Below, one piece after another: positions 1-64,000 of a stretch of 64,000 bases of DNA. Position numbers and translations under genes: made by a program. This DNA is from Synechococcus sp. J7-Johnson. Its GTDB lineage: Bacteria > Cyanobacteriota > Cyanobacteriia > PCC-6307 > Cyanobiaceae. The stretch covers positions 1 to 64,000 of the forward strand of contig NZ_JAGQBU010000005.1 of NCBI RefSeq assembly GCF_024345795.1, in the 5' to 3' direction. Position 1 is the first letter of the stretch, and each line of letters begins with the position of its first letter. The notes under the pieces were generated by a model that had not been told where the DNA came from, did not search any database, and was given only the letters and a program-made list of their open reading frames with translations.

Positions 1-110
1 GGAATTCAGAAGGAAAGCTGAGATTCGGGCCGACGTATCTACCGTAAGCCACTGGTCAATAGCGAAAAGGGCTAGTCCAACCACCGGATAAGATCGTGGC
101 TGCGCACGAT

Positions 111-314
<204 letters not shown>

Positions 315-584
315 TCAATACAACGAGGAGCAGGTACTGGTGGGCGTGAGCTTCATCAGCGACCACAGGGCGCCGTATTGAGCCTGGCTGAGCGACAACT
401 CGTTCTGCATGCGCTTGCCCATCGGTGAGCCCGGAGCTGCCGTGGCGCCCAGCTCGGTGTTGATCGCCGCCAGGCCCTGGCACATCTTCTCGATATCGGG
501 GTTGAGATCGCTGCTGGCCCGGGCGGGCAGGCTCAGGCACAGCAGGCTGATCACCAGGCCCGCAGGCCAGGATCGGGAGCTCAT
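315..584 (-). CDS. Small secreted protein, unknown function
   Basis: This 89-residue protein has a clear N-terminal signal peptide (SWPAGLVISLLCLSLPARA, about residues 5-23). The mature part of about 65 residues contains two cysteines (the MCQGL segment and the penultimate-region TCSSL) that could form one disulfide. The ATG at 584 is chosen because it overlaps the nrdJ stop by 4 bp (ATGA) and begins just before the signal peptide; the longer upstream reading would bury the signal. No known domain is recognised. It is probably co-transcribed with nrdJ, but nothing in the sequence ties its function to nucleotide reduction. It is most likely exported to the periplasm. Confidence 0.6.
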   Translation of the reverse strand: MSSRSWPAGLVISLLCLSLPARASSDLNPDIEKMCQGLAAINTELGATAAPGSPMGKRMQNELSLSQAQYGALWSLMKLTPTSTCSSLY

Positions 585-3500
585 GAGGCGGGTTTGGCCA
601 GGGGCATCAGGCACTTGTCGGAATCGCAACCGGCAGGACCAGCTTCCACCAGTTCGCCCTGGTCGTAACGCTGCAGCGCTTCAAAGAAATCAGCAGTGCG
701 GCAGCGGGCGGCCACCTCCTGCTGCAGGCGGGTGTAGGTGGCCTGGTCGATCGGCTCGAACGGCAGCCGCGGGAAGGTGGCATTGGCATCAAAGCGGGCC
801 AGCAGCGCCGCCGAGATGTAACCCTCTCCTCCATCGATCGCCTGGTGGATCGCCTCGGCCAGCGGCTCGATCTCGTTCTCGCGGAACTCCACCGTGGCGG
901 AGGTGTTATGGGCCGTGTAGTGCTTCTGCACCTGCATGTAGAAGTCGAACTGGGCCAGCGCCGAGAAGTTGTTGATCTCCACCGCATCAGCGCCCGGGAT
1001 GTTCGCCCAGCTCACCTCAGTTGGAATCTCAACCAGCCATTCACCGCAGCGGGGATCAAAGGGATCATCCAGCAGGCGCCCCTGCTCGTCCTTGTCGGAT
1101 TGGCTGGGCACGATCGTGTAGCCGTAGTCCATGCAGGCCAGGGCCACCGGATCGTTCTTGCGGAAGGTGATGCGGCGGATGAAGCGCTGCGCCTTGGGCG
1201 GATGCCAGCCGGGGGACGCGCCCGTGAGCAGGCTCTTGGTGCCGGCCGGTTGCACGGTGGTGCAGCGGTTGGGGCGCCGCAGGCCGTGGCGGTCGCAGTA
1301 GTCCCACACCGCTTCATTCACGATCTGCTTCCAGCGGCTCAGGTACTCCGCCTCCTGGGCCTTGAACGCCAGGCCCTCCTCGGTTTCGGGGCGCCCCTGC
1401 TCCCACCAGTTCAACCAGGGGGTGCCGAAGGCATGCACGAAGAAGTCGAACAGACCGGTGAAGCTCACCCCCACAATCGGATCCCAGGCGCGGCTCTGGC
1501 GGTAGCGCTCCACTTCGAAGTCGTGGTTGAGCAGGCAGGCCACCGCCAGGCCGCCAGCGGTGAAGGCATCGGCTTGGGCCTGGTGGTCAGCCGGATCGAT
1601 CCGGTTCAGATGAACTTCCGCCAGGTTGCAGTGGAAATCAGCGCCGAGGATCTCGCCGCAGTTGTGCGCCACCAGGCCGTTGGCGTCGAACCGTGCAGGG
1701 CCCGGCACCGTGCAGTCGTACACCGCCTCCACGCCGTCGGCCTCCACGGCTTCCACCGTGACGGTGAAGCGTTCGCGGTTCGGGGTGCGGCAGTAGTTCG
1801 CCAGCGCCTCATCCAGACGCTCCTGCTTCTGCCGGTCGCTGAAACCCACTCTCTCGGCGAACACCTGCAGGTTGTCGTTGGCGATCACCAGCTCGTGCTG
1901 GGCCTGGCACCAGTAACTGGCCAGTTCGCGGTTGCTGTCGGGCAGCGACCGCTCACCCTCCGGCCTGCGGTTCTGATAGATCGTGCTGATGATTCCCAGC
2001 CGCCCCAGCATCCGCTGCGCTGCCTTGAGTGTGCCCAGATCGCTCTGAGCCAGGCGCACGCTCACGCCCTTGAGCTGCCGCCCCTGCACACTGCCGTCGG
2101 CATCGAACAGACCCTGCAGGAAGCCGCGGTGGAAGCCGTGGCTGGTGCGCTCGATCACCTTACCCACCTGCTTGCTTCCCGGCTGGATGCCATAGGTAGC
2201 TGCCAGCTTGGCCAGGCCGCTGGAGCTCACCACCCGGTGCTGCAGCTGCTCATGAAGGCACACCTCAGCGGTGCGACGGCGGTAGCCCACCGCCCGCTCC
2301 AGCAGGCCAACGGCCCGCTCGGCCATCGCCTCGCGGCCCTCGCCCCAGTAGCGCAACACCGCTGTGTCGCTCCATTGGGTGGCGACCAGGCTGCCGTCAC
2401 CCACCAGGTTGCCCAGCAGCCAGCCCTCCTCTTCACTACCCGCCCCATCCCAGGGCTGGGCGTCGCGGTGATCGTGCAGCTTCACCCGGTCGCCGGGCTG
2501 CAGCGTCTGCGCCTCCACCCACTCGGTGTACTGCGCCTTCTGGGTCTGCGCGCTCACCTTCAGCACCTTGTGGTTGCCCGTGAGCCGCAGTTCCTGGCCC
2601 TCCTTGGTGCGCAGCTTCAGCACCGGCTTCACGCCCGAAGCGAAGAAACCGGCCGGGGTGGTGCTGAACAGCTCGCCGTTCACATAGGTGCTGTGCTGAC
2701 GGCCGATCAGCTCGTTCACCTGACGCGGCCCCTCGTCGGTGAGCACCCAGGTGTCGGCGGTGACGCATGGATTCAGCCCATAGCGCCCCAGACGGTGCTC
2801 CAGCTCGGCGTCACTGATCTCTGGATGATGCAGCTGCAACCAGCGGCCGGCTTCCTCGCGGCCCTGGTCCACATAGATGTCGATGAACTCGCTGCGCAGC
2901 TCCGGGGTGGTCAGCAGATCGGCATTCGAGCGTGCGATCGCCTCCGGCGCGAACTGGATCGCTCCTTCGCCGCTCTGAAATTGCTTCACCACTGCCTCCA
3001 GCACCACTTCTTTAGAGGGGCGGTTGTGGAAAACCCGGGTGTGGTTGGCCATCCGCAGCGCATCGCGCTCGGGGTCGATGCTCCAGTTGCCCTCAGCGTC
3101 CTGTTGCCAGAGGTTTTCCTTGGCGCCTGCAGCGGAGGAATCCTCCGCGGAGAACTGACGCATGCCGGCGCTGCGGCGGATATTGCCGGCCACGATCGTG
3201 ACCGCCGCCTCATCAATCAGCAGGCAGCACTCCACCGAGGTGAGCCGGCGGCCGATCGCCTTGTTGAGGATCTGGGCCACGCGGCCGTAGAGGTCGCCCA
3301 GCTTCACCGGGTTGGCCATGCCGCCGAAGCCCTTCAGCGTTTCGCCCACCGGCCGCACATCGGAGAGGTCCACACTCACCGTGATCGGGGCCTCGGCGTC
3401 GAAGCGTTCATCACTGCTGAGTTCCAGCAGCAGCTGATAGCTGTCGACCCAGCCGCGGCGGGTGTCGCCCACCTTGATCGACACCCGGTTGCCATCGATG

Positions 3501-4081
3501 CTGTGGCTGGTGGCCTCCTGGCGTTGGCCGGCGGGGGTGAGGCCGATCGGGCTGACGCTCTCGATCACCAGCCGGTTGCGCACCAGCGGCAGCCGCTCGA
3601 TCAGGTGCGGCTCGATGATGGCGCCGGTGCCGCAGCCCATCATTGCCAGGTCCATCATCAGACCGAAGGCTTCCCAGTCGATCAGGTTGGTGGAGGTGCA
3701 GTTGTAGGCGCCGGAGAAGTTATGGCGCTGCTCGATCCAGGGGGTGCCACCGATCCACAGCCAGCGCCCCGACGGCAGCGCCTGCTGATGCTTCTGCATG
3801 CGCCGGATCAGCTCCACTTCCTCGCTATTGAGATGGCCCAGCTGGCGCAGACCCTCCAGGTTGCGCTCGGCCACCTGATGCCAGCTCTCGCGGCCGCCTG
3901 GCGTCCGGCGGGAGTAGGTGCGGTAAAAAACGGGGTTCGCCGCCGGGGCCGTGGGCGGGAAATCAGGCTCCAGCAAGCCATTGGCACCAATCTGGCCGCC
4001 CTGCAACCTGCCGGCACTGGCCTCCTGGCCCACCGCTGCGGCGGAATCAACCAGATCGGGGCGCGCTGGGGTGAGGGTCAC
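581..4081 (-). CDS. nrdJ: Adenosylcobalamin-dependent (class II) ribonucleoside-triphosphate reductase with intein
   Basis: This 1166-residue precursor is a class II ribonucleotide reductase, which makes deoxyribonucleotides from ribonucleotides using a radical generated from adenosylcobalamin. Visible family landmarks are the N-terminal redox Cys in YNCTSTN (Cys128), the active-site motif NP/CGEI with the thiyl-radical Cys808 and a nearby Cys818, and the C-terminal reductant pair Cys1152/Cys1157 (CDSDKC). Residues 439-807 are an intein (annotated separately). Removing it leaves about 797 residues, close to the monomeric cyanobacterial NrdJ length. The gene diverges from prfC, and a small secreted-protein gene overlaps its stop by 4 bp. 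Activity requires cobalamin or pseudocobalamin supply and correct protein splicing. No B12 riboswitch could be recognised in the 108-bp upstream region. Confidence 0.95.
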   Translation of the reverse strand: MTLTPARPDLVDSAAAVGQEASAGRLQGGQIGANGLLEPDFPPTAPAANPVFYRTYSRRTPGGRESWHQVAERNLEGLRQLGHLNSEEVELIRRMQKHQQALPSGRWLWIGGTPWIEQRHNFSGAYNCTSTNLIDWEAFGLMMDLAMMGCGTGAIIEPHLIERLPLVRNRLVIESVSPIGLTPAGQRQEATSHSIDGNRVSIKVGDTRRGWVDSYQLLLELSSDERFDAEAPITVSVDLSDVRPVGETLKGFGGMANPVKLGDLYGRVAQILNKAIGRRLTSVECCLLIDEAAVTIVAGNIRRSAGMRQFSAEDSSAAGAKENLWQQDAEGNWSIDPERDALRMANHTRVFHNRPSKEVVLEAVVKQFQSGEGAIQFAPEAIARSNADLLTTPELRSEFIDIYVDQGREEAGRWLQLHHPEISDAELEHRLGRYGLNPCVTADTWVLTDEGPRQVNELIGRQHSTYVNGELFSTTPAGFFASGVKPVLKLRTKEGQELRLTGNHKVLKVSAQTQKAQYTEWVEAQTLQPGDRVKLHDHRDAQPWDGAGSEEEGWLLGNLVGDGSLVATQWSDTAVLRYWGEGREAMAERAVGLLERAVGYRRRTAEVCLHEQLQHRVVSSSGLAKLAATYGIQPGSKQVGKVIERTSHGFHRGFLQGLFDADGSVQGRQLKGVSVRLAQSDLGTLKAAQRMLGRLGIISTIYQNRRPEGERSLPDSNRELASYWCQAQHELVIANDNLQVFAERVGFSDRQKQERLDEALANYCRTPNRERFTVTVEAVEADGVEAVYDCTVPGPARFDANGLVAHNCGEILGADFHCNLAEVHLNRIDPADHQAQADAFTAGGLAVACLLNHDFEVERYRQSRAWDPIVGVSFTGLFDFFVHAFGTPWLNWWEQGRPETEEGLAFKAQEAEYLSRWKQIVNEAVWDYCDRHGLRRPNRCTTVQPAGTKSLLTGASPGWHPPKAQRFIRRITFRKNDPVALACMDYGYTIVPSQSDKDEQGRLLDDPFDPRCGEWLVEIPTEVSWANIPGADAVEINNFSALAQFDFYMQVQKHYTAHNTSATVEFRENEIEPLAEAIHQAIDGGEGYISAALLARFDANATFPRLPFEPIDQATYTRLQQEVAARCRTADFFEALQRYDQGELVEAGPAGCDSDKCLMPLAKPAS
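1661..2767 (-). mobile_element. LAGLIDADG homing-endonuclease intein inside nrdJ
   Basis: The element encodes 369 residues (precursor residues 439-807). It begins with Cys439 after the extein GLNP and ends with AHN (His806, Asn807) directly before extein Cys808. Splicing blocks are visible: block A around Cys439 (CVTADTWVL), block B TGNH near residue 501, block F VYDCTVPGPARF and block G NGLVAHN. The Cys+1 nucleophile is the catalytic cysteine of the host enzyme. Two dodecapeptide motifs of a LAGLIDADG endonuclease are present: LLGNLVGDGSL (about 555-565) and FLQGLFDADGSV (about 654-665). Both keep the acidic metal ligands, so the endonuclease looks intact. Block residues look complete, so splicing is expected to work. 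Confidence 0.93.
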
Positions 4082-4189
4082 GGCGGAGGGGGGTGGTCAG
4101 GTTGGTGAACCATAACGCCACCAGTAGGGGGTGCAAGCGCTGGCGGCCACCAGTGGCAGTGCCCTGGCGTGGCCTGTCAGGCTGAGCCC

Positions 4190-5854
4190 ATGACCAGCAG
4201 CAGCAGCACCAGGGCACCACAGAGCGGGGCCGTGGACCCCGAGCAGCAGGCCCTGGCTGAGGCCGTGGCCCGGCGACGCAATTTCGCGATCATTTCCCAC
4301 CCCGACGCGGGCAAGACCACCCTCACCGAGAAGCTGCTGCTCTACGGCGGTGCCATTCAGCAGGCGGGGGCCGTCAAGGCCAAGGGCGAACAGCGCAAGG
4401 TGACCTCCGACTGGATGGAACTGGAGAAGCAGCGCGGCATCTCGATCACCTCCACCGTGCTCCAGTTCGACTACGACGGCAGCACGATCAACCTGCTCGA
4501 TACCCCCGGCCACCAGGACTTCTCCGAGGACACATACCGCACCCTGGCCGCCGCCGATAACGCGGTGATGCTGGAAGACGCCGCCAAGGGCCTCGAGCCC
4601 CAGACCCGCAAGCTGTTCGAGGTCTGCCGCATGCGGCGGATTCCGATCTTCACCTTCATCAACAAGATGGATCGGCCCGGGCGCGAGCCGCTGGAGCTGA
4701 TCGATGAGATCGAGAGCGAGCTGGGCCTCACCTGCTGGCCGGTGAACTGGCCGATCGGCAGCGGCGACCGCTTCCGCGGTGTGATCGATCGCCACAGCCG
4801 CGACGTGATCCTGTTCACCCGGGCCGAGCGGGGTCGCCAGGCCGCCGAGCGACGCCTGGCCGCCGGCAGCCCCGAACTGACAGGCCTGGTGGAGCCGGAA
4901 CTCCTGGCTCAGGCCATCGAGGAACTGGAGCTGCTCGATGGCGCCGGTGCCGACCTCGACCTGGAGCTGGTGCATGCCGGTGAGCTCAGCCCAGTGTTCT
5001 TCGGTTCGGCGATGACCAACTTCGGTGTGCATCCCTTCCTCGATGCCTTCCTGGAGCTGGCCCAGCGGCCGGTGGCCCGCACCAGCCACGACGGCCCCGT
5101 CGATCCGCTGCGGCCCGAGTTCAGCGGCTTCGTGTTCAAGCTGCAGGCCAACATGGATCCCCGCCACCGCGACCGCATCGCCTTCGTGCGGGTCTGCTCG
5201 GGCCGCTTCGACAAGGACATGAGCGTGCGCCATGCCCGTAGCGGCCGCACCATCCGCCTATCCCGCCCCCAGAAGCTGTTCGGCCAGGACCGCGAGGTGG
5301 TCGAAACCGCCTACCCCGGTGATGTGATCGGCCTCAACAACCCCGGCATGTTCGCCATCGGCGACACCCTCTACGTGGGCCAGAAGGTGGAATACGAGGG
5401 CATTCCCTGCTTCAGCCCCGAAATCTTCGCCTGGTTGCGCAACCCCAACCCTTCGGCCTTCAAGAGCTTCCGCAAGGGGGTGAATGAGCTGCGCGAGGAG
5501 GGGGCGGTGCAGATCCTCTACGACACCGACGCCAGCAAGCGCGATCCGATCCTGGCGGCCGTCGGTCAGCTGCAGATGGAGGTGGTGCAGTACCGGCTGG
5601 AGAACGAATACGGGGTGGAGACACGCCTGGAACCGCTTGGCTTCAGCGTGGCTCGCTGGGTGGCGGGCGGCTGGCCGGCGCTGGAGAAGGTGGGCCGCAT
5701 CTTCAACTGCAAGACCGTGCGCGATGCCTGGGACCGGCCGGTGCTGCTGTTCAAGAACGAGTGGAACCTCAACCAGCTCAAGGAGGATCACCCCGAGCTC
5801 GAACTCAGCGCCGTGGCGCCGGTGGTGAGCGGCGTGGAGCCGATCGCGATCTGA
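4190..5854 (+). CDS. prfC: Peptide chain release factor 3 (RF3)
   Basis: The 554-residue product is the GTPase RF3, which recycles RF1/RF2 from the ribosome after peptide release. It shows the G1 motif SHPDAGKTT (about residues 36-44), the G3 motif DTPGHQDF and the G4 motif NKMDRPGR, followed by the beta-barrel and C-terminal RF3 domains ([18 protein letters not shown]). E. coli RF3 is 529 residues, so this copy has a slightly long Ser/Thr/Gln-rich N-terminus. An in-frame GTG at 4169 would add seven residues; the ATG at 4190 is preferred. The gene is divergent from nrdJ with about 108 bp between starts, which must hold both promoters. Confidence 0.95.
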
Positions 5855-5914
5855 GCCACAGCCCGCCGCTGGCCTCGCCAGAATCAATTGCAACGAAAGG
5901 TCAAGGTGACGGCC

Positions 5915-6139
5915 ATGCCTCAGCCGATCTGGCTGGTTCGCCCCCGCCGGGATGGAGGGTCTGATTACGTCCGCTTCCTGCCCAGCCATGAAGCCGTGGA
6001 GATCCGCGAAGGCAGCCACCTGCCCCCCCAGATGCCCCTGCTCAAGAGCCGTCACTGGCTGGCGATCGAGGAAGCCGAGGCCCGGCGCCTCGAGCTGCAG
6101 CAGGACGCGGGCTACCACTGCAGCGAACCCCTGTTCTGA
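5915..6139 (+). CDS. Small conserved cyanobacterial-type protein, unknown function
   Basis: This 74-residue soluble protein starts MPQPIWLVRPRRDGG and is rich in charged residues (EIREGSH, EEAEARRLELQQ). No signal peptide, membrane helix or metal motif is seen; a single Cys lies near the C-terminus. The ATG at 5915 is preferred over a start at 5888 because it follows a purine-rich stretch (AAGGTCAAGG). It lies 60 bp after prfC on the same strand and could be co-transcribed. I do not recognise a named family. Confidence 0.55.
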   Translation: MPQPIWLVRPRRDGGSDYVRFLPSHEAVEIREGSHLPPQMPLLKSRHWLAIEEAEARRLELQQDAGYHCSEPLF

Positions 6140-6244
6140 GCCGCCGCCCCGGGCCGTCAGGTCTCATTAAGCCCCTGATGCACAGCGCCTCGCCCCGCGC
6201 CTCGATACGCTCGGGCCACGACCCAGCCCCACGCACCGGAGGCC

Positions 6245-6934
6245 ATGACCATCGGTTCTGAACCTGCCCCCAACGGCAGTCCCTACGAAAGGCTCGGTGT
6301 CACCCCCGACGCCAGCTTCGATGAGGTGCAGGCGGCTCGCCAGCATCAGCTCGATGCGGTCGCTGACGACCCCCAGGCCCGCGCCAAGGTGGAAGCCGCC
6401 TACGACGCGGTGCTGATGGAGCGGCTGCGGGAGCGGCAGCAGGGCAAGGTGAGCAGCGCTGCGGTCAGCGCCTCCAAGCGAGAGGAGATCAAACCGGCGC
6501 CGGCCAGAGTCCCCTCCCGGCCTTCCCTGCCCCAGTTGCCCTCCCTGCCCCAGTTCAGCGGCGGCAACAAGCTGCAGGCACCCAGCTTCTCCCTGCCCAG
6601 CTTCTCCCTGGCCGAGGGCCGTGAGCGCTGGTTTCCCCTGGTGGCCGATGGCTTGCTCCTGCTGCTGCTGCTGGTCACACCGCCGGGTTCAGCCGAAGTG
6701 CTGCTGGCCCTGGCCACCGGCGTCACGGTGGTCAACCTCAGGCGCCGCAACGGTCGCTTCCTGGCCGCCGTTGGCTGGAGTTTCGCCCTGCTGAGCGTTG
6801 GCCTGCTCCTGGGCGGTCTGCTCACGCTGGGGCTCGATCCAGCCCTGCCGCTCGGGCTGCCCCTGGCCTTGCAGCAGGTGCAGAGCCTGCCGGCCCTCAT
6901 CCTGCTGCTGCTCGGCGCCCTGCTGATCGCCTAA
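6245..6934 (+). CDS. CPP1-like / DUF3353 membrane-anchored J-like protein
   Basis: The 229-residue protein has an N-terminal J-like helical region ([20 protein letters not shown], residues 12-31) lacking the HPD tripeptide of true DnaJ proteins. A Pro/Ser/Leu-rich linker with short repeats ([22 protein letters not shown]) follows, then a C-terminal membrane region with about three hydrophobic segments. This arrangement is that of the cyanobacterial/chloroplast CPP1 family, whose plant member assists protochlorophyllide oxidoreductase POR. A role in stabilising a chlorophyll-synthesis enzyme at the thylakoid is inferred from that family. A TACGCT hexamer at 6206-6211 may be its -10 element. 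The gene converges on hslO with a 4-bp overlap of stops. Confidence 0.75.
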
Positions 6935-7845
6935 GCCAGCGAGAACTCGGCGATCAGCTCCCGCAGCTCCCCTTCCTCCACGCCGTACACCTCGTTGCAG
7001 AAGTGGCAGGTGAGTTCAGCGCGGCCGTCCTCGCGCAGGATCGAGGCGAGCTCCTGCTCACCCAGCATTCGCAGCGCATTGACGCTGCGGCGGCGGGTGC
7101 AGGGGCAATGGAACGTCACATCCTGACGGGCCTCGGCGTCCTCCAGCAGCTGGGGATCGAGGTCGGGGAAGATGTCTTCCAACAACAGCTTGAGGTCGTC
7201 CTTGCAGGCGGCCAGGCGGGCGCTGAAGCCGCTGATCTCCCGGCAACGATCCTCCAGCAGCGCCACCAGCGCAGGCTCCCGTGCCGCCTTGGGCAGGACC
7301 TGCACCAGCACGCCGCCGGCGCAACGGACCCCGCTGCTGTCGATCTGCTCGCCCACGAACACCGCCGAGGGGGTCTGCTCGGAGTGGAGCAGGTAGGAGG
7401 CCACGTCCTCGCCGATGCCGCCGCTCACCAGTTCCACCGTGCTACTGAACGGCTCCCCCTTGCCCTGGTCGCGCACCACGTGCAGGTAGCCGGTGCCGGT
7501 GGCCTGGCGGAAGTCGAACTGATGCTGGCCGTCGTCTTCCTCGATCAGGTCGAGTTCCAGGCCCGGATTGCCCACGTAGCCGCGCACGCTGCCGTCACGG
7601 CCCGCATCCACCATCAGCCCGCGCAGGGGTCCATCCGACTGGATGCGCAGGTTCACCCGCCCGTGGGCCACCTTCATCGAGCTGGCCAGCAGCAGGCCGG
7701 CCGTCATCGCCCGCCCGAGCAGGGCTGTGGTGAGGTACGAGAGGCCATGGCGCCGCCGGGCATAGCGGCTGGTGACCGTGGTGAGCGCCGCCACCAGGCG
7801 GATTCCCCCATCGGCCGCCGTGGCCCGCACCAACTGATCGGGCAT
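6931..7845 (-). CDS. hslO: Redox-regulated chaperonin Hsp33
   Basis: Hsp33 is a cytosolic holdase that is switched on by oxidation and prevents aggregation of unfolding proteins. The 304-residue product has the N-terminal core ([18 protein letters not shown]) and the zinc-binding switch with Cys247-X-Cys249 (CPC) and Cys280-X2-Cys283 (CHFC), all four ligands being present. The ATG at 7845 is chosen because the six residues before it are not typical; this leaves 19 bp after the upstream ATPase gene on the same strand. An operon with that ABC ATPase is likely. Confidence 0.93.
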
Positions 7846-7864
7846 CGCTGCGCCCTCCGCCAAC

Positions 7865-8512
7865 TCAGGGCATCGTACGAAGTGCAGGCAGGGCCTGAAG
7901 GCCCCCGTCGCTCAGCCGCCAGGCCTGCCTCACCACCCCCTGGAACACCTCCGGCTCATGGGTGACCACCAGCAGGGCCCGCTGGCGGCCTAGCTGGGCG
8001 ATCAGCTGCAGCACCTCGTGGCGCACCGACCAGTCCAGCCCGGCGGTGGGCTCATCCAGCAGCAGCAGCTTCGGGTCGCGCAGCAGCTGCACCGCCAGGG
8101 CCAGACGTCGCTGCTGGCCGCCGCTGAGCCGCTCCGGCGCCTGCTGCAACGACACCCCCTGCAGGCCCACCTGGCCCAGCACCGCCTCCAGCCGCTCGCT
8201 GCCCAGCCGGCGCTGCCCCAGCTTCAGCTCCTGGCCCACGCTCAAGCCGAGGAAATGGCGTTCGGGGAACTGGAACACCAGGCCGCTCAGCCAGCGGCGC
8301 TGACGGGCTGTCACCGGCTGGCCCTGCCAGAGGATCGTGCCGCCACTGGGTTCCGCCAGCCCGCTGATCAGCTCCAGCAGGGTGCTCTTGCCACTGCCGC
8401 TGCGGCCCGCCACCAGCACCGGCTCACCCACGGGCAGCGTCAGATTCACATCCCGCAGCACCGGCTCAGGCGTGGTGGCCGGGTGGTAGCGGACCGATCG
8501 GAGCTCCAGCAT
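7865..8512 (-). CDS. ABC transporter ATP-binding protein, ECF-like
   Basis: The 215-residue nucleotide-binding domain has a Walker [10 protein letters not shown], a Q-loop within VFQFPERHF, the signature LSGGQQRR, Walker [13 protein letters not shown] and a switch His in VVTHEPE. The FQFPE Q-loop is characteristic of energy-coupling-factor ATPases (EcfA) rather than ordinary importers. No transmembrane partner is adjacent; it is followed by hslO. A chloroplast relative of this cyanobacterial type (NAP14/ABCI11) has been linked to metal homeostasis, but that orthology is only my inference. The ATG at 8512 starts at the conserved MLELRSV, and the divergent DUF3531 gene begins 86 bp away. Confidence 0.82.
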
Positions 8513-8597
8513 GGGGGACCACGGACCGCACCAGCTTGCAGCAGCCGCCACCGTGTTTGATGGGGGTCAACGGTCGATGCTGAAAGGAGCAACGCGC

Positions 8598-9050
8598 ATG
8601 GAAATACGCTTCCGCGAGGTGGATCCGTTCAACTGCTGGATCTGGGTGCGCTTTCCCGAAAATCCCGGTCAGGGGGAGCGGGGCTACGTCGACACCGTGT
8701 TCGACAGCTGGTTCTTCCTGGGCAAGCTGGGGGGCTTCAACGCCGAAAGCCTGCAGGTGCATGAGGAGGGGATCGACCTCAGCGCCATGCACTACGACAT
8801 CGATGCCGCCGAAGCGACCCTCCCCGCGCTGATGCACAGCATGGGCGAACCGGAATACCGCGACGACTGGTGCCGCTGCTGGGTCGACCTGGGCACCAGC
8901 GATGGGGTGGCCCTCGATGTACTCATCAACGCCCTGCGTCAGCTCAACAACGACGTGGTCGAGATCGAGGAGATCGTGATCGGCGGCGTCAATGACGACT
9001 GGCCCGTGGAGGAGGTGCCCGAGGCCCTCTTCCCCCACGGCGCCAACTGA
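8598..9050 (+). CDS. DUF3531 family protein
   Basis: The 150-residue protein matches the cyanobacterial and plastid DUF3531 family: it starts MEIRFREVDPFNCWIWVRF and is rich in acidic and aromatic residues, with no signal peptide or membrane segment. Its molecular role is unknown. The start is fixed by a strong ribosome-binding site, AAAGGAG, at 8583-8589. It is followed after 5 bp by rsmE, so the two are probably co-transcribed. Confidence 0.8.
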   Translation: MEIRFREVDPFNCWIWVRFPENPGQGERGYVDTVFDSWFFLGKLGGFNAESLQVHEEGIDLSAMHYDIDAAEATLPALMHSMGEPEYRDDWCRCWVDLGTSDGVALDVLINALRQLNNDVVEIEEIVIGGVNDDWPVEEVPEALFPHGAN

Positions 9051-9055
9051 GGCCG

Positions 9056-9850
9056 GTGGTGCGTGAGCTGCGCCGCCTGCTGATCACACCCGAGCGGCTG
9101 GAGGCTGGCCCCAGCCTGGCGTTGGTCGCCGAGGAGAGCCGCTACCTCAGCCGCGTGCTGCGCTACGGCCCCGGCCAGCGCTTCGCCGTGGCCGATGGCC
9201 GGGGGCAGCTCTGGAGCGCCGTGCTGCTCGCTGATGCCGAGGCCCAGCTCGAGCAACCGCTCGACCAGCCCCTGCAGCGCCAGGAAGCCCCCAGCCCCTG
9301 GCTGGAGCTGGCGGTGGCTGTGCCCCGCCTCGACTTCGATGTGGTGGTCCGCATGGCCTGCGAGCTGGGGGTGGACCGCCTCCAGCCACTTGTTGCCGAG
9401 CATGGGGCCATCCGCGGCAGCTGGAAGGCGAACCGCTGGCAGACGATCCTGCGCGAGGCCTGCGAGCAGTGCGAACGCCTCTGGCTGCCCGAGCTGCTGG
9501 AGCCGCTGGAGGCGATCACCTACCTGAGCGAACCGCGCGCAGCGCTATCGCTGCTGGCCAGCACCCGGGACGCGGAGTTGCCCTTGGTGGGTGCTGCCCT
9601 GGCACAAGGCGCAGCTGGTGATTCAGCTGAGGTAATCCCTGGAGTGGCGCTGGCGATCGGAGCGGAGGGCGGCTGGAGCCCCACCGAAACAGCGGCCGCG
9701 CAGGCTGCCGGCTGGCAGGCCGTGAGCCTCGGCCCCCACATCCTGCGCACCTCCACAGCGGCCGTGGCGGGTCTGGCCTCGCTGGTGCAGTGGCGGGAGG
9801 CCAGGGGCCAACAGCTCAGCGGCCGAGCATGCCGCTCGCCATCTGCTTGA
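9056..9850 (+). CDS. rsmE: 16S rRNA (uracil-1498-N3)-methyltransferase
   Basis: RsmE methylates U1498 of 16S rRNA in the decoding region. The 264-residue protein has an N-terminal PUA-like part (SRYLSRVLRYGPGQRFAVADG, about residues 28-48) and a C-terminal SPOUT methyltransferase fold with the SAM-binding knot motifs IGAEGGWSPTE and SLGPHILRTSTA. Tandem GTG codons at 9056 and 9059 make the exact start uncertain by one residue. The 3' end overlaps a convergent Ala/Pro-rich gene by 35 bp. Confidence 0.92.
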   Translation: MVRELRRLLITPERLEAGPSLALVAEESRYLSRVLRYGPGQRFAVADGRGQLWSAVLLADAEAQLEQPLDQPLQRQEAPSPWLELAVAVPRLDFDVVVRMACELGVDRLQPLVAEHGAIRGSWKANRWQTILREACEQCERLWLPELLEPLEAITYLSEPRAALSLLASTRDAELPLVGAALAQGAAGDSAEVIPGVALAIGAEGGWSPTETAAAQAAGWQAVSLGPHILRTSTAAVAGLASLVQWREARGQQLSGRACRSPSA

Positions 9851-10238
9851 ACATCCCCATGTTGGCGCCGGCGCGGCGGCGGGCCCTGGGCAGCGCTCCG
9901 GAGGGGCTCAGGCGCTCGGGGGAGAAGGTGATGACGCTGGGGGCCGGACGGTTTTCCTGCTCAAGACGCAGCTCAGCTGCGATCGCCTCGGCAGTGGTCA
10001 ACGCCGGGGCGGCTGAAGTGGATGCGGCAGCAGCTGGGGTGGCAGCGGCGGCTGGAGCTCCAACAGCGGCAGCGCCCACCGGGGCGGCCACGGCCGCAGC
10101 TGGTTCAGCCTTGACGGCGGCCTTGCCCTTGGCACCCTTGTCCTTGGCTGGCGTGGCCGCCACGGGGGCCACCACCGCTGGCTTGGCGGGCGCGTCCTTG
10201 TCGAGGTTGAGGAAGAACCCCTTGGGCTTGAAGATCAT
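9816..10238 (-). CDS. Ala/Pro-rich protein with conserved termini, unknown function
   Basis: The 140-residue protein has a short N-terminal block (MIFKPKGFFLNLDKD), about 65 residues of Ala/Pro/Lys low complexity, and a basic C-terminal block with FSPERLSP and RARRRAGANMGMFKQMASGM. The C-terminal block looks conserved and functional while the middle looks like a flexible linker. No known domain is recognised, and neither a signal peptide nor a membrane helix is seen. It overlaps rsmE by 35 bp at the 3' end. Confidence 0.6.
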   Translation of the reverse strand: MIFKPKGFFLNLDKDAPAKPAVVAPVAATPAKDKGAKGKAAVKAEPAAAVAAPVGAAAVGAPAAAATPAAAASTSAAPALTTAEAIAAELRLEQENRPAPSVITFSPERLSPSGALPRARRRAGANMGMFKQMASGMLGR

Positions 10239-10390
10239 GACGCCGGCCAGCCAGGTCGTATGGGCTGATTATCCGCCGCGACGGCTCCGCCACCGCCTGC
10301 CCTTAGGGGAGTGCAACAGAGGCCTGCAGCGGCGCCGGCAGCAGCAGCGCCATCGGCGCCGGGGAAACTGGTGGTCTTCGTCTGTCCGCC

Positions 10391-11137
10391 ATGCCTCTCG
10401 CCCCGTCGCCTGCGGCCCAGTGGCTGCTGGCCTTCGCGATCAACACCGTGCTGATCGCCCTGGCCCAGCGGCTGCCGCTGCTCACCAGGGCCGGCTGGGT
10501 GCACGCAGGCATCCTCGGCACCCTGCTCTGGGGCTCCCTGGGCTGGCGTGGCTGGCTGGCTGTGGTGCTCTATCTGGCCCTGGGCTCGGCCGTGACCCGG
10601 CTGGGAATCCGGCGCAAGCGGGAGCAGGGGCTGGCCGAGGGCCGCGGCGGCCGGCGCGGCCCTGAGAACGTCTGGGGATCGGCGGCCACCGGCGCCGTGC
10701 TGGCCCTGCTGACCACTTTGCCGGGAGCGCCTGTTCCCCTGTTGATGCTGGGCTTTGCCGCCAGCTTCGCCGCCAAGCTGGCCGACACCTGCGGCAGCGA
10801 GATCGGCAAGCGCTGGGGCCGCACCACCGTGCTGATCACCACCCTGCGGCCGGTGCCCCCAGGCAGCGAAGGGGCCATCAGCCTGGAGGGCTCCCTCGCC
10901 AGCCTCGGCGGCAGCAGCGTGATGGCCACGGTTCTGCTGGCCCTCGGCCTGCTGCCTTCCGCCAGCGCGGCCATGCTGGTGACCGCGGTGGGGCTGGTGG
11001 CCACGCTGATCGAGAGCCTGATCGGCGCCACCCTGCAGGGGCGCCTGGTCTGGCTCAGCAATGAACTCGTGAACGGCCTGCAGACCTTGATCGCAGCCCT
11101 GCTGGCGATGGGCCTGGCACCGCTGCTGGGGCTCTGA
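10391..11137 (+). CDS. DUF92 / TIGR00297 family integral membrane protein (VTE6-like)
   Basis: The 248-residue protein has about six hydrophobic segments and the DUF92 hallmark region around KLADTCGSEIGKRWG followed by VPPGSEGAISLEG (about residues 132-168). Plant VTE6 of this family is a phytyl-phosphate kinase that recycles phytol from chlorophyll into tocopherol and phylloquinone. The same role in the cyanobacterial membrane is a reasonable inference, not shown here. Its last 83 bp overlap the 3' end of the convergent sigma-factor gene. Confidence 0.8.
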   Translation: MPLAPSPAAQWLLAFAINTVLIALAQRLPLLTRAGWVHAGILGTLLWGSLGWRGWLAVVLYLALGSAVTRLGIRRKREQGLAEGRGGRRGPENVWGSAATGAVLALLTTLPGAPVPLLMLGFAASFAAKLADTCGSEIGKRWGRTTVLITTLRPVPPGSEGAISLEGSLASLGGSSVMATVLLALGLLPSASAAMLVTAVGLVATLIESLIGATLQGRLVWLSNELVNGLQTLIAALLAMGLAPLLGL

Positions 11138-11993
11138 GCGTCGGCCAGACCGGCGGAGCATGGCGAGTCTCAACCAGCTCCATGATCTCTCCGCGCAACA
11201 GCAGCACCAGAGCATCGAAGCGCCGCTGGATGACCCTGGCCGGCAGCCCCTGATCCACCCCCAGCCGCCGCCAGGAAGCGCCATGGAGCACCCGCTCCAG
11301 CAGCAGCTGGCGCTGGCAGGGATCGAGCCGATCCAGCCGAAGCTTCACCCAGCGCTGGTTCTCGCCTTCGCAACAGAGCGACTCCTCCTCTCCCTCATGC
11401 TCAGCCCGGCGCGACTCCGGCCGCTCCCGGGCCGGCAGCCGATCCAGCAGCGTGCAGCCCCGCTCGTCCCCTTCAGCGGCGGGGGCATCGAGGCTGCAGA
11501 GCCGCAGGGCCTGGTGCAGCTCCAGTGCCTCGCGCCAGCGCTGGGGCGAGCAGCCCAGGGCAGCCGCCAGCGCCTCCTCCCCCAGGGCAGGCAGCTGAAG
11601 ATGCTGGCGCTGTTGCTGCAGGGCCTGGCCGCGGCGGTGCAGCTCGCGCAGCTGGCGGGAGCAGCGCAGCGGATGGCCGTGATCGCGCAGGTGGTGCTGC
11701 ATCGCCCCGCGGATGTATGGCACCGCAAAGCTGCTCAGGGCGGTGGGGCGGGACGGATCAAAGGCCTCGATCGCCCGGATCAGCCCAAGGCAGCCCAGCT
11801 GCACCAGGTCGTCGAGCGGCACTGCGGTGCTCGCGCTCTGGCGCACGGCCACCCGGCGCACCAGGGGCAGATTCAGCTCCACCAACCGGTTGCGCAGGCG
11901 GTGGTCGCCGCTGCTGCGGAAACGCTGCAGCAACTCGGCATTGAGGCTGTGCAGGTCCTGGTCCTGGTGGGGCTGGGGGCGTGAATCGGGCAT
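11055..11993 (-). CDS. Group 3-type RNA polymerase sigma factor
   Basis: The 312-residue protein has sigma70 region 2: NRLVELNLPLVRRVA, then DDLVQLGCLGLIRAIEAFDPSR and SSFAVPYIRGAMQHHLRD, about residues 32-105. Regions 3 and 4 are weaker, with a helix-turn-helix-like stretch RLGVDQGLPARVIQRRFDAL. No region 1.1 is present, and the divergence suggests an alternative (SigF/SigG-like, group 3) rather than a primary sigma. It would redirect RNA polymerase to a stress or development regulon. The ATG at 11993 is chosen because it opens the protein shortly before region 1.2/2. The last roughly 27 codons lie inside the overlap with the DUF92 gene and look non-conserved (Pro/Arg/Ser-rich). Confidence 0.82.
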   Translation of the reverse strand: MPDSRPQPHQDQDLHSLNAELLQRFRSSGDHRLRNRLVELNLPLVRRVAVRQSASTAVPLDDLVQLGCLGLIRAIEAFDPSRPTALSSFAVPYIRGAMQHHLRDHGHPLRCSRQLRELHRRGQALQQQRQHLQLPALGEEALAAALGCSPQRWREALELHQALRLCSLDAPAAEGDERGCTLLDRLPARERPESRRAEHEGEEESLCCEGENQRWVKLRLDRLDPCQRQLLLERVLHGASWRRLGVDQGLPARVIQRRFDALVLLLRGEIMELVETRHAPPVWPTLRAPAAVPGPSPAGLRSRSAGRSRVHC

Positions 11994-12097
11994 GGCGGGG
12001 ACAGCGGTGGGTCCGTGTTTCCACCCTCTGTCCCATGGCACTGCTGGCGCTTCACCCCAACCGGGGAACTCCCCTCCCCCAGATGGGTGACTTATCG

Positions 12098-12110
12098 GGT
12101 GTTCAACACC
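12098..12110. promoter_or_regulatory. 13-bp palindrome upstream of the sigma-factor gene
   Basis: GGTGTTCAACACC is a perfect inverted repeat about 105 bp upstream of the sigma-factor start and 13 bp beyond the stop of the SGNH hydrolase gene. It could be an operator or part of a weak terminator. There is no T-run next to it, so an operator is slightly favoured. Confidence 0.25.
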
Positions 12111-12122
12111 AGGCCGGCGGGC

Positions 12123-12803
12123 TCAGCGGGCCAGCGTGCGGGCCAGACCCAACTCCAGCCCCGCCCAGCTCTGCAGGGCTGGCCACTGGCGCACCCGCTC
12201 GTACACCCGGGCATGGCCGTCGGCATTGAGATGCAGGCCGTCGGCACCGAGCAGCCGGTTCCAGTGGGGGTCCTGCAGCAGGGGCTCCAGCAGGGGCAGG
12301 AAGGGCACATCGGCCTCCAGGCATGCCTCCTCCAGCAGGCGCTCGTACTGGTGCACGACTGCCAGCTGATACCAGAGGCAGCCTGCGAAGGGCATCACCG
12401 CTTCGTCCACGGGGGTGAGCCCGATCACCAGCACCGGCGCCAGCCGCACCGCCTCCCGCAGCAGCTGCTGCAACCCGAACAGGAAGGCCTCCGGTGCCAG
12501 CTGGTGGCGACCGTCGGGCCGCCCGACCCGGGCCGTGTCGTTCAGGCCCACGCTGATCACGATCCCCTGGGGAGCCTGACGGCGCAGCTCACCGCGGGAG
12601 CCCACCTCCCCATGCAGTCGCGCCGCCAGTCGCTCCAGGCCATCACCGCGCACCCCCAGGTTGTACAGAACCGGTCCATCAGGCAGCCCCATCCAGTGGC
12701 GCCGCAGCCGCTCGCACCAGCCGCCGCCATCGGGATCGCCCCAGCCATAGACACCGCTGTCCCCCAGCACGATCAGCTTGCGCGGCGTCGCGGTCACGGC
12801 CAT
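12123..12803 (-). CDS. SGNH/GDSL-type hydrolase
   Basis: The 226-residue protein has the SGNH hydrolase blocks: block I GDSGVYGWG with the nucleophile Ser (about residue 16), block II around LGVRGDG, block III VGLNDTAR with the oxyanion Asn, and block V DGLHLNADGH with the Asp-His pair. Such enzymes cleave esters, thioesters or acetyl groups. No signal peptide is seen, so it is probably cytoplasmic. It starts 11 bp after the phnE stop on the same strand and is the last gene of the phn operon. That position suggests a hydrolytic step on an imported phosphonate or on its transporter-linked product; the substrate is unknown. Confidence 0.85.
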   Translation of the reverse strand: MAVTATPRKLIVLGDSGVYGWGDPDGGGWCERLRRHWMGLPDGPVLYNLGVRGDGLERLAARLHGEVGSRGELRRQAPQGIVISVGLNDTARVGRPDGRHQLAPEAFLFGLQQLLREAVRLAPVLVIGLTPVDEAVMPFAGCLWYQLAVVHQYERLLEEACLEADVPFLPLLEPLLQDPHWNRLLGADGLHLNADGHARVYERVRQWPALQSWAGLELGLARTLAR

Positions 12804-12814
12804 GGGCTCGGGCG

Positions 12815-14386
12815 TCAGGCCGCCAGCAGGCGCCGGCGGAGGCGGTCGCTGAGATCTTCCCCCATCAGGGTGAGCAGCACATAGACCGCCACCAGGGCGA
12901 TCAGCTGATCGATCGCGAAAGAGCTGAGGGACTCCAGCAGCAGGCTGCCCAGTCCGGCGGCACCCACCAGGCCCACCACCACCGTCTCGCGCAGGATCAC
13001 ATCGGAGCGGTAGGCGCCATAGGCCAGGTAGGAGCGGGCCAGGGCACTGAAGCGGCCGTAGAGCAGGGCAAGCCTGGGGCCAGCACCGGCGGCGACCAGG
13101 GCTTCCTCCGCCTGCATCGGGGCCGACTCCTCCGCCTCCAGCAGCAAGCGGCCGAGGACGCCCAGGTTGTGGAACGCCAGGGCCAGGGCAGCAGTGAGCA
13201 CCCCCGGCTGCAGCACGAACAACAGCAGCAGGGCGGTGAGCGGCGGCGGCCAGAGGCGCCCCAGGGCCCAGACGGCCTGGATCAGCAGCCGGCCCCATCG
13301 CCAGGGAGCCAGCAACAGCAGCAGCAGCGGCGCGCTGCCCACCGCCAGCGCCGCCGCCAGCAGGGTGAGCCCGAGGGTGGAGCCGATCAGCGAGAGCCAG
13401 GGCAAGGCCACAACCGCTGGCCAGTCGGCCGTGAAGGGTGGCAGGGGCTGGAGTTGCCCCAGCTGCAGCGGGCTGACCCCCAGCGCCGCGGCCACCAGCA
13501 CCAGCAGCGGCAGCAACAGCACCAGGCCCAGGGCCACCTCCCGGCCACCGCGCCCGACCGAGCGGCGCGTCAGGCCGAAGCGGGCCGGCATCGCCCAGCG
13601 CTGGCGCAGCGCCCGCAGCAGGGCCTCCAGAGCCAGCATCACCAGCAGCAGGATCCACAGCCCGCTCCAGAGCTCACTGAACTGCAGCGACTGGAGCGTG
13701 AGGCGCAGATCGGTGCCCAGCCCGCCGAGACCGAACACCCCCAGCAGGGTGGCGCTGCGCAGAGCGCACTCCAGCCGGTAACCGCCATAGCTGATCACCC
13801 CGGGCTGCAGTGCCGGCCCCAGGGCGGTGAGCAGGGCCGGGGCGGCCGGAGCTCCAGCCAGGCGCAGGGCATCCAGTCCCTGGGTGGGGAGAGCGTCGAG
13901 CAGATCACTCACCACCCGCGCCACCAGGGCGGCGTAGGGAATCGTGATCGCAAACACGGCCACCACCGGCTGCAGACCCAGCAGTTGCAGCAGCAGCAGG
14001 CCCCAGAGCAGCTCATGCATCGCCCGCGGCACCGCCAGCAGCCGCCTGATCAGCTCCGCCGGCAGGGCACTGCCGATGACCGTGCGCCACACTGTGCGGG
14101 AGCTCAGCACTCCCCCCAGCAGCCCCAGCGCCAGGCTCAGGGCCCAGCCGAGCAGGGCGATCCCCACGGTGATCCCCAGGCCGGAGAGGAGCGAGCCCAG
14201 CACCAGGGGATCCAGCGATGGGTTTAAGGCCGCCCAGGCAAACTCGCCAATCAGGTCCCAGCCGCCGCCGTGGCTGAGGCCAGGCAGCACCAACAGCACC
14301 GGCAACCAGGCCAGAGCCGGCAGCAGCGGCAGCAGCGGCGGGGCCAGGCGCAGCGACCGCCAGCTCCAGGCAGACGTAACCGTCAT
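12815..14386 (-). CDS. phnE: Phosphonate/phosphite-type ABC transporter permease, two-domain fusion
   Basis: The 523-residue membrane protein contains two consecutive permease domains, each with the EAA-like coupling loop. The first half carries DLLDALPTQGLDALRLAGAPAA (about residues 162-183). The second carries EEALVAAGAGPRLALLYGRF and ends with the conserved TVVVGLVGAAGLGSLL block. PhnE is usually about 260-290 residues, so this is a fusion of two PhnE modules into a single transmembrane unit, as in many marine cyanobacteria. It would pass phosphonates or phosphite across the inner membrane with PhnC and PhnD. It overlaps phnC by 4 bp (ATGA). Confidence 0.88.
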   Translation of the reverse strand: MTVTSAWSWRSLRLAPPLLPLLPALAWLPVLLVLPGLSHGGGWDLIGEFAWAALNPSLDPLVLGSLLSGLGITVGIALLGWALSLALGLLGGVLSSRTVWRTVIGSALPAELIRRLLAVPRAMHELLWGLLLLQLLGLQPVVAVFAITIPYAALVARVVSDLLDALPTQGLDALRLAGAPAAPALLTALGPALQPGVISYGGYRLECALRSATLLGVFGLGGLGTDLRLTLQSLQFSELWSGLWILLLVMLALEALLRALRQRWAMPARFGLTRRSVGRGGREVALGLVLLLPLLVLVAAALGVSPLQLGQLQPLPPFTADWPAVVALPWLSLIGSTLGLTLLAAALAVGSAPLLLLLLAPWRWGRLLIQAVWALGRLWPPPLTALLLLFVLQPGVLTAALALAFHNLGVLGRLLLEAEESAPMQAEEALVAAGAGPRLALLYGRFSALARSYLAYGAYRSDVILRETVVVGLVGAAGLGSLLLESLSSFAIDQLIALVAVYVLLTLMGEDLSDRLRRRLLAA

Positions 14387-15186
14387 GCTTCCGAACGGTA
14401 GAGGGCCGCCAGCTGTTGGCCAGTCAGCCCCGAGGGCGCGGCATCCAGCACCACCCGGCCCTGGCGCAGAGCCACCACCCGATCGAAGCCAGCGAGCAGG
14501 TCGGGGCGGTGCAGGCTGAGCAGCAGGGCCCGACCGCCGCTGGCCTGCTTCAGCAACAGATCCAGCAGGTCACGCGCCAGGCGCGGATCCAGATGGGCCA
14601 GCGGTTCATCCGCCAGCAGCAGCAACGGGTCCTGCCGCAGCAGGCGGGCCAGAGCCAGCCGCTGGCGCTGGCCGCCGGAGAGGGCGGTCACAGGCTGCTC
14701 CAGCAGATCGGCGCCCAGGTCCACCTGGGCGAGAACCTCTGCGTTGGCGGCGGTCTCGACAGGCAGCATCAAGTTGAGCAGGGCCCGCGGCCAGCCCCAG
14801 CGGGCCAGCCGCGCCGCGTTCAGGTTCTGCTGCACCGTCAGCTCTTCGATCAGGCGCAGGTCCTGCCAGAGGGTGCCGATCAAAGCCTGCTGAAGCCTGC
14901 GCCTGCGCCTGGAGCGCGCTGGGGCCGCGCCGTTCCAGAACACCTCACCGGCTTCAGGCCTGATCAGACCGTTGGCCACGGCCAGCAGGGTGCTTTTGCC
15001 CGCACCGCTGGGGCCCACCAGGGCCACCCGCTCACCCGGCCGCAGCTGCAACGACACGTCATCCAGCCGTGGGGCGTTGCGGCCCGGCACACGGATGGAG
15101 CGCAGCTCCAGCAAAAGACGGTCGGGGGAGCTGCTCAAGACAGGGAAATCGGGCCGGTTCAGGAGAGGACAGGGAACAACCAGCAC
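14383..15186 (-). CDS. phnC: Phosphonate/phosphite ABC transporter ATP-binding protein
   Basis: This nucleotide-binding domain shows Walker A GPSGAGKST, the signature LSGGQRQR, Walker B LLLADEPLAHLD and the switch His in LSLHRPD, and has the PhnC-like LWQDLRLIEELTVQQN Q-loop region. It energises import with the fused PhnE next to it. The longest reading (267 residues) starts with GTG at 15186; a TTG about 16 codons later is possible, since the first residues are not conserved. The gene follows the small 73-aa gene by 31 bp and overlaps phnE. Confidence 0.88.
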   Translation of the reverse strand: MLVVPCPLLNRPDFPVLSSSPDRLLLELRSIRVPGRNAPRLDDVSLQLRPGERVALVGPSGAGKSTLLAVANGLIRPEAGEVFWNGAAPARSRRRRRLQQALIGTLWQDLRLIEELTVQQNLNAARLARWGWPRALLNLMLPVETAANAEVLAQVDLGADLLEQPVTALSGGQRQRLALARLLRQDPLLLLADEPLAHLDPRLARDLLDLLLKQASGGRALLLSLHRPDLLAGFDRVVALRQGRVVLDAAPSGLTGQQLAALYRSEA

Positions 15187-15217
15187 CCGTCATCATCGGC
15201 CTCAGACAAGCAGTGCC

Positions 15218-15439
15218 TCAGGCAAGCAGGGCCTTCAGGGCCGCTTCCAGACCCACGCGCTCGGCGGGATCACCCACCAGGCGGAGCTCGCCGCTGCGGG
15301 GCCACCAGTTCAGGCGGATGTTGGTGTCCTCGTCATCGAGAACGTACATCTCAAAGGCCCCCTGATGCATCCAGTGGCCGGGTTCCCCCAGCTGAGCGAC
15401 GAGGGCCTGAAGCTCCTCCAGACTGCCGTTGAAGCGCAT
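15218..15439 (-). CDS. Small acidic protein in the phn operon, unknown function
   Basis: The 73-residue protein starts MRFNGSLEELQALVAQLG and contains an alternating strand-rich region (FEMYVLDDEDTNIRLNWW, then GELRLVGDPAERV) ending in a short helix. It has no signal peptide, so it should be cytoplasmic. It sits between phnD (48 bp upstream) and phnC (31 bp downstream) on the same strand, so it is very likely co-transcribed with the transporter. The compact alpha-beta pattern would suit a binding or regulatory partner. I do not recognise its family. Confidence 0.6.
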   Translation of the reverse strand: MRFNGSLEELQALVAQLGEPGHWMHQGAFEMYVLDDEDTNIRLNWWPRSGELRLVGDPAERVGLEAALKALLA

Positions 15440-15487
15440 GCAACCGCTCGGACCAGACCCCAGGCTAGGGGGTGCCAAGGGCGTGGC

Positions 15488-16456
15488 TCAGCGGATCTTG
15501 CCGATCTCGCGGCCCACCTTCTCGATCGAGTCGTACTGGCTAACAGGCGCAGGAATGAAACGCTTCGCACCGAAGAGGTCGAGGATCTGGGCCTGCTTGG
15601 GATTGCTGGCGCGCAGATTCAGGAAGGTTGACTGAAGCCTGGTGGTGAAACCCTTGCCGAAGCGCTGGTCGAGATTCGGCTGGGCGAGCCAGTGGTAGTT
15701 GGCGTAACCGGGGGTGCGCCAGATCACGATCACCTTCTTCGGGTCGGTCTTGCCGGAGCTGAGATTGCTCTGCCACACCTCCTCGTTCACCACCCCCGCC
15801 TGGTAGGCGCCGCTCTGCACGAGGGCGATCGTGGCGTCGTGGCTGCTGCTGAAGCCCGGGGCGCCGCCGGCGAAATCGCTCAGCCGCACGCCGGCCTGGC
15901 CGAGGAAGTACTGGGGCATCAGCCGACCGGAAGTGGAGCTCTCCGAACCGAAGGTGAAGCGCTTGCCCTTGAGCACGCTCAGCCCCTTCTGATTGGCGAT
16001 GGGTTTGATGCCACTGGCGGTGTTGGCGATGAAGAAGCTCTGGAAGGAGGCGTCGATGTCGCGCTGGGCGATCACCTTGGCGCCGGGCTTCTGCAGCCGG
16101 GCCTGCACACCGGTGAGGGCTCCGAACCAGACCAGATCCAGATCACCGCGGCGGAAAGCACTCACGGCGGCGGTGTAATCGGTCACCGGCACGTACTTCA
16201 CTGGCACACCGAGGCTGCGGCTGAGTTCGTTCGCCAGCAGGGGGTAGAGGCGGTTGAGGGTTTCGGGCTTCTGATCAGGAATGGCGCTGATCCTCAGCAG
16301 CTTCTGCTGGGCCTGGGCGCCGGCGAGCTGGGGTGCGGCCTGCTGCAGCTGGGGCGGCAGAGCCGCTGGCGTGAGGGCCAGGGCGAGGCCGGCCAGCAGA
16401 GCCAGCCGAAAACCGGGGCGCGGAAGGCGTGGGCGGAGGAGGGGCAGGGAGACCAT
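15488..16456 (-). CDS. phnD: Phosphonate/phosphite ABC transporter substrate-binding protein
   Basis: The 322-residue protein has a signal peptide (about residues 14-36, hydrophobic LALLAGLALALTPAALP) and the PhnD fold. Visible segments are ISAIPDQKPETLNRLYPLLANEL near residue 56, the YTAAVSAFRRGDLDLVWFGALTG ligand region, and FTFGSESSTSGRLMPQYFL, whose Ser/Thr residues usually bind the phosphonate or phosphite oxygens. Whether the ligand is a phosphonate, methylphosphonate or phosphite cannot be read from the sequence. The gene starts only 25 bp after the aminotransferase stop and heads phnD-small gene-phnC-phnE-SGNH hydrolase. Confidence 0.9.
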   Translation of the reverse strand: MVSLPLLRPRLPRPGFRLALLAGLALALTPAALPPQLQQAAPQLAGAQAQQKLLRISAIPDQKPETLNRLYPLLANELSRSLGVPVKYVPVTDYTAAVSAFRRGDLDLVWFGALTGVQARLQKPGAKVIAQRDIDASFQSFFIANTASGIKPIANQKGLSVLKGKRFTFGSESSTSGRLMPQYFLGQAGVRLSDFAGGAPGFSSSHDATIALVQSGAYQAGVVNEEVWQSNLSSGKTDPKKVIVIWRTPGYANYHWLAQPNLDQRFGKGFTTRLQSTFLNLRASNPKQAQILDLFGAKRFIPAPVSQYDSIEKVGREIGKIR

Positions 16457-16468
16457 GGGGGTTGCTTC

Positions 16469-16491
16469 GATTTACAGGGATTTACAGGGAT
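16469..16491. repeat. Tandem 10-bp direct repeat at a stop codon
   Basis: The unit TTTACAGGGA occurs twice in a row (16471-16480, 16481-16490), with matching flanking bases. Read on the minus strand, the repeat duplicates the last codons and the TAA stop of the aminotransferase gene, just before phnD. The 10-bp period does not match the usual 11-bp-spaced cyanobacterial Pho box, and the motif differs from it, so a recent slippage duplication is more likely than an operator. Confidence 0.8.
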
Positions 16492-17660
16492 GTGAGGAAG
16501 TGGCCGAGCCGGTCCAGGCCGTCGCGCAGGGTGGCGGGGGAGGCGGCGCAGGAGAGGCGTACGCAGCGGTCGTCACCGAAGGCGATCCCAGGCACCACGG
16601 CCAGGCCCACCTCGTTAATCAGACGATTGCAGAAGGTCATCGAATCGAGCCCGTGAGCGCTCACATCCGGGAAGGCGTAGAAGGCCCCCTCCGGTGGCTG
16701 CAGGGTGAGCCCCGGCAGGGCGGCGAGACCCTGATGGAGCAGGGAGCGCCGTTCACTGAACTGCCGGGCCATTTCCACAACGCAGTCGCGCGGCCCCTGC
16801 ACCGCCGCCAGGGCACCGAACTGGGCGAAGGAGCAGACGTTGCTCGTGCTCTGGCTCTGCAGGGCGATCGCGGCACTCACCACGGAGCTGGGGCCGGCCA
16901 GAAAACCCAGCCGCCAGCCCGTCATGGCCCAGCCCTTGGCGAAACCATTGACGATGAACACCCGATCGCTGAGGTCGGGCGCCACCGCCGCGAAGCTGTG
17001 GTGCTCATGGCCCGGGGCCAGCAGAAACTCGTAGATCTCATCGCAGACCACCGCCACGTGGGGATGGCGGCGCAACACCACGGCGATGGCCTCCAGCTCC
17101 GGGCGGCTGAGCACCATCCCGGTGGGATTGGACGGGCTGTTGAGCACCAGCAGGCGGGAAGCCGGAGTGATCGCTGCCTCCAGCTCCTGGGGATCCAGGC
17201 GGAAGCCGTGCTCGGCGTCGCTGGGCAGCAGCCGCACCTTGGCCCCGGCCAGCTGCACCATCTCGGGATAGCTGAGCCAGTAGGGGGCGGGCAGGAGCAC
17301 CTCATCGCCGGGGCCCAGCAGCACCTGGAAGAGGTTGAACAGAGCCTGCTTGCCGCCATTGGTGACCAGCACCTGCTCGGCCTTGGTGGCAACCCCGTTT
17401 TCCTCACTCAGCTTTATGGCGATCGCCTCGCGCAGGGCCGGCTCGCCGGCGGCCGGGCCATAGCGGGTGGCGCCGGCCTCGAGGGCATCGATGGCCGCCT
17501 GGCGGATGAAGGGCGGCGTGTCGAAGTCGGGTTCGCCGGCGCTCAGGCTGCAGATGTCCTGGCCCTCGGCGCGCAACTGCTTGGCGCGGGCGGCGATTGC
17601 CAGGGTGAGCGAAGGCTGCAGGGCTTCGGCCCGGGCCGAGAGCTTCAACGGACGATGCAT
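16482..17660 (-). CDS. aspC: Class I/II pyridoxal-phosphate aminotransferase (aspartate/prephenate type)
   Basis: The 392-residue enzyme has the fold-type I landmarks: SLSAGEPDFDTP near residue 38, NSPSNPTGMV with the PLP-contacting Asn, CDEIYEFLL with the Asp, and NGFAKGWAMTGWRLG with the PLP-binding Lys in FAK. The C-terminal DRCVRLSCA holds the substrate-carboxylate Arg. The Gly-Phe-Ala-Lys variant of the usual SFSK is mild. It most resembles the aspartate/prephenate aminotransferases used for aspartate and phenylalanine/tyrosine synthesis. The phn operon follows after only 25 bp on the same strand, so read-through is likely. Exact substrate specificity is uncertain. Confidence 0.85.
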   Translation of the reverse strand: MHRPLKLSARAEALQPSLTLAIAARAKQLRAEGQDICSLSAGEPDFDTPPFIRQAAIDALEAGATRYGPAAGEPALREAIAIKLSEENGVATKAEQVLVTNGGKQALFNLFQVLLGPGDEVLLPAPYWLSYPEMVQLAGAKVRLLPSDAEHGFRLDPQELEAAITPASRLLVLNSPSNPTGMVLSRPELEAIAVVLRRHPHVAVVCDEIYEFLLAPGHEHHSFAAVAPDLSDRVFIVNGFAKGWAMTGWRLGFLAGPSSVVSAAIALQSQSTSNVCSFAQFGALAAVQGPRDCVVEMARQFSERRSLLHQGLAALPGLTLQPPEGAFYAFPDVSAHGLDSMTFCNRLINEVGLAVVPGIAFGDDRCVRLSCAASPATLRDGLDRLGHFLTSL

Positions 17661-17862
17661 CGGCGGGGGCGCGGCCGACGGCCGCAGCGCGAAGCGGCCG
17701 CTGGGGCCGTGGCGCTCCGAAAGAAGCGCCTGGGAGATCTTGCATCCTGCCTGACGCCCTTCCAGGGAAAGGTTCGAGCGGGCACCGTCGCGCCAGGCAC
17801 CTGGACAGCTGCACCCCGCTGCGGCCAGCGTGGGCGCTCAGCCACAGGAGAGGAGAAGGGTG

Positions 17863-18516
17863 AAGGGTGATTCCGGCGCGTCACAACACGACGCAGCCCT
17901 GCAGGACGCGGCGCTGCAGCAACTGGCCCAAGCCTGCTCCGAGTGCCGCCGCTGCTCCCTGGCGGACGGCCGCCAGCAGGTGGTGGTGAGCCGGGGGGAC
18001 CCCCGTGCCGCCCTGATGGTGATCGGCGAGGGGCCCGGCGCCCAGGAAGACGCCAGCGGCTCCCCCTTCGTGGGCCGGGCCGGCCAGCTGCTCGATCGAA
18101 TGCTCGCCAGCGTCGGCATCGACAGCAACCGCGACGCCTACATCTGCAATGTGGTGAAGTGCCGTCCACCGGATAACCGCAAACCCACCCCCCAGGAGAT
18201 GGCCGCGTGCCTGCCCTGGCTGCTGCAGCAGGTGGAGCTGGTGCAACCGCAGGTGGTTCTGCTGGCCGGCGCCACCGCGGTGGAAGGGGTGCTGGGAATC
18301 AAAGGCGGCATCACCCGCCTGCGGGGCCAGTGGCGTTCCTGGCAGGGGCGCTGGTGTCTGCCGATCCTTCACCCCTCCTATCTCCTGCGCAATCCCTCGC
18401 GGGAACCGGACACCCCCAAGTGGCACACCTGGCAGGACCTCAAGGCCGTCAGGGGTCGCCTTGACCAACTCAGGGCCGCCCCAGACCCCGCTCCGGATTC
18501 GTCAGGCGACCCCTGA
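17863..18516 (+). CDS. Uracil-DNA glycosylase, family 4 (Fe-S)
   Basis: The 217-residue product removes uracil from DNA to start base-excision repair. It has the iron-sulfur cysteines of family 4/5 enzymes (CSECRRC near residues 26-32, then CNVVKC and a Cys before LPWLL), the catalytic motif GEGPGAQED and the motif B HPSYLLR. The GTG at 17863 is chosen because a strong purine-rich ribosome-binding site (AGGAGAGGAG) precedes it; an upstream GTG at 17830 lacks one. It is divergent from the aminotransferase and is followed closely by ispG. Confidence 0.88.
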
Positions 18517-18554
18517 TCTGTGGCAGGGTGAGCCCACTTCCCGGCCCCCTGGCG

Positions 18555-19799
18555 ATGACCGGCACCCTCGCCCGCCCCGACACCAGCCTTCCGGGCCTCC
18601 CCGCCGACTGGGCCAGCAACCCCCGCTACGACACCCTGATCCGCCGCCGCAAGACCCGCAGCGTGCGCGTCGGCGATATCTGGGTGGGCAGCGAGCACCC
18701 GGTGGTGGTGCAGTCGATGATCAACGAGGACACCCTCGACATCGCGGGCGCCACCGCCGGCATCCGCCGCCTGCATGAAGCCGGCTGCGAGATCGTGCGG
18801 CTCACGGTGCCCAGCCTGGCCCACGCCAAGGCGGTGGGGGAGATCCGCCAGCGCCTCGAAGACAGCTACCAGCCCGTGCCCCTTGTGGCCGATGTGCACC
18901 ACAACGGCATGAAGATCGCCCTGGAGGTGGCCCAGCACGTCGACAAGGTGCGGATCAACCCGGGCCTGTATGTGTTCGACAAGCCCGATCCCAACCGCAG
19001 CGAGTTCACGCCCGAGGAAGTGGCGGCGATCGGCGCGCGCATCCAGGCCACGCTCGAACCGCTGGTGAGCCTGCTCAAGGAACAGGACAAGGGCCTGCGC
19101 ATCGGCGTGAACCACGGCTCCCTGGCCGAGCGGATGCTGTTCACCTACGGCGATACGCCGCTGGGGATGGTGGAGAGCGCCATGGAGTTCATCCAGATCT
19201 GCGATCGCCTCGACTTCCACAACATCGTGGTGTCGATGAAGGCGTCGCGGGCGCCGGTGATGCTGGCCGCCTACCGGATGATGGCCGACCGCATGGACGC
19301 CGCCGGCTTCCACTACCCGCTGCACCTGGGCGTCACCGAAGCCGGCGACGGCGACTACGGCCGCATCAAGAGCACCGCCGGCATCGCCACCCTGCTGGCC
19401 GAGGGCCTGGGTGACACGATCCGGGTATCGCTCACCGAGGCGCCCGAGAAGGAGATCCCGGTCTGCTACTCGATCCTGCAGGCCCTGGGCCTGCGCAAAA
19501 CGATGGTCGAATACGTGGCCTGCCCCAGCTGCGGCCGCACCCTGTTCAACCTGGAGGAGGTGCTGCACGTGGTGCGCAACGCCACCGCCCACCTCACCGG
19601 CCTCGACATCGCCGTGATGGGCTGCATCGTCAACGGACCCGGCGAGATGGCCGACGCCGACTACGGCTACGTGGGCAAGACCCCTGGCACCATCTCCCTG
19701 TACCGCGGCCGCGAGGAGATCCGCCGGGTACCGGAAGCCGAAGGTGTGGAGGCCCTGATCGCCCTGATCAAGGAGGACGGTCGCTGGGTCGATCCCTGA
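18555..19799 (+). CDS. ispG: 4-hydroxy-3-methylbut-2-en-1-yl diphosphate synthase (ferredoxin)
   Basis: IspG (GcpE) converts MEcPP to HMBPP in the MEP isoprenoid pathway, feeding carotenoid, phytol and quinone synthesis. The 414-residue protein has the N-terminal TIM barrel ([49 protein letters not shown]) and the C-terminal [4Fe-4S] domain with CPSCGRT and a third ligand in GCIVNGPGE. The length is the usual cyanobacterial one. The ATG at 18555 is preferred over a GTG at 18528. It lies 38 bp after the uracil-DNA glycosylase gene on the same strand. Confidence 0.95.
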
Positions 19800-19862
19800 C
19801 GAGTCACATCCTGACTTGCCTGTGACCGTCTTCGATCCCTCGCCCAGCCCTGTAGCTGGGGC

Positions 19863-19868
19863 TAGCTT
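19863..19868 (+). promoter_or_regulatory. Candidate -10 element for the carboxyl-terminal protease gene
   Basis: TAGCTT lies 32 bp upstream of the ATG at 19901 and fits the TANNNT pattern seen before several genes in this window. No good -35 box is visible. An inverted repeat (CCCAGC/GCTGGG, about 19850-19867) overlaps it and could be the end of the ispG transcript. Confidence 0.35.
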
Positions 19869-19900
19869 GGGTGGACAGTCAAACTCCAGGGAATCAGCCA

Positions 19901-21235
19901 ATGGGCAGGGGTCGCACCAGCATCGCCGTTCTCGCCGGACTGGGTGCCTGCACCACTGCCGTGATCGTCGGCACCGACTGGCTGGGTTCCCCGAGCGCCG
20001 CCTCGCTGATCACCGACAGTCCGAAGGAGGTGATGGATCAGGCCTGGCAGATCGTCTTCCGCGACTACCTCGACACCACCGGCAAATACACGCCTGATCA
20101 ATGGCGCAAGCTGCGCCGCGACCTGCTGGCCAAGAGCTACGGCAGCACCAAGGAAAGCTATGAGGCGATCCGGGGGATGCTCGGCACCCTCGATGATCCC
20201 TACACCCGCTTCATGGATCCGCGGGAGTTCAAGGAGATGCAGATCGACACCTCGGGAGAACTCTCCGGGGTGGGCATCCAGCTGAGCCTCGACAAGGAGA
20301 CCAAGGAGCTGGTGGTGGTCTCACCGATCGACGGCTCCCCCGCCTCTGAAGCCGGCGTGCAGCCGAAGGACGTGATCGTCTCGATCGACGGCAAGAGCAC
20401 CAAGGGGATGAGCACCGAGGATGCAGTCAAATTGATCCGCGGCCAGGCCGGCACCCAGGTGACACTCCAGCTGCGCCGCCGTAGCCAGGTGGTCACCGTG
20501 CCACTCACGCGCGCGCGCATTGAACTGCATGCGGTCGAGCACCAGATCAACACCGGCCCCGACGGCGTCAAGGTGGGCTACATCCGCCTTAAACAGTTCA
20601 ACGCCAACGCTGCCAAGGACATGCGCGCTGCCCTGCGCGATCTCGAGCAGAAGGGGGTGCAGGGCTACGTCCTCGACCTGCGCAGCAACCCCGGTGGGCT
20701 GCTGATGGCCAGCGTGGAAATTGCCCGCCAGTTGTTGGATGAAGGTATCATCGTCTCCACCCGCACCCGTGACGGCATCCAGGACGTGCGTCGCGCCAAT
20801 GGCCGCGCCCTGACTAAATCACCGATCGTGGTGCTGGTCAACGAAGGTTCCGCCAGTGCCAGCGAGATTCTCTCCGGCGCCCTTCAGGACAACAAGCGGG
20901 CCGTGCTGGTGGGCCAGAAAACCTTCGGCAAGGGGCTGGTGCAATCGGTGCGGGGTCTCTCCGATGGCTCCGGCATGACCGTGACCATCGCCAAGTACCT
21001 CACCCCCAGCGGCCGCGACATCCACAAGCACGGCATCGCCCCGGATGTGTCGGTGAAGCTGAGCGAAGCGGAGGCCGCCAAGCTCAAGCTGGAAGATCTG
21101 GGCACCTCCAAGGATGTGCAGTACCGGGCGGCTGAATCAACCCTGGTGAAGAAGTTGCGGGAAACCAGCGCCTCCCGCACCACCTTCAATCCCACCAGCG
21201 CCAATCTGCCGGCCGCCCTGCCCGTTCAGCGATAG
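19901..21235 (+). CDS. Carboxyl-terminal processing protease (CtpA/B/C family, S41)
   Basis: The 444-residue protease has an N-terminal membrane anchor or signal (TSIAVLAGLGACTTAVIVG, about residues 6-24), a PDZ domain (LSGVGIQLSLDKETKELVV to the end of the VTVPLTRARIEL strand) and the S41 catalytic region. The Ser-Lys dyad is inferred from spacing as Ser319 (in NEGSASASE) and Lys344 (in KTFGKG), 25 residues apart as in the family. Cyanobacterial Ctp enzymes act in the lumen or periplasm; CtpA matures the D1 protein, while CtpB and CtpC have other roles. Which paralogue this is cannot be settled here. Its 3' end overlaps a convergent gene by 10 bp. Confidence 0.9.
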   Translation: MGRGRTSIAVLAGLGACTTAVIVGTDWLGSPSAASLITDSPKEVMDQAWQIVFRDYLDTTGKYTPDQWRKLRRDLLAKSYGSTKESYEAIRGMLGTLDDPYTRFMDPREFKEMQIDTSGELSGVGIQLSLDKETKELVVVSPIDGSPASEAGVQPKDVIVSIDGKSTKGMSTEDAVKLIRGQAGTQVTLQLRRRSQVVTVPLTRARIELHAVEHQINTGPDGVKVGYIRLKQFNANAAKDMRAALRDLEQKGVQGYVLDLRSNPGGLLMASVEIARQLLDEGIIVSTRTRDGIQDVRRANGRALTKSPIVVLVNEGSASASEILSGALQDNKRAVLVGQKTFGKGLVQSVRGLSDGSGMTVTIAKYLTPSGRDIHKHGIAPDVSVKLSEAEAAKLKLEDLGTSKDVQYRAAESTLVKKLRETSASRTTFNPTSANLPAALPVQR

Positions 21236-21644
21236 GGCGCCAGCCCGAAACCCTCGCTCTGACTTGGGCTCCTGTCGGTGATTCCCGGTCCGTTTACAGG
21301 CCAGGGGGCGACGGGCACCGGCCTGGTGGCGATGCGGCTGCCGCTGCGATCTAGCCGGGCCATCAGGGAGCGACAGCCGCCGGCCGCGCCGATGGCCTGC
21401 CCCAGGCGGCGGGGGTCGATCGAGCGTTCCCAACCCACCGGCCATCTGCGGCGGCGACCCTGCTGATCGATCAGGGCACGGGCCTCGTCATCGCCGATAC
21501 GGCCCTCTTGATAGAGGCACTGGACCACGGCCAGAGTGTCGACCGGCAACGAACTCGAACCCGAACTCAAACCCTGGCGGTAGCCATACCCCCGCCGAAC
21601 TGGCCGAGTGCGCTCAGAAGCAGTGAAAGCAGAACGTTGTTCAT
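21226..21644 (-). pseudogene. Secreted small protein gene interrupted by a one-base frameshift
   Basis: A signal-peptide start (ATG at 21644, MNNVLLSLLLSALGQFGGG) overlaps the upstream gene's stop by 4 bp (ATGA), but its frame closes after 25 codons. The next frame is open from there to 21226 and reads GYGYRQGLSSGSSSLPVDTL and VVQCLYQEGRIGDDEARALID. The two halves join cleanly if the run of five G (five C at 21589-21593 on the plus strand) had six, giving GGGYGYRQ. The second frame has no good start of its own, only TTG at 21570. The gene is therefore a frameshift mutant, a homopolymer sequencing error or a -1 frameshifting site. The restored product would be a roughly 139-residue exported protein of unknown function. 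Confidence 0.6.
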
Positions 21645-22252
21645 CGGAGCGAAGGGGTACGAAAGGCGAGGCCGGCAGAGGAGCGCCGACCGCAGTAGCG
21701 ATCGAACAGCTGGATCACCTGATCGGGTGGCAGCTGGGCGGTGTAGCGGGCCTCCAGTTCGCTGAGGCGCTCCCGGGGTGGATAGCTCTGCAGGGAGCGC
21801 CACTCGAGCGGTGCCCGGTTGGCCAGAGTGGCCGCCATCGCCCTGTGGTGACGCGGATCCGTGATCGGACCGCCTCGGCAGACCTGCATCCGATGGGTGG
21901 CTTCATGAGCCAGGGTGTTCCACACTGCAACCGGATCGCTGTGGACGCGGCAGACCACGATCGTCTCGCTGCTCGGGTGATACAGGCCCTGGAGACCACG
22001 CTGACCGCAGTCCCGCTGCTTCACCCTCACGCCGTTGGCTGCCAGACGATCTCGCAGGATGTCGAAGGCTCGCCAGTGATCAAGAGCCTTTGCAGGGGCA
22101 GCCGCCAGGCTCAGCAGCAGAGCGGCGAAACAAGCCGTGGATCCACCCCCGGACCACTGACGGTGGGCCGAACGACCTGGGGTTGGGGCAGCAGCGAACG
22201 GGCCACGACAACGACTTATTACTCCTCCACCCTGACGCTGGGGGGCAGCCAA
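21641..22252 (-). CDS. Secreted protein with HExxH metalloprotease-like motif
   Basis: The longest reading is 203 residues. The real start is uncertain because no good ATG lies near the hydrophobic signal segment ACFAALLLSLAAAPAKA (about residues 40-56). The mature part contains four or more cysteines and the motif HEATHRMQ, the zinc-binding helix pattern HExxH of metallopeptidases, in the context NTLAHEATHRMQVCRGG. No third metal ligand can be assigned with confidence. It overlaps the next secreted-protein gene by 4 bp, so the pair forms an exported-protein operon. A second HExxH-like protein lies at 26722-27624 (HEAIHVAQSC) with a similar His-Cys context. Confidence 0.7.
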   Translation of the reverse strand: MAAPQRQGGGVISRCRGPFAAAPTPGRSAHRQWSGGGSTACFAALLLSLAAAPAKALDHWRAFDILRDRLAANGVRVKQRDCGQRGLQGLYHPSSETIVVCRVHSDPVAVWNTLAHEATHRMQVCRGGPITDPRHHRAMAATLANRAPLEWRSLQSYPPRERLSELEARYTAQLPPDQVIQLFDRYCGRRSSAGLAFRTPSLR

Positions 22253-22355
22253 ACGATGACCGGAAAGGCCCCAGGTTCTGACTGGATGTGTCCGGCCGGG
22301 TCCCCCGGATTCAGGCGGACAGTTTCGGGCTGACAGGCTCCCGGCCTGACCCGGT

Positions 22356-22544
22356 TCAGGCCGCGCCCGTGACGGGCTGCATCAGGCCGCCACCGGGGTT
22401 GGAATCGTCGTCGTCGTTCTCCTGGTCGTTCTGGAAAAGGGCAAACAGGCCGAGGGCCAGCACGCTGATCAGAGCTGAGGCGAGCGCATAGCCGCTCTGA
22501 AGACCAGCCGTGACGCCGCCGTATCCACCCACCAATTCACCCAT
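22356..22544 (-). CDS. Small single-helix membrane protein
   Basis: The 62-residue protein has one transmembrane segment (GYALASALISVLALGLFALF, about residues 18-37), then a strikingly acidic patch QNDQENDDDDSN and a Gly-rich tail. The Gly-rich N-terminus MGELVGGYGG is short and likely outside or luminal. It resembles small thylakoid or plasma-membrane proteins of cyanobacteria, but no family is recognised. A candidate -10 box lies 22 bp upstream. Confidence 0.6.
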   Translation of the reverse strand: MGELVGGYGGVTAGLQSGYALASALISVLALGLFALFQNDQENDDDDSNPGGGLMQPVTGAA

Positions 22545-22565
22545 GTCCGCGTTTCAATTCTTCGC

Positions 22566-22571
22566 ACTGTA
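22566..22571 (-). promoter_or_regulatory. Candidate -10 element for the small membrane protein gene
   Basis: On the minus strand TACAGT lies 22 bp before the ATG at 22544, inside an 84-bp spacer that is clearly more AT-rich than its surroundings. It fits the TANNNT pattern. No convincing -35 box is seen. Confidence 0.35.
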
Positions 22572-22628
22572 ACGAACTTTTGCGGAGATGAGACAGAAGA
22601 CAATCTGAAGCCTTCCTTAACTCGCCCT

Positions 22629-22916
22629 TCACCACAACCGGTCATCCCCACGCCGCAGGGACTGCACCTTCCTCTCCAGCACCACCAGGGCCGGGACCAG
22701 GGTGAGGGCATTGGCGACGATCAGGGGCCCATCACCGGTGATCAGGCCATAGATCCCCCAAGCCGTGATCCCCAGCGTGAACAAGAGGTACATGCGCAGA
22801 GAAATGCCGCGGGTGTCGCCGCTGCGGACGGTCTTGATCGCCTGGGGGAAGAAGCTCAACGTCGTGAGGGTGGCGGCTCCGTAGCCCAGAAGCATCACGG
22901 GCAGGGGCTGGGTCAT
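22629..22916 (-). CDS. SemiSWEET-type PQ-loop sugar transporter
   Basis: The 95-residue protein has three transmembrane helices and the PQ-loop signature SFFPQAIKTVRSGDTRGIS (about residues 22-40), which is typical of bacterial SemiSWEETs. These form dimers that passively move sugars across membranes. The ATG at 22916 (MTQPLPVML) gives the normal family length; the longer reading adds 17 unlikely residues. Substrate is unknown; sucrose or glucose would be usual for the family. Confidence 0.85.
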   Translation of the reverse strand: MTQPLPVMLLGYGAATLTTLSFFPQAIKTVRSGDTRGISLRMYLLFTLGITAWGIYGLITGDGPLIVANALTLVPALVVLERKVQSLRRGDDRLW

Positions 22917-23018
22917 GGCTGGGGCGGGAACCGAGCGCATTGTCTCCGACGCAGTTTCTCCCTCCACGTTTCACCCACCCTCAGCAGCCGATGGCGCTTG
23001 CACGCGGCGGATGCGTTC

Positions 23019-26000
23019 TCACACCACCAGCACCGCCTCGTTCTTGGCCCTGAGCTGCTCGATCCGCTGGGCATCGGTGAGACCATCGGCTCCGGGGATC
23101 TGCTCGGCCATCGCCGAGAGCCACTCCTTGAGGGTGTCGAGCTGGCGTTCGGCAGCCAGCACATTCAGACCCCGGGCGAGCACCTTGGCCGTGCTGCCGC
23201 CGCCGCCCTGATACACCAGCCGGCCGTGCAGATGCTGGGGCAGACCCTGGCGCAGCAGGCGGAAGGCGGGTTCCTCCATCGGGGTTTCCAGCACGAGGTT
23301 GGGCTTCTCCAGCCGGATGCGCGAAAAGCCGCAACGCCGTGCCAGCAGCTTCAACTCCATCAGCTGCAGCAGGCTCGCCACCGGCGAGGGCAAGGCGCCA
23401 TATCGGTCCACCCAGTCGGCGGCCAACTGCACCAGCTCCTCGCGGGCGCGGCAGTCGGCGGCGGCGCGGTAGGCGGCCATCTTCTCGTCGCTCTCGGGAA
23501 TCCAGTCGGCGGGGATGAAGGCGGTGATCGGCAGATCGATCTGGGTCTCCTCCACCACGGGGATGTCCTGGCCCTGGATCTCAGCCAGCGATTCCTGCAG
23601 CATCTCCATATAGAGATCGAAGCCGATCACCTCCATCTGGCCGCTCTGCTCCACCCCCAGCAGATTGCCCACGCCGCGGATCTCCATGTCGCGCATGGCC
23701 AGCTGGTAGCCGCTGCCCAGCTGGGCGAATTCCTGAATCGCCCGCAACCGTTGCCGCGCCGCCTCACTCAGGGAGGCATCACCGGGATAGAACAGCCAGG
23801 CATGGGCCTGGATACCACTGCGGCCCACCCGCCCGCGCAACTGATACAGCTGGGCGAGACCGAAGCGGTGGGCATCCTCCACCAGAATCGTGTTCACGCG
23901 CGGAATATCGAGGCCCGATTCGATGATCGTGGTGCAGAGCATCACGTCGGCCTCACCGGCGTTGAAGGCCACCATCGCGCTCTCCAGTTCCCCCTCCGCC
24001 ATCTGGCCGTGGGCCACCAGCAGCTTCAGGCCCGGCAGCATCTCGCGCAACTGGCCCGCCACCTCCTCGATCCCCTCCACCCGCGGCACCACGTAGAACA
24101 CCTGGCCGCCGCGGTCGAGCTCCTGGCGAATGGCGCTGCGCACCGCCTCCTCATCGCGGGCGGCCAGGTGGGTCTTGATCGGACGGCGCAGGGGCGGTGG
24201 GGTGGTGATCAGGCTCATCTCCCGCACCCCCGAGAGGCTCATGTAGAGCGTGCGCGGAATCGGTGTGGCGGAGAGGGTGAGCACGTCCACGTCTTTACGC
24301 AGCGCCTTGATCTTCTCCTTCTGGTTCACCCCGAAGCGCTGCTCCTCATCCACCACCAGCAGACCGAGCTTCTCGAAGTGGGTGCCCTTGCTCAGCAGCT
24401 GGTGGGTGCCCACAACAACATCCACAGTTCCGTTCTTGAGGCCTTCAAGAATCGTCTTGCGCTCGGTGGTGGTGCGGAAGCGGTTGAGCAGGGCCACCTT
24501 GAGCGGGTAGGGAGCGAAGCGTTCGCTGAGCGTGCGCCAGTGCTGCTGGGCCAGCACGGTGGTGGGGGCCAGCAGGGCACATTGCTTGCCGGCGGTCACC
24601 GCCTTGAACACGGCCCGGATCGCCACTTCCGTCTTGCCGAAGCCCACATCGCCGCAGACCAGCCGGTCCATCGGCTCGGGCTTCTCCATGTCGCGCTTCA
24701 CATCCGCGATCGCTTTGACCTGATCGGGCGTGGGCTCGTAGGGGAAGGAGTCTTCAAGCTCTCCCTGCCAGGGGCCATCGGGGGGGAACGGGAAGCCGGC
24801 CGCCTGCTGACGCTCCGCATAGAGCTTCACCAGGTCCATCGCCACCTTGCGCACCGCCTTGCGGGCGCGCTCCTTGGCCCGGCTCCAGGCCACCCCGCCC
24901 ATGCGATTCAGCTCCGGCGGACTGTCGGTGCTGGCGCGGAAACGCCCCAGGCTGCCCAGCTGGTCGGCCGCCACCCGCAGCAGACCATCGGCGTACTGCA
25001 CCACCAGGTAGTCGCGCGACTCACCGCTGATCGCCAGCTTCTCCAGCTTCAGGAAGCGGCCGATGCCATGGTTGCGGTGCACCACGAAGTCGCCGGGACG
25101 CATCTTGTTGGGGTCCACCGTGCGGCTGGCCGCTTTGCGGCGCCGGCGCACGTAGCCCGAGGCAGCCAGGCTGTGCTGGCCGAAGAATTCCCGGTCGGTG
25201 AGCAGCACCAGCTTCCAGGCCGGCAGCTGCAGCCCCTCCAGCTCGGCGGTGCCCTTGAGCTTCAGCGCCACCGGCGTGGCCTGCTCGATCAGGCGCTCGA
25301 TCGCCGGCACATCATGAGGATTGGGCACGAAGCGGGCGATGCAGTCGTGCTCCTCCAGCAGCGCCACCGCCCGCGAAGGCTGGGCCGACACCAGCCACAC
25401 CCGGCTCTTCTCCTGCTGATACCCCTTCACCAGCGCAGCCAGGCGGCCGAACTGATTGGGGTGGGCCGGCACCGGACGGCTGGATAGATCGAAGGCGTTG
25501 GGGTGGCGGTCGCTCTCGTGCAGCTCGGCCAGATCGAAGCCGGCAAAGCGATCGGCCGCCGCCAGGGCTTCCGCCACCGGCCGGTGCAACGACGGTGGCA
25601 GGCAGTCCGGCGGCAGCGGGGCACTCACCTCGGCGTGGTGGTCGCTGGCGTGGTCGAACCACTGCTGGCCGTGGGCAAGTCCCTGGCGGCGTTCATCCAC
25701 GGCGATCAGGGTGGCGCCTGGCAGGTAGTCGAGCAGGGAGGCGGGCTGCTCCCAGGCCAACCCCATCAGGCGACGCATCCCCTCGGGCGTACCCCCCTCC
25801 AGCAACTGCTCGAGGGCCTCAGCGCCCAGCAGCTCCGTGAGCGCCTCCGGCATCGACTCGCGCAAGGCGTCTGCGATCAGCGGGGCATATCCCGTGGGGG
25901 TGAGCCGCACCGCCTCGATCGAGTCGAGAGAGCGCTGGGTGGCGGGATCGAACTCCCGCAACTTCTCCAGGTCTTCCCCGAAGAACTCCAGCCGCACCGG

Positions 26001-26582
26001 CAGCTCGGCACTCACCGGGTACACATCGACGATGTCGCCGCGGCGGCTCCAGCTTCCCTCCTGCTCGATCGTCGGCACCCGCTCGTAGCCCAGGCGGGTG
26101 AGGGTGTCGGCCAGTTCCTCGAGGTCGATAGTGCTGCCCTTGCGCAGGCTCAGGCAGCGGCCGGCCAGGGCTGCAGGCGGCGGCAGGTGGGGCTGCAGGG
26201 CGCGCTCCGTGGCCACGATCGCTCCCGACCAGGAGCGGCCGGTGGCGTCGATCAATTCACTGAGCACCTGCAGCTGGCCCCAGGTGATCTCGCTGGTGGG
26301 ATCGAAGGGTTCGTACGGGGAGCCCTCGCTGGTGGGATACAGCTGGGCTGTGGGCCAGCCCATCAGCTCCAGCAGGGCGGCCCAGCGGCCGGCCTCCTCC
26401 AGGGTGGGCACGATCACCACCAGGGGCCTGCCGCCGCGACGGGCCAGGGCACTGGCGATCAACGCCCGGGCCGCCCGGGCCGCCCCACTCAGCCGCAAGC
26501 GCTCGGGCCGCCCACTGCGCTCAAGCACCTCCCCGGTGAGGGGCACCTGCTCGAGCTGGCGCACCAGGGCGGTGAGGGGCAT
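23019..26582 (-). CDS. mfd: Transcription-repair coupling factor
   Basis: Mfd displaces RNA polymerase stalled at DNA lesions and recruits UvrA. The 1187-residue protein has the N-terminal UvrB-like module ([18 protein letters not shown]), the RNA-polymerase-interacting CarD-like region ([18 protein letters not shown], about residues 500-520), the superfamily 2 translocase with Walker [12 protein letters not shown] and the DEEQ box, the helicase motif [14 protein letters not shown] and the C-terminal TRCF domain. The length matches the family. The ATG at 26582 ([12 protein letters not shown]) is preferred to an upstream start. It diverges from the secreted-protein gene at 26722. Confidence 0.96.
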
Positions 26583-26721
26583 CGGAGAGCAGGCGGGCAG
26601 GAGAATTGATCTTCGCAAGCGGAGGCCGCGGCCGCGGCCTGCCGCCGGAGTCGATCCCACGCGCTATGACCAGAACCTGAGGCCATCAGCACCTGCCTCC
26701 GCCCGTGCGCCTGGCGCCGTC

Positions 26722-27624
26722 ATGAGCAACGCCCGCCGTCCCTCGCGCCGATCTCGCCCAGACCGCCGCTCCAGTGGCCAGAGGCCCCAAAGATCCGCGT
26801 GGGGGCTCGGTGCTCTACTGATGGGCGCGGCCCTCAGCGCCGGGGGCGCTCTGGCCGCCCTGGCGCTGCTCTCACCCCAGCCAGGCCGCAACGACACTCT
26901 CCTGGCTCTGCACGACCTCACCGTCCAGCTGCAAGAGGTGGTGCTTGCCAGCCGTCCACAGCCGCCGCGGCCCGGCGATCGGGTGCTCACCAGCGTTGAT
27001 CTGCCTGAGCTTCTGGCCCAGCTGAGGACAGCCGATCAGAGCTGGCTGCCACGGGCCGAGCCCCTCGGCAACGGCCGCATCCGCTATGTCTACAAAAGGC
27101 GCCTCGAGGATCCGCCGCTGACCATCGCCCAGATCGAGGCGCTGCGGCTCAATCCCCCCAGCTACCAGGCGGAACACGACGCCATCGCCAGCCTGCTGAC
27201 CATGCTCGAGCGGGCGGGGGTGCAGGTGGTCATCGGACCGCCCCGCAAAGCTCGGGCCGCAGGGGAATGGGAACCGGCAGCCCGCACCCTGCGCATCCGC
27301 CCCGATGTGATCGAGAAGGGGAGCGTGGAGTTCGCCAGGGTGCTCAACCATGAGGCGATTCACGTGGCCCAGAGCTGCCGTCGTGGCGGTCTGGGGGCCC
27401 GGCCCAGCCTGCTCGGTCTATCGATGGTGCTGGATCCGATCAGCCAGCGCCATCTGGAGGATCCGGTCTATGCCAATGCGAGTCCCACTGAGATCCGACT
27501 GGAGCAGGAGGCCTATGCCAACCAGAACCAGCTCAGCCTGGGGCCGACCCTGCTGGCGAAGGAATGTCGTGCTCCGGGCAGGGCGCGGTGGGGGCTTCCA
27601 GGCGCTGGGCCAGGAGTTCGTTGA
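26722..27624 (+). CDS. Membrane-anchored protein with HEAIH metal-site-like motif
   Basis: The 300-residue protein has a very basic N-terminus (MSNARRPSRRSRPDRR), one membrane anchor (WGLGALLMGAALSAGGALAALALL, about residues 27-50) and an extracytoplasmic domain. Near residue 211 it carries NHEAIHVAQSC, an HExxH-type helix resembling that of the secreted protein at 21641-22252 (both followed within six residues by Cys). An acidic segment EIRLEQEAYANQNQ further on could supply a third ligand. Function is unknown; a peptidase-like role is possible. The last 92 bp overlap the convergent gene at 27533, so the final Pro/Gly/Arg-rich residues may not be conserved. Confidence 0.65.
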   Translation: MSNARRPSRRSRPDRRSSGQRPQRSAWGLGALLMGAALSAGGALAALALLSPQPGRNDTLLALHDLTVQLQEVVLASRPQPPRPGDRVLTSVDLPELLAQLRTADQSWLPRAEPLGNGRIRYVYKRRLEDPPLTIAQIEALRLNPPSYQAEHDAIASLLTMLERAGVQVVIGPPRKARAAGEWEPAARTLRIRPDVIEKGSVEFARVLNHEAIHVAQSCRRGGLGARPSLLGLSMVLDPISQRHLEDPVYANASPTEIRLEQEAYANQNQLSLGPTLLAKECRAPGRARWGLPGAGPGVR

Positions 27625-28324
27625 AGCGCAGCAGATCGTCGTCGCTGAGCTGCTGACGGCTGGCCAGGTTGAAGTCGCGCTCCAGCAAGGCGCGCCCCTC
27701 CGCCGCTCCCCAGCCCAGCCGCGCCAGCAGCACATCGGAGCTTCGCAGGAGGTCGGCGCGGCGCAGGGGCAGGGCGGCCTGGGCCGGATCCACCCCAGAC
27801 TCCAGCCGTCGCAGGGCGCCGAGGTAGGCGAGCAGATCGGCGTAGCGGATCAGGCGGCTGCGGCTGGGATGACCGAAGGCCCGCTCCAGGTAGATCGACT
27901 CCTGCTCCCGCTCCCAGCCCAGCTGTCTCAGCAGCCGCTCCAGCTCGGCCAGTTCCTCACTCCAGTCGTCGGGATCAGCCAGCGGTTCGGCTTCCGCAGC
28001 AGCCGGCCGGCCAGGAGCCGCGGGGGCTTCGAGGGCCGGAGCAGGCGCTGAAGGCGCTGAAGGTGCCGATGGTGGTGCTGGTGGTGCTGGTGGAGCCGTT
28101 CGCTCATCTGGCTGCACAGCCGGCTGGTGAGCACCGATCGGCTGTGACAGCCGGGCAGGGTCCTGCAGCCGCCGCAGAAGCCGCTGCAGCGCACGGTCTT
28201 CAGCGGCCTCGGCCGTTGGCGCCTCCCCGAGGGCGCTGCCCAGGCAACGGCCGTCTTCCCAGGCACTCACCTCCACGACCCGCTGGCCGGAATCGGCATG
28301 GGCCAGTCGTGCCCGAAGCAGCAT
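27533..28324 (-). CDS. Conserved-looking protein with Pro/Ala linker, unknown function
   Basis: The 263-residue protein has an N-terminal region of about 60 residues (LARLAHADSGQRVVEVSAWEDG is its core, shown in part as RVVEVSAWEDG). A low-complexity Pro/Ala/Ser linker (about 72-110) follows, then a helical C-terminal region with repeated Arg/Leu-rich helices (LERLLRQLGWEREQES, RYADLLAYLGALRRLES, RADLLRSSDVLLARLGW). There is no signal peptide or membrane segment. I do not recognise the family. It overlaps the convergent gene at its 3' end by 92 bp and diverges from terC. Confidence 0.6.
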   Translation of the reverse strand: MLLRARLAHADSGQRVVEVSAWEDGRCLGSALGEAPTAEAAEDRALQRLLRRLQDPARLSQPIGAHQPAVQPDERTAPPAPPAPPSAPSAPSAPAPALEAPAAPGRPAAAEAEPLADPDDWSEELAELERLLRQLGWEREQESIYLERAFGHPSRSRLIRYADLLAYLGALRRLESGVDPAQAALPLRRADLLRSSDVLLARLGWGAAEGRALLERDFNLASRQQLSDDDLLRFNELLAQRLEAPTAPCPEHDIPSPAGSAPG

Positions 28325-28352
28325 GGCAGGGGAGCCGGTGACAGTGACTTTC

Positions 28353-28358
28353 TAGAGT
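28353..28358 (+). promoter_or_regulatory. Candidate -10 element for the TerC gene
   Basis: TAGAGT lies 27 bp before the ATG at 28385 within the 60-bp divergent spacer. It fits the recurring TANNNT pattern and implies a leader of about 20 nt. Confidence 0.35.
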
Positions 28359-28384
28359 GGCGCCACCGAACCCGCTGCACGCCA

Positions 28385-29170
28385 ATGGAAGCGGAGTCGA
28401 TCCCCTCCCTCACTCCCCTGCTGGAAGGGGCGGATCAGTGGGGGGAGCTGCTGCTGCTGCTGCCGCTGCTGGTGGCTCTCGAAGCGGTGCTCTCCGCCGA
28501 CAACGCCATTGCCCTGGCCGCCATCTCCCGGCGGTTGCATGATCCGCAACGCCAGCGTCAGGCCCTCAACCTCGGACTGGGCCTGGCCCTGGTTTTTCGC
28601 CTGGGGTTGATCCTGCTGGCCCGCTGGGTGCTGAACTTCTGGCCCCTGCAGCTGGCCGCCGCCGGCTATCTGCTCTGGCTGTGCGGGAGCAACCTGCTGC
28701 AACCCGGCGATGAAACCAGCGGCGACGGGCCGGAGCCCGCCAGCGACGCTGCCGCCGCCACGGCGCTTCATGCCCAGGCGGCCAACGACTCGGGCGGCCA
28801 TCACGGCGCTGGCGGGCTGGGGTCCGTGGTGCTCACCCTGGCGGTCACCGACCTCGCCTTCTCCCTCGACAGCGTGTCCGCCGCGGTGGCCGTCAGTGAT
28901 CGGCTCTGGCTGGTGATGACCGGCGGGGTGATCGGGGTGGTCGCCCTGCGCCTCACGGCCGAGCTGTTCATCCGTTGGCTGGGTGTGTACACCAACCTGG
29001 AGCGGGCCGGGTACCTGGCTGTCGGCCTGGTGGGGCTGCGCCTGCTGCTCCGCCTCGGGCTGCCCCAGTTGGTACCACCTGAGTGGACCCTGCTGCTGCT
29101 GGTGGCGGGTTTGTTCCTCTGGGGGTTCTCCAGACGAGTGAGCGGCGAGACCGGTGAGGTGAACCCCTGA
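28385..29170 (+). CDS. TerC family integral membrane protein
   Basis: The 261-residue protein has seven or more membrane segments and the two acidic TerC motifs: LEAVLSADNAIALAAISRR (about residues 33-51) and LAVTDLAFSLDSVSAAVAV (about 152-170). TerC proteins are linked to tellurite resistance and to metal export or metalation of exported enzymes. Plant TerC is needed for thylakoid formation. A His/Asp-rich cytoplasmic loop (NDSGGHHGAGG) between the halves could bind metal. The gene is followed within a few bases by a small Cys-rich protein gene. Confidence 0.85.
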   Translation: MEAESIPSLTPLLEGADQWGELLLLLPLLVALEAVLSADNAIALAAISRRLHDPQRQRQALNLGLGLALVFRLGLILLARWVLNFWPLQLAAAGYLLWLCGSNLLQPGDETSGDGPEPASDAAAATALHAQAANDSGGHHGAGGLGSVVLTLAVTDLAFSLDSVSAAVAVSDRLWLVMTGGVIGVVALRLTAELFIRWLGVYTNLERAGYLAVGLVGLRLLLRLGLPQLVPPEWTLLLLVAGLFLWGFSRRVSGETGEVNP

Positions 29171-29175
29171 AGCCC

Positions 29176-29529
29176 TTGCGCATCGAACTTCGCCAGGCCG
29201 GCAGTGGCCTGCTGCTTGCCCAGCTCGAGCTTGATGAGCTGGGTGAGATTCCCCAGCCCGGCCGTTGGTTTCTGCATGGAAGCCGCAGTTTCCTGGTGCT
29301 GCAGCGGCACCACCGCTACCAGCTGCGCAATGGACGCTATGAACTGGCCACGGTGGCCCTGCAGGTGAAAGCGGAGCGCCAGCCCAGGGAGGCTCGCTGG
29401 TGGAACGGAGGCTGGGTGATCGGCGACCCCAGCTGCCGCTACAACGCCCGTTCACCGCTGTTGCGCTGTGCCGTGCTCCCGGACGGCCCCTGCGAGCGTT
29501 GCGCCCATCACAGCGGCCGGCAGAGCTGA
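29176..29529 (+). CDS. DUF6464-like cysteine-rich protein
   Basis: The 117-residue protein has a beta-rich N-terminal half (GRWFLHGSRSFLVLQRHHRYQL) and a C-terminal Cys cluster, GDPSCRYNARSPLLRCAV followed by GPCERCAHH, with four Cys and two His in about 30 residues that suggest a zinc or iron-sulfur site. It resembles a small cyanobacterial family (DUF6464 as I recall). Function is unknown. The start is a TTG at 29176, five bases after the terC stop, so translation is probably coupled. Confidence 0.7.
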   Translation: MRIELRQAGSGLLLAQLELDELGEIPQPGRWFLHGSRSFLVLQRHHRYQLRNGRYELATVALQVKAERQPREARWWNGGWVIGDPSCRYNARSPLLRCAVLPDGPCERCAHHSGRQS

Positions 29530-29542
29530 AGCGGGCTCAGCG

Positions 29543-29570
29543 GTACGTCCTCAGCAGTACGTCCTCAGCT
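29543..29570. repeat. Tandem 14-bp direct repeat at a stop codon
   Basis: The unit GTACGTCCTCAGC plus one base occurs twice in tandem (29543-29556, 29557-29570), differing only in the last base. On the minus strand it duplicates the end and TGA stop of the UPF0016 transporter gene. It resembles the other tandem duplication at a stop codon near 16480. Confidence 0.8.
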
Positions 29571-30212
29571 CAGGGCCTGGCGCAGGGCCACCGCGGCAAA
29601 CGCCAGGAACAGGCCCCCACTGAGCCGGTAAAGCAGACGCTCGGAGAGGAGCTGGCCGATCCATTTGCCCGCCCCAACCGCCAGACCCGTCACCAGGGCA
29701 TGACCCGCCAGGGTTCCCGCCAGCAGTGCGTTGAAGGTGAACCCTGGCGCCGTGGCCAGAAAGACGGTGGCGAACTGGGTGCGATCGCCCAGTTCGGCCA
29801 TGAAAACCAGCAGGAAGGCTTCACGCACCACCAGCCAGCCCCCCGCCCGGCTCTGGTCCTGGCTGGCTTCGGCGGCATTGACCAGATCCTCGGCCTCCTG
29901 GGCCTCCTGCTCGGCGGCCTGGTCACCCATGGCCTGGGCATCGATCAGCAGCTTCAGACCGAACCCACCGAAGAGCACGGCCGCCAGCCAGGGCACCAGC
30001 TCAGGCGGCAGCAAACTGCGCAGCCCCAGACCCAGGGCCAGGGAAATCAGCGTGACGGCCGCCAGGGCTGCAAATGCCCCGATGAAGACCCAGCGGGCCC
30101 GGTGGCGGGCGGCCAACAGAAAGGCCACGAAAAAGGTCTTGTCCCCCAGCTCCGCCAGCGTGATCGCCGTGAAGCTGGAGCCGAACGCGGCGATGGCGGG
30201 ATCGCTGGCCAT
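29565..30212 (-). CDS. UPF0016 / GDT1 / TMEM165 family Mn2+ or Ca2+ transporter
   Basis: The 215-residue membrane protein contains two copies of the family signature, LAELGDKTFF (about residues 20-29) and MAELGDRTQFA (about 138-148), separated by an acidic cytoplasmic loop (EQEAQEAEDL). In Synechocystis the single UPF0016 protein (Mnx/PAM71 type) moves manganese out of the cytoplasm, into the thylakoid lumen or periplasm, supporting photosystem II. The same role is inferred here. It begins 20 bp after sbtB on the same strand, so it may be transcribed with sbtA and sbtB. Confidence 0.88.
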   Translation of the reverse strand: MASDPAIAAFGSSFTAITLAELGDKTFFVAFLLAARHRARWVFIGAFAALAAVTLISLALGLGLRSLLPPELVPWLAAVLFGGFGLKLLIDAQAMGDQAAEQEAQEAEDLVNAAEASQDQSRAGGWLVVREAFLLVFMAELGDRTQFATVFLATAPGFTFNALLAGTLAGHALVTGLAVGAGKWIGQLLSERLLYRLSGGLFLAFAAVALRQALS

Positions 30213-30232
30213 GGAGTGTTTGGGGCTGGTGC

Positions 30233-30514
30233 TCAGAGCGGCTCGGCCTGGGAGACGAAGCCAACTCCTCCGTAGTACTCCAGGATCGGCCGCAGACCCT
30301 GGCGGAGGGTCTCGATCGCCTCGTTCTCGCAGAACACCATGACGTGGACGTTGGCGCCCAGGCCACTGAATTCCATCGATTCCGAGACCGAGCCATGGGG
30401 CCCGCGCCCCGTGACATGACGGACCACCGAGTAACCGGGGGCGCCGGCGGCATCGATCAGTTGCACCACCTTCTCGAGTTCCCGTTCACTGCAGATCAGA
30501 TCAAGACGTTGCAT
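30233..30514 (-). CDS. sbtB: PII-like regulator of SbtA
   Basis: The 93-residue protein has the ferredoxin-like PII fold: MQRLDLICSERELEKVVQLID, the T-loop region GRGPHGSVSESMEFSGLGANV and the strand VHVMVFCENEAIETLRQGL. It follows sbtA by 27 bp. SbtB trimers bind cAMP, AMP or ADP and control the bicarbonate transporter. The C-terminus stops at YYGGVGFVSQAEPL, without the extra Cys-containing R-loop seen in longer SbtB proteins such as that of Synechocystis. A thioredoxin-responsive switch is therefore absent here. Confidence 0.9.
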   Translation of the reverse strand: MQRLDLICSERELEKVVQLIDAAGAPGYSVVRHVTGRGPHGSVSESMEFSGLGANVHVMVFCENEAIETLRQGLRPILEYYGGVGFVSQAEPL

Positions 30515-30541
30515 AGCAAAAGCCGGACACTCAGACAGGAA

Positions 30542-31537
30542 TCAGACGGCAGGGATGACCAGCCTCACCATCGCCATGTAAAGCGGGATGCCCACGATGA
30601 TGTTGAACGGAAAGGTCACCCCCAGGGCCGTGGAGATGTAGAGGCTCGGGCTGGCCTGGGGCACGGTCATCCGCATCGCCGCTGGCACCGCGATGTAAGA
30701 GGCACTGGCGCTGAGCACGATGAACAGGAGCGCATCCCCCTGGGGCAGCCCCAGCAGCCACGACACCGCCAGCCCCACGCCGGCATTGAACAGGGGCATG
30801 AGCACGGCGAAGCCGATCAGGAAGGCCCCGGCCCGCTTGAGATCTGCCACCCGCTGGGCCGCCACGATGCCCATGTCGAGCAGGAAGAAACTGAGGGCTC
30901 CGTAGAAGAGCTTGCCGGTGAAGGGCTCCATCTTCTCCAGACCCGAGGGGCTGTAGCCCGCCACCAGCACACCGATCACCAGGCTGCCCACCAACAGGAA
31001 CACAGAGCTGTTCAGGAACGCCTCGTGCAGCAGCGCGCCCCAGCGCATGCCCTGCCCCTCACCCGGCGACTGCTTCCCCCCAGCCAGCTTCACCAGCAGC
31101 AGTCCGACGATGATCGCCGGGGATTCCATCAGCGCCAGGGCCGCCACCATGAAGCCGTCGTGGGGCATGCCGGTGAGGCCCAGGAAGCTCTCCGCCGTGA
31201 TGAAGGTGACAGCACTGATGGAGCCGTAGGTGGCGGCGATCGCGGCTGCGTTGTAGGTGTCGAGCTGCCGCTTGAGCACCAGGAAGCTGTAGAGGGGCAC
31301 CAGAGCCGACATCAGCATCGCCGCCGCGATCGTGCTGATCACCTGGGGGCCGAGGCCGCTGCGGAGCAGCTCCACACCCCCCTTGAAGCCAATCGCCAGC
31401 AGCAGATAAAGGGAGAACAGCTTCGGCAGCGGTGCCGGGATCTCCAGGTCGGATCCCACCAGCACCGCGATCACCCCGAGTGCAAAGAACAGCACCGGTG
31501 GCGAGAGCAGGTTCTGCAGAACCAGGCTGGTCTCCAT
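30542..31537 (-). CDS. sbtA: Sodium-dependent bicarbonate transporter
   Basis: SbtA imports HCO3- with Na+ across the plasma membrane as part of the CO2-concentrating mechanism. The 331-residue protein has about ten membrane helices in two inverted halves. Family landmarks are YGSISAVTFITAESFL (about residues 86-101) and ESPAIIVGLLL in the first half, and LSASASYIAVPAAMRMTVPQ near the end. The cytoplasmic loop between the halves (KLAGGKQSPGEGQG) is short compared with Synechocystis SbtA. It heads a unit with sbtB and the Mn/Ca transporter. On the minus strand a TAGTCT hexamer at 31571-31576, 34 bp upstream, is a candidate -10. Confidence 0.93.
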   Translation of the reverse strand: METSLVLQNLLSPPVLFFALGVIAVLVGSDLEIPAPLPKLFSLYLLLAIGFKGGVELLRSGLGPQVISTIAAAMLMSALVPLYSFLVLKRQLDTYNAAAIAATYGSISAVTFITAESFLGLTGMPHDGFMVAALALMESPAIIVGLLLVKLAGGKQSPGEGQGMRWGALLHEAFLNSSVFLLVGSLVIGVLVAGYSPSGLEKMEPFTGKLFYGALSFFLLDMGIVAAQRVADLKRAGAFLIGFAVLMPLFNAGVGLAVSWLLGLPQGDALLFIVLSASASYIAVPAAMRMTVPQASPSLYISTALGVTFPFNIIVGIPLYMAMVRLVIPAV

Positions 31538-31671
31538 CGGCGGCCCGGCTACCTGCTGAACGTGACCGGGAGACTATCGGCGCTGCCTGGAAGGGGCCGG
31601 ACGACCGATGGGATCAGCACAGATCGAAACGACAGAGACCAGTCAGCGCCGCAGTTCGAGAATCGGGGGGC

Positions 31672-32505
31672 TCAGCCCTTCACCGCATCGCCGCTGGCGC
31701 TGGGGAGGATGTAGCGCTGCAGCAGTACGAACAGCACAAGCACCGGCAGAATCGAAACCACCGACCCTGCCGCCACCAGCCGCCAGTCGAGCGAGAAGCT
31801 GCTGGCCAGTTGCTGCAGTCCCAGGGGCAGGGTGTAGAGCCTGGGGTCATCGAGGATCACCAGGGGCCAGAGGAAATCACTCCAGGTACCGATGAACACA
31901 AACATCGCCAGGGTGATCAGGTCGGCCCGGGCGGCGGGGATCATCACATTCCACCATTCGCCCAACGGGGTACAGCCATCGATGCGGGCCGCCTCCTCCA
32001 GCTCCACAGGCACACCGAGAAAACTCTGACGGAGCAGAAAGATGCCGAAAGCCGTGGCTGCCTGGGGCACAATCAAAGCCCAGAGGGTGTTTCTCAGGCC
32101 TAGCTGAACCATCATCAGATAGAGGGGAATCATCACCACCTGGAAGGGAATCAGGATGGTGGCCACCACCAGGGCAAGCACCAGGCCCCGACCGGCGAAG
32201 CGCATCCGCGCCAGCGGATAGGCCGCCAGCGAACAGAACAGCAGGTTGCCCAGAACCGCCAGCAGGCTCACCACCGTGCTGTTGAACAGGTAGAGGCCCA
32301 GGGGATGGTCGGCGAAGAGGCGGCCGTAGGCCTCCAGGCTCGGCTGGGCCGGAATCAGGGACGGCGGGGTTGAAAAGATGTCTTCGGCGGGCCCCTTGAG
32401 CGATGTGCTCACCAGCCAGAGCAGGGGCACGAGCATCAGCAGGGCCAGCAGCAACAAAGCACCCAGTTGCAGGGCGCTCGCCCAGAGAGGCCGCTGCTCC
32501 TTCAC
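31672..32505 (-). CDS. Carbohydrate-type ABC transporter permease (MalG/GgtD-like), orphan
   Basis: The 277-residue inner-membrane protein has six predicted helices and the EAA coupling motif [21 protein letters not shown] (about residues 168-188), typical of CUT1-family sugar permeases. In cyanobacteria such subunits serve glucosylglycerol, sucrose or trehalose uptake. It overlaps leuA by 4 bp (ATGA), but no binding protein, partner permease or ATPase is beside it, so those must lie elsewhere. The substrate is unknown. Confidence 0.8.
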
Positions 32506-34124
32506 AGCCGCGGCAGCTCCGCCACCGGCACAGACGCCATCTGGGGATGCAGGGGCTGGCGCTCCATGCCATGCACCAGCCGGTTGAGGGCGTTGACGAA
32601 GGCCTGGGCCGCGGCCACCACGATGTCGGTGTCGGCGGCATGGCCGGCGTAGAGCACCCCTTGATGGCGCAGGCGGATCGTGACCTCCCCCATAGCATCG
32701 ATGCCGCCTGTGACCGACTTGACGCTGAACTCCACCAGCTCGTTTGGCACCCGCGCCAGGCTGTTGAGGGCCTGGCAGACGGCATCGACCGGACCGGTGC
32801 CGATGGCGGCTTCGGTCAGCTCGGCGCCATCACTGGTGGTGAGGGTGACGGTGGCCGTGGGCCGCAGGTTGGTGCCGGTGCTCACCTGAACCAGCTTGAG
32901 CACGTAGCGGGCCTCGGGCTGCTGGGCCTGATCGCTGACGATCGCCTCCAGATCCCGGTCGGTGATTTCCCGCTTGCGATCAGCCAGTTCCTTGAAGCGG
33001 GCGAAGGCCTCGTCGAGGTCGTCGCGATCGAGGCTGTAGCCCAGATCCTCCAGGCGCGCCCGGAAGGCACTGCGGCCGCTCAGCTTGCCCAGGGAGATGC
33101 GGTTGTCGGCCAGGCCGATGGTGCGGGCATCGACGATCTCGTAGGTGAGGCGGTTCTTCAGAACACCATCCTGATGAATGCCCGATTCATGGGCGAAGGC
33201 GTTGGCACCCACGATCGCCTTGTTTGGCTGCACCACCATGCCGGTGAGGTTGCTCACCAGGCGGGACGTCTTGTAGATCTCCTCGGTGCGCACCCCCGTC
33301 AGCGGCTCGCTGCTGCCGGCCTCTCGGCCGAGAAAGGGGTTGAAGTAGGCGCGGCGCACGTGCAGCGCCATCACCAGCTCCTCAAGCGAGGCATTGCCGG
33401 CCCGCTCGCCGATGCCGTTGATCGTGCACTCCAGCTGGCGGGCTCCGTTCTTGACCGCCTCGAGGAAGTTGGCCACCGCCAGACCGAGGTCGTTATGACC
33501 GTGCACGGAGATCACCGCCTGATCGATGTTGGGCACGTGAACATTGATGCCGGCGATCAGGCTCCCGAATTCGGCCGGAGTGGCGTAGCCCACGGTGTCG
33601 GGGATGTTGATCGTGGTGGCGCCGGCAGCGATGGCGGCCTCGATCACCTCATAGAGGTAGTGGGGATCAGAGCGGCCCGCATCTTCACAGGAGAATTCCA
33701 CGTCATCGACGAGGGAGCGGGCATAGGCAACCATCTCCGCGGTGATCGCCACCACCTCGGCACGACTTTTGCGCAGCTTGTGCTCCAGATGGATGTCGCT
33801 GGTGGCGATGAAGGTGTGGATGCGGCGATTGGCTGCGGGGGCCACCGCCTCGGCACAGGCCTTGATATCGCCGCGGGCTGCCCGGGCGAGACCGCAGATC
33901 ACCGGTCCGTCGGGGGTGCCGACGGCAGCGGCTATGCGCTGGACAGCATTGAAATCACCAGGGCTGGCAAAGGGGAAGCCGGCTTCGATGATGTCGACGC
34001 GCAGGCGGGCGAGCTGTTGGGCAATCGCCAGCTTTTCCTCCAGGTTGAGGCTGGCGCCGGGGGACTGTTCACCATCCCGCAGGGTGGTGTCGAAGATCAG
34101 TACGCGGCCCGGGTCCTTGGCCAT
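32502..34124 (-). CDS. leuA: 2-isopropylmalate synthase
   Basis: LeuA condenses 2-ketoisovalerate with acetyl-CoA, the first step of leucine synthesis. The 540-residue enzyme has the catalytic TIM barrel with [15 protein letters not shown] (about residues 11-25), the metal-binding HGHNDLG and the [10 protein letters not shown]-like segment here reading [16 protein letters not shown], followed by the C-terminal leucine-binding LeuA dimer domain ([17 protein letters not shown]). The length is normal. Leucine feedback control is expected from the intact regulatory domain. Confidence 0.96.
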
Positions 34125-34163
34125 GACCGTTGCAAGTCGATGTGACTATGAGTTGAACCGATC

Positions 34164-34835
34164 CTAGAGGGGCGGGGAGATCACCACCTGGCTGGCACGG
34201 CTCTCCCCAGCCTCCTGCGGAAGGCGCACCAGCTCCCGGCTCAGCGGCTCGACCCTCACCGGGCTCTCCAGGCCCCGCTGAAACACCGGCGGCTGAACCG
34301 CTTCGGCCTTCTCCAGTTGCTTGCGCCAGCCGGCCAGATCCAGGAAGACATCCACGGCGTTGCGCAGCTCCCTGGGCACCATCCCATCGGCGTTGAGCAG
34401 CGTGATCCGGATTCCCTTCGCCCGCAGGGTTTCAACAACCCGCTCCAGATCCCGGCTGCCGCTGAGGAGCCAGACCTCATCGAGGCGGTGGGCCACCATC
34501 ATCAGATCCAGGCAGATCTCCACATCCAGGTTCGCCCGGGCGAACTGGCGGTGGTCGGGATCCGCGCCGAACTCCCGCAGAGGTTTGCTGCGAACCGTGT
34601 AGCCGAGGCTGGTGAGCGCATCACGGAAGGGCCGCTGATCGGCAGGATCCTTCAGGCCCGTGTACCAGTAGGCGCCATCGAGTTCCACGCCGGGGTCGGC
34701 GGTGGCCAACTCCAGCAGCCGGCGTGGATCGAAGAACCAGCCCAGCTTCTGCTGGGCATAGAACATGCCGTGGCCATCCACGATCACCACGCGCCGAATC
34801 TTGCCTTGATCCACCTGCAACCCATCTCGCCTCAT
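34164..34835 (-). CDS. NYN-domain (LabA/DUF88-like) protein
   Basis: The 223-residue protein contains an NYN/PIN-like nuclease fold with acidic residues in the expected places: VVIVDGHGMF (Asp near residue 20), NLDVEICLDLMM, and WLLSGSRDLERVV with an Asp where the family has SGDSD. The last motif reads SGSRD, so one acidic ligand of SGDSDF is replaced by Ser. NYN proteins act on RNA; cyanobacterial LabA is linked to clock output. Assignment to LabA itself is not justified. A TACGCT hexamer sits only 7 bp before the ATG, so either the mRNA is nearly leaderless or the real start is downstream. Confidence 0.75.
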   Translation of the reverse strand: MRRDGLQVDQGKIRRVVIVDGHGMFYAQQKLGWFFDPRRLLELATADPGVELDGAYWYTGLKDPADQRPFRDALTSLGYTVRSKPLREFGADPDHRQFARANLDVEICLDLMMVAHRLDEVWLLSGSRDLERVVETLRAKGIRITLLNADGMVPRELRNAVDVFLDLAGWRKQLEKAEAVQPPVFQRGLESPVRVEPLSRELVRLPQEAGESRASQVVISPPL

Positions 34836-34886
34836 CGCTTCAGCGTAGAGAAGTGTGATCTTCAGGACTCACAGATGGGTGCCCCG

Positions 34887-34892
34887 TAAGGT
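34887..34892 (+). promoter_or_regulatory. Candidate -10 element for the GH57 gene
   Basis: TAAGGT lies 22 bp before the ATG at 34914 in the 78-bp divergent spacer. It fits the TANNNT pattern, predicting a leader of about 15 nt. Confidence 0.35.
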
Positions 34893-34913
34893 GGCTTCAT
34901 TGATGGATGGTCG

Positions 34914-36527
34914 ATGGCCACAGGCACCCTGGCCCTGGTCCTTCATGCCCATCTCCCCTTTGTTCGGGACAGCCAGCCCGGCTCCCTGGAGGAAGACTGG
35001 TACTTCCAGGCCCTGCTGGAGAGCTATCTGCCGCTGCTGCAGGTGCTGGAAGACAGCCGGGATGATCCTGCCCAGCGGCCCTGCCTCAGCCTCGGGCTTT
35101 CGCCCACCCTGCTGAGCCTGATCAGCGATCCAGTGCTGATCGCGCGCTTCCCCGCCTGGCTCGCCCAGCGCCAACTGTTACTGCGGCAGGCCCCATCCGG
35201 CCACCGCAGCGCTGCCACCGCCCTGGCCGAGACCCTGGAGAGCACCCGCCAGAGCTGGATCGAGAGCGGCGGCCAGCTGCTGCACCGCTTCCGGCAGCTG
35301 CAGCAGGACGGAGTGCTCGACCTGCTCACCTGCGCAGCCACCCACGGCTACCTGCCGCTGCTGCGCCACAGCCCCGAAGCCGTGCGGGCCCAGCTGATCA
35401 ATGCCGTACGCGAGCACCAACGGTTGCTGGGGGAGCGGCCGCTCGGGATCTGGCTGCCGGAGTGCGCGTACTACGAAGGTCTTGATCTGCTGCTGCGGCA
35501 GTGCGGCCTGCGCTACTCGGTGCTCGATGCCCATGGCCTGCTGCATGCCTTGCCGCGGCCGCGCTACGGGGTCTACGCGCCGATCTGCTCGCCTGCCGGC
35601 ATCGCCTTCTTTGCCCGCGATGGCGCCGCCACCCTGCCGGTGTGGTCGGCTTCGGAAGGCTATCCAGGCGATGGCAGCTACAGGGAATTTCACCGCGACC
35701 TGGGCTGGGATCTGCCCGAAGCGGAGCTGCACGCCCATGGCATCAGCACGGCCAGGCCCCTGGGGCTGAAACTGCACAGAGTCAGCAGCCAGGGCTCTGC
35801 TCTCGATCAGAAACTGCCCTACGACCCGGAGGCAGCCGCCCAGCTGGCAGTGGAGCATGCCAGCGCCTATCTGGCAGGGCGCAGCGAGGAGCTGGAAAGC
35901 CTGGCTGCGGCCATGGCCCGTCCCCCCCTGCTGGTGGCACCGTTCGACGCGGAGTTGTTCGGCCACTGGTGGTACGAGGGTCCCCGATTTCTCGCCGAAC
36001 TGTTCCGCCAGGCTCCTGCCGCAGGAGTGGAGTTCAGCAGCCTGCGCGGCGCCTTGATGCGGGAGGAGCCCCTGCAGGTCTGCCGTCCTTCCCCATCGAG
36101 CTGGGGGCAGGGCGGCTACCACCACTACTGGCTCCACCAGAGCAATGCCTGGGTCGTGCCGGAGTGGCATCGCGCCTCCGCGGCGATGGTGAAGCGGGTG
36201 AATGGCGGCGTGGCCTCGGATCACCAGAGGAGGCTGCTCACCCAGGCGGGACGGGAGCTGCTGCTGGCCCAGAGCTCAGACTGGAGTTTCATCCTTCGGG
36301 CCGGCACCACCACCGGACTGGCCCGGGAGAGGATCCACCGTCATCTCGATCGTTTCTGGCGGCTGATGCATGCCATCGACACCGGCGCGGCCTTGCCCGA
36401 TGGCTGGATCGAGAGCATTGAGACCGACGATGGTCTCTTTCCCCAGCTGAACGCGGCGGACTGGGCCAGTGTCAGCGGCCAGCAGACCTCTCCACCAACC
36501 GACGAGCGACCCATCACCCATGCCTGA
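34914..36527 (+). CDS. GH57 1,4-alpha-glucan branching enzyme (DUF1957 type)
   Basis: The 537-residue protein has the GH57 conserved regions: LVLHAHLPFVRD (about residues 7-18), WLPECAYYEG with Glu183 as the likely nucleophile, and PFDAELFGHWW with Asp345 as the likely acid/base. The C-terminal half carries the DUF1957 helical domain (HYYW-like HHYWLHQSNAW, RAGTTTGLARERIHRHLDRF). GH57 branching enzymes introduce alpha-1,6 branches into glycogen. Cyanobacteria often keep one alongside GlgB. The stop overlaps the acyltransferase start by 8 bp. Confidence 0.88.
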   Translation: MATGTLALVLHAHLPFVRDSQPGSLEEDWYFQALLESYLPLLQVLEDSRDDPAQRPCLSLGLSPTLLSLISDPVLIARFPAWLAQRQLLLRQAPSGHRSAATALAETLESTRQSWIESGGQLLHRFRQLQQDGVLDLLTCAATHGYLPLLRHSPEAVRAQLINAVREHQRLLGERPLGIWLPECAYYEGLDLLLRQCGLRYSVLDAHGLLHALPRPRYGVYAPICSPAGIAFFARDGAATLPVWSASEGYPGDGSYREFHRDLGWDLPEAELHAHGISTARPLGLKLHRVSSQGSALDQKLPYDPEAAAQLAVEHASAYLAGRSEELESLAAAMARPPLLVAPFDAELFGHWWYEGPRFLAELFRQAPAAGVEFSSLRGALMREEPLQVCRPSPSSWGQGGYHHYWLHQSNAWVVPEWHRASAAMVKRVNGGVASDHQRRLLTQAGRELLLAQSSDWSFILRAGTTTGLARERIHRHLDRFWRLMHAIDTGAALPDGWIESIETDDGLFPQLNAADWASVSGQQTSPPTDERPITHA

Positions 36528-37539
36528 CTCACCAGCCCCGCGCCGGCGCGACCAGGCCATCGATCTGATGCGCGCCACCTGCATCCTCTGGATCGTTGGC
36601 TTCTGGCACCTGCTGGGTTACGCCCCCTCGATCGATGGCTACAAAAACGACCTCACCTACCGGCTGACAGTGGTGGTGCTGGGGCTGTTTGTATTCATCT
36701 CGGGGCATCTGATCGGCAGGGCCCGGATCACCAACGCAGCCGAGGTCTGGCGGTTCTACCGGCGACGGATGGTCCGGATCTATCCCCCCTACCTGGCGGC
36801 CCTGCTGCTCTTCGATCTCTGCGGACTGCTCAAGCCGGGGCAGTTCGCCGGGGCAGCGCTGCTGACTGCGAGTTTCAGCCTGGAGCCACCCCTGACCCTC
36901 TGGTACATCTCGATGATCGTGGTGTTCTATCTGCTCGCCCCGTTGCTGCTGCTGCTGGTGCACAGCCTGAGCCAGACGCCCTGGCGCTGGACATCGAACC
37001 GGCTGGTGGTGTGTGCCGGGATCATCGGCCTCAACGTGCTGCTGGGCAAGCTGCTGGATGGGGTGGATCCGCGCCTGTTCCTCTACTTCCCGTCCTTCAT
37101 TGCAGGCCTGGTGCTCTCCCCCTCGCTGGTGGAGCCGCGGGTGAGCGGCCGCAACATCGCCCTCACGGCCCTGGCCACCGTGGCGGCCACCCTGTTCTCC
37201 TTCCACCACCAGGCCCGGATCGACGAGAGCCTCAATGCCATCCCCCTGGCCGTGTTCGGTCCACTGCTGACCTTTCTGGTCTGTGAACGCTGGGGCCGCC
37301 ATCTGCGTCTGCCCCCCCTGATCCTGGCGATCAGCACCGCCAGTTTCTTCATGTACCTCTTTCACCGGCCCATTTTCCTGCTCTTCACCAGTCGCGGTTT
37401 CCCCAGCAGCGCAAGCCCTCAGCTCGCCGTGCTGCTCCTGCTGGCCCTGCCGGTGATCGTGGCGGTCTCCTGGACGGGGCAAGCCCTCTACGACGCCGCT
37501 GTGAAAAGGCTTCAGCGGCCAGCCACCGCCCCTGGCTGA
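36520..37539 (+). CDS. Acyltransferase 3 family membrane protein
   Basis: The 339-residue protein has about ten hydrophobic segments and the family N-terminal region RRRDQAIDLMRATCILWIVGFWHLLGY (His near residue 31 would be the conserved catalytic one). The loop RFYRRRMVRIYPPYL also matches acyltransferase 3. Such enzymes transfer O-acetyl or other acyl groups to sugars on cell envelope polymers. It overlaps the GH57 gene by 8 bp, suggesting co-transcription. Acceptor substrate is unknown. Confidence 0.82.
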   Translation: MPDSPAPRRRDQAIDLMRATCILWIVGFWHLLGYAPSIDGYKNDLTYRLTVVVLGLFVFISGHLIGRARITNAAEVWRFYRRRMVRIYPPYLAALLLFDLCGLLKPGQFAGAALLTASFSLEPPLTLWYISMIVVFYLLAPLLLLLVHSLSQTPWRWTSNRLVVCAGIIGLNVLLGKLLDGVDPRLFLYFPSFIAGLVLSPSLVEPRVSGRNIALTALATVAATLFSFHHQARIDESLNAIPLAVFGPLLTFLVCERWGRHLRLPPLILAISTASFFMYLFHRPIFLLFTSRGFPSSASPQLAVLLLLALPVIVAVSWTGQALYDAAVKRLQRPATAPG

Positions 37540-37614
37540 AGATCTCGGGCACCAGCCCGCGTACGCTCCTTGGCAAGGACTTCCTCGGGCTTGCCATACC
37601 CCAGGCCTCCAGCC

Positions 37615-38058
37615 ATGTACTCACATCTGCTCGTTCCCATCGACGGATCCGAAGTCTCCCTGAAGGCTGTTCATGGGGCCGTGGCATTCGCCAAGGAGAT
37701 GGGTGCCCGTATCACCTTCCTGAATGCCCGCAGTGTTCTGCCGGTGTCGATGGTGGGCACCGGAACCATGCTCGATGCCAGCACACTGGAGCACCTCAGC
37801 CTGGTGGCACGGGAAAATGCCGAGCGGATTCTGGCGGAAGCCCAGGCTGTGGCTGAAAGCGCCGGTGTGCCCTGCAGCAGTGAGGGAGTGATCAACGATC
37901 TCCCCCATGAGGCCATCATCGAGGCGGCCACTCACCACGGCTGTGATCTGATCTTCATGGCTTCCCATGGACGCCGGGGCCTTAGTGGACTGTTGCTGGG
38001 CAGCCAGACCCAGAGAGTGCTTATCCATGCCACCCTGCCGGTCCTGGTGTTCCGCTGA
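37615..38058 (+). CDS. Universal stress protein UspA family
   Basis: The 147-residue protein has the Usp fold with ATP-binding features: LLVPIDGSEVSLKAVHGAV at the N-terminus and the C-terminal motif ASHGRRGLSGLLLGSQTQRVL (G-X2-G-X9-G-S/T). It likely binds ATP. A TACGCT hexamer at 37561-37566 may belong to its promoter. The stop lies 15 bp from the end of the convergent lycopene cyclase gene. Exact stress role is unknown. Confidence 0.88.
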   Translation: MYSHLLVPIDGSEVSLKAVHGAVAFAKEMGARITFLNARSVLPVSMVGTGTMLDASTLEHLSLVARENAERILAEAQAVAESAGVPCSSEGVINDLPHEAIIEAATHHGCDLIFMASHGRRGLSGLLLGSQTQRVLIHATLPVLVFR

Positions 38059-38073
38059 ACGTCCGCAGGGCGG

Positions 38074-39288
38074 CTAACCCCGCAGGGCTCGCCAGAGCAA
38101 CCCCGCTTCGCGCCCCTTCGGCTGCATCAGCCCCCAGCGCACATCGGCTGGCGCCTGAGCAAACAGGCGCACCATCGCCGACACCAATTCGCTGAGACTG
38201 AGGGTGTTGGTCAGAAAGCCGTACCACTGCAGCTCGGGCAGGGCGAAAAAGGTGCTGAAGAATGCACGCAGATCCTGCTCGGAGAAACGCATCAGCTTCT
38301 CGAGGCCGAACTGGTAAATGCCGTGCTTACGCACCAGCTCCGGGGTCCACAGGGCGCCCCAGGCCGTCTCGGCCACCTGGGCGGCGGAGAGCTCAGGCCG
38401 GGCCAGGGCCGCGAAGATCGCAGCGGCCAGGCCCGGGGCACGCCGCAGCAGGGAGCCCACCATGTAGCCCGAAGCGGGGTGTACCAAGCTGGCGGCTCCT
38501 CCGAAGCCCAGCACCCTCTGGCTGAGATCGGGCAGCGGCAGGTTCATCGGGAACAGGCAGCGCTCTTCGTGCTCCACCTGCAGTACCGCCACGCCCCGAT
38601 GGGCCAGCCTCCTCAGCAGACGATCCCGAAGCACCTCGATCGGCACAGGTGGCGCCAGGGCCAGGGAGGTTTCCTCCACAAAGAATCGCCCCTCTCCCAG
38701 GTCCATGGCGTACAGGAAGGTTGGCGGACCCTCTCGCTCCTCCTGGCTCAGGTGGTCGCTGCGGTAGTCCATCAGCACGAACTGGCCTGGAGGCACGGGA
38801 TCCGCCGTGAAGCTGCCCACGATTCCGTATGCAGCCTGGGCGGCCACGGGTCCAAGGGCCGGCCGGCGCACGAACACCGGGTCGTGGCCGGTGGTGTCGA
38901 TCACCAGGCGGGCCCTAAGCACCTCCCCCTCCCGGGTGGTCACCTGGGAGCCCTCTGCGTCGTGGATCAGCTCAGCAGCCAGTCCCCGCCGCCAGTCCAT
39001 GCCGGAGCAGCGCCCCAGCCAGTAAGCCTGGAGTTTGGCGCGATCAAAAAGGCCATAGTCGTGGCCGAGGGCCACTGGATCAGCACCGAAATAACTGACG
39101 CAGTTCGACCAGCGATGCTCAAGGAGATGGGCGAGATCGCGCTGGTCGAGCTCGGCGGCCCAGATGCCGTAGGTGTTCTGCCAGGGGCTGGCGGGATCGT
39201 CAGCCGCCAGCCCCATCACCCTCAGACCAAGCTCGACGAGCTCACTGGCGATCGCCAGTCCCGCCGGCCCGGCACCGAGAACCAGCAC
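38074..39288 (-). CDS. crtL: Lycopene cyclase (CrtL type)
   Basis: The 404-residue flavoprotein has an N-terminal dinucleotide-binding motif GAGPAGLAIA (about residues 5-14), the conserved CrtL blocks NTYGIWAAELD and LMDYRSDH, and FLYAMDLGEGRFFVEETSLA. It cyclises the ends of lycopene toward beta-carotene and zeaxanthin. Picocyanobacteria have two CrtL paralogues, beta and epsilon or mixed type; a beta-cyclase is more likely here but not proven. The start is a GTG at 39288, giving an unusually short N-terminus before the FAD motif; it lies 20 bp after the gyrA stop on the same strand. Confidence 0.88.
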   Translation of the reverse strand: MLVLGAGPAGLAIASELVELGLRVMGLAADDPASPWQNTYGIWAAELDQRDLAHLLEHRWSNCVSYFGADPVALGHDYGLFDRAKLQAYWLGRCSGMDWRRGLAAELIHDAEGSQVTTREGEVLRARLVIDTTGHDPVFVRRPALGPVAAQAAYGIVGSFTADPVPPGQFVLMDYRSDHLSQEEREGPPTFLYAMDLGEGRFFVEETSLALAPPVPIEVLRDRLLRRLAHRGVAVLQVEHEERCLFPMNLPLPDLSQRVLGFGGAASLVHPASGYMVGSLLRRAPGLAAAIFAALARPELSAAQVAETAWGALWTPELVRKHGIYQFGLEKLMRFSEQDLRAFFSTFFALPELQWYGFLTNTLSLSELVSAMVRLFAQAPADVRWGLMQPKGREAGLLWRALRG

Positions 39289-39308
39289 ATCGGCCGCGGC
39301 GGGAAGCG

Positions 39309-41912
39309 TCAGGGGGACTCCGGTGTCGTGGAGGCATCAGGGGTGCCTTCAAGCTCCTCGTCCTCAGGGGCCGGCGGCACTAGCACCACCTCACTGAGAC
39401 GATCACCACTGTCGAGCTTCTGCAGGCGCACACCCGTGGCGGCCCGCGACTGCTGGGGAATCGCATCGGCCTGCATGCGCACGATCACGCCCCGCTCACT
39501 CACCAGCAGCAGTTCCTCCCCTGGGCCCATCACCGTCAACCCCACCAGCACGTCCCCGTCGCGGCGGAACTTGATGGCGCGCAGGCCCAGGCCGGCCCGG
39601 CGCTGCAGACGGAACTGGGTCACCGGCACCCGCTTGCCCAGCCCACTGGCGGACGCCACCAGCACCCAGGGGCCCTCGGCGCTGACGCCAGCTTCCGGAG
39701 CCTCCTCCTCCTCGTCGCTTTCTAACGCGGCCGAACTGGCCACCTGATCGGCCAGTTCAGCGGGCAACACGTCCATGCTCACCAGCTCATCCCCCGGCCG
39801 CAGCGCCATCGCGCGCACGCCCCGGGCAGTGCGACCCAGGGGCCGCAGTTCGCTATCAACAAGGCGGAAGTGGATGGTCATCCCCTTCAGCGAGCCGATC
39901 AGCACGCTGTCGCATGGCAGGGCTAGCCGCGCCCAGCGCAGTGCATCACCATCTTCAAGACTGATCGCGATCAGACCGTTGGAGCGGATATTGGCGAAGG
40001 CCGAAAGCCGAGTGCGCTTGATGTAGCCGCCGCTGGTGAGCATCAGCAATTGAACATCGTCGTCGAAGGCACTCACCGCCACCAGCGAAGTGATCTGCTC
40101 CTCACGGGGAATCGGCAGCAACTGCACCACAGGGGTGCCCTTCGCACCGCGGCTGCCGACGGGCACCCGGTAGGCAGGAACGGCATAAACCACACCGCGA
40201 TCGCTGAACAACAGCAGGGTGTCGTGGTCATTACAGCTGATGAACAGGCGCACGGCCTCCTCACCCTGGCTGCGGGTTCCGGCCTTGCCGCGGGTACCGC
40301 GACTGGTGGCCTCGAACTCACTCACCGGCATGCGCTTGAGATAGCCGTTCTCGGTGAGCAGAACCACGGAACGCTCATTGGCGATCAGATCGATGTCTTC
40401 AAGTCCACCCTCAAGATCAAGAATCTCGGTGCGACGTTCCGACGGATAGCGCTCCCGCAGCTGAATCAACTCGGCTTCGATCAGTCCAAGCACCCGCTCG
40501 CGCCGGCCCAGAATATCTTTGTAGTCGGCGATCTTAGTGACAAGATCTTCATGCTCCAGGCGGATCTTATCGGCTTCAAGAGCCGTGAGCCGGCGCAGCT
40601 GCATCTGCAGGATCGCATCAGCCTGGATCTCACTGAGTCCATGGCGCTCCTGCAACTGCAACCGGGCCGTGGCCGCATCCGAGGCCGCCCGGATCAGAGC
40701 GATGATTGGATCAAGCTGATCCAGGGCGAGAAGCAGACCCAGCAGGATGTGATCCCGTTCCTCCGCCTTGCGCAGCAGGTAGCGAGTGCGCCGCTCGATC
40801 GTCTCGATGCGGAACTCGAGGAACACCTCCAGCATTCGCCGCAGGGTGAGCAACACCGGTTCGCTGTTGACCAGCGCCAGCATGTGGGCGCTGAAGTTGC
40901 TCTGCAGGGGCGTGAGCTTGAACAGGTTGTTCAGCACCACCTGGGGATAGGCATCCCGGCGCAATTCGATCACGATGCGCATGCCGTCGCGATCGCTCTC
41001 GTCGCGGATGTCGGAGATGCCATCGAGCTTCTTGTCGTTCACCATCTCGGCGATGCGCTCGATCAGCGCCGCCTTGTTGGTCTGATAAGGGAGCTCGGTG
41101 ATGATCACCGCGTCGCGATCCGGCCGGCCGGGTACTTCCAGCGTTTCGATCGATGCCACACCGCGCATCGTCACCGAGCCGCGGCCGGTGGTGTAGGTCT
41201 CGCGGATGCCGCGGCGACCAAGGATCTGACCGCCGGTGGGAAAATCAGGACCTGGAATCAGGGCCAGCAAGGCCCTTTCCTCGATCTCTGGATCGGCGAT
41301 CAGGGCCAGCAGACCATTGATCAGTTCGGTGAGGTTGTGGGGCGGGATGTTGGTGGCCATGCCCACCGCGATGCCCGAAGAGCCATTCAGCAGCAGGTGC
41401 GGTACCCGCGCCGGCATCACCGTGGGTTCCTGCTGGGAGCCGTCGAAGTTGTCGATGTAATCGACGGTTTCCGCTTCGATGTCTTCGAGCAGGCTGTCTG
41501 TGGTGAGCGCCTGCAGCCGCGATTCGGTGTACCGCATCGCGGCCGGGGGATCGTTGTCGACCGAGCCGAAGTTGCCGTGGCCATCGATGAGCGGCATGCG
41601 CATCGAGAAGTCCTGGGCCATGCGCACCAGGGCGTCGTAGACGGCCGTATCTCCATGGGGGTGGTACTTACCAAGCACCTCGCCCACCACCCGGGCGCAT
41701 TTGCGGTAAGGCCGGTCGCTGGTGAGGCCGAGCTCATACATCGCGTAGAGAATGCGCCGGTGCACCGGTTTGAGCCCGTCGCGGGCGTCGGGCAGAGCCC
41801 GGCCCACGATCACGCTCATCGCGTACTCCAGGTAGGAGCGCGACATCTCATTGCGCAGGTCGGTCTGGATGATCCGTCCGTCGGACTCGCCGGGACCCGT
41901 TGGATCCGCCAT
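39309..41912 (-). CDS. gyrA: DNA gyrase subunit A
   Basis: GyrA is the breakage-reunion subunit that introduces negative supercoils with GyrB. The 867-residue protein has the winged-helix core, the active-site Tyr in AMRYTESRL (near residue 123), the coiled coil and tower, and a C-terminal six-bladed beta-pinwheel with repeats such as [13 protein letters not shown]. The GyrA box region reads [10 protein letters not shown] rather than the usual QRRGGKG. The ATG at 41912 ([11 protein letters not shown]) is preferred to one four codons upstream. It diverges from the DUF39 gene. Confidence 0.93.
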
Positions 41913-41980
41913 CTCGCACCACAATGCCGAAGGCCAGGTTAAGCGAGGCTGGGTCCACCCCTTCGTGGTTGCCAGCGCCG

Positions 41981-43144
41981 ATGGGCTCTGCCCCCCCCCG
42001 CTCCCGCACAGAAGCGCAGCTGCGGGAGCGCCAGAACGCCGGCGACCTGGCGGTGCTCAGCGGCATGGACTTCCGTGCCCTGGTGGCCGCCGAGGGACTG
42101 GAGGCGGCCTATGCCTGCACCGACGTGGTGGTAGCGGCTAATGCCGAGTTCACCGACCAGGCCACGCTCCAGCTCAGCCTCGGCCCCTGTGATCCACCCA
42201 TGCGCCTGCGCGAAGCGCGGCTGGACGGGGTCACAGCCCTGGGGGCCAGCGGCAGCGGTGGCCTGACTCTGCCGATCGGAGGCGGGATCTCGGACCCGGA
42301 GCGCCGGGGCGGCGCCCAGGTGCTGGGCAAGCTGCTGGCTGGCCAGGAGGTGGAGCTGGTGGCCAGCGGTGAAGGCACGGCCCTGCACCCTCGCCGTGAG
42401 CTCCAGACCCGCCTCCAGCTCGAACGCCTGGGCGTGGCACGCCTGCTGCTGCACCGCGCCATCAGCGAGAACGGCATCGTGGCGGTGAGCAGCGCCGAAG
42501 GGGTCACCCACAGCCCCTACGGCCCCCTGCTGGGCCCTTACGGCAGCGCTCTTTACAGCAGTGGCGGCTGCCGCAGCATCGGTCTGACCATGCCTGGACT
42601 CAGCTTGCTCGGCCCCGGCTCGCCAGTGCTGGTGGGAGGAGCGATCGGCTGGGTGATCGGAGCCGGCAGCGGCCACCAGCCCCAGATCCGGCGGTTGCCG
42701 AGCGGCCATGCCCGCGGGCCGGGGGCCGTGGCGGCGGTGAGCGTCGATCTGGCGGAGCTCAGGGCTGAGTGGATCCGCCCCTGCCACTTCGAAGGACATG
42801 GCAGTGCCCTGCTGGTGGCGATCGCGGCACCGGTTCCCCTAGTCAACCTGGCCGTGGCTCGCCAGGCAGCCTGCCGCGACGACCAGCTCGAGGCCCCCGT
42901 GCTGGATTTCTCGATTCCCCGCCGCATCCGACCGAGCTTCGGCTTCGTTCCCTACAGCCACCTGCTCACCGGCCAGATCCAGGTGGACGCCCGCCGCCTG
43001 CGCTGCGCACCTGCCCACAGCCCCCGCCTGGCCGAGGAGATCAGCTCCGTGCTGATCCAGCGCCTGCGCGATGGCTCGTTTCCCCTGAGGCTTCCCCTGC
43101 TCCCCTTGAGTGATCGCCCGGGCCTGATCCCGCTCGAAGGCTGA
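41981..43144 (+). CDS. DUF39 / homocysteine-biosynthesis (HcyBio) family protein
   Basis: The 387-residue protein belongs to the DUF39 family: [20 protein letters not shown] near the N-terminus, then [57 protein letters not shown] and [23 protein letters not shown]. Methanogen and anaerobe members act in an alternative route from aspartate semialdehyde and sulfide to homocysteine. Here the gene stands alone, without the ferredoxin-type partner used in that pathway, and its role in an oxygenic phototroph is unclear. The ATG at 41981 ([12 protein letters not shown]) is preferred, leaving 68 bp to gyrA. Confidence 0.78.
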
Positions 43145-43193
43145 GCGCAGCAGCGGCGGGGATAGGGGCAGGGACAAGCCGGAGGAAACGGCG

Positions 43194-43199
43194 TAAGCT
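43194..43199 (+). promoter_or_regulatory. Candidate -10 element for the CAAD protein gene
   Basis: TAAGCT lies 27 bp before the GTG start at 43226 and fits the TANNNT pattern. A GGAGGAAACGG-like purine run just upstream (around 43181-43191) is too far from the start to be its ribosome-binding site. Confidence 0.35.
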
Positions 43200-43225
43200 C
43201 CACCGGCGTTTTCGCGCGTTTACCG

Positions 43226-43918
43226 GTGGTCGAGTCTTCTGCTGCGTCCCATGAGCCCGAAGAGGGCCAGGACCTGCCATCAACGCCCCCACTCAGTGAG
43301 GCTGAACTCAGCGCTGAGCCTGGCCCCAGTCCATCAGCCCCGGACGAAGCGGTGACCACTGATGTCGAGCCGAGCGCCGGCGGAGAGTCCGCCGTGGAGC
43401 CCGAACCTCAACCAGCTCCAGAACCCGAGCCCACAGCGGTCCCCGAGCAAGAACAAGACCCCCAACCAGTCCAGGAGCTCAATACGCCACCACCTTCTGA
43501 GCCTGAACCTGCGCCAGCATCGTTTGTTGAGCCCTCGGCCGATCCAGCCGTGGCGACAACCCTGCACATCCCGGCCAGTGAAGCAGGCATCGACGGGGAC
43601 GCAGGTGGAGAGTGGGAGCTGCTCATGGGCAAGGTCCGTGACTGGTTCAGTCGCGGTGACCTCCAGCAGCAGCTGAAGCAGTACAGCGGCCCCCTGAAGC
43701 TGCTGGCGGGCTTTGTGGTCCTGCTGCTGCTGCTCAGGATCTACGCCGCCCTGCTGGGAGCGATTGAGAGCCTGCCCCTGGTTCCCGGCCTGCTGGAGCT
43801 GGCCGGGGTGTTCTGGCTGAGCCGCTTCGTGCTCACGCGCCTGGTGCGCAGCAGCGACCGTCAGACGCTGCTGGCCTCCTGGAGGGAGCGCTGGGCGTCG
43901 TTCCGCGGCCAGCCCTGA
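43226..43918 (+). CDS. CAAD/CURT1-domain thylakoid membrane protein
   Basis: The 230-residue protein has a long acidic Pro/Glu-rich N-terminus (about 1-125) and a C-terminal CAAD domain: an amphipathic helix (ELLMGKVRDWFSRGDLQQQL), two membrane helices (LKLLAGFVVLLLLLRIYAALL and VPGLLELAGVFWLSRFVL) and a final basic amphipathic helix. CURT1/CAAD proteins bend thylakoid membranes and are also fused to some cyanobacterial aminoacyl-tRNA synthetases. This free-standing version probably shapes thylakoid margins. The start is one of two possible GTG-region codons at 43226. Confidence 0.85.
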   Translation: MVESSAASHEPEEGQDLPSTPPLSEAELSAEPGPSPSAPDEAVTTDVEPSAGGESAVEPEPQPAPEPEPTAVPEQEQDPQPVQELNTPPPSEPEPAPASFVEPSADPAVATTLHIPASEAGIDGDAGGEWELLMGKVRDWFSRGDLQQQLKQYSGPLKLLAGFVVLLLLLRIYAALLGAIESLPLVPGLLELAGVFWLSRFVLTRLVRSSDRQTLLASWRERWASFRGQP

Positions 43919-43959
43919 GGCCAGGTTCATTGCAGCCTGGAGCGGGCCAGACCGGTTGA

Positions 43960-43965
43960 TAGCTT
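43960..43965 (+). promoter_or_regulatory. Candidate -10 element for guaB3
   Basis: TAGCTT lies 22-25 bp before the tandem GTG start codons at 43987/43990. It is the same hexamer seen before the carboxyl-terminal protease gene. Confidence 0.35.
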
Positions 43966-43986
43966 GTCCCGACTGCAGAAACCCCA

Positions 43987-45153
43987 GTGGTGTCCATTCA
44001 GTTAGGCCGATCCCGAACCGTCCGCCGCGCCTATGGGATCGACGAGATCGCCCTGGTGCCCGGCGGTCGCACCGTGGATCCCGAGGTGACCGACAGCCGC
44101 TGGAGCATCGGCGGCATCGAGAGGGAAATCCCGATCATCGCCAGCGCCATGGACGGTGTGGTGGATGTGTCAATGGCTGTGGAACTCTCCCGGCTCGGGG
44201 CACTGGGGGTGTTGAACCTGGAGGGGGTCCAGTGCCGCTACGACGACCCGAATCCGATCCTGGATCGCATCGCTGAGGTGGGCAAGGAGGCCTTCGTGCC
44301 CCTGATGCAGGAGCTCTACGCCCAGCCCGTGCGTGAGGACCTGATCCGCCAGCGCATCGCGGCGATCAAGACCGCCGGTGGCATCGCCGCCGTCAGCGCC
44401 ACCCCAGCCGCGGCCCTGCGCTTCGGCCAGGTGGTAGCAGAAGCTGGCGCCGACCTCTTCTTCGTCCAGGCCACCGTGGTCTCCACCGATCACATCGGCC
44501 CGGCCGGACGCGAGACCCTCGATCTGGCCAGGCTCTGCCGCGATTTCGGCATTCCCGTGGTGATCGGCAACTGTGTCACTTATGACGTGGCTCTCGAGCT
44601 GATGCGCGCGGGCGCGGCCGCCGTGATGGTGGGCATCGGCCCCGGCGCCGCCTGCACGTCAAGGGGCGTACTGGGCGTGGGCATCCCCCAGGCCACGGCG
44701 GTCGCCGATTGCGCTGCCGCCCGCGACGATCACGAGCGGGAGACAGGTATCTACGTGCCGATCGTCGCCGATGGCGGCATTGTCACCGGTGGTGACATCT
44801 GCAAATGCATCGCCTGCGGCGCCGATGCGGTGATGATCGGCTCGCCGATCGCCCGGGCCAGCGAAGCCCCCGGACGTGGCTTCCACTGGGGCATGGCCAC
44901 ACCCAGTCCGGTGCTGCCCAGGGGCACCAGGATCAGTGTGGGAACCACCGGCAGTCTGGAGAAGATCCTGCGCGGGCCGGCCAGCCTCGACGACGGCACC
45001 CAGAACCTCCTCGGCGCCCTGCGAACCTCGATGGGCACTCTTGGTGCACGCACCATCAAGGAGATGCAGCAGGTCGAGGTGGTGGTGGCCCCATCCCTGC
45101 TCACCGAGGGGAAGGTGTACCAGAAAGCCCAGCAGCTCGGCATGGGCAAGTAG
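43987..45153 (+). CDS. guaB3: GuaB3-type IMP dehydrogenase / GMP reductase family protein
   Basis: The 388-residue TIM-barrel protein has the IMPDH/GMPR landmarks: [25 protein letters not shown], the catalytic loop [24 protein letters not shown] with the active-site Cys, and [15 protein letters not shown]. It lacks the CBS domains of ordinary GuaB and has the length of the GuaB3 subclass found in cyanobacteria and actinobacteria. Synechocystis GuaB3 has been reported to act as a GMP reductase, so the reaction may be GMP to IMP rather than IMP to XMP. A GTG at 43990 is an equally possible start. It is followed by yfr1 and trxA. Confidence 0.88.
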
Positions 45154-45214
45154 CCCCCGCACCTGGGCTCTTGATTCCAGCCCGAAACGACAGAATCCCG
45201 GCGAAGATGGGCGT

Positions 45215-45220
45215 TAACCT
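45215..45220 (+). promoter_or_regulatory. Candidate -10 element for yfr1
   Basis: TAACCT ends five bases before the inferred 5' end of Yfr1 at about 45225. It matches the TANNNT pattern, and its position supports the predicted RNA start. Confidence 0.45.
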
Positions 45221-45224
45221 CAAG

Positions 45225-45287
45225 GTGTGGGGGCTCCGGCTCGCACACTCCTCACACCAACCCGCCCGGCGCGTCCGGGCATTTTGT
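45225..45287 (+). ncRNA. yfr1: Yfr1 small regulatory RNA
   Basis: The exact 11-nt Yfr1 core ACTCCTCACAC is at 45247-45257, unpaired between two hairpins. The 5' hairpin (45225-45248) pairs GTGTG with CACAC and adds a GC-rich upper stem with a TCCG loop. The 3' hairpin is the GC-rich terminator at 45264-45280 followed by ATTTTGT. Total length of about 60 nt and the location between guaB and trxA match Yfr1 of Prochlorococcus and Synechococcus. In Prochlorococcus Yfr1 represses porin mRNAs by base-pairing through the CU-rich core. The 5' and 3' ends are estimates. Confidence 0.9.
45264..45287 (+). terminator. Rho-independent terminator of yfr1
   Basis: The stem GCCCGG / CCGGGC with a five-base loop CGCGT is followed by ATTTTGT. 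It ends the Yfr1 transcript and also any read-through from guaB3. Confidence 0.8.
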
Positions 45288-45335
45288 CTTCCTACGGTTG
45301 CTCCGCCGTCAGCGGGGATTCCGGGTCCTCGTTGC

Positions 45336-45341
45336 TAGATT
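45336..45341 (+). promoter_or_regulatory. Candidate -10 element for trxA
   Basis: TAGATT lies 26 bp before the trxA ATG at 45367 and fits the TANNNT pattern. No clear -35 box is seen. Confidence 0.4.
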
Positions 45342-45366
45342 CCAGGTACCTTGTCTCCTCCCTCGA

Positions 45367-45690
<324 letters not shown>

Positions 45691-45725
45691 GCATTCCCTC
45701 CGCTTCCCCCGCCTCAGCGTCATTG

Positions 45726-46781
45726 ATGACCCCCGCCTCTCCCTCACTGGAGGGGTTGGGCCATTCCCTTGTTAACAACCCCCATCGCCTGCTGATCGAG
45801 CGCTCGCTCCACTCGATCCTGGAGATGGCCAGCATCGCCGATGACACCGACGACTGGCAGCTGATCTGCGGTGCCCTCAGCGATCTGCATGAGGCTCTGG
45901 CTGCCTTCCATCCGCACCGCACCACCCGCAAGGTGGCGGTGTTCGGATCGGCCCGCAGCCTGCCGGAAAGCTCCACCTACCAGCTGGCCGAGGAGGTCGG
46001 TCGTGAGGCCATGGCCAGCGGCTTCGATGTGATCACCGGCGCTGGCGGCGGGGTTATGGAAGCGGCGAACCGGGGAGCGGGAGCGGAGCACAGCTTCGGG
46101 CTCAACATCCAGCTGCCCTTTGAGCAGGAACCCAACCCCTACGTCGCAGCAGCCGGCGACCGCCTGGTTCATTTTCGTTACTTTTTCACACGCAAACTCT
46201 TCTTCCTGCGAGAGAGCGATGCCCTAGTGGTGCTCCCCGGCGGCTTCGGCACCCTCGATGAACTGTTCGAAGCACTCACCCTGATCCAGACAGGACGCAC
46301 CGCTCCGATTCCGGTGGTGCTGCTGGCGCCGCCTGGCCATGAGCTCTGGCAGGGCTGGCCTCAGGAACTCCTCACCGGCCTCGAGCGCGACGGGTTGATC
46401 GGTCCAGACGACAGGGGCCTGCTCAGCCAGGCCAGCTGTGCCAGCGAGGCGATCGAGCTGATCCGCCACTTCTACCGGGTGTTCCACACCACCCGCGTCA
46501 CCGACGATGGGCTGGAGCTGCTGCTGCACGTGCCTCTGGCGGAGGCTGATCTGCTGGCCATCCGCTCCGGCTTCCAGGATCTGCTGCGAAGCGGCGATTT
46601 CGAGCTGGGGGAAAGCTGCGACGACAATGATCGCCTGCGGCCCTGCCTCCAATTCGACTTTGATCAACGCCGCGTCGGCCGCCTTTACCAGCTCATTGCC
46701 GCCATCAACGCCCTCGATCTGCCCCGTTGCGACGACCTGATCCATCCGGAGCAACGCAGCTGCCTGGAGCCACAGCCATGA
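45726..46781 (+). CDS. LOG family protein (lysine-decarboxylase-like Rossmann fold)
   Basis: The 351-residue protein has a LOG domain in its centre: KVAVFGSARS (about residues 72-81), TGAGGGVMEAANRGA, FTRKLFFLRESDALVVLPGGFGTLDELFE (PGGxGTxxE motif). Typical LOG phosphoribohydrolases that release cytokinin bases are about 180-230 residues. This copy has a roughly 65-residue N-terminal and a roughly 100-residue C-terminal extension, so it belongs to the longer TIGR00730-related group. Nucleoside-monophosphate hydrolysis is likely but unproven. The stop overlaps hisH by 4 bp. Confidence 0.85.
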   Translation: MTPASPSLEGLGHSLVNNPHRLLIERSLHSILEMASIADDTDDWQLICGALSDLHEALAAFHPHRTTRKVAVFGSARSLPESSTYQLAEEVGREAMASGFDVITGAGGGVMEAANRGAGAEHSFGLNIQLPFEQEPNPYVAAAGDRLVHFRYFFTRKLFFLRESDALVVLPGGFGTLDELFEALTLIQTGRTAPIPVVLLAPPGHELWQGWPQELLTGLERDGLIGPDDRGLLSQASCASEAIELIRHFYRVFHTTRVTDDGLELLLHVPLAEADLLAIRSGFQDLLRSGDFELGESCDDNDRLRPCLQFDFDQRRVGRLYQLIAAINALDLPRCDDLIHPEQRSCLEPQP

Positions 46782-47410
46782 GCCTGCGAATCGGCCTGAT
46801 CGATTACGGCATGGGCAACCTGCATTCGGTGGCCCGGGCAGTGGAGCGTCTAGGCGCCGAGCTGATTCCCGTACTGGACGCCCCCGCGATGGAGGCCTGC
46901 GCCGCCCTGATCCTGCCGGGAGTGGGTTCATTCGATCCGGCCATGGAACGCCTCCACCAGGCCGGGCTGGCGGATCCAGTGCGGGAATGGAGCGCCAGGG
47001 AACGCCCCCTGCTGGGGATCTGCCTGGGGCTGCAGTTGCTGTTCGAGGGGAGCGAGGAGGGAGAAGCAGCAGGCCTCGGACTGCTCAAGGGCAGGGTGCG
47101 GTCCCTACCGGCCACCCCGAGGCATCCGGTCCCCCACATGGGCTGGGCCCCCCTGATCTCCTCCAATCCGAGCCCCTTGCTGCCAGAGGGACATTCAGCC
47201 GCCTGGGTCTATTTCGTGCACTCCTACGCCGCCGCTCCCGATGACCCGGCCTGCACCACGGCAGAGGTGCTTTTCGCCGATCAGCCTGTGACCGCGGCGG
47301 TGTGGCAGGGAGCCCTGGCGGCCTGCCAGTTTCACCCCGAAAAGTCTGGTCCCCAAGGCCAGCGCATGCTTGAGCGCTGGCTGGGCTGGGTGGGAAAGGA
47401 CGGGGCATGA
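46778..47410 (+). CDS. hisH: Imidazole glycerol phosphate synthase, glutamine amidotransferase subunit
   Basis: HisH supplies ammonia from glutamine to HisF in histidine synthesis. The 210-residue class I amidotransferase has the catalytic triad Cys82 (GICLGLQ), His186 and Glu188 (FHPEKS), and the starting motif IDYGMGNLHSV. The ATG at 46778 overlaps the LOG gene stop (ATGA). The stop in turn overlaps rsmD by 4 bp. Confidence 0.95.
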   Translation: MSLRIGLIDYGMGNLHSVARAVERLGAELIPVLDAPAMEACAALILPGVGSFDPAMERLHQAGLADPVREWSARERPLLGICLGLQLLFEGSEEGEAAGLGLLKGRVRSLPATPRHPVPHMGWAPLISSNPSPLLPEGHSAAWVYFVHSYAAAPDDPACTTAEVLFADQPVTAAVWQGALAACQFHPEKSGPQGQRMLERWLGWVGKDGA

Positions 47411-47982
47411 GCCTGCGGCTGAGTGGCGGTCGCAAACTGCTCAGCCCGACAGGGCAGCACACCCGCCCGACCAGCTCCAGGGTGCGGTTGGCGGTGCTCA
47501 ACCTGCTGGCGACTGAACTGAATGGTTGCCGCTGGCTCGATCTCTGCTGCGGCAGCGGGGTGATGGGCTGCGAGGTCCTGCAACGGGGCGCCAAGCTGGT
47601 GGTGGCCCTCGATCACGACCGGACCACCCTTGGAATCGCCCGGCGCAATCTGGAGGCCGTCAACGCTGGTATGAATCCGGCCAGCGACCTACGCGTGATC
47701 AGAGCCGACCTGCCGCAATGGCTGATGAATGGCCCAGCGCAACAACTGGGGGAGCAAGCGGCGAGCGGCTTCGATCTGATCTACGCAGATCCCCCCTACG
47801 CATCAGATCTTTATGCCCCTATCGCCAAGGCTGTGGCCGCGTCCGGCTGGCTGGCCGAGGGAGGACGGCTGCTGTGGGAATGCTCAAGCGACACATATCC
47901 GGAGGTGCCTCCCGGCTGGCAGCTCAGCGACCAGCGGCGCTATGGCAGTTGCGGCCTGATGATCCTGGTGCCTGCAGCCTGA
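47407..47982 (+). CDS. rsmD: 16S rRNA (guanine-966-N2)-methyltransferase
   Basis: RsmD methylates G966 of 16S rRNA. The 191-residue protein starts with the basic motif RLSGGRKLLSP and RPTSSRVRLAVLNLL, has the SAM-binding LDLCCGSGVMGCEVL (about residues 45-59) and the catalytic N-MTase motif YADPPY. The ATG overlaps the hisH stop by 4 bp. It converges on petG with only one base between stops. Confidence 0.92.
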   Translation: MSLRLSGGRKLLSPTGQHTRPTSSRVRLAVLNLLATELNGCRWLDLCCGSGVMGCEVLQRGAKLVVALDHDRTTLGIARRNLEAVNAGMNPASDLRVIRADLPQWLMNGPAQQLGEQAASGFDLIYADPPYASDLYAPIAKAVAASGWLAEGGRLLWECSSDTYPEVPPGWQLSDQRRYGSCGLMILVPAA

Positions 47983-47983
47983 C

Positions 47984-48097
47984 TCAGCCGCCCAGAGCGC
48001 TGCCACGGCGGTACTGGTTCCAGGCCGCCACGAACAGGCCCACCAGGGTGATCGGGATCAAACCCAGAACGATGCCGCAGAGGAGGGGTTCAATCAT
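47984..48097 (-). CDS. petG: Cytochrome b6f complex subunit 5 (PetG)
   Basis: The 37-residue protein [20 protein letters not shown]... is the single-helix PetG subunit, needed for assembly and stability of the thylakoid cytochrome b6f complex. The length is exactly that of the family, and the basic tail WNQYRRG is conserved. It is too short for standard gene finding and is easily missed. It diverges from cytM, with 73 bp between the two starts. Confidence 0.97.
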
Positions 48098-48170
48098 CGG
48101 GAGCCGGAAGATTTGCCTTCCGCAATTCTCCCACGGCCAAGGCAGGCTGGGAGGGTCTTCCGAGTGATCC

Positions 48171-48569
48171 GTGACCGGCGATCCTTCCACCATCCTGGAG
48201 GCCCCCCAGGCGCCGGTTCAGCGCCAGGGCCTGATCACCGCCCTGGTGCTGCTGGCAGCAGCCGGCTGCATCCTGCTGCTGCTGCTCATTCTTCCAGCAG
48301 CCCGCAGCGACCCGTACACCCGCCGCACTCTTGAACTCTCGGGCTCCCCTGAAACTGGTGGTCGGCTGTTTCGGATGAACTGCGCCGGCTGTCACGGCAT
48401 CGCCGCCCAGGGGCTGGTGGGTCCCAGCCTGCATGGGGTGAGCCAGCGCCGCAACGACCGCCAGCTGATCCGCCAGGTGGTGAGCGGCCGCACTCCACCG
48501 ATGCCGCGCTTCCAGCCCGAACCCCAGGCCATGGCCGACCTGCTGGCCCATCTGCACACCCTGGAGTGA
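48171..48569 (+). CDS. cytM: Cytochrome cM
   Basis: The 132-residue protein has an N-terminal membrane anchor ([20 protein letters not shown], about residues 22-41) and one c-type heme site CAGCH, with LVGPSLHGV and a Met in PPMPRF as the likely sixth ligand. Cytochrome cM is a low-abundance cyanobacterial cytochrome linked to stress and respiratory or photosynthetic electron flow. The start is GTG at 48171. The stop overlaps the trmJ-like gene (GTGA). Confidence 0.88.
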
Positions 48570-49360
48570 GTGCCGGCTCGGTGCCCGACTACCCAGAACT
48601 GGCCCTGGTGCTGGTGGAACCCGCCGGCCCCCTGAATGTGGGCAGTGTGGCCAGGCTCTGCGCCAATTTCGCGGTTCACGACCTGCGGCTGGTGGCCCCC
48701 CGCTGCGATCACCTCGGCGAGGAAGCCCGGCGCATGGCCGTTCACGCTGGAGCGTTGCTTGAAGCTGCCAAGGTCTATCCGGATCTGGCGGCAGCCATCG
48801 CCGACCGCACCCGGGTGGTCGCTGCCAACGGGCGAGTGGACTCGCAGGCGGTGCCCATCGAAGGGCCCGCCCAGGCCATCCCCTGGTTGCTGGGTCACCC
48901 GAGCCCGAGCCGGCCTGGGCCAGCGCGACGGACCAGCGCCGGGGCGCTGGTCTTCGGGCGGGAGGACCGGGGCCTGAGCACCGACGAACTGCTCCAGGCG
49001 GGCCGCATCCTGCGGATCGGCACCGACGCCGGCTACCCCTCCCTCAACCTGTCCCATGCGGTTGCCATCACCCTGCACGAACTGCGCCGCTGCCAGCTGG
49101 AAGACACTGAAAGCCGACCAGCCGGCCCGGCCCAGTCGATCGGGCCAGAACCCGCTGCTCGGGAGCTGCTCGAAGCCGCCCTCGCCGATGCCGAGGAACT
49201 GCTGCTGGAAGTGGGGTTTGTGCTCCCTCACACGGCCCATGCCCGGATGGCCAAGCTGCGGGCGCTGCTGCAGCGTGCCCAGATCAGCGCCGAGGAAGTG
49301 GCCCTGGTCCGGGGCATGGTCCGTCAGCTGCGCTGGGCCAGCCAGCGGGGAACCCCCTAA
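48566..49360 (+). CDS. TrmJ-like tRNA/rRNA methyltransferase (SPOUT)
   Basis: The 264-residue protein has the SpoU/TrmH superfamily motifs: LVEPAGPLNVGSVARLCANF near residue 16, LVFGREDRGLSTDEL and YPSLNLSHAVAITLHEL, plus a C-terminal helical part as in TrmJ. TrmJ makes 2'-O-methyl at position 32 of tRNAs. Members are often annotated more loosely as TrmH-family. It starts at a GTG overlapping the cytM stop, so translation is coupled. Confidence 0.87.
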   Translation: MSAGSVPDYPELALVLVEPAGPLNVGSVARLCANFAVHDLRLVAPRCDHLGEEARRMAVHAGALLEAAKVYPDLAAAIADRTRVVAANGRVDSQAVPIEGPAQAIPWLLGHPSPSRPGPARRTSAGALVFGREDRGLSTDELLQAGRILRIGTDAGYPSLNLSHAVAITLHELRRCQLEDTESRPAGPAQSIGPEPAARELLEAALADAEELLLEVGFVLPHTAHARMAKLRALLQRAQISAEEVALVRGMVRQLRWASQRGTP

Positions 49361-49393
49361 GGTCCTGCCATCTCCGTCGCCCCTGGCTGAATC

Positions 49394-50482
49394 GTGCGTA
49401 CGGGTCGCTCCCCCCGTTCCGGATCCCCCGGCTGGTTCCAACCCCTCGCCCTCGTCATGCGCCTGCTGGTGATGGGCCTCGGCCTCGGGGTACTCACCGG
49501 CACCGCGTTGAAACAACTGGCTCCGAAGCTGGCCCAGGGGGCGATGGAAGCCCCCAAGGCAAGCAGCGCCAGCTCACCGGTGCCCACACCCAAGGGGGGC
49601 CTGGCCCTGGGCCGCTTCGAGCCCAGGGTGGAGCTCACCAAGCTCAGCCAGAGCTGGAAGGCCCTGGCCGCCGAGCACAAGGATCTCAAGGTGGGCGGCT
49701 TCCTGCTGGTTCTCGATGACGGCCGTTTCGCCCAGCTCAATCCCGACACACCCCTGCCAGCGGCCAGCTCGATCAAGACCCCGATCCTGCTGGCGGCCCT
49801 CGACGACCTGGACGCCGGCAAGCTGCGCTGGAACGAGCCGCTGCCCCTCACAAAGGAGGTGATGGGTGGGGGAGCCGGCTGGATGGCCAGCCGGCCGCTG
49901 GGCACCCGCTTCCCCTTTTATGAGGCCGCCACCGAGATGATCCGGGTGAGCGACAACAGCGCAACCAATCTGCTGATCAAGCGGCTCGGGGGCAAGGCCG
50001 CCACCAATGCCCACTTCCAGGCCCTGGGCCTTCCCGCCACGGTTATCAACAACTGGCTGCCCGATCTCGAGGGCACCAACACCACCAGCCCCCGCGACCT
50101 GGCCCGCTCGATCGCCCTGGTTGACATCGGCGAGAAACTCAGCCCCCGGGCCCGCGACCATTTCCGCACGATCATGGCCACCTCCCGCACCAACACCCTG
50201 CTGCCCGCAGGTCTGCTCAAGGGTCTGGGGGGCACCTCCAGCGACCCCGACAGCGAGCTGATGGCCCGGGGAGTGACCGTGCTCAACAAAACCGGCGACA
50301 TCGGCATCGCCTACTCAGACGCCGGGCTGATCGAACTCCCCAACGGCAAGAGAGCCGTGGCAGGGTTCATGGTCAAAGGCCCGTTCAACGACCCCCGCTC
50401 CACCGATCTGATCCGCGCCATGGCCGCCGCCGTGAGCGAGACCCTCGTGGGTCGCAGCAACCCCTCATCCCAACCCCGCTGA
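49394..50482 (+). CDS. Class A beta-lactamase-fold serine hydrolase lacking the Glu166 general base
   Basis: The 362-residue protein has a membrane anchor or signal (about residues 16-40) and the active-site elements Ser125-X-X-Lys128 (SSIK), Ser186-Asp187-Asn188 (SDN) and Lys299-Thr300-Gly301 (KTG) in the class A order. Exactly 36 residues after the SDN serine, where Glu166 of the omega loop belongs, it reads W-Leu222-P-D-L-Glu226. Thus Glu166 is replaced by Leu, and Asn170 by Glu. It may acylate but deacylate poorly, or use Glu226. It could be a cell-wall peptidase or esterase rather than a beta-lactamase. A TAAGGT hexamer at 49359-49364 could serve it. The start (GTG at 49394) is uncertain; an ATG lies at 49457. 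Confidence 0.8.
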   Translation: MRTGRSPRSGSPGWFQPLALVMRLLVMGLGLGVLTGTALKQLAPKLAQGAMEAPKASSASSPVPTPKGGLALGRFEPRVELTKLSQSWKALAAEHKDLKVGGFLLVLDDGRFAQLNPDTPLPAASSIKTPILLAALDDLDAGKLRWNEPLPLTKEVMGGGAGWMASRPLGTRFPFYEAATEMIRVSDNSATNLLIKRLGGKAATNAHFQALGLPATVINNWLPDLEGTNTTSPRDLARSIALVDIGEKLSPRARDHFRTIMATSRTNTLLPAGLLKGLGGTSSDPDSELMARGVTVLNKTGDIGIAYSDAGLIELPNGKRAVAGFMVKGPFNDPRSTDLIRAMAAAVSETLVGRSNPSSQPR

Positions 50483-50488
50483 GCCCTG

Positions 50489-51943
50489 ATGCCTTTCCTG
50501 ACCATGGCCGCCGGGTTGCTGCTCTCGGCCGGCGCGGCCCGGACCCCAGCAGCGGCACCGGCCCCAGCAGCCCCGGCACCGGCCCCCACCACCGAGCTGA
50601 GGACCCAGCAGGTGCGTCCTCTAGGCGGCGGGCTCGACCGGGTGCCCGTCGTCAACGACAACAACCCCGAGCTGATCATCCAGCCCGGCATTCTGCTCTC
50701 CACATTCAACGGCCGCGGGACCCTCTCGGGCCAGCCGTTCTCGAGCCCCGACGCTCACCTGAACGTTCCCCTGCAAGGACGCTTCGACCTGTTCAGCCAC
50801 CACGTCTATGCCGGGCGTCCCGAAACCCTCGACTCGGTGCTCTGGCTGGGGGTGGTGGCGGCCCCAGTGAACAGCAAGCCGGTGCGGCTGCGGGTGCTGG
50901 GCGGATCCACGGCCCTCTCCCAGTCGAGTGATCCAAGCCAACCGGCGGCCCCCTTCCTGCCTCTGCCTGCGCTGATGTCCCACGACGGCAGTTCGGTGTT
51001 TGCCGGCCCCGGCTCACGTGTGGCGGCTGAACTGCTCCAGAACCGCAGAGGCGCAGGGATTCCCCAGGAATGGACCCTGGCCCCTGGCCAGCTCACCACC
51101 ATGCTGGCCCTGCCGATACCCGTGAAAGGGCTAGATCCCCTGCTCAATGGCCGCAACCTGCAACTGCGGCTGGAGAGTGACGGCCCCGTGCAGTTGGCCA
51201 CCCTGGCCGCCTTCGGTGGCGAGCAGGCGCCGGGGCCGGAAGTCTGGAGCGGCCTGCTGCGCGCCGGGCTCAGCGCCAAAGAGCATTTGCCCACGCCCAG
51301 GGGGCAGACCGGGGGCATCATCTACTCGAGGGTGAGCGGGGTGCAGACCGGCAGCCGCTGGAGTGCCCAACTCACCGATCCAGGCAGCAAGCTGCTCTCA
51401 GTTCGCAGTGCGCCGGTGTCCTGGCCTATCGCCTCGCTGGAGCGGGGCAGCCTGGGCAGCGGTCAGGTCCAGACTGCTGAGCTGAAGGCCTTCTACCCGG
51501 GAACCGCCTGGGCCGCCCACGGCAACTACGGCGTGGAGTACGACCTGATCCTCCCCCTGGTGAACGACAGCAAGGGGCCAGTGGCTCTCGATCTGGCCCT
51601 GGAATCCCCCCGCAAGACCGACAGGGCCGAAGGTGGCCTGCGCTTCAACCTCAACCCGCCGCGGGCCGTGATGTTCCGCGGCACGGTGGAGGTGAGTGGG
51701 CTCGATGGGCCGGCGGGCCGCCCCGCCGGTCGGCGCTGGTTCCATCTCGTGCAGCGCCAGGGAGAGAAGGGCCCCAGCCTTGGACGCATAAGCCTGGCCC
51801 CCGGACAGCAGCGGCAGGTGAGGGTGCGACTGATCTACCCCGCCGACGCCACGCCGCCTCAGGTGCTGAGCCTGCTGCCCGCTCCCGCGCTCCCACAGGC
51901 AGCTGTGAAACAATCCGAATCCGTGCCGGCCCCCCGTCCGTGA
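50489..51943 (+). CDS. DUF3370 family secreted protein
   Basis: The 484-residue protein has a signal peptide ([21 protein letters not shown]), an Ala/Pro linker, and the DUF3370 body: EVR-like [18 protein letters not shown] and [12 protein letters not shown], then [18 protein letters not shown]. It is beta-rich, with no catalytic motif seen. The family is found in cyanobacteria and its function is unknown; an outer-surface or periplasmic role is likely. It lies 6 bp after the beta-lactamase-fold gene, and its stop overlaps the chlI start (GTGA). Confidence 0.88.
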
Positions 51944-53025
51944 GTCAGACCCGCAAACGCAGGGCGTTTCCCTTCACCGCCATCGTCGGCCAGGAGGAGA
52001 TGAAGCTTGCCCTGCTGTTGAACGTGATCGATCCACGCATCGGTGGGGTGATGATCATGGGCGACCGGGGCACGGGCAAGTCCACCGCTATCCGCGCCCT
52101 CGCGGATCTGCTGCCGGAGATCGATGTCGTTGCCGGCGACCCCTACAACAGCTCCCCCAGCGACCCCGACCTCCAGAGCGCCGAGGTGCGCCAGCGGGCT
52201 GAGAGCGGCGAAACGCTGCCGGTAGAGCGGCGCCAGGTGCCGATGGTGGATCTGCCACTGGGCGCCACCGAAGACCGCCTCTGCGGCACGATCGACATCG
52301 AGAAAGCCCTGAGCGAAGGGGTGCGGGCCTTCGAGCCGGGCCTGCTGGCCAAGGCCAACCGGGGCCTGCTCTATGTCGATGAAGTGAACCTGCTCGACGA
52401 CCACCTGGTGGACGTGCTTCTGGATTCGGCCGCGTCCGGGTGGAACACGGTGGAGCGGGAGGGGGTGTCGGTGCGCCATCCGGCTCGCTTCGTGCTGATC
52501 GGCTCGGGCAACCCCGAGGAAGGGGAACTGCGCCCCCAGCTCCTCGATCGCTTCGGCATGAGCGTGGAGGTGCGCACGGTGCGCGATCCGGAACTGAGGG
52601 TGCAGGTGGTGGATCAGCGCACTGGCTACGACAGCGACCCTGACGGCTTCAACAGCCATCACCAGGGAGCCCAGGAGGCGCTGCAGGAGCGGGTGGTGGT
52701 GGCCCAGCAGCGGCTCCCCCAGGTGCTGATCGACCCTGATCTGCGCATCCGCATCTCGGCGGTGTGCGGCGAGCTGGACGTGGACGGACTGCGCGGCGAC
52801 ATCGTCACCAACCGGGCGGCCAGGGCCCTGGCCGCCTTCGAAGGCCGCACCGAAGTGAGCGACGACGACGTGGCCAGGGTGGTGGCCTGCTGCCTGCGCC
52901 ACAGGCTGCGCAAGGATCCGCTGGAGCAGATCGATTCCGGCGATCGCGTGATCAAGGTGTTCTGCAAGATCTTCGAGATGGCGGACACCGCCCGCGACGC
53001 CTTCCAGCTAGCTCTGGCGGCCTGA
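51940..53025 (+). CDS. chlI: Magnesium chelatase ATPase subunit I
   Basis: ChlI is the AAA+ motor that, with ChlD and ChlH, inserts Mg2+ into protoporphyrin IX, the first committed step of chlorophyll synthesis. The 361-residue protein has Walker [10 protein letters not shown] (about residues 45-53), Walker [13 protein letters not shown], sensor 1 in [21 protein letters not shown] and the C-terminal helical lid. The GTG start at 51940 overlaps the preceding stop. The length is normal. ruvC follows after four bases. Confidence 0.96.
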
Positions 53026-53029
53026 GTCC

Positions 53030-53491
53030 TTGCGCATCCTCGGCATCGATCCAGGCCTGGCCCGCGTGGGGTATGGCCTGATCGAAACCGGCCCGCCGCA
53101 GCGACTGCTGGACTGCGGGATGATCCGCACCGAGGCCGGCACTCCGGAGGGTGAGCGGCTGGTGGAGATTGCCCGCGACCTGCGCTGGCTGGTCCGCCGC
53201 TGGAGCCCCGACCTGGCCTCCGTCGAGAAATTCTTCTTCTACCGCTCCAGCACCACGATTTCGGTTGTGCAGGCCAGGGGCGTGGTGATGATGACCCTGG
53301 CCCGGCTGAAGGTGCCGGTGGTGGAATACCCGCCGATGCAGATTAAGCTGGCCCTCACGGGCTCAGGCCATGCCGACAAGAACGACGTGCTGGACGCCGT
53401 CATGCGGGAACTGGAGCTGGAGCATCCCCCCCGCCCCGATGACGCCGCCGATGCCCTCGCCGTTGCTCTCACCGGCTGGTTTCAGCGCTGA
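53030..53491 (+). CDS. ruvC: Crossover junction endodeoxyribonuclease
   Basis: RuvC cuts Holliday junctions. The 153-residue product keeps all four catalytic acids at the E. coli positions: Asp7 ([10 protein letters not shown]), Glu66 (SVEKFFF), Asp138 and Asp141 ([10 protein letters not shown]). The start is a TTG at 53030, giving MRILGIDPG; no better codon lies upstream before chlI. Its stop TGA shares its last base with the next ATG (TGATG). Confidence 0.94.
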
Positions 53492-54096
53492 TGGCGGGCG
53501 AACCGGGGCTAGGCGACCCCAAACCCGTCTGGCGCCGGCATTTTCGCCAGCGGCGGGCTGATCAGCCCGAGGCGCAGCAGAAGCGGCTGCTGGCTCAGGC
53601 CCTGACCGGGGTGCCGCCCCTGCTCGGGGCAGACCAGCGGCTTGGGCTCTACTGGCCCCTGGCGGGTGAGCCGGATCTGCGTGAACTGACCCGGGCTCTT
53701 CCAGGCCGGCTGGCACTGCCCGCCATCCGAGATCTGGCAGACAAGAGGAGACTCGGCTACGAGGTCTGGGGGGGCACGGATCCTCTCCTGCCCGATGCCA
53801 CGGGGGTGCCGGCGCCGGTGCCGGCAGGCACATCCTTACCAGCCGCGGCCCTTGGCCTGCTGCTGGTGCCGGCCCTCGCCTTCGACCGCCGCGGCTTCCG
53901 GCTGGGCTACGGCGGTGGTTGGTTCGATCGGCTGCGAGCCGATCCCTCCTGGCGCGCAGTGCCGGCCCTGATCGTGGCCCCAGCCAGCTGCGCGGTGGAG
54001 CAATTGCCGGTCGACCCATGGGATGTTCCCTTCAATGGCTGGCTCAGCGAGGGGGGGATTGAATGGTTGCAACCTGTTGAGAGGTCCGGGCTTTGA
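53491..54096 (+). CDS. 5-formyltetrahydrofolate cyclo-ligase
   Basis: The enzyme converts 5-formyl-THF to 5,10-methenyl-THF with ATP, recycling a folate storage form. The 201-residue protein has the basic N-terminal helix (WRRHFRQRRADQ), LALPAIRD and the family signature FDRRGFRLGYGGGWFDR near residue 131. The length is normal. The start overlaps the ruvC stop by one base, so the two are coupled. Confidence 0.9.
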   Translation: MAGEPGLGDPKPVWRRHFRQRRADQPEAQQKRLLAQALTGVPPLLGADQRLGLYWPLAGEPDLRELTRALPGRLALPAIRDLADKRRLGYEVWGGTDPLLPDATGVPAPVPAGTSLPAAALGLLLVPALAFDRRGFRLGYGGGWFDRLRADPSWRAVPALIVAPASCAVEQLPVDPWDVPFNGWLSEGGIEWLQPVERSGL

Positions 54097-54150
54097 TGGT
54101 CCCAGCGTCGATCTCTTTGCCAGGATCCCCAGGTTCGAGCCCCTACTTCC

Positions 54151-54366
54151 TTGGACCTCAGCTTCGATCACTCCCGCCCCTCTCCCGCCCGTCGGGTCGG
54201 TGCCACCGCATTCGGGGCCGGCACGGTGCCCGAGCGGGTGATGGCTGCTGAGCTGGGCCACCGCTCCCAGCCGAGTGAAGCTCTCTCGATGATGGTCAGC
54301 TCGATGGTGCGCATGGTCCAGGCCGGCAAGGGTCAGGCTGCCGGCAGCCGCTGGTCAGCCTCCTGA
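54151..54366 (+). CDS. Possible small protein, unknown function
   Basis: In the 321-bp gap after the cyclo-ligase gene, an open frame from TTG at 54151 codes for 71 residues ending in a plausible amphipathic helix (VMAAELGHRSQPSEALSMM followed by VSSMVRMVQAGKGQA). The helix looks protein-like, while the N-terminal part is less convincing. Other start codons inside the frame (for example the ATG at 54241) are possible. Without comparison to related genomes its reality is uncertain. Confidence 0.4.
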   Translation: MDLSFDHSRPSPARRVGATAFGAGTVPERVMAAELGHRSQPSEALSMMVSSMVRMVQAGKGQAAGSRWSAS

Positions 54367-54374
54367 AGTCGCCT

Positions 54375-54380
54375 TAGTTT
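54375..54380 (+). promoter_or_regulatory. Candidate -10 element for the exported protein gene at 54418
   Basis: TAGTTT lies 38 bp before the ATG at 54418, in a short AT-richer stretch directly after the preceding small open frame. It fits the TANNNT pattern. Confidence 0.3.
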
Positions 54381-54417
54381 TGGAGCAACTTCCCTCCGAC
54401 GCGACCACGCCCTGCCG

Positions 54418-54939
54418 ATGACGACTCCACGTTTCACCGGGCTGTCCAGCCAGCTCGCCCTCGCGGCCCTGGCTGCATTGGTTGGCTTGATCGCAGCTCC
54501 AGGCAGGGTCGAGGCCCATGCGATCGAATCCAGTCTGGATCGGCTGGAATCCCTGCGGGACGGGCTGATGCTCGAGAGCCACTTCTCCAATGGTGAACCC
54601 GTGGAGGGCGCCACAGTGAGGCTGGTGCCCCCCAATGGGGGACAGCCCGTGGAGGTGGGTCAGATCGATGCCAAGGGGCGCCTCAGCTTCAACATGCCCA
54701 AGGGCGCCGATGGCAACTGGGAGTTGCAGGTCGATGCAGGTCCCGGACATCGGGATTTCCTTGAGGTGCCCACACAAGCGGGCCAGGCCCAGCTCGATCA
54801 GGTGAGCAGTGCCGATCCGGGGCTGAAGCCCACGCTGCTCTCAGTGCATCAACACCGATCGCTGCTGCTGATTGGCGGAATCACCGGGCTGGGCGCTCTG
54901 GTGGGTGGGTTGGCGATCCAGCAGCGCCGCCGCGGCTGA
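54418..54939 (+). CDS. Exported, membrane-anchored protein with Ig-like domain
   Basis: The 173-residue protein has a signal peptide (SQLALAALAALVGLIAAPGRVEA, about residues 11-33), then HAIESSLDRLESLRDGLMLES and a short beta-rich domain (GEPVEGATVRLVPPNGGQPVEV, GRLSFNMPKGADGNWELQVDAG) resembling carboxypeptidase-regulatory or Ig-like folds. A C-terminal membrane helix (LLLIGGITGLGALVGGLAI) and a basic tail end it. The mature protein would begin with Ala-His or His, a possible N-terminal metal ligand. Similar proteins accompany nickel or cobalt uptake in some bacteria, but no such transporter is nearby. Confidence 0.65.
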   Translation: MTTPRFTGLSSQLALAALAALVGLIAAPGRVEAHAIESSLDRLESLRDGLMLESHFSNGEPVEGATVRLVPPNGGQPVEVGQIDAKGRLSFNMPKGADGNWELQVDAGPGHRDFLEVPTQAGQAQLDQVSSADPGLKPTLLSVHQHRSLLLIGGITGLGALVGGLAIQQRRRG

Positions 54940-54982
54940 GAGCAAGCGCCACACTGGGTTTACGTCTCCCTTGACCCAGTCC

Positions 54983-55402
54983 ATGAGCACCGGCAGCGAA
55001 AGCCTCGACGCGATCGTGGAGCGCCTGCGGGGCACCAGCGACCCCAAGCGCCGCTACGAGTACGTGCTGTGGCTGGCCAAGAAGCTCGCCCCCCTGCCCG
55101 AGGAATTCCGGCAGGAGGTGTTCAAGGTGAAAGGCTGTGTCTCCCAGGTGTATGTGGTGGGGCAACTGGTCGACGGCAAGCTCCACTGGCAGGGGGATTC
55201 CGATGCCCAGATCACCAAGGGGCTGCTGGCACTGCTGATCGCCGGGCTGGAGGGCCTGGCGCCTAACCAGGCAGCTGGTCTGGACCCTGGCTTTCTGGCC
55301 GAGACGGGCCTTCAGGCCAGCCTCACCCCCTCCCGGGCCAATGGATTCCTGAACATTCTGAAGATGATGCAGGCCCAGGCCAGGAGCCTGGCGGCGGAAT
55401 GA
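54983..55402 (+). CDS. sufE: Cysteine desulfurase-activating protein SufE
   Basis: SufE accepts persulfide sulfur from the cysteine desulfurase SufS and passes it to the SufBCD iron-sulfur scaffold. The 139-residue protein has the catalytic Cys52 in KGCVSQVYV, the N-terminal helix and the conserved GDSDAQITKGLLALL. The ATG at 54983 gives the standard length; a longer reading runs into the preceding gene. It is followed by hom after 34 bp. Confidence 0.93.
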   Translation: MSTGSESLDAIVERLRGTSDPKRRYEYVLWLAKKLAPLPEEFRQEVFKVKGCVSQVYVVGQLVDGKLHWQGDSDAQITKGLLALLIAGLEGLAPNQAAGLDPGFLAETGLQASLTPSRANGFLNILKMMQAQARSLAAE

Positions 55403-55406
55403 TTTC

Positions 55407-55412
55407 TAGGAT
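55407..55412 (+). promoter_or_regulatory. Candidate -10 element for hom
   Basis: TAGGAT lies 25 bp before the ATG at 55437, in the 34-bp spacer after sufE. It fits the TANNNT pattern and suggests that hom can be transcribed separately from sufE. Confidence 0.35.
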
Positions 55413-55436
55413 CATCGGTTTCGCGCTGTAATCGGT

Positions 55437-56741
55437 ATGACCATCGGCATCGGCTTGCTCGGTCTGGGCACGGTGGGAGCCGGAGTCGCCGAGATACTCA
55501 CCTCCCCAGGCGGGCGCCATCCACTGGTGGCGGAGCTGGAGCTGCGGCGCATCGCCGTGCGCGATCCGAACCGCCCCCGGCCCGTGGCCCTGCCTCCCGA
55601 GCTGCTCAGCACCGACCCGGAGGAGGTAGTGAACGATCCCTCGGTGGAGATCGTCGTGGAGGTGATGGGTGGGCTGGAGCCGGCCCGCAGCCTGATCCTC
55701 GCGGCCATTGCCGCGGGCAAGTCGGTGGTGACGGCCAACAAGGCCGTGATCGCCCGCCATGGCGAGGAAATCGCCGATGCCGCAGCCCGCCAAGGGGTTT
55801 ACGTGCTGATCGAAGCGGCGGTGGGCGGAGGCATTCCCATCATCGAACCCCTCAAGCAATCCCTTGGAGGCAACCGCATCCAACGGGTGAGCGGCATCAT
55901 CAACGGCACCACCAATTACATCCTCAGCCGCATGACGGATGAGGGGGCTGCGTACACCGAGGTCCTGGCGGAGGCCCAGAAGCTGGGTTACGCCGAAGCC
56001 GATCCCGCCGCCGATGTGGGGGGCCATGATGCGGCAGACAAAATCGCGATTCTCGCCGGGCTGGCCTACGGCGGCTCGGTGGAGCGTTCCTTGATTCCCA
56101 CCGTCGGCATCAGTGACCTGCAGGCGAGGGATGTGAGCTACGCCAGCCAGCTGGGCTACCGGGTGAAACTGCTGGCTGTGGCCCAGCACCTTGGCACTGC
56201 GGCAGATGGCAGCGAATGCCTCGATGTGCGTGTGCACCCGACGCTCGTCCCCTCTGACCATCCTCTGGCGGTGGTCAATGGGGTCAACAACGCGATCCTG
56301 GTTGAGGGAGATCCCGTGGGGCGGGTGATGTTCTACGGCCCGGGGGCAGGGGCAGGCCCCACCGCTTCGGCCGTGGTGGCCGACATCCTCAACATCGCCG
56401 GCATCCGCCAGATGGGCGGCACCGGCGGAGGGCTGGATCCCCTGCTGGCGGCCAGCCGCTGGCGCCGCTGCAGCCTGGTGGAGACTTCCCGCACCAGCCA
56501 CCGGAATTACGTGCGCCTGCAGACCAGCGACCAGGCCGGAGTGATCGGCCGCATCGGCAGTTGCTTCGGCCACGAAGACGTCTCGATCCAATCGATCGTG
56601 CAGCTGGAGGCCAGCGGCGGACAGGCTGAAATCGTGGTGATCACCCACGAGGTGGAGGAGGCCCGATTCCAGGCGGCCCTGGCCGCGATCCAGGCTCTCT
56701 CAGGGGTCCAGAGCGTGGCAGCCTGCCTGCGCACCCTCTGA
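55437..56741 (+). CDS. hom: Homoserine dehydrogenase
   Basis: The enzyme reduces aspartate semialdehyde to homoserine, leading to threonine, methionine and isoleucine. The 434-residue protein has an N-terminal NAD(P) site GLLGLGTVGAGVAEIL (residues 5-20), the catalytic region GIINGTTNYILSRM with AYTEVLAEAQKLGYAEADP, and a C-terminal ACT domain (VRLQTSDQAGVIGRIGSCFG) for feedback control by threonine. The length is typical for the monofunctional enzyme. Confidence 0.95.
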   Translation: MTIGIGLLGLGTVGAGVAEILTSPGGRHPLVAELELRRIAVRDPNRPRPVALPPELLSTDPEEVVNDPSVEIVVEVMGGLEPARSLILAAIAAGKSVVTANKAVIARHGEEIADAAARQGVYVLIEAAVGGGIPIIEPLKQSLGGNRIQRVSGIINGTTNYILSRMTDEGAAYTEVLAEAQKLGYAEADPAADVGGHDAADKIAILAGLAYGGSVERSLIPTVGISDLQARDVSYASQLGYRVKLLAVAQHLGTAADGSECLDVRVHPTLVPSDHPLAVVNGVNNAILVEGDPVGRVMFYGPGAGAGPTASAVVADILNIAGIRQMGGTGGGLDPLLAASRWRRCSLVETSRTSHRNYVRLQTSDQAGVIGRIGSCFGHEDVSIQSIVQLEASGGQAEIVVITHEVEEARFQAALAAIQALSGVQSVAACLRTL

Positions 56742-56800
56742 GGCCCTGAGGCCATCAGCAGACCTGCTGGCGGCCAAAACGAGCGCTCATGCGGCAGCGG

Positions 56801-56831
56801 TTGACGAGCAGGGGCAGAGCAGGGCCAATAT
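56801..56831 (+). promoter_or_regulatory. Candidate promoter of the intergenic RNA downstream of hom
   Basis: TTGACG (56801-56806) and CAATAT (56826-56831) are separated by 19 bp and resemble sigma70 -35 and -10 boxes. A transcript would begin near 56838. This is one of the few places in the window where a plausible -35 box is visible. Confidence 0.35.
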
Positions 56832-56837
56832 GGAAAC

Positions 56838-56947
56838 ATTCCTTCACCAGCATCCGGATGCTCATCCGCTCACCTGGCAGCGCACGTTGTCCAGGTTGAA
56901 CGCCACCTGAGCCACCCCTGCGAAATCCTGAGCCGACAACGGCTTTT
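56838..56947 (+). ncRNA. Candidate structured small RNA between hom and the following gene
   Basis: The 299-bp gap after hom has no convincing open frame. It contains in order a promoter-like sequence, a perfect 14-bp palindrome AGCATCCGGATGCT (56849-56862) that folds as a five-pair stem with a CCGG loop, an ACCTGG/CCAGGT stem with a 13-nt loop (56873-56897), and a terminator ending at 56947. The order resembles a free-standing small RNA of about 110 nt. GGAAACA, a motif I recall from the cyanobacterial Yfr2 family, is at 56832-56838, just before the predicted RNA start. Family membership is therefore unclear; the ends are estimates. Confidence 0.35.
56931..56947 (+). terminator. Rho-independent terminator downstream of hom
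   Basis: AGCCG and CGGCT form a five-pair stem with loop ACAA, followed by TTTT. It could end the candidate small RNA or the hom transcript. The stem is short, so strength is doubtful. Confidence 0.5.
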
Positions 56948-56994
56948 CCCCATTCCTTCGCTTCCCGGTACCCAGCCCTGTCCCTCGCCCCTGC

Positions 56995-57012
56995 CAGCCC
57001 TGATCAGGGCTG
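56995..57012. promoter_or_regulatory. Perfect 18-bp palindrome upstream of the small gene at 57041
   Basis: CAGCCCTGATCAGGGCTG is a perfect inverted repeat with centre TGATCA, 28 bp before the ATG at 57041. Its position suits a dimeric transcription-factor operator or a 5'-leader hairpin. No T-run follows, which argues against a terminator. Confidence 0.35.
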
Positions 57013-57040
57013 CCGTTCGCCCCACAACCCAGCGACCGCC

Positions 57041-57271
57041 ATGACCCTCCATCAGGGTGACTGCGTTCACCTCAGTGCCGACATGGCCCTCAGCGCCGGA
57101 CCCACGAGCGATGGCCTGTATCAGGTGATCGGTGTAGATGCACCCCATGACCGCTGCTGGGTGCGTCGCTGGCCCCTGGCGCGGCACGGCTCTCCGGTGT
57201 TCGAGGTGTCGATCCGCCAGGTGGAACTTAATCACCTGCCCCATTCCCAGAGCTGCCCGTCGCGGTCTTGA
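57041..57271 (+). CDS. Small protein, unknown function
   Basis: The 76-residue protein starts MTLHQGDCVHLSADMALSAG and continues with a strand-rich GLYQVIGVDAPHDRCWVRRWPL and FEVSIRQVELNHLPH. It looks like a small beta-barrel with two Cys and several His residues. There is no signal peptide or membrane helix. Codon use and the compact fold support a real gene, but I do not recognise a family. Confidence 0.55.
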   Translation: MTLHQGDCVHLSADMALSAGPTSDGLYQVIGVDAPHDRCWVRRWPLARHGSPVFEVSIRQVELNHLPHSQSCPSRS

Positions 57272-57309
57272 ATGGGGGCCTCTGAGCACCCAGGAGCCTC
57301 CTGAACGCT

Positions 57310-58905
57310 TTGCCTGGCTTGAAGCGGCTGCGCACGGTGTCCTTGCTGGCCATCCTGATGGGGGCCCTGCTGGGTTGTCAGCCCCAAGGCCCCGGGGGGC
57401 GGCTGGTGGTGGGCAGCCGCACCAGAATCGACTCTGTGGACCCGGCTGCCACCTACAGCTTCGGGGCTCTCCAGCTGATCAGCGCCATCGGCGATCCGCT
57501 CTACGCGATCGATGCCAAGGGTCAGCTGGAACCACGGCTGGCCACGGCCCTGCCGAAGCTGAGTCCGGATCGGCTCACCGCCTGGGTGCCGTTGCGGCAG
57601 GGAGTGCGCTTCCACGACGGCACCCGCTTCGATGCCGCCGCCATGGTGTTCACCCTGGAGCGGTTTCTGGCCATCGGCAAGCTCAGCTATCTACTGGGTG
57701 ATCGCATCGTTTCGGTGCGGGCCAGCGGCAGCCATGAGCTGGAACTGAAGCTGCGGCGCCCCTTCACCGCCCTGCCCCAGCTGCTGAGCGCAGTCAGTCT
57801 CACGCCCCTTTCCCCCACTGCGTACCGAAGCCACGACAAGCGCTTCCTCAATGACCGCTTCGTGGGCACCGGCCCCTACAAGCTCACCTTCTTCGCCGAT
57901 CAGCAGCAGCGGCTGGAGCCCTTCAGCGACTACTGGGGGGAGCGTCCAGCCAACAACGGGCTTGACCTGGTCAACCTCAGCAACTCCACGGCCCTCTACG
58001 GGGCCCTGCGCAGCGGCGAGGTGGATGTACTACTCTCCACCAGCCTGGAGGGCGACCAGCAGCTCTCCCTGCACCAGGACGCCCAACGGGGGCGCTTGCT
58101 GGAAGGGGTGGGACCGGCGCTGGAGATCGGGTACCTGACCCTGCTCAGCGACCAGCCTCCCCTGGAGAACCCGCTGGTGCGCCGTGCCATTGCCCACAGC
58201 CTTGACCACGAACTGATCAGCCGGCGGGTGACCCATGGCCTGCGGCCGCCGCTGCGTGATCTGGTACCGCCCAGCCTGAGCGGCTCCGAACCGACGGCCT
58301 GGCCGGCCTACGACCCAGCGCAGGCGCGGCGCCTGTTTGAGCAGGCCGGCTACTGCCGGGGCCGAACGCTGAACCTGCCCTTCACCTTCCGCTCCAACAT
58401 CCCAGCCGACAAACTCTTCGCCCTGATCTGGAAGGAACAGCTGCGCCGGGATCTGGGTGATTGCATCGTTCTGGAGGTGAGCGGCATGGAATCCACCACG
58501 GCCTACCGTCAGCTTGGAGAGGGGGCTTTCGCCTCGATCCTGCTGGAGTGGATGGGCGACTACCCCGACGCCGACAACTACCTGCAGCCGCTGCTGGGCT
58601 GCAACAAGGCCGTGGGCTATCGCTGCCTGGAAGGACCCAGTGCCGCCAGCGGCAGCTTCTGGACCCGCCCTGGCCTGAACGAGGAGCTGCTCCTCAGCCA
58701 GAGCCTGGAGGGAAGCGAGCGGATCGAGCTGCTGCAGCGTCTGCAGCGGGACACCGCCGCCGCCGCCCCCTACATCCCGGTCTGGCTGGTGGCGCCGCGG
58801 GCATGGGCCCAGGCCAGCCTGAGCACTCCGGTGTTCGATGGTTCCGGCCGCGTGATGCTCAGCCAGCTTCAGCAGCGGCCTGCCGCTTCGAGGCCTGCGC
58901 CATGA
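57310..58905 (+). CDS. Peptide/nickel-type ABC transporter substrate-binding lipoprotein
   Basis: The 531-residue protein is a family 5 (DppA/OppA/NikA) binding protein. It has a lipoprotein signal with lipobox LLGC (Cys near residue 22), the N-terminal RIDSVDPAATYSFGALQLISA, LRQGVRFHDGTRFDAAAMVFTLERF, FVGTGPYKL and YPDADNYLQPLL. It would bind a peptide or similar solute outside the inner membrane. The TTG start at 57310 places the signal peptide correctly. It overlaps the permease gene by 4 bp (ATGA). Confidence 0.9.
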   Translation: MPGLKRLRTVSLLAILMGALLGCQPQGPGGRLVVGSRTRIDSVDPAATYSFGALQLISAIGDPLYAIDAKGQLEPRLATALPKLSPDRLTAWVPLRQGVRFHDGTRFDAAAMVFTLERFLAIGKLSYLLGDRIVSVRASGSHELELKLRRPFTALPQLLSAVSLTPLSPTAYRSHDKRFLNDRFVGTGPYKLTFFADQQQRLEPFSDYWGERPANNGLDLVNLSNSTALYGALRSGEVDVLLSTSLEGDQQLSLHQDAQRGRLLEGVGPALEIGYLTLLSDQPPLENPLVRRAIAHSLDHELISRRVTHGLRPPLRDLVPPSLSGSEPTAWPAYDPAQARRLFEQAGYCRGRTLNLPFTFRSNIPADKLFALIWKEQLRRDLGDCIVLEVSGMESTTAYRQLGEGAFASILLEWMGDYPDADNYLQPLLGCNKAVGYRCLEGPSAASGSFWTRPGLNEELLLSQSLEGSERIELLQRLQRDTAAAAPYIPVWLVAPRAWAQASLSTPVFDGSGRVMLSQLQQRPAASRPAP

Positions 58906-59921
58906 GCCGCCGCCGTCAGCTGCTGGGCTACCTGGGCAGCCGGCTGCTGCTCGCTCCTGTGATGCTCTGGCTGATCGCCACTCTGGTGTTTCTGCTGCTG
59001 CGGCTGGCGCCTGGGGATCCCATCGACGCCCTGCTGGGCACACGGGCGCCGGAGGCGGCGCGTCAGGCCCTGCGCCAGCAGTTGGGGCTCGACCAGCCCC
59101 TGCCGGCTCAATACGGCCACTTCCTGGCCGATCTGGTCAAGGGGAATCTGGGGGAATCGCTCACCAACCAGACCCCGGTGCTGGAGGTGATCCGCCAGAG
59201 CCTGCCGGCCAGCCTCGAACTGGGACTGTGTGCGCTGCTGATCGCCGCAGTGCTGGGGTTGGCGGTGGGCTTCAGCGGCATCGCTCGCCCCGAGGGCAGG
59301 CTCGATCTGGCAGGCCGGCTCTATGGCATCGGCACCTATGCCCTGCCGCCGTTCTGGGCCGCGATGGTGATCCAGCTGATCTTCGCCGTCTGGCTGGGCT
59401 GGCTGCCGGTGGGAGGGCGCTTCCCCGCCACCCTGATGCCCCCCAGCGGCAGCGGCTTTTATCTGCTTGACAGCCTGCGTGCCGCCAATCCCCAGCAGCT
59501 GGCCGGCAGCCTGCGGCACCTGGTGCTGCCCGCCAGCACCCTGGGCCTGCTGCTCAGCGGCATCTTCGCCAACGCCCTGCGACTCAACCTCCGCAGGGTG
59601 CTGCGCTCCGACTACGTGGAAGCGGCCCGCAGCCGGGGGCTTAGTGAAACCCGGGTGGTGCTGCGCCATGCCCTGCCAAATGCACTGCTGCCGGTGCTCA
59701 CGATCACCGGTATCACCGTGGCGTCTCTGATCGGCGGCGCCCTGCTGATCGAGGTCACCTACTCCTGGCCAGGCATCGCCTTCCGACTTCAGGAGGCCAT
59801 CGGCCAGCGCGACTACCCCCTGGTGCAGGGGATTGTGGTGGTGGTGGCGGCCCTGGTGGTGCTGGTGAGCGTGACGGTGGACATGCTGGTGGCGGTGCTG
59901 GATCCACGTATCCGCTTCTGA
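58902..59921 (+). CDS. Peptide-type ABC transporter permease (DppB-like)
   Basis: The 339-residue inner-membrane protein has six helices and DppB features: RLAPGDPIDALLG near residue 34, LGLDQPLPAQYGHFL, GNLGESLTNQTPVLE, and the EAA loop DYVEAARSRGLSETRVVLRHALPN followed by EVTYSWPGIAF. It pairs with the preceding binding protein (ATGA overlap). No DppC, DppD or DppF gene follows; a convergent hydrolase gene comes next. Confidence 0.92.
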   Translation: MSRRRQLLGYLGSRLLLAPVMLWLIATLVFLLLRLAPGDPIDALLGTRAPEAARQALRQQLGLDQPLPAQYGHFLADLVKGNLGESLTNQTPVLEVIRQSLPASLELGLCALLIAAVLGLAVGFSGIARPEGRLDLAGRLYGIGTYALPPFWAAMVIQLIFAVWLGWLPVGGRFPATLMPPSGSGFYLLDSLRAANPQQLAGSLRHLVLPASTLGLLLSGIFANALRLNLRRVLRSDYVEAARSRGLSETRVVLRHALPNALLPVLTITGITVASLIGGALLIEVTYSWPGIAFRLQEAIGQRDYPLVQGIVVVVAALVVLVSVTVDMLVAVLDPRIRF

Positions 59922-59930
59922 GCCACGCCT

Positions 59931-61538
59931 TCAGCGGCCGATGCGACTGCGCCAGCGCCGGGCATTGCGGCCATCGAGCACATAGGCCGTCACGCCATCG
60001 CGGCTGCGGCGCTGAGGGGCCATCGGCACGGCCGTATCCACCGACGCCAGGAACTCGCTGGTGAGGCTGAGCAGCAGCTCCTGCACACGCACTGGCTCCA
60101 CTCCCACCAGGCCATCACCGAGCCGCCAGAGCGCCTGCTCGTGCTCCTTGACGCGCACCACGGAAAAGTGGCTGCCGCCCTCCACCATCACCAGACGGCT
60201 GCGTGGTTCCGGGTGCTGCAGGAACAGTGCCAGCTGCTCGCTCACCGGCGGGGTGACCAGATCCAGCCCGCCGCCTGTGATCAGCAGCGGGGCCTTGAGG
60301 CGCTCCAGACCACGGCCAGGCCAGAGCAGGCTGCCGAAGCCGTTCAGGCTCACCACGGCAGCCAGGGTTCTCGGCTGGCCGCTCGCCGGCTCAGGCAGGG
60401 GCACCTCCTGAAGCTGACATTGCAGCAACCTTGAGATGTTGATCAGGGGGATCACATCCAGAGCCCGGTCACAGCGGCGGGCCAGGCCCGGGAGCGGGCG
60501 CAGACCGGCCGCCAGCATTGCCGAAAGCCCCCCCAGGGAGTGGCCCATCAGCACCACCGAGTGGCCAAGTCGGGGAATCTGCCCCTGCCGTTCCGCCGCC
60601 AGGACCGCCTCCACATCTGCCAGACGATCGGGCAGGGTTTCAGCCCCTGGCGGGGGCCGCTGGCCATCGAGCATCTGGCGCACCGCCGTCTCGTTGCTGC
60701 CAGGGTGTTCGATCAGCACCACCGGCCAGCCCCGGGCCGCCAGGCCCTGGGCCATCCAGCCGAGCTGGGCACTACTGCCCCCCAGTCCCGGCATCAGCAC
60801 CACCCATGAGCCCTGGCGGGGCGTCACGGCCGGCCAGAGTTCCAGCTCCAGCGGGGCTGACCGGTGGGCCACCTTCAGGGCGATGGATCTGGGCCTGAGG
60901 TCAGGCTGAATCGCCGAGAGCCGTTCCCTGGTCGCTGAATCCTCCCGGAAGCGCAGCGGCAGGTCCCGCAATCTCTCCAGTGCCAGAGTCTGCTCCTCCA
61001 GCTGCTGCCGCCAGAGACCCGCGAGCTGCAGCAGCCCATCGAGATCGAGGGTTAGCTGGGGCGTGGGCACCGCCAGCAGTAGTTCCACGAACCGAATCGG
61101 CTCGGGCCGCTGCAGGCGCTCCCGCAGGGTGGTGAGCAGCATCACACCGCTGCCGGGCTTCCCTCCGGCGAACAGTTCGCCCACCTCCTGCAGCACCTGG
61201 CGGCCAGCCCAGCTCTGCAGCAGCTGCAGAGCGAAGCCCCGGTCAGGCAGCAGGGGTGCACGCAGCAAGGACAACAGATCATCGCGACTGCGCTCGTCGA
61301 GCAGCTCGAACCAGATGGCCAGTTCATTGCGGCTGCCCTTCGGGTCCCGGCTCCAGGCATCGAGCTGGTGCAGGTCGAGGGGCAGGGAGAGGCCATCGAG
61401 CTGCACATCCAGCCGGTCGGCGGCCCGAGCCGACGCTGCCAGCAGCGGCGTCAGCGAGCCCACCAGCAGACTGGTCAGGAGTGCCAGCCCCCGGCGAACG
61501 TGTTGTGACTGAGCCGCAGGCAGGAGCAAGCCAACCAA
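59931..61538 (-). CDS. Alpha/beta hydrolase with N-terminal DUF1400 domain
   Basis: The 535-residue protein has a signal peptide (RRGLALLTSLLVGSLTPLLAASARA, about residues 15-39), a DUF1400 domain (LDVQLDGLSLPLDLHQLDAW and the RDDLLSLLRAPLLPD region, about 42-160), and a C-terminal alpha/beta hydrolase with nucleophile elbow GHSLGG, an oxyanion-type segment MPGLGGSSAQ and a His in GGSHFSVV. It is probably an exported esterase or lipase; substrate unknown. The start is a weak TTG at 61538 and lies inside the divergent MFS gene, so the exact N-terminus is uncertain. Confidence 0.82.
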   Translation of the reverse strand: MVGLLLPAAQSQHVRRGLALLTSLLVGSLTPLLAASARAADRLDVQLDGLSLPLDLHQLDAWSRDPKGSRNELAIWFELLDERSRDDLLSLLRAPLLPDRGFALQLLQSWAGRQVLQEVGELFAGGKPGSGVMLLTTLRERLQRPEPIRFVELLLAVPTPQLTLDLDGLLQLAGLWRQQLEEQTLALERLRDLPLRFREDSATRERLSAIQPDLRPRSIALKVAHRSAPLELELWPAVTPRQGSWVVLMPGLGGSSAQLGWMAQGLAARGWPVVLIEHPGSNETAVRQMLDGQRPPPGAETLPDRLADVEAVLAAERQGQIPRLGHSVVLMGHSLGGLSAMLAAGLRPLPGLARRCDRALDVIPLINISRLLQCQLQEVPLPEPASGQPRTLAAVVSLNGFGSLLWPGRGLERLKAPLLITGGGLDLVTPPVSEQLALFLQHPEPRSRLVMVEGGSHFSVVRVKEHEQALWRLGDGLVGVEPVRVQELLLSLTSEFLASVDTAVPMAPQRRSRDGVTAYVLDGRNARRWRSRIGR

Positions 61539-62755
61539 TCTGGTGGCTCCAGTTTCCCGCGCCGCTGCGCGAGCTGACCCTGATCCGCCTGGTGGGCAGC
61601 TTCGGGGCTGGGGGGATCCTCTATCTCACTCCAGTGGTGTTCCACCAGGCGCAGTTCTCGGCCCTGGATGTGGGTCAGGGCCTGGCTGCCGCGGCACTGG
61701 CTGGCACCATGGGCCGGCTGCTGAGCGGCTGGTGGCTCGACCATGGCCTCAGCACCACCCGGCCGGTACTGCTGGCGGCCCTGATCTCAGTGCTGGCCGA
61801 CAGCCAGCTGTTCAGGGCTGAAACCTTCGCCGCCTTCGTGCTGGGGCAGGTGCTGCTGGGCATGGCGATGGGGATCTACTGGCCGGCGATCGAGCTGGCA
61901 GTGCCCCTGAGTGCGCCACCCCTGTCCAGCAGCCGTGCCTATGCCCTGGTCAGAACCGGTGATGCCCTGGGCGCGGCCCTGGGGGTGCTGCTGGGAGCCC
62001 TGCTGGCGAGCAGCCGGCACCTGCGCGGCATCTATCTGGTCGACATCGCCTGCATGGTGGTGGTGATCACCCTGCTGCTGCGCTCACCTCTGCCCGTGGC
62101 GGCCGCCAGCAGCGACGGGGATCGCCGGCTTGCCTGGCGCCAGTGGGTGAAGCCCCTGCTGCCCCTGCTGGGCGTGACTCTGCTGGCCACGGCCATGGTG
62201 TCGCTCCTGCAGAGCGCCCTGCCGCTGGATCTGGTTCGGGGTGGGCTGGAGCGGGCACCGCTGCCCGAGAGCCTCGGGGCCCTGCTGCTGGGCCTGCAGC
62301 TCAGCTTGCTGCTGCTGTTCCAGTGGCCCCTGGGGCGCTGGCTGTCGGAGCGGCGGGTGGCCTTTGGGCTGGGCTGGAGCCTGCTGGGCTTTGCACTCGG
62401 CAGCCTGCTGCTGGCCCTGTCAGCCCTGGGCTGGCAGAGCCTGCCCCTGCTGGTGTTGGCCCAGGTGCCACTGGCGGCAGCGGCGGCGGCCTTCCTTCCC
62501 ACCGCCAGTGAAGCGGTGATCGAAATCACTCCAGCAACGCACCAGGGGATGGCTCTGGCCCTGTTCTCCCAGTGCTTCGCAATCAGCTCCTTCGTGGCTC
62601 CCCTGGTGGGGGGCTGGCTGCTGGAAAACCAACGGCACGGAGCCGGCCTCTGGCTGCTGATGACGATGCTGAGCCTGCTGGGTCTGCTGCTGGTGGGGGA
62701 GCTGAACCGCTTCCATCCCCACCCCGGTCAGCGGCGGATCCAAGCGGGCCCCTGA
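61505..62755 (+). CDS. Major facilitator superfamily transporter
   Basis: The 416-residue membrane protein has about twelve helices and MFS motifs: GRLLSGWWLDHG (motif A-like, about residues 77-88), VLLGMAMGIYWPAIELAV, and the second-half counterpart PLGRWLSERRVAFGLG. The C-terminal half carries PTASEAVIEITPATHQGMAL. A drug or solute exporter is likely; substrate unknown. The start is taken as GTG at 61505, which overlaps the 5' end of the divergent hydrolase gene by 34 bp. Confidence 0.82.
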   Translation: MTEPQAGASQPIWWLQFPAPLRELTLIRLVGSFGAGGILYLTPVVFHQAQFSALDVGQGLAAAALAGTMGRLLSGWWLDHGLSTTRPVLLAALISVLADSQLFRAETFAAFVLGQVLLGMAMGIYWPAIELAVPLSAPPLSSSRAYALVRTGDALGAALGVLLGALLASSRHLRGIYLVDIACMVVVITLLLRSPLPVAAASSDGDRRLAWRQWVKPLLPLLGVTLLATAMVSLLQSALPLDLVRGGLERAPLPESLGALLLGLQLSLLLLFQWPLGRWLSERRVAFGLGWSLLGFALGSLLLALSALGWQSLPLLVLAQVPLAAAAAAFLPTASEAVIEITPATHQGMALALFSQCFAISSFVAPLVGGWLLENQRHGAGLWLLMTMLSLLGLLLVGELNRFHPHPGQRRIQAGP

Positions 62756-62769
62756 GCGATGGCGCCCCC

Positions 62770-63000
62770 TCAGGGGCCCTTGACCTGGGCGTCGGCATTG
62801 GCCTGCTGGGCGCGGATCCAGGCTTCCGACTCATGGGGGAGCGGCTCGGTGCCGTATTCCCAGTCGTCGTAGTCGGGGTCGTTGCGGATCCGCTGGTGCA
62901 GTTCCTTCTGAACCTCGAAGTTGTGGGGGTGATCGGCGGGAGCGGCCGGATCGATTGGCGCTTCCGGATCGTTGGCGGGAGACGTCTGGGATGTGGGCAT
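62770..63000 (-). CDS. Small acidic protein, unknown function
   Basis: The 76-residue protein starts MPTSQTSPANDPEAPIDPAA and has a conserved-looking second half HNFEVQKELHQRIRNDPDYD then DWEYGTEPLPHESEAWIRAQ. It is acidic, soluble and lacks a signal peptide. A longer frame upstream is antisense to the Anbu gene and is not real. The gene converges with the MFS gene (14-bp gap) and diverges from the Anbu gene. No family is recognised. Confidence 0.6.
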   Translation of the reverse strand: MPTSQTSPANDPEAPIDPAAPADHPHNFEVQKELHQRIRNDPDYDDWEYGTEPLPHESEAWIRAQQANADAQVKGP

Positions 63001-63111
63001 CACCGGCCACTGCAGCTGCTCCCATTGTCCCCCCTCAGCGGGGGCGCCGCCGGGACAGACGCTGGAGCGGGTCCGCCGTAAAAATGGAGCCGCCAAAGCA
63101 AAAATAAGACT

Positions 63112-63843
63112 GTGACGTATTGCGTGGGCATGCTGCTGCAGGAGGGTCTGGTGATGGCCTCCGATTCGCGCACCAATGCCGGCGTCGATGATTTCGCCAG
63201 GTTCTGCAAGATGACCACCTTTGAGCGGCCCGGTGATCGGGTGATCGTTCTGCTCAGTTCGGGCAGCCTGGCCGGCACCCAGGCGGTGGTGAGCCTGCTG
63301 CAACAGCGGGCCAGTCGCAACGACGGCAGCTCCACCCTGTGGACCGCCCAGACCCTGTTCGATGTGGCCATGCTGGTGTCGGATGCGATGCGCGACATCG
63401 AACATCGCGATGCCCCCTTCCTGGAGGGCAGTGCACTGAAATTCAACGCTTCCTTCATTCTGGGCGGCCAGATCAGGGGAGAAGTCCCGCGGTTGTTCCG
63501 CATCTATGCCGAAGGCAACTTCATCGAAGCTGGCGAAGACACACCCTTCCTGCAGACCGGCGAAGCGAAATACGGCAAGCCGATCATCGACCGTGTGATC
63601 ACCCCTGCCACGACATTGGCCGATGCCACCAAGTGCGTACTGGTGTCCTTCGATTCCACCATGCGCAGCAATCTGTCGGTGGGCATGCCGATCGACCTGA
63701 TCTGGTACGAGCGCGACAGCCTGGCCATTCGCCACAGGCGCCGCTTCCTCGATGGCGACCCCTACTTCTCAGCCCTGAGCACCGGCTGGAGCACAGGCGT
63801 ACGCCAGGCCTTCCGCGGACTTCCCGCTCTGGACTGGTCCTGA
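63112..63843 (+). CDS. Anbu-type proteasome-related peptidase
   Basis: The 243-residue protein is an N-terminal-nucleophile hydrolase of the Anbu family, related to HslV and proteasome beta subunits. After removal of Met the Thr nucleophile opens [21 protein letters not shown]. The conserved Asp (SDSRTNAG) and the Lys of FCKMT that complete the active site are present. Anbu subunits form open helical or ring assemblies; peptidase activity has been hard to detect. The GTG start at 63112 puts Thr directly after Met. In many bacteria Anbu lies in an operon with a transglutaminase, an alpha-E protein and an ATP-grasp protein; none is visible in this window. The spacer upstream is A-rich (TAAAAATGG near 63078). 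Confidence 0.9.
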
Positions 63844-63895
63844 GCCCTGCATTCAGAGTGAGCGAGTCAGGCAACCAGACATCCACATACCAGCC

Positions 63896-64000
63896 GTGAA
63901 CCCTGAAAAAATCCTGCAGACCGGGATGGCCTTCTGGGCCTCGAAAGCCCTGATGAGCGCGATCGAGATCGGTGTGTTCGCGGAACTGGCCCGGGGGCCT
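63896..64000 (+). CDS. Methyltransferase with dimerisation domain, N-terminus only
   Basis: The open frame from GTG at 63896 runs off the window edge. The first 35 residues ([20 protein letters not shown], then [15 protein letters not shown]) match the N-terminal winged-helix dimerisation domain of O-methyltransferases of the hydroxyneurosporene/acetylserotonin type. The SAM-binding domain is beyond the window. It starts 52 bp after the Anbu gene on the same strand. Confidence 0.65.

Follow-up and report, generated by a model that had tools for sequence, protein, structure and literature searches.

A Predicted PBP-A Family DD-Peptidase with Leucine at the Glu166 Position in Synechococcus sp. 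J7-Johnson

The gene, its motifs, and its neighborhood

A 64,000-nucleotide stretch of DNA from Synechococcus sp. J7-Johnson, called the window here, carries a gene whose product is predicted from sequence to be a DD-peptidase of the PBP-A family. The nearest named relatives are Cyanobium sp. CZS48M, Synechococcus sp. CS-1329, and Synechococcus sp. RedBA-s (96%, 95%, and 96% identity, respectively), which marks the window as cyanobacterial. The gene, its features, and its two adjacent genes are as follows, with conservation counted over the 130 loci described below.

48566..49360, forward strand: gene for a TrmJ-type RNA methyltransferase, the upstream neighbor (PF00588; TIGR00050 just under its cut-off; synteny)
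49394..50482, forward strand: predicted PBP-A family DD-peptidase gene, GTG start, 362 amino acids
49457..49525, forward strand: probable membrane anchor, the hydrophobic N-terminal residues 22-44
49766..49777, forward strand: SxxK motif with the predicted nucleophile Ser125 and Lys128 (Ser61 and Lys64 of T. elongatus PBP-A), 130 of 130 loci
49871..49873, forward strand: Gly160, the equivalent of Glu96 of T. elongatus PBP-A in an alignment numbered from Ser61
49949..49957, forward strand: SDN motif, Ser186-Asp187-Asn188, 130 of 130 loci
50057..50059, forward strand: Leu222 at the class A Glu166 position (PBP-A Leu158), Leu in 130 of 130 loci
50063..50065, forward strand: Asp224, an invariant acid in the shortened omega loop (PBP-A Asp160), Asp in 130 of 130 loci
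50069..50071, forward strand: Glu226 at the "170" position (PBP-A Lys162), not conserved across the 130 loci
50288..50296, forward strand: KTG motif, Lys299-Thr300-Gly301, followed by Asp302; K in 130, T in 129, and G in 130 of 130 loci
50489..51943, forward strand: gene for a DUF3370 protein, the downstream neighbor (PF11850, 462 bits; synteny)

The SxxK motif of the window protein reads S125-S-I-K128 and the omega loop W221-L222-P-D-L-E226-G. The distance from Ser186 to Leu222 is 36 residues, equal to the Ser130-Glu166 spacing of class A beta-lactamases (reference residues Ser70/Lys73/Ser130/Glu166, given for one enzyme in PMC3394801). A preliminary description of the locus had reported intact SxxK, SDN, and KTG motifs, a leucine exactly 36 residues past the SDN serine, and a glutamate four residues further; each of these is seen here, as Ser125/Lys128, Ser186, Lys299, Leu222, and Glu226. 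In the hydrophobic N-terminal stretch, G30 and G36 are invariant among 20 aligned sequences.

The gene occupies a conserved site. The DUF3370 gene starts 7 bases past the last base of the PBP-A stop codon, and the order cytochrome c, trmJ, PBP-A, DUF3370, chlI, ruvC is complete in 45 of 80 relatives. A further 17 keep this order without a DUF3370 match, PBP-A being followed by chlI (16 of the 17 have the other five genes), and the remaining 18 show parts of it, gene order being judged as far as the contigs reach. The 5' part of the DUF3370 gene holds an 18-base tandem repeat (50534-50586) in an Ala/Pro-rich stretch. A mobile origin of the region was considered: megablast of 48171-53025 against plasmids returned no match, a result that rules out close DNA only.

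The site also exists without the gene. In one genus of the host's own family, g2, with genomes of 1.6-1.7 Mb, none of eight genomes has a PBP-A match (L239-L246). In these genomes (G107, G161, G163, G169, G209, G217, G219, and G243), cytochrome c, trmJ, chlI, and ruvC keep their order, and the trmJ and chlI matches are neighbors, separated by about 150-290 bases. PBP-A is missing from its conserved site in this genus, most likely by loss. We infer that PBP-A is an ordinary peptidase, inherited vertically and subject to loss. The role of the enzyme in the cell may be redundant, since a Peptidase_S13 gene is also present in the Synechococcus sp. J7-Johnson genome; no Peptidase_S11 match was found there at E 0.001. 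The same genome holds a second PF13354 locus (L002, G000:C1:61075-61629, minus strand; 50.6 bits) whose motifs read SVVK and, judged by eye, SSN in place of SDN and KAG in place of KTG. This second locus adjoins a reading frame that, again by eye, resembles alanine racemase.

Family identity and the shortened omega loop

Family membership is established by sequence and fold; the motifs, the invariance of the leucine, and the variability of position 226 are likewise direct observations. A phmmer search of all PDB sequences places 2j7v and 2j8y (Tll2115, PBP-A) first, with E = 1e-59 and 9e-59 over residues 74-353. The next different protein is 6yrs, a reconstructed ancestral beta-lactamase, at E = 5.8e-14. 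The best natural protein after PBP-A is LRA-5 from a soil metagenome (PDB 8eo5/8eo6, E 1.7e-13), which is not a PBP-A; PMC12777564 describes it as a class A precursor with Val166, that is, a class A fold naturally without Glu166. The Pfam model PF13354 (Beta-lactamase2) matches the window protein with 169 bits (E = 1e-49), and this score together with the gene order kept, apart from the DUF3370 neighbor, in 80 relatives speaks against a chance finding. The NCBIfam class A beta-lactamase model NF033103 is not reached (90.3 bits against a cut-off of 200), and the protein lies under the NCBIfam cut-offs of all 25 families shown.

The modeled fold points the same way. An AlphaFold2 model of residues 75-362, built from a 38-row alignment of the window protein and loci from the 80-relative set, has a mean pLDDT of 94.0 and a pTM of 0.91. 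Foldseek with this model returns PBP-A chains at ranks 1-11 (TMt 0.91-0.95). VIA-align, which matched 2j7v and 2j9o, superposes the model on 2j7v with Z 40.0 and 1.5 Å over 264 residues; the highest-scoring class A beta-lactamase is a reconstructed ancestor with Z 32.5 and 2.2 Å. On this sequence and model evidence, the gene is predicted to encode PBP-A, a cyanobacterial low-molecular-weight penicillin-binding protein with a class A beta-lactamase fold.

Comparison with named systems sharpens the assignment. With T. elongatus PBP-A (Tll2115; PDB 2j7v, 2j8y, 2j9o, and 2jbf, the last carrying L158E), the window protein shares SxxK, SDN, KTGD, Leu at 166, Asp at 168, the short omega loop, the fold, and a cyanobacterial host. 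The two differ in having only about 42-45% identity, in Gly160 for Glu96 and Glu226 for Lys162, and in 16 additional residues in the window protein between about 276 and 291 in a pairwise alignment. Class A beta-lactamases (CTX-M, TEM, and reconstructed ancestors) share the fold and the SxxK/SDN/KTG core, but the window protein lacks Glu166, its omega loop is six residues shorter, and VIA-align gives Z values up to 32.5 with 18-27% identity among the rows shown. DD-carboxypeptidases of the E. coli PBP5 type (Peptidase_S11) catalyze the same class of reaction and belong to a family different from PBP-A. In the superposition of PMC3394801, Leu153 of the E. coli PBP5 type lies near the Glu166 spot.

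The omega loop is where the window protein departs most plainly from a beta-lactamase. In the phmmer alignment with 6yrs, Leu222 falls on the Glu of W-E-P-E-L-N and Glu226 on its Asn. From position 166 to the loop-end TT, the loop measures 7 residues against 13, counted by eye in one class A sequence; the phmmer alignment with T. elongatus PBP-A has no insertion or deletion in the loop. The equivalence of Glu226 to position "170" is only approximate, because it is the last aligned position before the six-residue deletion. A six-residue omega-loop deletion and no Glu166-equivalent residue are features that PMC7514474 gives for PBP-A, and PMC3394801 names Leu158 of PBP-A as the counterpart of Glu166.

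The preliminary description proposed alignment of cyanobacterial homologs at positions 222 and 226, and the outcome differs between the two. A search of the phylum with the window protein covered 244 genomes, 224 of which gave a match. Among the matches listed, 130 loci were examined, the window copy included; they were collected without any leucine-dependent pattern, and several second copies, a few tail rows, and all matches beyond those listed fall outside this set. All 130 loci have Leu at position 222, the 20 that come from other classes of the phylum among them, and L222 to N229 spans 8 residues in every locus. Position 226, by comparison, varies. The 80 relatives, used for position 226, for synteny, and for the model, were found with search patterns containing LPDLxGTN and therefore provide no independent support for the leucine. 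Since Leu occurs in all 130 loci examined, Leu222 should not be read as something this genome has lost. Thus, the earlier statement that the deacylating glutamate is absent holds, with Leu222 at the 166 position; the accompanying suggestion that a class A beta-lactamase had lost it does not, because leucine is the state of all the loci, those from other classes among them.

A further 18 loci from other classes, mostly weak matches, were considered apart from the 130. Leu with the short loop recurs in six of them (L219-L224); in nine, Met is combined with a longer loop, and insertions occur at this place in the remaining three (L226, L232, and L236). In the Met group (L225, L227-L231, and L233-L235), position 168 is Asp in all nine and position 170 is Glu or Asp in eight, within the longer loop; these homologs form a separate group in which the position-170 question might merit asking. 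PBP-A type sequences with Leu and the short loop (L193-L212 and L219-L224) thus occur in phylum classes other than that of Synechococcus sp. J7-Johnson. PBP-A is described in PMC11189452 as confined to cyanobacteria. If those other classes are non-photosynthetic, the PBP-A family is wider than photosynthetic cyanobacteria.

Position 226 and the catalytic mechanism

The biochemistry of the family is known from T. elongatus. As reported in PMC11189452, T. elongatus PBP-A is a DD-carboxypeptidase and DD-endopeptidase with strong selectivity for stem peptides containing D-iGln; penicillin G blocks it, and the S61A variant is inactive. According to the same source, introduction of Glu at the aligned omega-loop position raises beta-lactamase activity 90-fold, which still leaves it five orders of magnitude under that of a natural enzyme. 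The closest solved homolog of the window protein is also known as a penicillin G acyl-enzyme (2j8y, a Foldseek match).

By analogy, the window protein would act as a membrane-anchored periplasmic PBP-A, both the anchoring and the role in the cell being predictions. Ser125, activated by Lys128 and Ser186, would attack the D-Ala-D-Ala bond, or the D-Ala-mDAP crosslink, of a stem peptide. The resulting acyl-enzyme would be freed by water, yielding DD-carboxypeptidase and possibly DD-endopeptidase action. A penicilloyl-enzyme would be freed only slowly, owing to Leu222 at the place of Glu166 and to an omega loop six residues shorter, and penicillin would consequently inhibit the enzyme. We put the probability of this explanation as a whole, with activity carried over from the T. 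elongatus homolog, at roughly 94%. Substrate preference may differ from that of the T. elongatus enzyme, given identity of only about 42-45% and Gly160 in place of Glu96. Two options raised in the preliminary description fit this explanation: a penicillin acyl-enzyme, which the homologous structure 2j8y makes plausible here, and peptidoglycan as the substrate, which is what PMC11189452 reports for the T. elongatus enzyme and what would be expected of the window protein.

The third option raised there was a relocated base. On this view, the window protein would be a functional beta-lactamase of class A type, its general base shifted from position 166 to Glu226 at 170. Glu226 does lie on the omega loop four residues from Leu222, aligned with class A Asn170, and Glu is the commonest residue at this position: the 130 loci show E 56, Q 20, K 13, D 12, A 8, G 5, T 4, and R 3, with S, N, P, V, and Y making up the remainder. 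Glu is likewise found in 54 of 94 loci of the host's class outside its own family, and the closest named relatives (L033-L038) retain it. Acidic residues nevertheless account for only 68 of the 130 loci, with Lys or Arg in 16, and the next relatives already have D, N, Q, or K. Within the host's own family (16 loci), the count is D 7, K 4, Q 2, and E, S, and N once each; in the 80-relative set, it is D 30, E 17, K 10, N 7, Q 6, G 5, A 4, and T 1. A quick maximum-likelihood tree (131 rows, column 226 omitted) requires at least 48 state changes at this position, 22 of them between acid and other residues; these counts are minima on that tree, in which 45 of 127 inner branches are open and long branches are flagged.

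The T. elongatus enzyme itself supplies a second argument against the relocated base, as it has Lys162 at the equivalent of position 226 and is active as a DD-peptidase. A third comes from its structure. For 2j7v, Table 6 of PMC3394801 lists atoms of Leu158 and Pro159 and the main-chain nitrogen of Asp160 as the protein atoms within 3.4 Å of the Glu166 carboxylate spot, in a superposition on a class A enzyme, and residue 162 is absent from the atoms listed. The NF033103 score of 90 bits against a cut-off of 200 likewise speaks against a class A beta-lactamase. Taken together, the variability of position 226, the activity of the Lys162 enzyme, and the absence of residue 162 from the Table 6 atoms make a relocated base very unlikely; Glu226 reads as tolerated loop variation. 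Asp224 was considered as an alternative omega-loop base and set aside. It is invariant in 130 of 130 loci, yet the same table places only the main-chain nitrogen of Asp160, its counterpart, within 3.4 Å of the carboxylate spot, and Asp224 is for this reason taken as probably structural.

Two other functions are imaginable for a protein of this kind. In one, lasting acylation would itself be the function, the protein serving as a penicillin trap or beta-lactam sensor. The penicillin G acyl-enzyme of the homolog (2j8y) is compatible with such a role, but the gene sits within an old, conserved gene order, no sensor or regulator domain was found in the five proteins scanned (the window protein and four neighbors), and the T. 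elongatus homolog cleaves muropeptides (PMC11189452), all of which render this function highly improbable. In the other, the protein would hydrolyze an envelope ester or amide outside peptidoglycan, an idea prompted by the breadth of PF13354 and by the first characterization of PBP-A with surrogate thioesters (PMC11189452); there is scant probability of this, as the window protein carries the complete PBP-A signature and the only characterized family member is a DD-peptidase.

Glu96, peptidoglycan amidation, and meaning for the family

PMC11189452 ascribes the D-iGln selectivity of T. elongatus PBP-A to Glu96, on the basis of simulations. The column of this residue holds Gly in 113, Glu in 15, and His in 2 of the 130 loci. 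The window protein, with Gly160, has no Glu of the Glu96 type; the selectivity feature belongs to the T. elongatus enzyme and does not define the family.

The known amidation enzymes give a corresponding picture. Of 244 genomes, 165 match MurT (PF08353), and none of these is among the 24 sampled from the host's own family, that of Synechococcus sp. J7-Johnson included. When MurT was checked in 19 genomes at E up to 1, only the known positive (G095) matched; the host genome (G000), G089, and G179 gave nothing. A GatD query of 19 genomes, five of them MurT-positive, reached E <= 1e-120 in those five and E 0.4, with two hits, in G027 and G229, with no match in the other twelve, again including the host genome, G089, and G179. 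A full MurT query gave E <= 1.4e-192 in the same five; among the other fourteen genomes the best value was 1.5e-6, and we take those matches for ordinary Mur ligases. G089 is a T. elongatus-like genome: its PBP-A is 100% identical (rounded) to the 2j7v fragment. For T. elongatus, either another enzyme amidates the peptidoglycan, or the selectivity has another meaning, or a diverged MurT/GatD pair was missed.

Glu96 also shows no association with MurT among 110 loci of the host's class (Glu in 9 MurT-positive and 6 MurT-negative cases, other residues in 59 and 36; Fisher p = 1.0). One of four Fisher tests gave p = 0.02, for any acid in residues 158-161 with the host's own family dropped; its direction is that acid is rarer beside MurT, and it is not relied on. 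The lack of a MurT match in the 24 genomes of the host's family, combined with Gly at the place of Glu96, leads us to suggest, tentatively and at somewhat less than even odds, that PBP-A of this lineage acts on non-amidated peptidoglycan. If so, the amidation reading put forward for the T. elongatus enzyme would be local rather than general. For T. elongatus itself, given the absence of MurT and GatD matches in G089, there would then be either an isoglutamate amidase of a new kind or a selectivity that is not the physiological one.

Here, an apparent puzzle is settled. The glutamate is neither lost nor moved, as position 166 is Leu in every locus examined. The preliminary description was right to find this odd for a beta-lactamase, and the PBP-A identity explains it: the missing glutamate, the acyl-enzyme, and the peptidoglycan substrate are supported, a relocated base is very unlikely, and the protein is not a class A enzyme that lost Glu166. 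The window protein is an added member of an already known, structurally solved family, and no new mechanism is needed. Only the side observation on Glu96 and MurT/GatD has some novelty; no paper on either point was found in a literature search whose coverage of subscription journals is poor. Across the family Glu96 is uncommon, and its occurrence does not follow that of the known amidation enzymes, so that the amidation-reading role given to it can be tested directly.
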